Source: a virus. Taken from it: a stretch of DNA of 22,859 bases. Positions 1 to 22,859 of the stretch are shown piece by piece. Position 1 is the stretch's first letter, and the number at the start of each line of letters is the position of its first letter. The position numbers were made by a program, and so were the translations under genes. The notes under the pieces were generated by a model. It was not told where the DNA came from. It worked only from the letters and a program-made list of their open reading frames with translations, and searched no databases. The DNA is taken from positions 1 through 22,859 of the IMG/VR virus record IMGVR_UViG_3300042549_006056, one strand, 5' to 3'.

Positions 1-86
1 TTGAGGTCTTTGTCAAAGCCCTTGTAAGAGGTGATGACCTCGGCAGGATCTGCTTTGGTCTTCTTGGGCTTGCCGGCTTTTTCCAT
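1..86 (-). CDS. Phage protein, N-terminus only (KGFDKDL-type), cut by window edge
   Basis: Reading leftward from the ATG at 86-84, 28 codons are open to the left edge. The visible protein starts MEKAGKPKKTKADPAEVI and continues TSYKGFDKDL. A clear Shine-Dalgarno (AAGGAG on the minus strand) sits just upstream of the start, and a near-consensus sigma70 promoter lies at 117-145, so the start is well supported. The stretch YKGFDKDL resembles the beginning of a widespread family of small phage proteins of unknown function; with only 28 residues this is a suggestion, not an assignment. It is the first gene of a leftward transcription unit that is divergent from the main operon and probably under repressor control, in the place of a lambda left operon. 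Confidence 0.75.
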   Translation of the reverse strand, partial: MEKAGKPKKTKADPAEVITSYKGFDKDL

Positions 87-116
87 CGTCTGCTCCTTGT
101 TTGGTGCGATGGATGT

Positions 117-145
117 ATTATTAATCGCCTCCATAAAGCTGTCAA
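117..145 (-). promoter_or_regulatory. Leftward sigma70-like promoter (PL-like)
   Basis: On the minus strand a perfect -35 TTGACA (plus-strand 140-145) is separated by exactly 17 bp from AATAAT (plus-strand 117-122, 5 of 6 matches to TATAAT). It points at the leftward gene starting at 86, leaving a leader of roughly 25 nt that contains the Shine-Dalgarno. One copy of the repeat GCCTCCATAA lies inside the -35/-10 spacer and another lies just upstream of the -35, as expected for a repressible phage early promoter. Promoter function is inferred from sequence only. Confidence 0.75.
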
Positions 146-169
146 TGGAAAAATGAACAGCCTCCATAA
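127..169. repeat. Left pair of GCCTCCATAA repeats (candidate operators)
   Basis: The 10-mer GCCTCCATAA occurs at 127-136 and 160-169 in the same orientation, 33 bp start to start (about three helical turns). The first copy is in the spacer of the leftward promoter; the second is about 14 bp upstream of its -35. The same 10-mer occurs as a second pair on the far side of the repressor gene. Sites with this placement are typically bound by the phage repressor or a Cro-like protein; binding itself is inferred. Confidence 0.7.
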
Positions 170-198
170 AAAGATGCGAAATTTTCTAGGGGTATTCG

Positions 199-216
199 CC
201 CCGCCTGTTCGCGGGG
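199..216. other. Short perfect inverted repeat (hairpin)
   Basis: CCCCGC (199-204) and GCGGGG (211-216) form a perfect 6-bp GC stem with a 6-nt loop. It sits directly at the GTG/ATG start (217/220) of the following rightward ORF. No T-run follows on either strand, so it does not look like a standard intrinsic terminator. It could occlude the start of that ORF, or simply argue for a later start codon. Confidence 0.3.
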
Positions 217-744
217 GTGATGCGTCAGGTCAGGGTAAAGGCCGTCAACATAATTGACAGCAGGGCGCAGAGACGCCATCCAGGGCCAAATATGTTTACG
301 TTAACTTGTGGTGCGGCAATGGTGTCGTGCCAGTCAGATAGGGGCACGACCGTAGCGCGTGTCAGCGGCCTTGTGGTCGCAACAGCTGTTGGTGAGATCG
401 TCCGGTCAATTGAGGACTTGTCCGCTCAGCGCGGGGCATCAGGGCAGGTGGTGGTTTACAGCGCGCAGGTGCTTATCTCGCCGGATCGGCTTTTTGCGGC
501 GGCCCAAGCAACTGGCCGCGAGAAGCTGCCAACGGCTCTGGTTGTCGGCCCAGATCAGATAGAGCTGTTCAGAACCTACGCTCGCCTGGCGCTTCAGGTC
601 GGCGTACTTAAGGCTGCGTTTTTGACAGAGCAGCAGGCGCGGGAATGGGTAGAGCAGGCTGCGCTGGTGCATGGATACCGGCGCTCCCGTGCCGGGCAAC
701 ATCAATCAAGGCGAGCAGGTTGCCAAGAAGAATATCCCGCTTAG
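217..744 (+). CDS. Hypothetical protein, possibly STAS/SEC14-like, convergent with the repressor
   Basis: A 175-codon rightward ORF (GTG 217; ATG codons at 220, 292 and 319 are alternatives). The part from about residue 40 to 150 reads like a genuine folded domain: alternating hydrophobic strands (ARVSGLVVATAV, GQVVVYSAQVLI, PTALVVGPD) and helices (DRLFAAAQAT, ELFRTYARLAL, EQQAREWVEQAAL). That alternation recalls small STAS/SEC14-type proteins, but I do not recognise a specific family. The first 34 residues and the Arg/Gln-rich last 20 or so look less protein-like; the tail is antisense to the end of the repressor gene (608-744). Local GC is lower than in the operon (57% in 361-420 against 65% in 8341-8400). 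Its position between the left promoter and the repressor, on the opposite strand from both, fits an independently expressed accessory gene. No good Shine-Dalgarno or promoter was found. Confidence 0.45.
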   Translation: MMRQVRVKAVNIIDSRAQRRHPGPNMFTLTCGAAMVSCQSDRGTTVARVSGLVVATAVGEIVRSIEDLSAQRGASGQVVVYSAQVLISPDRLFAAAQATGREKLPTALVVGPDQIELFRTYARLALQVGVLKAAFLTEQQAREWVEQAALVHGYRRSRAGQHQSRRAGCQEEYPA

Positions 745-1174
745 CTGCCAGTTCTGGGGTGTGGTCGGGGACTGCCTCAAAGGCCCGTGCCAGCATTTGA
801 CCCTCGGGGCCAATGCCCAGAGCCAGACCACCCTCCGTCCTGGCCGCTGAGACGCGAATCGCCTCCAGCTCAGCCGCTAGGCGCGGGCTGAAGTCGGCCA
901 CCTTGCAGCCGAAGGCCAGGGCGAACCCTTGCGCCGCCTTCAGGCCTAGCGCCGCCTTGCCAGTCAAGTAGGCGGCCACGGTGCTTTGCTGGCCGATGCC
1001 GAAGCGCTCTCCTATATCTGCCTGGGTGTGAATCCCGGCATCCTTGAGGCGCGGCTTGCTTGATCGCCACAGCGCATGGAGCGCTGCGGCCTCGCGGCGA
1101 TGCTCATCCGTGGGCGGCTGTCTCTTTGGCGCATTCATGCCGGCGAAGTTATCAGCGCCCTCAATCCGCATCAT
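608..1174 (-). CDS. Helix-turn-helix protein, likely CI-type lysogeny repressor
   Basis: A 188-residue leftward protein. An N-terminal HTH at about residues 35-95 is visible: TQADIGERFGIGQQSTVAAY has the spacing of a Cro/CI-type helix-turn-helix, followed by LTGKAALGLKAAQGFALAF. The C-terminal half contains no S24/LexA-like peptidase signature (no Ala-Gly cleavage site with downstream Ser and Lys) and ends in a Pro/Ala-rich tail. A GGAGG Shine-Dalgarno (plus-strand 1181-1185) precedes two adjacent ATGs (1174 and 1171); that GGAGG is itself part of the operator repeat at 1180-1189. The gene faces away from the Cro-like gene at 1231 and is bracketed by the two operator pairs, as a CI repressor would be. 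Its own promoter is not evident, so it may be weak and activator-dependent like lambda PRM. It could also be an anti-repressor or a Cro-type protein. Confidence 0.8.
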   Translation of the reverse strand: MMRIEGADNFAGMNAPKRQPPTDEHRREAAALHALWRSSKPRLKDAGIHTQADIGERFGIGQQSTVAAYLTGKAALGLKAAQGFALAFGCKVADFSPRLAAELEAIRVSAARTEGGLALGIGPEGQMLARAFEAVPDHTPELAAKRDILLGNLLALIDVARHGSAGIHAPAQPALPIPAPAALSKTQP

Positions 1175-1179
1175 TCAAC

Positions 1180-1223
1180 GCCTCCATAATTTTTGTTGAC
1201 GGAATTATTTAGCGCCTCCATAA
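1180..1223. repeat. Right pair of GCCTCCATAA repeats (candidate operators)
   Basis: GCCTCCATAA occurs at 1180-1189 and 1214-1223, same orientation, 34 bp start to start. The right copy overlaps the -10 of the rightward promoter and lies in a longer dyad (GCGCC at 1212-1216, GGCGC at 1226-1230). The left copy is 6 bp upstream of the rightward -35 and, read on the minus strand, supplies the GGAGG ribosome site of the repressor gene. Together with the pair at 127-169 this makes four sites around a single repressor gene. Confidence 0.7.
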
Positions 1224-1224
1224 T
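1196..1224 (+). promoter_or_regulatory. Rightward sigma70-like promoter (PR-like)
   Basis: TTGACG (1196-1201, 5 of 6 matches to consensus) is followed after 17 bp by CATAAT (1219-1224, 5 of 6). The predicted start of transcription, about 7 nt after the -10, falls at about 1231, which is the A of the ATG of the Cro-like gene, so the first message may be leaderless. An operator repeat covers the -10. This promoter is the only strong candidate found for the whole rightward gene series. Confidence 0.75.
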
Positions 1225-1230
1225 TGGCGC

Positions 1231-1491
1231 ATGAATGGAATCCGACACATCAGAAAGCAGCTCGGCCTGACTCAAGCACAACTCGCCCAGGCGATTGGCT
1301 CCGAGCAGTCGAGCATCTGCACTTATGAGCTGGGCAAGTTCACGCTCAAGCCTGAGCTGGCCCGTCGAGTTGCTGAGCTGGCGCGAGAACGCGGATTTGA
1401 ATGCACGCTGGACGACGTTTACAGCGAGGCACCCATCCTCCGGGCCAAGCGCAGCCGCTCCAAGCCCTCCAAGCAGAAGGCGGAGGCTTGA
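1231..1491 (+). CDS. Cro-like / XRE-family HTH regulator
   Basis: 86 residues. The N-terminal 60 residues form a standard XRE-type helix-turn-helix: IRKQLGLTQAQLAQAIGSEQ followed by SSICTYELGKFTLKPELARR. The C-terminus is Arg/Lys/Ser-rich (RAKRSRSKPSKQKAEA), suiting non-specific DNA contact. As the first gene of the rightward operon and divergent from the repressor, it is placed where Cro is found in lambdoid phages. There is no Shine-Dalgarno before the ATG, and the promoter predicts a transcript starting at or next to it, which suggests leaderless translation. It abuts the KilA-N gene. Confidence 0.85.
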   Translation: MNGIRHIRKQLGLTQAQLAQAIGSEQSSICTYELGKFTLKPELARRVAELARERGFECTLDDVYSEAPILRAKRSRSKPSKQKAEA

Positions 1492-2136
1492 ATGAGCATC
1501 GTCACCTTTGAATACCAGGGGCACACCATCGCCTATCAGGACGATGGGTGGTTCAACGCCACCGAGGCGGCCGGCAAGTTTGGCCGCCGTGTTGATGTCT
1601 GGCTCAAGACCAACGAAACCCGCGACTACATTGCCGCCCTGTGCCAGATGACGAATACCACCGAAAAGGGGTATTTGAAAACCAAGCGCGGAGCGGGTGG
1701 AGGCACTTGGCTGCATCCGAAGTTGGCGGTCCGCTTTGCTCAATGGCTTGATCCGCGCTTCGCGGTCTGGTGCGACATCCAGATAGATGCCCTGCTGCGC
1801 GGCAAGGCTGACTGGCGCAAGCTGCGCCACGAGTCCGCCGCCAGCTTCAAGGTCATGACTGCCATGTTGCAGATGACCCGGGCCGATGCCGGCAAGGATA
1901 CGGTCGGCTACCACTTCAGCAACGAGGCCCGGCTGGTGAACTCGCTGCTGTCTGGCGAATTCAAAGCGCTTGACCGTGACGCCCTCGGCGCCGACGAGCT
2001 GGCTCTGCTGGCGCACCTTGAAGAGCGCAACGCCGTCCTGATTGGCCGAGGCATCGCTTATGACAAGCGCAAGGACATGCTCAAGCAGTACGCCATGGAC
2101 TGGCGTGTCGCGAGCAATCAGCGCATCGGGGCCTGA
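1492..2136 (+). CDS. KilA-N domain DNA-binding protein
   Basis: 214 residues. The N-terminal 100 residues match the KilA-N fold: TIAYQDDGWFNATEAAGKFG, then WLKTNETRDYIAAL, then GGGTWLHPKLAVRFAQWLDP and RFAVWCDIQID. The C-terminal half (HFSNEARLVNSLLSGEFKAL, then LLAHLEERNAVLIGRG and AYDKRKDMLKQYAMDW) is a domain often attached to KilA-N in proteobacterial phages. KilA-N proteins bind DNA and are typically early regulators; the target here is unknown. GGAGG lies 6 nt upstream of the ATG, which follows directly on the stop codon of the Cro-like gene. Confidence 0.88.
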   Translation: MSIVTFEYQGHTIAYQDDGWFNATEAAGKFGRRVDVWLKTNETRDYIAALCQMTNTTEKGYLKTKRGAGGGTWLHPKLAVRFAQWLDPRFAVWCDIQIDALLRGKADWRKLRHESAASFKVMTAMLQMTRADAGKDTVGYHFSNEARLVNSLLSGEFKALDRDALGADELALLAHLEERNAVLIGRGIAYDKRKDMLKQYAMDWRVASNQRIGA

Positions 2137-2139
2137 CCC

Positions 2140-2301
2140 ATGCGCGCCCATCACTTCCCCCTTGTCCCCATTGCAGATGGGGCCCGCCAGCGATGCGCCG
2201 GTCTCCCCCGGCATTTGCAGAAGCACGCTGGACCCACGGGACATAGAGCAGAGCAAGCCAGCGGTCCTCTGACCAATCTGCATAACCGCGACCCCTACTG
2301 A
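2140..2301 (+). CDS. Possible small protein (53 aa), unrecognised
   Basis: An ORF begins 3 nt after the KilA-N stop: MRAHHFPLVPIADGARQRCA, then GLPRHLQKHAGPTGHRAEQA and SGPLTNLHNRDPY. It is His/Arg-rich with one cysteine and no motif I can name. It fills most of the 192-nt gap before the gp49/66-family gene. The close spacing to the previous stop fits the operon style, but no Shine-Dalgarno is visible, and open frames of this length are common in GC-rich DNA. Coding status is uncertain. Confidence 0.28.
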   Translation: MRAHHFPLVPIADGARQRCAGLPRHLQKHAGPTGHRAEQASGPLTNLHNRDPY

Positions 2302-2328
2302 TTCCCTCAACAGCCCGAAAGGCAAACC

Positions 2329-2757
2329 ATGCACAACGTGCAATCTCCCCGCTCTGACGATGCCGCCATTGAAGCTGAGATCGTCGCCAAGGGCCTGACC
2401 GCCCCGCGAGTCACGCCGGTTGACATCGAGAACAACATCGCCAGCGAACGCTATTTCACGGCTGCGGATGGCGTCCTCGGCGCGTACAAAAACGGCGGCG
2501 ACAAACACCCGGCCGGCTGCTCGCCCAGCCAATCCGAGCAAACCGCGCTGGGACTGCTGACCTTCTGCGTCTTGGTGTTGAACAACGGCTTCACCGTCAC
2601 CGGCGAGTCGGCCTGCGCCAGCCCCGAGAACTTCGATGCCGACCTCGGCCGCAAGATCGCCCGCGCCGCCGCAGTCAACAAGATTTGGCCGCTGATGGGC
2701 TACGAGCTGAAGCAGCGCTTGCACGACATCAAGCACTCCCTGCCGCCCGAGGCTTAA
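2329..2757 (+). CDS. Phage gp49/gp66-family protein (N4 gp49 / Sf6 gene 66 type)
   Basis: 142 residues. The core (residues about 25-135) carries the family hallmarks: APRVTPVDIENNIASERYFT, AADGVLGAY, ALGLLTFCVLVLNNGFTVTG, ESACASPENFDADLGRKIAR and the C-terminal IWPLMGYELKQRL. The length fits the family. Its biochemical role is unknown; members recur in early regions of temperate and N4-like phages. AAAGG lies a few nt upstream of the ATG. Confidence 0.87.
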   Translation: MHNVQSPRSDDAAIEAEIVAKGLTAPRVTPVDIENNIASERYFTAADGVLGAYKNGGDKHPAGCSPSQSEQTALGLLTFCVLVLNNGFTVTGESACASPENFDADLGRKIARAAAVNKIWPLMGYELKQRLHDIKHSLPPEA

Positions 2758-2769
2758 GCACCCCACGCC

Positions 2770-2991
2770 ATGCATCACAGCCGCCCCTTCGCCACCGCTC
2801 GCAGCGCAACCGCATCCCTCTCCAGCTTTGCTGCTGCGCTGAGCGTGCAGCGCCGGAGCATTGCGGCGACTGCGGCTGCGGCCCAGGTGTGGATTGCGGG
2901 GTCGGATCGTTTCGTCATGGCATCAAGTCTCTTTTTTTTCACTCGCGAAGCCCATCCGAAGGCTTCCGAAAAACTCGGGAGCCCTCGGTAA
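2770..2991 (+). CDS. Doubtful small ORF (73 aa) in a 233-bp gap
   Basis: An open frame MHHSRPFATARSATASLSSF continues through an Ala/Ser-rich stretch to a TAA that overlaps the next ATG by one base (TAATG), which is the junction style of this operon. Against it: no Shine-Dalgarno, low-complexity composition, and an 8-T run (2932-2939) in its middle. The other five frames hold nothing clearly better. I list it because it is the only plus-strand candidate that fills this gap. Confidence 0.22.
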   Translation: MHHSRPFATARSATASLSSFAAALSVQRRSIAATAAAAQVWIAGSDRFVMASSLFFFTREAHPKASEKLGSPR

Positions 2992-3380
2992 TGCAAGCTG
3001 AAATGCCCTTCTACGAGAGTGCAGAACAGGCCCTTACGGCTGCGGTTCAGCACCTCGGCGGCGCCAAGCAGGTCGGCGCCGCTCTCTGGCCAGATAAGAC
3101 GCCAGACGGTGCGCGCACGCGGCTGTTGGACTGCCTGAACCCTTCGCGCTCCGAGCGCCTGGACATGAGCGAAGCCATGTTCATCCTGCGCAAGGCCAAA
3201 GAGAAGGGCTTTCACGCGCCATTCCACTGGATCTCCGGATCTGTTGGCTACGAGGCGCCTAGGCCCCTCACTAACTCAGGCGAGGAAGATCGCCTCACCA
3301 CGGTCATCGACAACGCAACCAAGACTCTCGCTGCGGCGTTGCCGATGCTGGAGCGGATGCAGCGAGCGAGGGCGGCATGA
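2991..3380 (+). CDS. CII-like / phage regulatory DNA-binding protein
   Basis: 129 residues from the ATG at 2991; an upstream extension in the same frame is possible but looks non-coding. GGGAG (2977-2981) lies 9 nt upstream and supports this start. The N-terminal region (YESAEQALTAAVQHLGGAKQ, then VGAALWPDKTPDGARTRLLD and CLNPSRSERLDMSEAMFILR) reads as an HTH unit of the kind found in CII-like and toxin-repressor-like phage regulators. The C-terminal part (TTVIDNATKTLAAALPMLER) is helical and may oligomerise. It overlaps the HNH gene by 4 nt (ATGA). A role as transcription regulator is inferred. Confidence 0.75.
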   Translation: MQAEMPFYESAEQALTAAVQHLGGAKQVGAALWPDKTPDGARTRLLDCLNPSRSERLDMSEAMFILRKAKEKGFHAPFHWISGSVGYEAPRPLTNSGEEDRLTTVIDNATKTLAAALPMLERMQRARAA

Positions 3381-4093
3381 GATTGACTCCGGAATTCCTT
3401 GAAGAGCTTCGCGTGATGCTTTTCAAAGCAAGTCACCTCCTGCTTGATGCCCATATTCACATCAGGCGCAAGCCGATGATCGGCGGCGTCTTTGGAGCGG
3501 CTGGTTTTAGCCTTTGCTCATACAACAGCACCTACACCGGCCTTGACGTTCCGACCTACCTTGTCATGGAGAGTTCATCAGGGCTGATGCTTGCCAGGGA
3601 GGGGACAAAGGCCGAGGCAATTGACCTCTCGAGAGTTGTCCTGCAGCGAATTGGCCCTTCTGTTTTTGCGGGCTGGTCGGCTCAGTTCCATGCGGAGGTT
3701 GAGGCGAACAAGGCCATCGCAGAGGCGGCCAAAGCAAAGGCCTGGGAAGAGCGGCGGGCAAAGTTCGCGGCAGAGTCGGCGACTGTGGCAAAGAAGGTTC
3801 CTCGTAGGCGTGCTGCTGTTTTCGCTGCCTCGAATGGGAAGTGCCACTACTGCTCAACCGTCCTATCGCTTGATGGCAAATGGCACATCGAGCACAAGAT
3901 GCCGCGCGCACTTTTGGGAGGTAGCGAGCAATCAAACCTCGTCGCCGCATGCGTGTCTTGCAACATGAAAAAGCGCGACCAGACGGACCTTGAGTTCATC
4001 GCTTCGCGTGGCAAGCCCGCACGGCCTCCCCTCGCCGAAGTGTCAGCCCCAAAGCCAGCCCAGGTCTGTGCTGTATCGAACCCAACGGAGTAA
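3377..4093 (+). CDS. HNH endonuclease
   Basis: 238 residues. A zinc-type HNH domain lies at about 154-205: Cys156-x2-Cys159, then WHIEHK (His170, His173 core), Asn187 in the SNLVAAC segment, Cys192-x2-Cys195-Asn196 and Lys198/199. The N-terminal 140 residues form an unrecognised domain followed by an Ala/Lys-rich helix (about 105-140) that may be a coiled coil. Such enzymes cut or nick DNA; in phages they act in packaging, homing or exclusion. This one is among early genes, far from the terminase, so a packaging role is unlikely. It starts inside the stop codon of the previous gene (ATGA). Confidence 0.85.
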   Translation: MRLTPEFLEELRVMLFKASHLLLDAHIHIRRKPMIGGVFGAAGFSLCSYNSTYTGLDVPTYLVMESSSGLMLAREGTKAEAIDLSRVVLQRIGPSVFAGWSAQFHAEVEANKAIAEAAKAKAWEERRAKFAAESATVAKKVPRRRAAVFAASNGKCHYCSTVLSLDGKWHIEHKMPRALLGGSEQSNLVAACVSCNMKKRDQTDLEFIASRGKPARPPLAEVSAPKPAQVCAVSNPTE

Positions 4094-4097
4094 CACC

Positions 4098-4328
4098 ATG
4101 CCAGCAATCACCCCCGGTTCCGCCTTCGATCCCAACTTCAAGGGCTCGATTGACTGGTCCGAATTCGGCCCGATGAAAAACGGCCTGACCAAGCGCCAGA
4201 CCGCGACGAAGCAGCGCGAGGAACAGGTGGCGCGAGGGAACACCGGAACGATCCACGGCCTCAGCTCCCGCAGCGATGCCCAGATCGCCACGACCGGCCG
4301 CATTCGCAAATCGTCTGCGCTGGGCTGA
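4098..4328 (+). CDS. Small hypothetical phage protein (76 aa)
   Basis: Starts MPAITPGSAFDPNFKGSIDW, has a central Lys/Arg/Gln-rich helix (NGLTKRQTATKQREEQVARG) and ends RIRKSSALG. The ATG at 4098 is chosen over an upstream in-frame ATG because GGAG (4087-4090) is ideally spaced and the upstream part overlaps the HNH gene. No family is recognised. It lies between the HNH nuclease and the cytosine methyltransferase, separated by 4 and 5 nt, and so is co-transcribed with both. The basic, hydrophilic sequence suggests nucleic-acid contact, but this is only a guess. Confidence 0.6.
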   Translation: MPAITPGSAFDPNFKGSIDWSEFGPMKNGLTKRQTATKQREEQVARGNTGTIHGLSSRSDAQIATTGRIRKSSALG

Positions 4329-4333
4329 TTTGA

Positions 4334-5107
4334 ATGACAGCCTACTACAACGAGTTCGACAAATATGCTGCTCAGTGGCTCCGAAACCTCATTGCTGCCG
4401 GACACATCGCGCCCGGCGTCGTTGATGAGCGAAGCATCGAGGACGTACACCCCTCGGACCTCGCCGGCTTCACGCAATGCCATTTCTTCGCCGGCATTGG
4501 CGTCTGGAGCTACGCCCTTCGGCGCGCCGGATGGCCAGATGACCGACCTGTTTGGACCGGTTCCTGTCCGTGCCAACCTTTCAGCGTCTCAGGCAAGGGA
4601 ACTGGGTTTTCTGACGAACGGGATCTCTGGCCGAGCTGGTGCCACCTCATCCGCGAGCGTGGCCCTGCAGAAGTCCTTGGAGAACAGGTTGCAAGCCCTC
4701 TTGCCAAGCCCTGGATCGACCGCGTGTGCCATGACGTGGAAGCGCTGGACTACGCCTTCGGGGCGGTCGTATTCCCTGCTGCAGCCGTCCGCGCTCACCA
4801 CGTCCGAAAGCGGGCGTACTGGGTGGCGAAGTCCAGCCGCCACGGATGGCGAAAAGACCGACGCCACGCTGCCGAAGGTGCTGGAGCGGATCGCGGCTGG
4901 CAACAAGCAGATCAGCCTGGCCATGCAAGCTCGGCTGTCGATTGGGTCCGGTGCGTTGACGGCAAGTCCCGGCCGGTTGAACCCGGCTCATTCCCGCTGG
5001 TTGATGAGGCTCCCTGCCGCGTGGGACGCCTGCGCGCCTATGGAAATGCCATCGACGCCGAAGCGGCGCGCGTCTTCATCGAAGCAACCATGAGGGCCTC
5101 AGCATGA
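4334..5107 (+). CDS. C5-cytosine DNA methyltransferase (phage Dcm type)
   Basis: 257 residues, short for the family. Motif I is FFAGIGVWSYALRRAGW (51-67), binding S-adenosylmethionine. Motif IV is GSCPCQPFS with the catalytic Cys at 80. Motif VI corresponds to GEQVAS (116-121, Glu117). Motif VIII corresponds to HHVRKRAYWV (155-164). Motif X is RLRAYGNAI (232-240). The target-recognition region between VIII and X is only about 65 residues, so specificity may be limited or the enzyme may be degenerate there. It probably protects phage DNA against host restriction. The last 550 nt also encode a second protein in another frame (4539-5093). The TGA at 5105-5107 overlaps the next ATG (ATGA). Confidence 0.88.
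   Translation: MTAYYNEFDKYAAQWLRNLIAAGHIAPGVVDERSIEDVHPSDLAGFTQCHFFAGIGVWSYALRRAGWPDDRPVWTGSCPCQPFSVSGKGTGFSDERDLWPSWCHLIRERGPAEVLGEQVASPLAKPWIDRVCHDVEALDYAFGAVVFPAAAVRAHHVRKRAYWVAKSSRHGWRKDRRHAAEGAGADRGWQQADQPGHASSAVDWVRCVDGKSRPVEPGSFPLVDEAPCRVGRLRAYGNAIDAEAARVFIEATMRASA
4539..5093 (+). CDS. Overprinted ORF inside the methyltransferase gene (MTDLFG-type protein)
   Basis: A 184-residue protein read in a different plus-strand frame wholly within the cytosine methyltransferase gene. It begins MTDLFGPVPVRANLSASQAR and contains ATSSASVALQKSLENRLQAL, then STACAMTWKRWTTPSGRSYS, then GWRSPAATDGEKT and a C-terminal block RLNPAHSRWLMRLPAAWDAC. I recognise this order (MTDLFG start, TWK...TPSGR, WxxPxAxD, LNPAHSRWLMxLPxxWD) from proteins annotated next to phage cytosine methyltransferases, from memory only. 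The MTDLFG codons are the same DNA as the methyltransferase PCQPF region. No strong Shine-Dalgarno precedes 4539; the frame is open upstream to 4365. Function is unknown. Confidence 0.6.
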   Translation: MTDLFGPVPVRANLSASQARELGFLTNGISGRAGATSSASVALQKSLENRLQALLPSPGSTACAMTWKRWTTPSGRSYSLLQPSALTTSESGRTGWRSPAATDGEKTDATLPKVLERIAAGNKQISLAMQARLSIGSGALTASPGRLNPAHSRWLMRLPAAWDACAPMEMPSTPKRRASSSKQP

Positions 5108-5385
5108 CCGTCGCCGACACCTCAATCTACGCCTACCGCTCCCTGACTGTGGGTGACCTGTCCAAGGGTCAAGCCGCTGTCATGCGAGTGATCGGCGAGC
5201 GCACAGACCACACCCGGGCCGAGATAGCAGCTCGCGCCGGCATTCCTCTTCAGTCTGTGTGCGGTCGGGTCAATGAGTTGATCGCGGCCGGCCTTCTTGA
5301 GCACGGCCCACGCCGGCTGTGCTCAAGGACGAAAAACCCCGCAAACCCCGTCCGGCTGCCGCGTGCGCAGCTGGAGCTGATCTGA
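5104..5385 (+). CDS. Small winged-helix DNA-binding protein
   Basis: 93 residues. The central part (QAAVMRVIGERTDHTRAEIA, then ARAGIPLQSVCGRVNELIAA and GLLEHGPRRLC) has the pattern of a MarR/ArsR-like winged helix: helix, recognition helix with PLQSVCGRVNEL, and a short wing. Such proteins are common between methyltransferase and replication genes in phages; target and role are not known. The start overlaps the methyltransferase stop by 4 nt, suggesting translational coupling. Confidence 0.78.
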   Translation: MTVADTSIYAYRSLTVGDLSKGQAAVMRVIGERTDHTRAEIAARAGIPLQSVCGRVNELIAAGLLEHGPRRLCSRTKNPANPVRLPRAQLELI

Positions 5386-5394
5386 GGCAACAGC

Positions 5395-6138
5395 ATGAGC
5401 TTTGAGAAAGTCGTTATCGGGAATGCGACGTTGTACCTGGGCGATTGCCTGGAGGTAATGCAAGAGTTTGGCGCACGGTCGTTTGACTTGGCCGTCACTG
5501 ACCCGCCGTATTTCGACGGCCCCAACAAGTCGGGCTATTACGGCCGGGGTTACTCAAGCCTTGGCGTTCAGCGCGCCAAGCATTACGACTCGCTGCCTGT
5601 GTGGTCGGTACCGGGCACCGACTACTTCGAGGCGCTGCGGCGAATCAGTCGCCATCAGATCATTTGGGGCGCCAATCACTTCGCTGACCGTTTCAAGTCG
5701 GACGGCCCGGGGTGGATCGTCTGGGACAAGCTCAACGGAGCTAGCACCTTTGCGGATGCCGAGCTTGCCTACTGCTCGATGGACTGCGCCGTGCGAGTGT
5801 TCCGCTATGTCTGGAACGGCATGCACCAGGGCCAGTATGGCGGCAACAAGGCAAAGAACGAATCGCGCATTCACCCGACACAGAAGCCCGTAGCGCTGTA
5901 CGAATGGTTGCTCGACAACTATGCCGAGGCTGGCCAGCGCGTGATCGACACGCACATGGGCAGCGGGTCCAGTGCTATCGCTGCTAACACCCGAGGCGTC
6001 GAGTACTTCGGCATTGAGATCGACCCGGTGATGTTCGAGGCCGCCTGTCGCCGCATCGAAGAGGCCCAGCGCCAAACAGCCCTATTCACGCCAGAGCCCG
6101 CCACGCCGGCTCAGCAAACAAGCCTTCTGGAGGCCTGA
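5395..6138 (+). CDS. DNA methyltransferase, N6-adenine/N4-cytosine family
   Basis: 247 residues. The catalytic motif IV DPPYF is at 36-40 near the N-terminus, followed by HPTQKPVALYEWLL (160-173) and the S-adenosylmethionine motif DTHMGSGSSAIA (185-196, a variant of the usual DPFxGSGT) with GIEID (206-210). The order catalytic motif, target domain, cofactor motif is the beta-class arrangement. DPPY usually indicates adenine-N6 activity; N4-cytosine cannot be excluded. GAGG lies about 7 nt upstream of the ATG. With the C5 enzyme upstream the phage carries two orphan-type methyltransferases, probably for anti-restriction or timing control. Confidence 0.9.
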   Translation: MSFEKVVIGNATLYLGDCLEVMQEFGARSFDLAVTDPPYFDGPNKSGYYGRGYSSLGVQRAKHYDSLPVWSVPGTDYFEALRRISRHQIIWGANHFADRFKSDGPGWIVWDKLNGASTFADAELAYCSMDCAVRVFRYVWNGMHQGQYGGNKAKNESRIHPTQKPVALYEWLLDNYAEAGQRVIDTHMGSGSSAIAANTRGVEYFGIEIDPVMFEAACRRIEEAQRQTALFTPEPATPAQQTSLLEA

Positions 6139-6479
6139 TGCGCACCACCCCCGAAGCTCAAGACAAGCCCCTTGACCTCACCGGCACCAAGGCCGCCAAG
6201 CCAGCACCGCCACCAGCTCCCGCGCGCCAGGTAGCCCCTGGAGTGGTGGAGATAAACGGCAAGCTCCAAACGCGGGACTACACGCCGCCGAAGCTGCCGC
6301 ATTGGGGCGGGGAGCTGCTGCTGAACCAAGACCCAGAGCCGCACGACCGCAAGGGAGGCCCTGACGCGCTCTCGGCGCTCCTGAAACGCAAGGCCGAATG
6401 GGTCGGTAGCCACCCGGGTGCAAGCCTCGCTCAGATCGACGCAGCGCACGCAGCCATTGCGGCAGAAATGGGGCTGTGA
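6138..6479 (+). CDS. Hypothetical phage protein with Pro/Ala-rich N-terminus
   Basis: 113 residues. The first 40 residues are disordered-looking (TKAAKPAPPPAPARQ). A central segment follows (GVVEINGKLQTRDYTPPKLP, HWGGELLL) and a helical C-terminus (PDALSALLKRKAEWVGSHPG, then ASLAQIDAAHAAIAAEMGL). No family is recognised. The ATG overlaps the methyltransferase TGA by one base (TGATG) and the stop overlaps the replication-initiator start region by 4 nt, so it is embedded in the operon just before the replication genes and may be an accessory to them. Confidence 0.7.
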   Translation: MRTTPEAQDKPLDLTGTKAAKPAPPPAPARQVAPGVVEINGKLQTRDYTPPKLPHWGGELLLNQDPEPHDRKGGPDALSALLKRKAEWVGSHPGASLAQIDAAHAAIAAEMGL

Positions 6480-7345
6480 TGGGGGTTCCGGCGCCATACC
6501 CGGCCGACACCCTGTCAAAGGGCTGGCGGTTTGAATTGAACATGGAGAAGGTGAAGAAGTCAGACACCTGGCTCCGCGCCCGCACCGGGTTCGTTCGCGC
6601 AAGTCTGCTGCTGCTCTGGGCTGAGTCGTGGGAGCAAACACCTTGCGGAAGCCTTCCCAATGACGACGAGTTGCTGTCGCTGCTGCTGGACATGGATGCA
6701 AGCCTTTTCGCGCAGCACAAAGCCGTCTTGATGCGTGGATGGGTGCTTGCAGATGATGGCCGCCTCTATCACGAGACGATCACCGAGCGCGTGCTGGCGA
6801 TGATCGACAAGCGCATGAGTGACGCACAACGAGCGGCGAAGTCACGCGCAGCGAAGGCGAACGCTGCGCCCACTCCGAATGAAGTCACTGACGCGTCACG
6901 CGTGACAGACGAAGGACTCCACAGTGAGTTCAACACCAGAACCAGAACCAGAACCAGTAATACAGAAGAACCTAACGGTTCTCGTCGGCAGGCCGACCAG
7001 CAGCTGCCGAACTGTCCTCATGACGACATCGTGAGGCTGTACCACGAAGCGCTGCCAGAGCTGCCGGCCGTCAAGGTCATGTCCGACTCAAGGCAGAAGG
7101 CCATGCGCGGATTCTGGCGCTGGGTGCTGACCTCCAAGAAATCGGACGGCAGCCCGCGAGCCCAGACCGCAGACCAGGCGCTGACCTGGATCGGCAACTA
7201 CTTCGAGCGCGCCAAAGCAAATGACTTCCTCATGGGCCGCCGCAGCGCAGGCCAGGGGCATGACAACTGGCGCTGCGACTTCGACTTTCTCCTGACCGAG
7301 AAGGGCAAACGACACGTGATTGAGAAGACGGCGGACACCGCATGA
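6476..7345 (+). CDS. Phage replication initiator / helicase-loader-like protein (O-like, DUF1376-type N-terminus)
   Basis: 289 residues in three parts. Residues about 7-125 (YPADTLSKGWRFELNMEKVK, WLRARTGFVRASLLLLWAES, NDDELLSLLLDMD) resemble the DUF1376-like N-terminal domain of phage replication proteins. Residues about 125-180 are a variable linker containing an Arg-Thr repeat (RTRTRTS). Residues about 185-285 (DDIVRLYHEALPELPAVKVM, FWRWVLTSKKSDG, WRCDFDFLLTEKGKRHVIEK) match the C-terminal helicase-interacting domain of phage replisome organisers. It lies directly before the DnaB-type helicase, overlapping it by 4 nt, which supports the lambda O/P-like role of bringing helicase to the origin. 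The start could be 6476 or 6479. Confidence 0.8.
   Translation: MMGVPAPYPADTLSKGWRFELNMEKVKKSDTWLRARTGFVRASLLLLWAESWEQTPCGSLPNDDELLSLLLDMDASLFAQHKAVLMRGWVLADDGRLYHETITERVLAMIDKRMSDAQRAAKSRAAKANAAPTPNEVTDASRVTDEGLHSEFNTRTRTRTSNTEEPNGSRRQADQQLPNCPHDDIVRLYHEALPELPAVKVMSDSRQKAMRGFWRWVLTSKKSDGSPRAQTADQALTWIGNYFERAKANDFLMGRRSAGQGHDNWRCDFDFLLTEKGKRHVIEKTADTA
6882..6982. other. Candidate phage replication origin inside the initiator gene
   Basis: The linker part of the initiator gene holds a cluster of structure: a perfect 12-bp palindrome GTCACGCGTGAC (6895-6906) with related GTCAC half-sites beside it; tandem ACCAGA hexamers (three full copies plus ACCAG, 6935-6957); and a 6-bp perfect inverted repeat AGAACC-TAAC-GGTTCT (6967-6982). 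The stretch 6930-6985 is A-rich compared with its surroundings. Lambda-type phages keep iterons and an AT-rich segment in the same place, within the O gene. Origin function is inferred from placement. Confidence 0.4.
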
Positions 7346-8676
7346 GAGACGCACAACCCTTCATTTCCATCGAGGCCGAGCAGAGCATCCTCGGCGCGCT
7401 GCTGGTCGACAACAGCGCATGGGATCGAGTCGCGGACCTGCTGAAGGCTGACGACTTCTCACGGCGCGAGCATCGGCTGATCTTCGATGCCATCGGGCGC
7501 CTGATCAACTCCATGAAGCCGGCGGATGTCGTCACCGTGCTAGAGGAGCTGCGCCGGACTGGCGACGAGGACGAGAACGGAAGCCTGACCTACCTGAACG
7601 AGCTGGCCGGCAGCGTGCCGGGCGCCAGGAACATCCGGCGCTACGCGGAGATCGTCCGCGAGCGGGCAATCCTGCGCGGTCTGGTGGCGAAGGCAGACCA
7701 GGTCCACGAGATCGCGGCCAGCGACAAGACCCTGAGCGAGAAGGCAGACATTATCGCGGGCCTGTTCTCCGGGGCCGATGCGATGAACAGTCGCAAGGGT
7801 CCGCGCTTGATGCAGGACATCCTTTGCCGGGTTATCGACGCGATCAACGATGCGGCGGACGGCGGTGAGGAGTTCTGGCGCACTGGTATCCCAGGGCTGG
7901 ATAGTCGGCTGTCTGGCGGGCTTCGCGCCGGCGATGTCGTGATCCTTGCCGCCCGGCCGTCAGTCGGCAAGACAAGCCTGTCGCTGCAGATCGCCAAGCG
8001 GTTCGCGTCCGACGATCACCCGGCACTGATCCTGAGCCAGGAAATGCCGGACGTTGCCATCGCCAGGCGCGCGCTGTCGTCGCAGTCGGCCGTGAGCATG
8101 GGCCACATCAAGACCGGCAAGCTGTCCGATGACGAGTGGAGCCGCGTTAGCGATGGGATCGACAAGCTCGGCCGCCTGTGCCTGCATGTTGACGACGAGC
8201 CGGCGCTGACGCCCCAGGCCATCGGCGCCAAGGCTCGATCCGTCAAGGGCCTGAAGCTGCTGGTGTTGGACTACATCCAGCTCAGCGAAGGCGAGGGCGA
8301 CAACCGGACCCAGCAAGTCGGCGCGATCAGCCGCGCACTGAAGCGCCTCGCGAAAGAGCAGGGCATGGCCGTCATCGCACTGTCCCAGCTCAACCGTGCC
8401 GTTGACGCTCGGCCAGGCCGCCGGCCGCAGATGAGCGACCTTCGCGACTCCGGCGAGATCGAGCAGGACGCCGATGTGATTGCGTTCCTGTGGCCCCTGG
8501 AGACCGACGACTCGGCACAGATCCGCCCCATCGGCCTGGACATCGCAAAGAACCGCGACGGCGAGCGCGGGGCTGTGGTCCTGAACCTGCACGGCGCCAC
8601 CCAGACATGGACCGAGTCCACCCAGAGCATTGATGAATTCCAAACGACGAAAAAGCGTCAAGGAGGTTTTGAATGA
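7342..8676 (+). CDS. dnaB: DnaB-type replicative DNA helicase
   Basis: 444 residues, close to bacterial DnaB length. The N-terminal primase-binding domain (about 8-110) starts IEAEQSILGALLVDNSAWDR. The RecA-like C-terminal domain (about 180-425) has Walker A ARPSVGKT (204-211), catalytic Glu in LSQEM (233), Walker B LLVLDYIQL (306-314), SQLNR (348-352) and DLRDSGEIEQDADVI (366-380). It unwinds DNA 5' to 3' as a hexamer at the phage fork and would be loaded by the upstream initiator. The first Walker A residue is Ala where DnaB usually has Gly. Both ends overlap neighbours by 4 nt (ATGA). Confidence 0.95.
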   Translation: MRDAQPFISIEAEQSILGALLVDNSAWDRVADLLKADDFSRREHRLIFDAIGRLINSMKPADVVTVLEELRRTGDEDENGSLTYLNELAGSVPGARNIRRYAEIVRERAILRGLVAKADQVHEIAASDKTLSEKADIIAGLFSGADAMNSRKGPRLMQDILCRVIDAINDAADGGEEFWRTGIPGLDSRLSGGLRAGDVVILAARPSVGKTSLSLQIAKRFASDDHPALILSQEMPDVAIARRALSSQSAVSMGHIKTGKLSDDEWSRVSDGIDKLGRLCLHVDDEPALTPQAIGAKARSVKGLKLLVLDYIQLSEGEGDNRTQQVGAISRALKRLAKEQGMAVIALSQLNRAVDARPGRRPQMSDLRDSGEIEQDADVIAFLWPLETDDSAQIRPIGLDIAKNRDGERGAVVLNLHGATQTWTESTQSIDEFQTTKKRQGGFE

Positions 8677-9374
8677 GCGACACCCGAATCCAACGCCGCA
8701 CCCATGAGCAGTTGCGCGAAGTCGTCCTCGCCGCTATTGACGACAAGGGCACCACGACCAAGCATCTCTATTCGGCGCTTGGCTACAGCCACACCCGAAA
8801 CGTGATGAAGGTGCTGTACAAAATGATCGAGGCCGGCGAGCTTTGCAACGCAAAGTGCGCGATTGGCGCCAAGAATCCCGAGGCCTACTGGTTCAAAGAT
8901 CGGGCGGCGCGCGATGCCTTTCACGCGGCATACAAGACGGCGCTGGCCGAGCGGCGCAAAGTGTTTCAGATCAAGTGGCGGGCGACTGAGGCCGAGAAAC
9001 GCCGTGCCAAAGCAGCAGCCGAAGGCCGGCCTGTAAAGCCGCCAAAGCCTCCGAAGCCACCCAAGGCGCCCAAGCCCGTGACGGTCAAGACCGCCAAGCG
9101 TGACCGCACGCCACCGAAGCCGAAGACCCGCCGCGACAACGCTATCGCCGAGATGCTGCACAAGCGCCGCTCGGCCGAGAAAGTGCCGCAGCGGGCCGGC
9201 GTGGCGCATCTCCCTGGTCCGGCCGACATGAGCCAGGCCAAGGTAACCAAGGCCGAGCCGCCAAAGCCGCGCTTCTATGTCGACCCGGCAACCATGCCGC
9301 GCTTTTTCAGTGCCGTGCCGCCCGGCCGCGATCAGCTGCCGGCCTCCAGTTGCGCAGCGAGGGCGTTTGCATGA
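8673..9374 (+). CDS. Winged-helix-like protein with Lys/Pro repeat linker
   Basis: 233 residues. The N-terminal 80 residues (THEQLREVVLAAIDDKGTTT, YSALGYSHTRNVMKVLYKMI, EAGELCNA) look like a winged helix. Then comes a basic segment (about 85-115) and a collagen-like Lys/Pro linker (VKPPKPPKPPKAPKP, about 120-135) and further basic sequence to about 175. The C-terminus (FYVDPATMPRFFSAVPPGRD) is a short block. The calculated character is strongly basic, so DNA binding is likely; no specific family is recognised. It sits between helicase and NinB with 4-nt overlaps on both sides, in the replication/recombination module. Confidence 0.72.
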   Translation: MSDTRIQRRTHEQLREVVLAAIDDKGTTTKHLYSALGYSHTRNVMKVLYKMIEAGELCNAKCAIGAKNPEAYWFKDRAARDAFHAAYKTALAERRKVFQIKWRATEAEKRRAKAAAEGRPVKPPKPPKPPKAPKPVTVKTAKRDRTPPKPKTRRDNAIAEMLHKRRSAEKVPQRAGVAHLPGPADMSQAKVTKAEPPKPRFYVDPATMPRFFSAVPPGRDQLPASSCAARAFA

Positions 9375-9856
9375 ACTCCGACGAGCGCCTATCCGCTGAA
9401 CTGCAAAACCCCCAGCAGGCCCACCCCGAGATGCTGCGCGTCTGGAGGTGGTGCAAGGCAATGATGGTCGCCGGCAACCAGATCAGCCTGGAGGCCCGCA
9501 AGTCCACCCGCACGACGTACCAAAACAGCATTCTCTGGTCGATCCTCACCGACCTCAGTAAGCAGTTGCCATGGCCCGTCGATGGCGTGAGCGGATTACT
9601 GACGCCGGAGGAGTGGAAAGACATATTGACCGCCGGCCTGCGCAAAGAGCAGCGCGTCGCAGCCGGCATCGACGGCGGCTGGGTGATGCTGGGCCAGCGC
9701 ACCAGCAAGATGACCAAGGCCGAGTTGTCCGACCTGATGGAACTGGCGTGGGCCTTCGGTGCGCGCCACGACATCAAGTGGTCGCCGACATCGCTGGGCC
9801 GAGACGGTCAGCCAGCGCCAGCTAGGCGCCGTGAAGAGCAGGGAGAGCCGGCATGA
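9371..9856 (+). CDS. ninB: NinB-type recombination protein
   Basis: 161 residues from the ATG at 9371 (ATGA overlap with the previous stop). The NinB signature is clear in the second half: WPVDGVSGLLTPEEWKDILT, AGLRKEQRVAAGIDGGWVML, GQRTSKMTKAELSDLMELAW and AFGARHDIKWSP. Length is near that of lambda NinB (Orf). NinB binds SSB and single-stranded DNA and helps load recombinase in phage recombination. It is followed by rusA, the same recombination pairing as in lambdoid phages. Confidence 0.88.
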   Translation: MNSDERLSAELQNPQQAHPEMLRVWRWCKAMMVAGNQISLEARKSTRTTYQNSILWSILTDLSKQLPWPVDGVSGLLTPEEWKDILTAGLRKEQRVAAGIDGGWVMLGQRTSKMTKAELSDLMELAWAFGARHDIKWSPTSLGRDGQPAPARRREEQGEPA

Positions 9857-10209
9857 AGCCCTTGAGCCTCACCATGCCCTGGCCCGTCATGCGAGAGCTG
9901 TCCCCCAACTGGCGCGGCCACTGGTCGGGCAAAGCCAAGGCGAAGAAGAAGCTCCGCGCCGCATGGGCTGGGGCAGCGCTGGAGCAGGGCGCGCGCCGGC
10001 TGCTGGTCGACGCCCTGACCGTGCGCCTAGTGTTCGTCCCGCCCGACAAGCGCGCCCGCGATCTGGACAACCTGCTGGCCAGCTGCAAGGCCGGGCTTGA
10101 TGGCCTGGCTGACGTGCTTGGCGTCGATGACTCGCGGTGGTCCATTGCGATCAGCAAGGCCGCAGAGCAGGGCGGGTTCGTCCGGGTGGAGGTGAGCCAT
10201 GCAGAGTAA
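9853..10209 (+). CDS. rusA: RusA-type Holliday junction resolvase
   Basis: 118 residues, the usual length (E. coli RusA 120). The active-site region KRARDLDNLLASCKAGLDGL has Asp70 and Asp72 in the positions of the E. coli catalytic residues, and VLGVDDSRW supplies the third Asp (92/93). The Lys that follows at position 76 in E. coli is Ala here, while Lys79 may take its place. It cuts Holliday junctions formed during phage replication and recombination, readying concatemers for packaging. It overlaps ninB by 4 nt and the next gene by 11 nt. Confidence 0.9.
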   Translation: MKPLSLTMPWPVMRELSPNWRGHWSGKAKAKKKLRAAWAGAALEQGARRLLVDALTVRLVFVPPDKRARDLDNLLASCKAGLDGLADVLGVDDSRWSIAISKAAEQGGFVRVEVSHAE

Positions 10210-10471
10210 GAACAAGCCCAGCATGACAAAAGCCGAGCGCGAGCATGTCGGCCGCATCAAGGAAATGCCCTGCGGCGTGTGTGAGGCCAGCGGACCCAGC
10301 GAGGCGCACGAACTCAAGCAGGGCCAGTGGTTCACCAGCATCCCGCTCTGCGCCGACTGCCACCGTGGGCCGTTCAACGGCATTCACGGCCAATCCCGCA
10401 TTTGGGCCGTCTACAAGCTTGATGAGCAGGAGGTGCTGAATGAAACGATTCGCCAACTTTTGGCAGCTTGA
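10199..10471 (+). CDS. Zinc-binding HNH/Ref-like nuclease (putative)
   Basis: 90 residues. A treble-clef/HNH-like pattern is visible: MPCGVCEASGPSEAHELKQG (CxxC and the AHE histidine), then WFTSIPLCADCHRGPFNGIH (CxxCH). This arrangement resembles the RecA-dependent nuclease Ref of phage P1 and related small zinc proteins found beside NinB/RusA. The C-terminal helix (WAVYKLDEQEVLNETIRQLL) is not distinctive. GGAGG precedes the ATG, which lies 11 nt before the rusA stop. A recombination-linked nuclease role is inferred from motif and neighbours. Confidence 0.7.
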   Translation: MQSKNKPSMTKAEREHVGRIKEMPCGVCEASGPSEAHELKQGQWFTSIPLCADCHRGPFNGIHGQSRIWAVYKLDEQEVLNETIRQLLAA

Positions 10472-10511
10472 CAGGGCGCGAGCCAATGCGCTGAAGAAGG
10501 AAAGCACATGA
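10440..10511 (+). CDS. Mini-gene (23 aa) with strong Shine-Dalgarno
   Basis: ATG at 10440 is preceded at 6-nt spacing by AGGAGGTG (10428-10435), the best ribosome binding site seen in the window. The frame encodes MKRFANFWQLDRARANALKK followed by EST and ends in a TGA overlapping the next ATG (ATGA, 10508-10511). It also overlaps the end of the Ref-like gene. The peptide is amphipathic and basic with an aromatic N-terminus. It may be a functional micro-protein or a leader whose translation couples to the winged-helix gene downstream. No homologue is recognised. Confidence 0.5.
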   Translation: MKRFANFWQLDRARANALKKEST

Positions 10512-10726
10512 ACAGAATCCCAGTCCGCCAAGGCAGCCTCGTGGACAAGCTGCAATCCTGGCTTGCCGAAAATCCGGGTCAGGAATTGAACCTGCCACTG
10601 ATATGCCGGACCTTCGATGTGAAGTACCGGGCTGCAGTCTCAGCGGTCGAGAGACTGAAAGAGGCGGGCATTGTTGAGGTAAAGCATGTTGTCCGGTTGC
10701 GGGCAAAGGAAGAAGAGGTGGCGTAA
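10508..10726 (+). CDS. Small winged-helix protein (72 aa), possible late-gene regulator
   Basis: The sequence GSLVDKLQSWLAENPGQELN, LPLICRTFDVKYRAAVSAVE and RLKEAGIVEVKHVVRLR forms a compact winged helix: helix, recognition helix (RAAVSAVERLKEAG) and beta wing (VEVKHVVRLR). AAGGAA lies upstream of the ATG. It ends TAATG with the terminase small-subunit gene. It occupies the place held by the antiterminator Q or another late regulator in lambdoid phages, between the nin-like genes and terminase, but has no Q sequence features, so that role is only positional inference. Confidence 0.7.
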   Translation: MNRIPVRQGSLVDKLQSWLAENPGQELNLPLICRTFDVKYRAAVSAVERLKEAGIVEVKHVVRLRAKEEEVA

Positions 10727-11016
10727 TGGTTATCAAAACCAAGAGGAAACCAACAGGAGCGGCAGCAAAGGGCGCAGGGCCCGGGAGGCCGAAAGGCGTT
10801 AAGAACAAGGTCACGGCCGAGCTTAAGGACATGATCCTGCAGGCTCTGGACAACGCTGGCGGCGTCAGCTATCTGACACAGCGAGCATCCGACCCGAAGA
10901 CTGCTAGCGCCTTCCTGACGCTGGTAGGCAAGACTCTGCCAATGACTGTCAAGGGGCCGGGTGAGGGTGGCGAGTTCTTTCAGAAGATCGTCGTTGAAGT
11001 GGTGCAGGCCAAGTGA
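10726..11016 (+). CDS. Putative small terminase subunit
   Basis: 96 residues. Starts with a basic tail (MVIKTKRKPTGAAAKGAGPG, RPKGVKNKV), then a helical region (TAELKDMILQALDNAGGVSY, LTQRASDPKTASAFLTLVGK) and TLPMTVKGPGEGG. Short proteins of the GRPKG-K-NK type directly upstream of PBSX/Terminase_3-type large subunits are regularly called terminase small subunits; they recognise the packaging site. It is shorter than P22 gp3 (162 aa). The large-subunit GTG lies within its stop codon (GTGA). Assignment depends largely on position. Confidence 0.65.
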   Translation: MVIKTKRKPTGAAAKGAGPGRPKGVKNKVTAELKDMILQALDNAGGVSYLTQRASDPKTASAFLTLVGKTLPMTVKGPGEGGEFFQKIVVEVVQAK

Positions 11017-12239
11017 GCGAGCTCCGCATCAAGATCGCCGAGGCATTCCTGCCGCTGGAGGGACCGCACCGCTATATCGGCGCGCACGGTGGGCGCGGCT
11101 CGGCAAAGTCGCACTACTTCGGCGAGCGCTGGCTGCGGGAGAACGTCGCCGAGAAACTGGACGTTGTTTGTCTGCGCGAGACGCTGAAGAGCCTGGAGTT
11201 CTCGGTCAAGAAGCTGCTTGAATCCAAGATCCAGACCTACAACGCGGGCGCGTACTTTGATGTGCAAGACCGGCGAATACTGACCACTCGCGGCGGCGTG
11301 ACGATCTTCGAGGGCATGCAGAATCACACAGCCGACTCCATCAAGTCGCTGGAGGGCTTTGACCGCGCCATGTTCGAAGAGGCCCAGGCTGCGACGGACA
11401 AGAGCCTGACACTGCTACGCCCGACGATTCGAAAGCCAGGATCGCAAATGTGGTTTGCTTGGAACCCCGACCAAGCCAGCGACCCTATCGACAAGCTTTT
11501 GAGGGGCGATCAGCCGCCGCCAGATTCGGCCGTGGTCGAGGTCAACTACATGGACAACCCATGGTTGCCAGACGAGTTGCGCGCCGAGATGGAATACGAC
11601 CGAGGCCGCGATCCCGACAAGTACGCGCATGTGTGGCTGGGCAAATACCGCCAGAACAGCGAGGCGCGCGTCTTCAAGAACTGGCGCATTGAGGAGTTCG
11701 ACACCGACCCCGCCTGGATCTTGCGTCAGGGCGCTGATTGGGGCTTCAGCATTGACCCGTCCGTGCTTGTTCAGTGCGCCATCGTAGGCCGCACGCTGTA
11801 CGTGATCCACGAGGCCTATCGTGTCGGCTGTGAGGTGGATTTCCTTCCCCAGTTGTTTGGCACAGTGCCAGAGTCTGAGCGCTGGCCAACCACGGCCGAC
11901 AGCGCCAGACCCGAGACGATCAGCTACATGCAGCGCCACGGCTTCCCGAAGATGCTGGCAGCTATCAAGGGTGCGCGCAGCTTGGAAGAGGGCGTGTCGT
12001 TCCTCCAGTCGTTTGACATCGTTGTTCATCCTCGATGCCTGCATGCGATAGAGGAACTGCGCGCCTACAGCTATGAGACGGACCCGTTGACCGGGCAGAT
12101 CCTGCCGAAGTTGGCCGACAAGGATAACCATGTGATCGACAGCTTGCGCTATGCCTGCGAGGGCGCGCGCCGGGCAATGATGGGGCGCGGCAAAGCCCCC
12201 GACTTCAGCACCTCGGCAGCCTCTGGCGCACGCCTGTGA
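11013..12239 (+). CDS. terL: Terminase large subunit (PBSX/Terminase_3 type)
   Basis: 408 residues, GTG start overlapping the previous TGA. ATPase domain: Walker A GGRGSAKS (26-33) and Walker B RAMFEEAQ (118-125), then the coupling region (LLRPTIRKPGSQMWFAWNP). Nuclease domain: GADWGFSIDPS (Asp242), TADSARPE (Asp296) and DNHVIDSLRYACEG (Asp371/376), the three acidic positions of the RNase H-like active site. It pumps DNA into the procapsid and cuts the concatemer. The size and motif style are of the PBSX family and not the longer P22 gp2, although the downstream head genes are P22-like. This mix suggests a mosaic module border. Confidence 0.93.
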   Translation: MSELRIKIAEAFLPLEGPHRYIGAHGGRGSAKSHYFGERWLRENVAEKLDVVCLRETLKSLEFSVKKLLESKIQTYNAGAYFDVQDRRILTTRGGVTIFEGMQNHTADSIKSLEGFDRAMFEEAQAATDKSLTLLRPTIRKPGSQMWFAWNPDQASDPIDKLLRGDQPPPDSAVVEVNYMDNPWLPDELRAEMEYDRGRDPDKYAHVWLGKYRQNSEARVFKNWRIEEFDTDPAWILRQGADWGFSIDPSVLVQCAIVGRTLYVIHEAYRVGCEVDFLPQLFGTVPESERWPTTADSARPETISYMQRHGFPKMLAAIKGARSLEEGVSFLQSFDIVVHPRCLHAIEELRAYSYETDPLTGQILPKLADKDNHVIDSLRYACEGARRAMMGRGKAPDFSTSAASGARL

Positions 12240-12288
12240 GAACTTTCGCTCTTGAGCGCATGTGCCGTATCCGTGAGCATGCGCGGCG

Positions 12289-14454
12289 ATGGCGCAATCA
12301 GTCGAGGAATCAGGCAAGCGATACCGCGAGGCACTTGATGCAACGCGGGATCAGCGCGAGCAGATCCGGGAGGATCTTGAGTTCTCGGACCCGAGCAACC
12401 CCAAGCAATGGGACGAGCGCGAGAGGCAGCAGCGAGAGGGTGATCCAGGCGGCGCGCGGCCCTGCCTGGTGTTCGATCAAACCGGACAGTACGTCTCCAA
12501 CGTGTCGGGCCAGGTTGAGCAACAGCCGCCAGCGATGCACGCCATCCCGGCAGGCGGCGGCGCTGACATCAAGGTCGCAGAGCAGTATGACGGCCTGTTC
12601 CGCCACATCGAGCACGTCAGCCGCGCCCAGCAGCACTACTCGCGGGCGCTGACTTCGGCGGCCCGGGCTGGTGTCGGTTACCTGATCGTCAGGCCTGAGT
12701 ACACCGACCGCGCCCTGAACTGGCAAGAGCCGCGCGTAAGCAGCGAGGGTGATCCGCTCCGTGTGGTGTTTGATCCCTGGAGCGTTGAGCTTGACGGCTC
12801 AGACGCCAATTTCGGCTACCTGATCACCCCATACGGTCACCGCGAGTTTGAGCGCCAGTTCGGCGCCAAGCAGCCCAAGATCAGCTTCGGAGACGACGAA
12901 CAGAAGTACGTCAACGACGACCGCGAATCGGTGCTGGTGGCCGAAGAATGGTGCGCCGAGGACCGCAAGACAAACATCATCATCTGCGCCGATCCTCAGG
13001 GCGGCGAGGTGTCGATGACGGAGGACGAGTTTTGGCAGGCTCAGCAGCAGGGCCGCCAGCTGGAATACATCGGCCAGTACACCGACAAGCGCCGCATTGT
13101 CTACTGGCGCAAGCTGAGCGGCGCGGCCGAGCTGAGCAAGCGTGTCGAGTACCCAGCAAGCGGCATCGGCATCGTGCCGGTGTATGGCTATGTCGGTTTC
13201 AGCGATGGCCGCATGAAGTATTGCGGCATCCCGCGCCGTGGCCGCTCCCCTCAGCAAGCCTACAACTTCCACATGAGCGAGATGCGGATCTTGCAGATGC
13301 AAGCCGCGAAGGCACCGTGGTGGGTTCCGATTCGCGCGATTGGCGGCGACGAGAACATCAAACGCCTGATGGATCGCGCATCGGTAGAAAGTCGGGCTTT
13401 CCTGCCCTACCACGACATGGACGAAGAGGGGCGGCCAATTAGTGCTCCGACCCGGATTCAGCCTGCGATCAACCTACAAAACCATATGGCCGGCGCGCTG
13501 CAGGCCCGCGAGGACATCCAAGCCGCTCTCGGCATGTATGCGGCCAACATCGGCAAGCAGAGCAACGCGACCAGCGGCGTGGCCTATGACGCACAGAAGC
13601 AGCAGGGCGAGGCTAGCACGGCGCATTTCCCGGCGCACCTTGCGGCATCTATCGGCCAGGTCGGCAAGCTCTGCCTTGAGATGGTGCCGCGCCTGATCGA
13701 CACCAAGCGTCAGGTTCGCATCCTGGGCATCGACATGACGCCGGGCACGGTGACGGTCGATCCGCAGCAAGATGACGCGCTGCGAGAGACGCCGGATGGC
13801 CTCGTCATCAACCCGAACGTGGGCAAGTATGACGTTCGCGTCGTGGTCGGCGCGAGCTACGCCACGCAGCGCCAAGAGACAAGCACAGCCCTGACCGAGA
13901 TGATCCGGGCTAACCCGGAAATGATGCCTGTCGTGGGTCCGCTGTGGGCTCAGACGCTCGATTTCCCGAACGCCGACAAGCTGGCTCAGGTGCTGACCGC
14001 CATGGCGCCGCCGCAAGTGCAAGCCGTGCTCAACCCAGGCGCCAGCAAGCAGCCCACGACCGCCGACCTCATGGCTCAGGTCGAACAGCTCAAGGCTGCG
14101 CTGCAAGAGGCCACGCAGATCGCGCAAGAGGCCCAGCAGGACGCCGACGAGGCGAACGACAAGCTCAACGCCAAAGAGGCTGAGCACGAAATCAAGGCCT
14201 ACGAGGCCGAGACAAACCGCCTCAAGGTCACGGGCGCAAACGAGGAACAGATTAAGGCCATCGTCGCCGACCTCGTGAACACGATGCTCACCAGCCCGGC
14301 GCCGCTTGGCGATGAAGCATCCGAGCCGCAAGAGCCGCAAGAGCCGGCCGAGATGCCCGAGTCCTACGAAATGCAGGCGCTGCCCGGCGACCTCGGCGAA
14401 GGAGAGATTGAACAACCCGAACCCATGCCCGAGATGGGCGAGGAGCAAATCTGA
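12289..14454 (+). CDS. P22-type portal protein
   Basis: 721 residues, nearly the same as P22 gp1 (725). Typical features are RYREALDATRDQREQIREDL at the N-terminus, DPLRVVFDPWSVELDGSDAN (domain with WFDP-like site), the core AYNFHMSEMRILQMQAAKAP, the SNATSGVAYDAQKQQGEAST segment, and a long alpha-helical barrel-like C-terminus with coiled coil (QVEQLKAALQEATQIAQEAQ) from about 590 to 680. The last 40 residues are Glu/Pro-rich. It forms the dodecameric DNA channel at one capsid vertex. It begins 49 nt after terL, the largest spacing in this part. Confidence 0.92.
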   Translation: MAQSVEESGKRYREALDATRDQREQIREDLEFSDPSNPKQWDERERQQREGDPGGARPCLVFDQTGQYVSNVSGQVEQQPPAMHAIPAGGGADIKVAEQYDGLFRHIEHVSRAQQHYSRALTSAARAGVGYLIVRPEYTDRALNWQEPRVSSEGDPLRVVFDPWSVELDGSDANFGYLITPYGHREFERQFGAKQPKISFGDDEQKYVNDDRESVLVAEEWCAEDRKTNIIICADPQGGEVSMTEDEFWQAQQQGRQLEYIGQYTDKRRIVYWRKLSGAAELSKRVEYPASGIGIVPVYGYVGFSDGRMKYCGIPRRGRSPQQAYNFHMSEMRILQMQAAKAPWWVPIRAIGGDENIKRLMDRASVESRAFLPYHDMDEEGRPISAPTRIQPAINLQNHMAGALQAREDIQAALGMYAANIGKQSNATSGVAYDAQKQQGEASTAHFPAHLAASIGQVGKLCLEMVPRLIDTKRQVRILGIDMTPGTVTVDPQQDDALRETPDGLVINPNVGKYDVRVVVGASYATQRQETSTALTEMIRANPEMMPVVGPLWAQTLDFPNADKLAQVLTAMAPPQVQAVLNPGASKQPTTADLMAQVEQLKAALQEATQIAQEAQQDADEANDKLNAKEAEHEIKAYEAETNRLKVTGANEEQIKAIVADLVNTMLTSPAPLGDEASEPQEPQEPAEMPESYEMQALPGDLGEGEIEQPEPMPEMGEEQI

Positions 14455-16319
14455 TGCCTACTCTCGCAGCGCCGCAATCGGCCACCTACACCACGGTTTC
14501 GCCGCAGGAATTCGTCAACGTCGTCTGCACAGGAGCCACTGATTTAATGCTCGTGTCCTGGGTCGGCCCGGCCGGCACCAGCGGCCAGCGAACGGTGCGC
14601 AACACCACGAGCGCAGGCGAGGACATCGGGCCTCTGCTTGACGGCACAACCGTGACGTTCACCGCGCAGTCGGGCTCGCCGGTCTTTACGGCGCCGGCCT
14701 ATTCGCCGCCTGTTCAAGCGCTGGTGTCAGGGGCTGGGAAAGCGCTGGCCGAGGCCAACCGCCGAATCATTGCGGCCCAGACAGAGAATCCTCTGACGCG
14801 CCGCGTGCCGATGACGGTTGTGCCTGATTGGGCGCCGACTACGGCGTATGTGAACGGGCAGGTTGTCAAGCAAGGCGGGTTTGAGTACGTGTGCCGCACG
14901 AGCGGGACCAGCGCCGGCTCGGGTGGGCCAACTGGTCGGGGTTTCGCGGACATCGTGGACGGCACCGTCGTGTGGCAGTTCAACCAGGTGCAGCGCGCAA
15001 CGGCCGCCAGTTCGGAAGCCCCGACGATCACAACCACGACCAAGCCCGCATCGCTGACCAAGCAGTACCGAGCGATTAAGGAGGCATCGGCCTTTGCGTA
15101 CTACGGCGGCAAGGCCGTACCTTCGTCGGCCAGCGGGGTGATCTTCACCGCTGTGACCACGCTGCTGGCGGGTAGCGTGGTGACCAGCGCGCCGGGTCAA
15201 GACAACTTCAACCCGTGCATCTCGTTCGTGACGGATGCCTTGGTGTTCGCTGTCGAGAATGCCAACACCATCGGCAGCTCGCGCAAGTTCTTCATTGAGA
15301 TCGACGGGCAGTTCTACAGCGACACCCCGCTGATCGGCTCGGGTGGCGGCAGCTTCATCGTCTTCGATTTCACCGGGAAGGAAAAGCGCCAGCGCACGAT
15401 CAAGCTCTACTGGCGCCGCTCGACGCCCGAGGAGTTCCGGGGCGTCTGGGTTCAGCGTGCGGACGCGATCTGGGCGCCACCGGTCAGCCCGCGAATGGTG
15501 GTGCTGGGTGACTCGTTCGTTGCCGGCTCCTCTTACTCCGGCTACACGCAAGGGCAGGACGCGGCCTCGATGCTTGGGCAGGCCCTGGGCATTGACGATG
15601 TGTGGAACATCGCCAAGGGAAGCTGCGGCTTCGTCACGACCGCTGGCGGCACGCGATACACCCACGGCGAACGCCTGACAGATGCCACCGACCCAAACCC
15701 CGACATCCTGGTGGTGTGCGGCAACCACAACGACAACGCCAACAGCCGGGCCGTGGTGGCGGCGGCGATCTTGAGCTATCTGCAGCGGTTCCGTGCGGCC
15801 TGCCCCAATGCCTTCATCATCTTCTTCGGGACATGGAAATCCGAGGGCATGACCACCCAGCAGGCCATCGACATGGAAGGGGCCGCTGCCGACGCGATAG
15901 CAGCTTTTGGCGATAGCAAGACCGCATTCATCCCGGTCAACTCCGACCCGAGCGGGCCATGGCTCAACGGCACGGTCAGCACCGGCAGCATTACCGGTGT
16001 GTCCAACGCAGCCAGCGCGGTGGTGACCTGCGCCAACACTGCTGCGGTCGGTGACACGGCGGTGTGCCATGGCGTGCAGGGCTGCGCAATCAACGGGATC
16101 CTGGGGCGGGTCACTGCTGCGAGTAGCACGCAGGTGACGCTGGACATCGACTCCACCTCGCTGGGTGCGTTCTCTACATCGGCCGGCTCGTTCGTGGTGT
16201 TCAACGATCTCATCACCAGCAGCGACAAGCTGCACCCGCACCCGCAAGGCATTCGCTACCTGGTCAACCGCTGGGCGCAGGGCGTGCGCGGTGCGCTGCG
16301 GACGTTCCTGGCCGCCTGA
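14454..16319 (+). CDS. SGNH/GDSL-hydrolase virion protein with inserted domains
   Basis: 621 residues. The catalytic SGNH core is at about 346-505 and 584-621: block I VVLGDSFVAGSS (nucleophile Ser354), block III CGNHND (422-427) and block V DKLHPHPQG (Asp591, His594). A beta-rich insert at about 506-583 (GSITGVSNAASAVVTCANTA ... QVTLDIDSTSLGAFS) resembles the FCCH-like repeat domain seen in phage structural proteins. An N-terminal module at about 126-175 (DWAPTTAYVNGQVVKQGGFE, YVCRTSGTSAGSGGP, DGTVVWQF) resembles a type 5/12 carbohydrate-binding module. The enzyme probably de-esterifies surface polysaccharide. It lies between portal and scaffold, overlapping the portal stop by one base. Whether it is a head decoration or tail protein is not known. 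Confidence 0.82.
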   Translation: MPTLAAPQSATYTTVSPQEFVNVVCTGATDLMLVSWVGPAGTSGQRTVRNTTSAGEDIGPLLDGTTVTFTAQSGSPVFTAPAYSPPVQALVSGAGKALAEANRRIIAAQTENPLTRRVPMTVVPDWAPTTAYVNGQVVKQGGFEYVCRTSGTSAGSGGPTGRGFADIVDGTVVWQFNQVQRATAASSEAPTITTTTKPASLTKQYRAIKEASAFAYYGGKAVPSSASGVIFTAVTTLLAGSVVTSAPGQDNFNPCISFVTDALVFAVENANTIGSSRKFFIEIDGQFYSDTPLIGSGGGSFIVFDFTGKEKRQRTIKLYWRRSTPEEFRGVWVQRADAIWAPPVSPRMVVLGDSFVAGSSYSGYTQGQDAASMLGQALGIDDVWNIAKGSCGFVTTAGGTRYTHGERLTDATDPNPDILVVCGNHNDNANSRAVVAAAILSYLQRFRAACPNAFIIFFGTWKSEGMTTQQAIDMEGAAADAIAAFGDSKTAFIPVNSDPSGPWLNGTVSTGSITGVSNAASAVVTCANTAAVGDTAVCHGVQGCAINGILGRVTAASSTQVTLDIDSTSLGAFSTSAGSFVVFNDLITSSDKLHPHPQGIRYLVNRWAQGVRGALRTFLAA

Positions 16320-16355
16320 TTTCCCATCCCCTCCGCGAACCCATAGGAAACGCAC

Positions 16356-17195
16356 ATGACCCTCGAAACCGCATCGCCAGAAGTTGCCGCCCCGGCAGCA
16401 GTGGCGGGCGATCAGACAACCGCTGATCAGCTCGCAACCGCCAAGCCGGAAACGGAAGGTCAAGCCGAGCAAGACGGCGAGCCAAAGAACGAGCAAGCCA
16501 AGCCCGAGAAGACCCCCGAGCAGCGCGAACGCGAGCGCATGCAGCGCGGTATTGACCGCAAGACCCGCCAGGCCGCAGAGGCGCGCGCCGAGGCCGAACA
16601 CCTCCGGCAAGAACTTTCGCGCTTGAGAGGCGAGGGTGCCGGTGCTACAAATCGCACACCGCAAGACGAAGACGACACCGTGTCGCTCTCTCGCGCTGAA
16701 CTGGCTGAGATGGTCAAGAGCGAAGCCGCAAAGCTCGCACCGACGCTCAAGCAGCAGCAGGCCGAGATAGAGCAAATGCAGAAGGTGGCGCAGTCTCTGC
16801 AGAAGGAGCTTGGAGAAGAGGGCTTTGAGGCCTTGGCGAGTGATCTCGATGACGCATTAGGCGGTGCGCTAACCAGCGGCAAGCCTTCCCCTGTCATTGA
16901 TGCAATTTTCTCCGCCGACGATCCGCAAGCTGTCATTAAGTACCTGGCCGACCCTGACAACGACGCGGAAGCCGAGGTCATTGGCCGTATGAGCGCAGTG
17001 CAAGCCGGGCGAGCAATCGCCAAGCTGGAGCTGAAGCTCGCGGAAGCGAAAGCCAGGGACAAGCCGCAACGCAGCAAAGCACCCGAGCCCATCGAGCCGG
17101 CGCGCGCAAGTGGCGCAGCAGCCAGCTCTGAGCCCGACACCAGTAAATGGACTGACGACCAATGGATTAAGTGGCGTCAGACGAACCGAAAGTAA
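16356..17195 (+). CDS. Scaffolding protein
   Basis: 279 residues, close to P22 gp8 (303). Highly charged and almost wholly helical: Glu/Gln-rich disordered N-terminus, coiled coil from about 50 to 160 (RERERMQRGIDRKTRQAAEA, EIEQMQKVAQSLQKELGEEG), helix-rich middle, and a short basic end (SKWTDDQWIKWRQTNRK) typical of the coat-binding tail of scaffolds. It would guide coat assembly and leave the procapsid. It stands directly before the coat gene, as in P22. AGGAAA is upstream of the ATG. Confidence 0.85.
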   Translation: MTLETASPEVAAPAAVAGDQTTADQLATAKPETEGQAEQDGEPKNEQAKPEKTPEQRERERMQRGIDRKTRQAAEARAEAEHLRQELSRLRGEGAGATNRTPQDEDDTVSLSRAELAEMVKSEAAKLAPTLKQQQAEIEQMQKVAQSLQKELGEEGFEALASDLDDALGGALTSGKPSPVIDAIFSADDPQAVIKYLADPDNDAEAEVIGRMSAVQAGRAIAKLELKLAEAKARDKPQRSKAPEPIEPARASGAAASSEPDTSKWTDDQWIKWRQTNRK

Positions 17196-17207
17196 GGACA
17201 AAGCACC

Positions 17208-18419
17208 ATGGCAAACACCATCCTCACCCATCAAATGATCGCCCGCGAAGCTGCGGCGATGTTTGAGGAAGAAGGCACCTTCATCAAGCACATCAACCGC
17301 GACCGTGAGAAGGACATCGGGCGCGATGTGTCGGGATACACCTCCGGCACTTCGGTCAAGATCAAGATCCCGCCGACCCCTGTGGTCTACAGCGGCGCAT
17401 CGTTCGCTGGCGGTGGCTCAGCGCCCGATCAGGTCGAAACCTACGAAACCCTGACTGTTGACACCCAGAAGCATGTGCCGCTGACCTTCACCGCCACACA
17501 GAAGGCGATGGAGCTGGCCGACTTCAAGGAGCGCTTCCTGAAGCCTTCGATTCAGGCGCTGGTTTCTGTGACCGAGGCTGACCTGATGGTCAAGGCCTAC
17601 CGCGAGATCCCCGCCGTCCTGGGCACTGCCGGCACCGTCCCGACCACCATCGCCCCCTTCGCGGCTGCGCGCGGCGCCATGAATCGCCAGATGGCGCCGA
17701 CCGGCATGCGTTACTCGCTGGTTTCGAGCGATGTCAACACCAACATGGTCGCCGCTGACCGCGTGCTGTTCCGGCCTGATGTGTCGAACCAGTACACGAC
17801 CGGCACGATGGGCAACACCCAGGGCTTCGGTTTCTTCGAGAATCAATCCTTGCCGGTGCACACCAATGGCACGCAAGCGAGCTGGACGATCAACGGCGCC
17901 GGCCAAACCGGATCGACGCTGAACATCGGCGGCTTGACCAACGGCCAGACCATCCTGCGCGGCACGAGCTTCACGATCCCGGCTGTGCGCGAGGTGCATC
18001 CGATCACTGGTGCTGCCTACCCGGCTGCGAACCTGCGCACCTTCGTGGTAACTGCGGACTTCACGGCCAGCGGCACGACCGGCTCGATCGGCATCTACCC
18101 GCCGATCACGCCGACGACCAGCTCGCTGGTGGGTACCGTCAACGCCAGCCCGGCCAATGGCGCGACCTGCACGATGTTCGGTGCTGCATCGGCCGCCCTG
18201 CGTCAGAACCTGACCTTCCAGCGCAACGCCTTCGCAGCCGCCTTCGTGCCGCTGCCGGTGCTGGCCTCGTGCGAGGGCTACACCTTCAAGACCGACAACT
18301 TCGCCATTCGCGTGATGACCTTCGGTAACGGCCAGTCCGACACCGAGTCCACCCGTATTGACGTTCTGTACGGCTTCAGCAAGGTGCGGCCGGGCCACGC
18401 GGCGCGCGTCAGCGAGTAA
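17208..18419 (+). CDS. P22-type major coat protein
   Basis: 403 residues against 430 in P22 gp5. The N-terminus MANTILTHQMIAREAAAMFE is characteristic, followed by the HK97-fold parts (GRDVSGYTSGTSVKIKIPPT, TFTATQKAMELADFKERFLK) and LVSSDVNTNMVAADRVLFRP. A beta-rich segment at about 220-325 (TINGAGQTGSTLNIGGLTNG ... SLVGTVNASPANGATCTMFG) takes the position of the P22 insertion (I-) domain. The C-terminus (YGFSKVRPGHAARV) is family-typical. AAGGA lies upstream of the ATG. A stable hairpin follows directly after the stop. Confidence 0.92.
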   Translation: MANTILTHQMIAREAAAMFEEEGTFIKHINRDREKDIGRDVSGYTSGTSVKIKIPPTPVVYSGASFAGGGSAPDQVETYETLTVDTQKHVPLTFTATQKAMELADFKERFLKPSIQALVSVTEADLMVKAYREIPAVLGTAGTVPTTIAPFAAARGAMNRQMAPTGMRYSLVSSDVNTNMVAADRVLFRPDVSNQYTTGTMGNTQGFGFFENQSLPVHTNGTQASWTINGAGQTGSTLNIGGLTNGQTILRGTSFTIPAVREVHPITGAAYPAANLRTFVVTADFTASGTTGSIGIYPPITPTTSSLVGTVNASPANGATCTMFGAASAALRQNLTFQRNAFAAAFVPLPVLASCEGYTFKTDNFAIRVMTFGNGQSDTESTRIDVLYGFSKVRPGHAARVSE

Positions 18420-18423
18420 TGGC

Positions 18424-18447
18424 AAGGGCGGCCTTCGGGTCGCCCTT
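18424..18447 (+). terminator. UUCG-tetraloop hairpin after the coat gene (attenuator-like)
   Basis: AAGGGCGGCC (18424-18433), loop TTCG, GGTCGCCCTT (18438-18447): a 10-bp stem with one G-U pair closed by a UUCG tetraloop, 5 nt after the coat stop. The following bases (CTTCAATAGG) are not a true U-tract, so it would at most be a leaky terminator. An equally good reading is a 3'-end stabiliser that keeps coat mRNA abundant while reducing read-through to the next gene, whose Shine-Dalgarno lies just beyond it. Confidence 0.6.
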
Positions 18448-18464
18448 CTTCAATAGGAGATTGC

Positions 18465-18773
18465 ATGGAATTCCAGGAATATCCGAAGGCCGTCTACAAG
18501 CTGGACGACCAACGAATCGTTCAAGGCGCAGCGGAAGAAGAGCAGGCATCCAGCGAGGGCTACGGTCCCTGGGTCTGCAAGACGCTGCGCGAAGTTGCCG
18601 CCCCGCAGGGAAACGAGGAACAGTCCTCTCCTCTGCAACCCCTCGATGCACCTGACGGTGCGGCATTCAATGCTGACGACATCGACCAAGTGCGCGCCAA
18701 GCTCAAAGAGCTAGGCATCAGCTACCACCACGCATCCGGCCTGGCGAAGCTGCAATCGCTCCTACCGCAGTAA
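18465..18773 (+). CDS. Small head protein with HeH/SAP-like C-terminal motif
   Basis: 102 residues. N-terminus MEFQEYPKAVYKLDDQRIVQ, then a charged flexible middle, and a C-terminal helix-extended-loop-helix motif (DDIDQVRAKLKELGISYHHA, SGLAKLQSLLP). HeH/LEM/SAP-like motifs bind nucleic acid; small proteins of this shape are frequent between coat and connector genes. AGGAG is well spaced before the ATG. It is separated from the next gene by 3 nt. A role in head completion is inferred from position only. Confidence 0.75.
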   Translation: MEFQEYPKAVYKLDDQRIVQGAAEEEQASSEGYGPWVCKTLREVAAPQGNEEQSSPLQPLDAPDGAAFNADDIDQVRAKLKELGISYHHASGLAKLQSLLPQ

Positions 18774-18776
18774 TCG

Positions 18777-19451
18777 ATGACCCGAGCGCGCACCATCATC
18801 CGAGACGCCTTGACCTTCGGTCTGAATAGACTGAGCCCGGGCGAGCAGGAAGACGCCGACCTGTTTGGCCGGTGCCTGGACGCGCTCAACTACATCCTCG
18901 ACAAGTGGAACGGAAGCAAGGGCCTGCTGTGGCGCGAGTTCTTTACTGACTCGGTGCCGATCACGGGCCTGACCGGCACGCTGGGCGCGACCTGGCCCGG
19001 TCTGCTGCCGGGGGACGAAATCATCGGCGCGAGCGTTCGCTACTCGCCAGGGCTTGATCAGCCAATGTCCCCGCTGACCATGGGACAGTACCAGGAAATC
19101 GCCCTGAAGAACCTGCAAGGCGCCTTCCCTCAGCAGTATGCGCACGATGGAGCGGCGACGGTCTACCTGTACCCGGCCGCAAACTCGCATGTCATCACGC
19201 TGCTCACCAAGCAGGCGGCCTCGCTATTCACTGACCTTGATACCGAGTTCGTGATGCCGCAAGGCTACGCCTCGGCCTTCACGGATCAGCTCGCCGAAGT
19301 GATGGCGCCGACCCTGAACCCGCAGATGCTTCAGATCGCAGCCACCAAGGCCGCCGCCTCGCGCCGCCGCATCGGCGCTCAGGCCATCTCGCCGGAAATC
19401 ATCAGCAGCACCAATTCGCCGGGCCGCCTCGCCGCGTTCCTGGCCGGCTGA
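18777..19451 (+). CDS. P22 gp4-like portal-vertex (head-closure) protein
   Basis: 224 residues; longer than P22 gp4 (166). The helical N-terminus RARTIIRDALTFGLNRLSPG, LFGRCLDALNYILDKWNGSK is the family pattern, followed by a beta section around GATWPGLLPGDEIIGASVRY and a C-terminal helical part (YASAFTDQLAEVMAPTLNPQ, KAAASRRRIGAQ). It would bind beneath the portal and start assembly of the tail machine, after DNA packaging. It is followed at 2 nt by the gp10-like gene, the same order as P22 genes 4 and 10. Confidence 0.85.
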   Translation: MTRARTIIRDALTFGLNRLSPGEQEDADLFGRCLDALNYILDKWNGSKGLLWREFFTDSVPITGLTGTLGATWPGLLPGDEIIGASVRYSPGLDQPMSPLTMGQYQEIALKNLQGAFPQQYAHDGAATVYLYPAANSHVITLLTKQAASLFTDLDTEFVMPQGYASAFTDQLAEVMAPTLNPQMLQIAATKAAASRRRIGAQAISPEIISSTNSPGRLAAFLAG

Positions 19452-19453
19452 CC

Positions 19454-20857
19454 ATGGCTGGCAACAAATTCCCCGGAGCCATTGGCCCCAGCGCTCAGAC
19501 CAAAGACCGCAAGGCCTCGGCTGGCCGCACGATCAACTGGCGCATGCGTGTCGTTGATGGCCCCGCCGAGCCCAATCAGATTGTGCTTGAGCCTGTGGAG
19601 GGCCTGCGCGCGTTCGTGACCTTCCCGGCTGATGTGCGGGGTGTGATTGAGACGGACGAAACAACGGCGCGCACTTTCGTAGTGGCCGGCGCGAAGCTCT
19701 ACGAGCTCAGCACGGCGGACGGCAGCTACGTCGAGCGCGGCACGCTGGCCCGCTCTTCGGGCTTCGTCGCCATGAAAAACGGGCTGTTTCAGCTTGTGAT
19801 CGTGGACGGCCCGAACGGCTATGTTTTCACCTTCGCCACAAACGCCTTTTCCCAGATCATCGATCCCGATTGGCGCGGCTCGCGCTGGGTGGATGAGCTG
19901 AACGGCGTGTTCATCTTCGTCCCCAACGATCAGCCGGACCAGTTCTACATTTCGGCCATTGATGACGGCGCGAACTTCGATGCGCTGGACTTCAGCAGCT
20001 CGGACGCCCAGCCTGACCCCATCGTCACCCATCGGGTGATGAAGCAGGAGCTTTACCTGTTCAATCGGCGCAGCACCGAGGTTTGGATCTTCGACGGCTC
20101 GACAGACTTCCCGCTGACCCGCTACAACTCCACGCCCATCGACGTTGGCTGCGCTGGCCTGCGCGCGGCCTGCACCACTTCCGACTCGCTGTTTTTCCTG
20201 GGTCGCAGCAAGACCGGCCAAGGCCTGCTGTACGAAATGCGCGGCCATCAGCCGGTGCGCGTGAGCACAGATGCAGTCGAGCAGACCATCAAGGACTCGA
20301 CGGATCGAGCCGGCGCGGTGCTGTGGACCTACCAGATCGACGGCGCCGAATTCCTGGGCCTCAACATGCCGGGCACCGCAACGACATGGGTCTACAACCT
20401 GGCAACCCAGCAGTGGCACGAGCAGGCCCGCCTGGTCAATGGCGAGTGGGTGCAATGGCCGGCTGATCAGATCGTGTTTGCTGGCGGTCGGCACCTGGCC
20501 AGCGTCGGCGACAAGCTCTACATCATTGACGACACGCTGGACGCCATCGGCTCCGAGTTGCTGAGCTATGAGCGCACCTGGCCGCACATGCAAAACGCCA
20601 GCATGGAGCCGATCAGCTTTCGCAGCGTTGAGGTGTCATGCACGACAGGCAACGGCGGCGACATGACGCTGGAGCTGTCCAACGATGGTGGCTATGTGTG
20701 GGGCTCGCCGCTGCGGCGCAGTCTGGGGGCCATTGGCCGGCGCGTTGAGCGCATCCGCTGGCAGGGTCTGGGAGCCGCTATCTCTCGCGTCTTTCGCCTG
20801 CGCTGCCGTGGCGCTGGTCCGACGACGATCTATTGCGCTCCGGTGGACGCATCATGA
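19454..20857 (+). CDS. P22 gp10-like packaged-DNA stabilisation protein
   Basis: 467 residues, nearly the size of P22 gp10 (472). The repeated beta-rich layout with short hydrophobic strands and WxY motifs fits the hexameric tail-hub protein: TINWRMRVVDGPAEPNQIVL at the start, LNGVFIFVPNDQPDQFYISA, RVMKQELYLFNRRSTEVWIF, DGSTDFPLTRYNSTPIDVGC and LLSYERTWPHMQ. It plugs the portal channel and retains packaged DNA. In P22 gene 26 (tail needle) follows, but here the next genes are unrelated, so the needle is absent, replaced or elsewhere. Confidence 0.88.
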   Translation: MAGNKFPGAIGPSAQTKDRKASAGRTINWRMRVVDGPAEPNQIVLEPVEGLRAFVTFPADVRGVIETDETTARTFVVAGAKLYELSTADGSYVERGTLARSSGFVAMKNGLFQLVIVDGPNGYVFTFATNAFSQIIDPDWRGSRWVDELNGVFIFVPNDQPDQFYISAIDDGANFDALDFSSSDAQPDPIVTHRVMKQELYLFNRRSTEVWIFDGSTDFPLTRYNSTPIDVGCAGLRAACTTSDSLFFLGRSKTGQGLLYEMRGHQPVRVSTDAVEQTIKDSTDRAGAVLWTYQIDGAEFLGLNMPGTATTWVYNLATQQWHEQARLVNGEWVQWPADQIVFAGGRHLASVGDKLYIIDDTLDAIGSELLSYERTWPHMQNASMEPISFRSVEVSCTTGNGGDMTLELSNDGGYVWGSPLRRSLGAIGRRVERIRWQGLGAAISRVFRLRCRGAGPTTIYCAPVDAS

Positions 20858-21216
20858 CAAAGATCACCCCGCCCAAGGTGCCTGTTCCGATTGGTCGCGT
20901 GACCATCGGCGGGCAGTCGTTCGATGTTATGCAGCACCCAGAGTTTGTGCGTTTCTTCTTCGACCTGTTCAAGCGTGTGGGCGGCACCGATGCGATGGGG
21001 AATGCAGAGCTGTACGCGCTGCTTGTCGCCCTTGATGACGCGGCGGGCCGGCTGGATTCCATGGGCGCCCATATCGGCGCGCTGCGCAATGCCATCGAAG
21101 CTCTGCAAGGCGGCGAGATGGTGATGCAGCGTGCGCAGCAAGACGCCCTGATGCCGGACGTGATGCAGGCCGCTCAGGCTGTCAGCCTGGCCCACGAAAC
21201 CACTTTTTACGGATAA
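20854..21216 (+). CDS. Hypothetical phage structural protein (120 aa)
   Basis: Starts at the ATG at 20854 (ATGA overlap with the gp10-like stop). N-terminus MTKITPPKVPVPIGRVTIGG is beta-like with HPEFVRFFFDLFKRVGG, followed by a helical C-terminal half (ELYALLVALDDAAGRLDSMG, AHIGALRNAIEALQGGEMVM) that may form a coiled-coil trimer. It sits where P22 has the trimeric tail needle gene 26, but is about half the length (gp26 is 233 aa) and has no heptads strong enough to claim it. No family is recognised. Confidence 0.7.
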   Translation: MTKITPPKVPVPIGRVTIGGQSFDVMQHPEFVRFFFDLFKRVGGTDAMGNAELYALLVALDDAAGRLDSMGAHIGALRNAIEALQGGEMVMQRAQQDALMPDVMQAAQAVSLAHETTFYG

Positions 21217-21219
21217 GCC

Positions 21220-21573
21220 ATGCAGCGCATTCCTGTCGTTGTTTTCAACAACATCCAGCTGACCACGGCAGTAGCTGGGGCGACTTCGCCTGTGCCTGAT
21301 GCCACCACGCTGCTGACAATCTCGGCGGCCACGATCAACAACACCACGCCCGGCGCGGTGACGATGGATGCCTACATCGTGCCATCTGGCGGCACTGCGG
21401 GCGCGGCGAATCAGGTCATCTCGGCGCTGAGCATTCCCGCAGCCGGCGCAGCTCCGACCATCCTCGCCGGCCTGATCGGTCAGACCGTGCCGGCCGGTGG
21501 CACGCTGCAGCTCAAGGCAAGCGCGGCCACATCGCTGACACCGTTTGTCAGCGGGTATAGGACGACGCTGTGA
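21220..21573 (+). CDS. Hypothetical beta-rich virion protein (117 aa)
   Basis: Thr/Ala/Val-rich, almost cysteine-free, with regular beta-strand alternation: RIPVVVFNNIQLTTAVAGAT, TTLLTISAATINNTTPGAVT, MDAYIVPSGGTAG and GQTVPAGGTLQLKASAATSL. Proteins of this pattern are small Ig-like or jelly-roll decoration or adaptor units in podoviruses. The specific role is not known. Stop TGA is overlapped by the GTG/ATG of the next gene (GTGATG). Confidence 0.7.
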   Translation: MQRIPVVVFNNIQLTTAVAGATSPVPDATTLLTISAATINNTTPGAVTMDAYIVPSGGTAGAANQVISALSIPAAGAAPTILAGLIGQTVPAGGTLQLKASAATSLTPFVSGYRTTL

Positions 21574-21929
21574 TGATCTACCTAGACCCTGCCCGCCGTC
21601 AGGAGGCCATCGAGGCCGGCTGGCTGGCCTATTGCGACCGCATGCCGGCTTTCGAGTCGGCATACCGAGCCGCGTGCGAGAGCTGGCGCGTCATTGCGGT
21701 GGTGGCTGATCGCGTCATCGGCGCTTTGTTCGCCCGCGACGGCGTGATCCATCTGGGCATCGTCCCCGAGTGGCGCGGCCGGTGGGCCTCGCGCCGGCTG
21801 ATCCGCGAAATGCTGGCCTACGGCACGCGCACGACGCTGCTGCCGGGCGAGAGTGGCCCGCGCGACTTCATCGGCCGCATTGGATTCGTCAAGACAGAAC
21901 AGGAGGGCGCCTATGTCGTTTGTGGGTGA
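21570..21929 (+). CDS. GNAT-like acetyltransferase-fold protein (119 aa)
   Basis: GTG 21570 (or ATG 21573), overlapping the previous stop. The segment VIHLGIVPEWRGRWASRRLI matches GNAT motif A, in which a strand leads to an R/Q-x-x-G-x-G/A acetyl-CoA loop (here RGRWAS) and a helix; the earlier strand WRVIAVVADRVIGALFARDG is motif D-like and GRIGFVKTEQEGAYVV is motif B-like. At 119 residues it is shorter than most enzymes of the class. Such genes lie beside ejection-protein genes in several podoviruses, with unknown substrate. It overlaps the next gene by 17 nt. Confidence 0.72.
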   Translation: MMIYLDPARRQEAIEAGWLAYCDRMPAFESAYRAACESWRVIAVVADRVIGALFARDGVIHLGIVPEWRGRWASRRLIREMLAYGTRTTLLPGESGPRDFIGRIGFVKTEQEGAYVVCG

Positions 21930-22512
21930 CATCATCGGCGGCGTCTTCCAAGACAAGGCCGCAAAACGCGCAGACAAGACGATTCGCGAAGGCGCGGCGG
22001 CCGAGATTGCCGAGAACCGACGCCAGTACGACCAGACCCGCGCGGACTTTGAGCCGTGGCGCACGACTGGCGCGAATGCCCTGCAGCAGCTGGCCGGCGA
22101 CATCAACAAGCCAGTCACATCTGCCGAGGTCATGGAAGACCCGGGCTACCAGTTCGGACTTGATCAAGGTCAGCAGACGATTGCGCGGCGCGTAGCAGCG
22201 GGCGGAGGACGCATCTCCGGCCAGGCCCTCAAGGCAGCTGCGCGCTTTGGCACTGACTACGGCAGCAGCGGATACGGGGCGGCCTACCAGCGCAAGCAAG
22301 ACCGGCTGAATCGTCTTTCTGCGCTCTCCGGCATTGGTCAGACAGCCACTGGACAAACCGCTCAGGCCGGCCAAGCCGCAACCGCAAACATTGGGAACGC
22401 CATTTCAAATCAGAGCCAGAACTCGGCCGCTGCCGCGCTCTATCGCGGGAACATCTGGGCCAATACGACAAACAAGCTGATTTCAGCTGCTGGCAACTTC
22501 TTCGGGGGCTGA
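21913..22512 (+). CDS. Putative DNA-ejection / internal virion protein (P22 gp7-like position)
   Basis: 199 residues from the ATG at 21913, chosen because AGGAGG (21901-21906) sits 6 nt upstream; an in-frame upstream ATG lacks one. N-terminus MSFVGDIIGGVFQDKAAKRA is hydrophobic then helical. The middle (YDQTRADFEPWRTTGANALQ, MEDPGYQFGLDQGQQTIARR) and the Ala/Gly/Gln-rich C-terminus (SGIGQTATGQTAQAGQAATA) are typical of a common podovirus internal protein that is released with the DNA. P22 gp7 has the corresponding position after the tail-hub genes. The ejection role is inferred. Confidence 0.75.
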   Translation: MSFVGDIIGGVFQDKAAKRADKTIREGAAAEIAENRRQYDQTRADFEPWRTTGANALQQLAGDINKPVTSAEVMEDPGYQFGLDQGQQTIARRVAAGGGRISGQALKAAARFGTDYGSSGYGAAYQRKQDRLNRLSALSGIGQTATGQTAQAGQAATANIGNAISNQSQNSAAAALYRGNIWANTTNKLISAAGNFFGG

Positions 22513-22513
22513 G

Positions 22514-22859
22514 ATGGCAAACGTATTTGCAGCTTTCGCCCAGCCCGTTAAATCGGTGCAGCAGTACAACGACGACCGAGACGCGCGGGAGGTAAACCGC
22601 CTAGCCTTGCAAGAAAAGCGCCGGACCAATGCGCTGGCCGAGGCCGCGACAGCTCAGCAGGCGGCAGACAGGACCGCCTTACAGCGCGCAGCCCAGGATT
22701 CGGGCGGGGATCAAAACAAGCTCATTGCCGCGCTTCGCGGCTCTGGCAGTGCTGGATTGATGGGCCAGGCTGACGCCATCGAAAAGGCACTGCTTGAGCG
22801 ACGAAACACCGAATCGCAGATCAGCGAGCGCACCGCCAAGACCGGCACCGAGCAAGCAA
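22514..22859 (+). CDS. Putative DNA-ejection protein, N-terminus only (cut by window edge)
   Basis: The ATG at 22514 follows the previous stop by one nucleotide and the frame is open for 115 codons to the right edge. Visible sequence MANVFAAFAQPVKSVQQYND, then ALAEAATAQQAADRTALQRA and GGDQNKLIAALRGSGSAGLM is strongly helical, Ala/Gln/Arg-rich, and charged, like P22 gp20/gp16-type ejected proteins. The NKLIAALRGSG segment recurs, from memory, in proteins annotated beside the previous gene type. It is not a distinct domain hit; role inferred from position and composition. Confidence 0.72.
   Translation, partial: MANVFAAFAQPVKSVQQYNDDRDAREVNRLALQEKRRTNALAEAATAQQAADRTALQRAAQDSGGDQNKLIAALRGSGSAGLMGQADAIEKALLERRNTESQISERTAKTGTEQA

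Follow-up and report, generated by a model that had tools for sequence, protein, structure and literature searches.

Phage cytosine methyltransferases are a standard means of restriction evasion, and their specificities are read from sequence. M.EcoHK31I needs two chains for activity, and its gene for the large chain also contains, in a different frame, the coding sequence of the small one. The enzyme (YGGCCR; Lee, Kam and Shaw 1995), as PMC3404938 describes it, carries motifs I-VIII and X on the large chain and motif IX on the small one, and the recognition domain was predicted in the large chain. Another split C5 enzyme is M.AquI (CYCGRG), whose smaller chain has the recognition residues and motifs IX and X (PMC3404938).

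In this work we analyze two overlapping frames in a viral sequence (IMG/VR record IMGVR_UViG_3300042549_006056), of which the whole stretch of 22,859 nucleotides is called here the window. Our main reading, to which we assign a probability of about 0.86, is that the locus encodes one C5-cytosine DNA methyltransferase made as two polypeptides, alpha (frame A) and beta (frame B), from overlapping frames. The neighboring genes in the window (terminase, portal, scaffold, major head protein, DnaB helicase and a repressor-like gene) indicate that the phage is podovirus-like and probably temperate. Just downstream of the pair, at 5395-6138, there is a second DNA methyltransferase gene (phrog_67, 3.2e-47), which adenine-specific models match weakly; this phage therefore has two modification genes close together. 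Upstream, at 3377-4093, lies an HNH endonuclease gene; its HNH region is similar to IscB/Cas9d models, with matches that do not reach the cut-offs of these models.

Results

Two reading frames over the same DNA

The features of the locus are collected in Table 1. Frame A presents the motifs PCQPFS, GEQVAS, RKRAYWV and RLRAYGNAI, and it matched the C5-cytosine methyltransferase family of Pfam (PF00145, E 2.7e-12) as well as phrog_363 (E 2.3e-72). Frame B is nested within alpha at an offset of +1 and encodes 242 amino acids from its first ATG, or 184 from the ATG of MTDLFG at 4539; in addition to MTDLFG it presents TWKRWTTPSGR and RLNPAHSRWLMRLPAAWD. In the searches of frame B no family of Pfam or NCBIfam was matched, and the only matches were the methyltransferase PHROGs phrog_1008 (E 4.7e-20) and phrog_31772 (E 2.3e-14). 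PHROGs 363, 1008 and 31772 all bear the label DNA methyltransferase.

Table 1. Features of the overlapping methyltransferase locus (window coordinates).
Feature	Coordinates	Strand	Evidence
Frame A, alpha, 257 aa	4334..5107	+	ORF
Frame B, beta, open frame	4365..5093	+	ORF; PHROG matches
Position of the commonest beta start in relatives	4443..4445	+	ACG in the window, without Shine-Dalgarno
Alpha motif I (FAGIG, SAM binding)	4487..4501	+	F52, A53, G54 invariant in 45 alphas
Alpha motif IV (PCQ, catalytic Cys80)	4568..4576	+	C80 invariant
Beta conserved N-terminal core (LSARQ...helix...TWKxW-TPSGR hairpin)	4577..4811	+	Codon-shuffle z; alpha fourfold divergence 0.247 vs 0.55
Alpha motif VI equivalent (GEQ, Glu117)	4679..4687	+	G116, E117, Q118 invariant
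Alpha motif VIII (RKR, Arg158 + Arg160)	4805..4813	+	R158, R160 invariant
Beta variable region, inferred target recognition domain	4812..4973	+	Codon-position signature; exchange between near-identical alphas
Beta motif IX (LNPAHSRWLMRLPAAW)	4977..5024	+	Identity higher in B than in A; fourfold divergence 0.078; in-frame before motif X in ShiLan gp70
Alpha motif X (YGNAI)	5039..5053	+	G237, A239 invariant; Y236, N238, I240 nearly so

Both frames are genes

A first-pass annotation made from this DNA alone had named a true overlapping gene pair as one possible outcome, and the homologues bear this out: frame A and frame B are both genes. A homologue of frame B was found over frame A at the identical +1 offset in 213 of 213 homologous loci. 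Homologues of frame B occur in 161 phage records, with a homologue of frame A beneath in every locus examined; among these loci, beta was never seen without an overlapping alpha. As loci fetched by MTDLFG patterns are biased on the question of the MTDLFG start, the key tests were rerun on loci selected through alpha and on phage records. For the counting of stops we used a non-redundant set of 60 sequences, picked via alpha or from annotated phage records ignoring frame B, and considered the frame-B segment between two alpha landmarks. A single stop was observed against 170 expected by synonymous shuffling, and frame B was open in 59 of the 60 sequences against 4.5 expected; the stop belongs to phiKX1, the bearer of a large insertion. 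The +2 frame of the same sequences, taken as a control, showed no depletion (656 stops, with 577 expected). An interrupted frame B beside an intact frame A, one of two outcomes that the first-pass annotation had counted against the pair, was therefore not what the homologues show.

The first-pass annotation had also held that both frames are constrained, and in agreement with this the synonymous sites of frame A do not vary freely over the overlap. Among unbiased homologues, the fourfold-site divergence of alpha is 0.549 over 4334-4538 and 0.585 over 4538-4577, falls to 0.247 over 4577-4817, 0.315 over 4817-4961 and 0.078 over 4961-5021, and comes back through 0.161 over 5021-5039 to 0.560 after 5039. 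This slowing is confined to where the conserved part of frame B lies, and the beta core is doubly constrained together with alpha motifs IV-VIII. The identity of frame B, compared with a codon-shuffle null, gave z values of 4-14 before 4577, of 23-105 over 4577-5050 and of 23-74 over 4577-4816; these z-scores are inflated because the sequences share descent, and the parts of the gene that precede 4577 and follow 5050 serve as their internal control. In the motif IX stretch (4991-5020) the identity of frame B (0.73) exceeds that of frame A (0.59), and along the LNPxHxRWLMGLPxxW block the most changeable position is alpha codon position 1, which is beta position 3. Similarly, in the variable region the third position of the beta codons changes most (0.230, versus 0.089 for the first and 0.072 for the second), so this region has been selected as a frame-B protein.

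We give practically no credence to the idea that frame B is a mere shadow of frame A, an unused frame held open by conserved alpha codons and GC-rich codon usage. The window alone would allow it, since its open frame B is unremarkable: when the synonymous codons of frame A were shuffled, 1.08 stops were expected and 22% of the shuffles were open. Nevertheless, the suppression of synonymous changes coincides exactly with B, motif IX is better conserved in B than in A, the variable region bears the codon-position signature of frame B, and the lower-GC relatives have no frame-B stops where 2-5 were expected.

How beta is started

The beginning of beta had been placed at the ATG of MTDLFG, and this start did not hold: only 18 of 61 unbiased homologues have an ATG at that position, and the constraint on frame B begins at about 4571-4577, some 35 nt past that ATG. 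MTDLFG was consequently discarded as the conserved start. Beta most often has its start 96 nt before the MTDLFG codon: there, 45 of the 61 unbiased relatives have an ATG (null 21.5 +/- 3.1), preceded by a Shine-Dalgarno core in 34 (null 10.3 +/- 3.0). Both elements together are present in 33 of 61, against a null of 3.9 +/- 2.0 and a maximum of 12 in 200 shuffles.

In the window, beta may start at ATG 4425 or at ATG 4539, neither of which has a clear Shine-Dalgarno. As the commonest start and its Shine-Dalgarno are missing, the expression of beta is less certain here than in the relatives. It could be argued that the pair is real in the relatives and that the beta of the window is losing its expression, with the ACG at 4443 and the missing Shine-Dalgarno upstream of both candidates as its marks. 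We regard this as unlikely: the beta of the window is intact and retains G59, W67, P149, W154 and W162, about half of the relatives also lack the full ATG plus Shine-Dalgarno, some ATG is within reach in 59 of 61 of them, and alpha's own start in the window is likewise without a Shine-Dalgarno.

A different way of expressing both frames would be programmed frameshifting, joining them into one long methyltransferase chain. Single-chain versions of the enzyme exist (ShiLan type, see below), so a fused product could work. However, as motif X is again encoded by frame A, the ribosome would have to shift twice, in opposite directions, and in the relatives beta has its own ATG and Shine-Dalgarno far above chance. 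Frameshifting is, in consequence, a very improbable explanation for this locus.

Alpha is most likely the catalytic subunit

Frame A is most likely the catalytic (large) domain of a C5-cytosine methyltransferase, with motifs I-VIII and X. The motifs by which this class is recognized, I, IV (PCQ), VI, VIII and X, are all in this chain; motif IX and a recognition domain are absent from alpha, and it is the +1 frame that encodes the motif IX block. The AF2 model of alpha (pLDDT 82, pTM 0.74) has a C-terminal helix at 242-256, and its best PDB matches were M.HhaI and M.HaeIII; the predicted fold is like the HhaI/HaeIII catalytic domain without the small domain. It had been suggested that frame A has a short target-recognition region as a cost of the overlap. 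Instead, the recognition region appears to lie in frame B, and what alpha has at that position (residues 183-199, pLDDT <50) is predicted to be a disordered linker under low constraint.

Beta is most likely the small-domain subunit

To the enzyme whose catalytic subunit is frame A, frame B would most likely contribute the small domain as a separate subunit, with target recognition and motif IX. The recognition domain is placed in B because the variable region, which is PTP-rich and short in the window, evolves as a frame-B protein and is swapped between near-identical alphas. The block LNPxxxxWLMGxPxxW was taken as motif IX from its position in single-chain relatives and from the motif pattern, not from structure. 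Modelled alone, beta gave a pLDDT of 61 and a pTM of 0.27, with a helix (38-54) and a hairpin (63-85) predicted, and no match in the PDB was found for it by sequence or by fold. A model this poor would fit a chain that folds only with alpha, and proves nothing.

The exchange of the variable region is seen by comparing loci with similar alphas. In the 140 pairs whose alpha catalytic domains share 85% identity or more, the mean identity is 0.82 in the beta core, 0.51 in the variable region and 0.88 in motif IX. The region differs even where the alpha catalytic domains of two loci share 98-100% identity; for example, L076 and L181 have alpha at 1.00, beta core at 0.99, variable region at 0.43 and motif IX at 0.95. 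Such a pattern is the one expected of recognition domains that are exchanged.

A subunit of the methyltransferase was one of the options of the first-pass annotation, and it agrees with a beta that holds the recognition region and motif IX missing from A. Its other options, an inhibitor or an independent counter-defence protein, are not supported, given that single-chain relatives have the pieces of beta within one protein. In principle, a small protein that is conserved within a phage modification gene could regulate or inhibit the methyltransferase, or be an independent anti-defence protein overprinted by chance, and no structure contradicts this, the beta model being poor and without a fold match. 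We consider it quite improbable, since beta contains exactly the two parts that alpha lacks, ShiLan-type chains hold a beta-type segment between motifs VIII and X, a hypervariable recognition-like region is not expected in an inhibitor, and no beta was seen apart from an overlapping alpha.

Single-chain, split and nested relatives

The assignment of the recognition domain and motif IX to beta also draws on three kinds of relatives: ShiLan-type single chains, actinophage splits, and nested pairs of gut and marine phages. In mycobacteriophage ShiLan gp70 a single frame encodes motif VIII, the LPTP region with LAPAFSEWMMGWPAGW, and then motif X; together with its single-chain relatives (19 loci in total) it presents, in one chain, the order motif VIII, LPTP-repeat region, LAPAFSEWMMGWPAGW-type block and GNGV motif X. 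In the actinophage C5 methyltransferases (loci L272-L301) alpha stops after motif VIII and a +1 ORF has the recognition region, IX and X, and these AquI-like splits stand next to single-chain relatives. Relatives from gut phages and marine phages have the nested chain of the window. Among phages that infect E. coli K-12, the pair is present in Vequintavirus pangalan and in Bas72 and its relatives of the BASEL collection.

Some individual loci deserve mention. In ShiLan (L221, 1490-1948) the catalytic region, when read in the +1 frame, contains a stretch like the N-terminal part of beta, SETWPPSGMTRSG (beta HMM, E 6e-6), which is perhaps a remnant of a nested state. The marine-phage C5 methyltransferases of the LFAGAGGGILA type (L302, 1454-2191, and relatives L303-L328) have a nested, independent-looking +1 beta with FSETCPKWGSMQNG, FWPTPVASD and FSEWMMGWPLGW. 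In Edwardsiella phage eiAU (L050, 916-2337) the beta frame stays open up to the adenine methyltransferase gene downstream, and beta is therefore in frame with it; a fusion of the two is possible, and the beta model was also matched by a 412-aa 'Methyltransferase' from phage eiDWF. Truncated or broken copies of alpha were found on plasmids of Klebsiella aerogenes and Citrobacter amalonaticus (L222, 2989-3360, and L224, 3001-3420). Locus L210 (2444-3555), with motif IX in the alpha frame and X out of frame, was set aside as a likely one-base shift or assembly error in a single contig.

Discussion

In the model that we favor, alpha would be the catalytic large domain, built of motifs I-VIII, a linker, a strand pair and motif X. 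Beta, nested in the +1 frame, would supply the small domain: the helix-hairpin core, the exchangeable target-recognition region and motif IX. Beta would be translated separately; in many relatives its ATG and Shine-Dalgarno lie within alpha's DERSIEDV codons. The two chains would assemble on DNA into one active enzyme, which may modify the phage DNA, most plausibly protecting it against host restriction; this last role is proposed from the known function of phage methyltransferases.

The nested layout is mostly mis-annotated in phages. From 21 annotated phage records of the window type, one lists both proteins and 20 only one: alpha alone in 15 of the 21, and beta alone in five (PMG1, phiKX1, Cr-LKS3, FoX4 and JC01). 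The exception is phage K1ind1, in which both overlapping ORFs are listed, as 'Mte8-like protein' and 'C-specific methylase'. PHROG 363 (alpha) and PHROGs 1008 and 31772 (beta) are separate families, for which we found no statement of one enzyme. No report of the overlap as a phage-wide feature was found in the literature available to us, which lacked subscription journals and makes this weak evidence. A hidden HNH homing endonuclease, encoded by an out-of-frame insertion, has been described in a phage methylase (PMC11855218), in a work that deals with ShiLan gp65 and not with gp70; such an explanation was discarded for beta, which matches only methyltransferase PHROGs.

Considering all these loci, we find it fairly probable that overlapping two-chain C5 methyltransferases are common in phages and not a peculiarity of a single bacterial enzyme. 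Several lineages (the window, gut-phage and marine types) would nest recognition and motif IX in the +1 frame while others are split or single-chain, exchange of a single DNA segment would replace the recognition domain and change both proteins together, and the databases would record only half of each enzyme. If an overlapping gene that is not annotated holds the recognition domain, alpha cloned alone would be inactive, and one would look for the specificity in a protein that does not determine it. Such a deep overlap can be put to the test, as it has a catalytic and a recognition domain on one DNA segment under a measurable double constraint, and the single-chain, split and nested relatives allow the origin of the overlap to be traced.

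As to the described systems, ShiLan gp70 has the same order of parts as the window pair (motifs I-VIII, PTP-repeat region, LxPxFxxWMMGWPxGW and motif X); unlike the pair, it is a single chain in a single frame. M.AquI is similar in having two chains, with motif IX and recognition in the smaller one, and differs in that its small chain also carries motif X, which in the window (YGNAI, 5039-5053) is in alpha; the AquI-like layout, with IX and X in the +1 frame, was found in the related actinophages L272 and L288.

The closest known case appears to be M.EcoHK31I, in whose manner beta (4365-5093) is nested in another frame of alpha's gene. Both have I-VIII and X in the large chain and IX in the small one. 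In contrast, the variable region of the window pair is coding in the small chain, whereas for M.EcoHK31I the recognition domain is reported as predicted in the large chain (PMC3404938). Moreover, M.EcoHK31I belongs to a restriction-modification system, while the window pair is phage-borne, with no recognized partner endonuclease of a restriction-modification system beside it; a search of plasmids for a restriction-modification relative of the EcoHK31I/EaeI kind gave, among three, only phage-like plasmids. Because the placement of the recognition domain differs from the published prediction, we say that the pair would work like M.EcoHK31I. It would be a two-polypeptide C5 methyltransferase of a known kind and, if the published placement is right, as a variant of the EcoHK31I arrangement.
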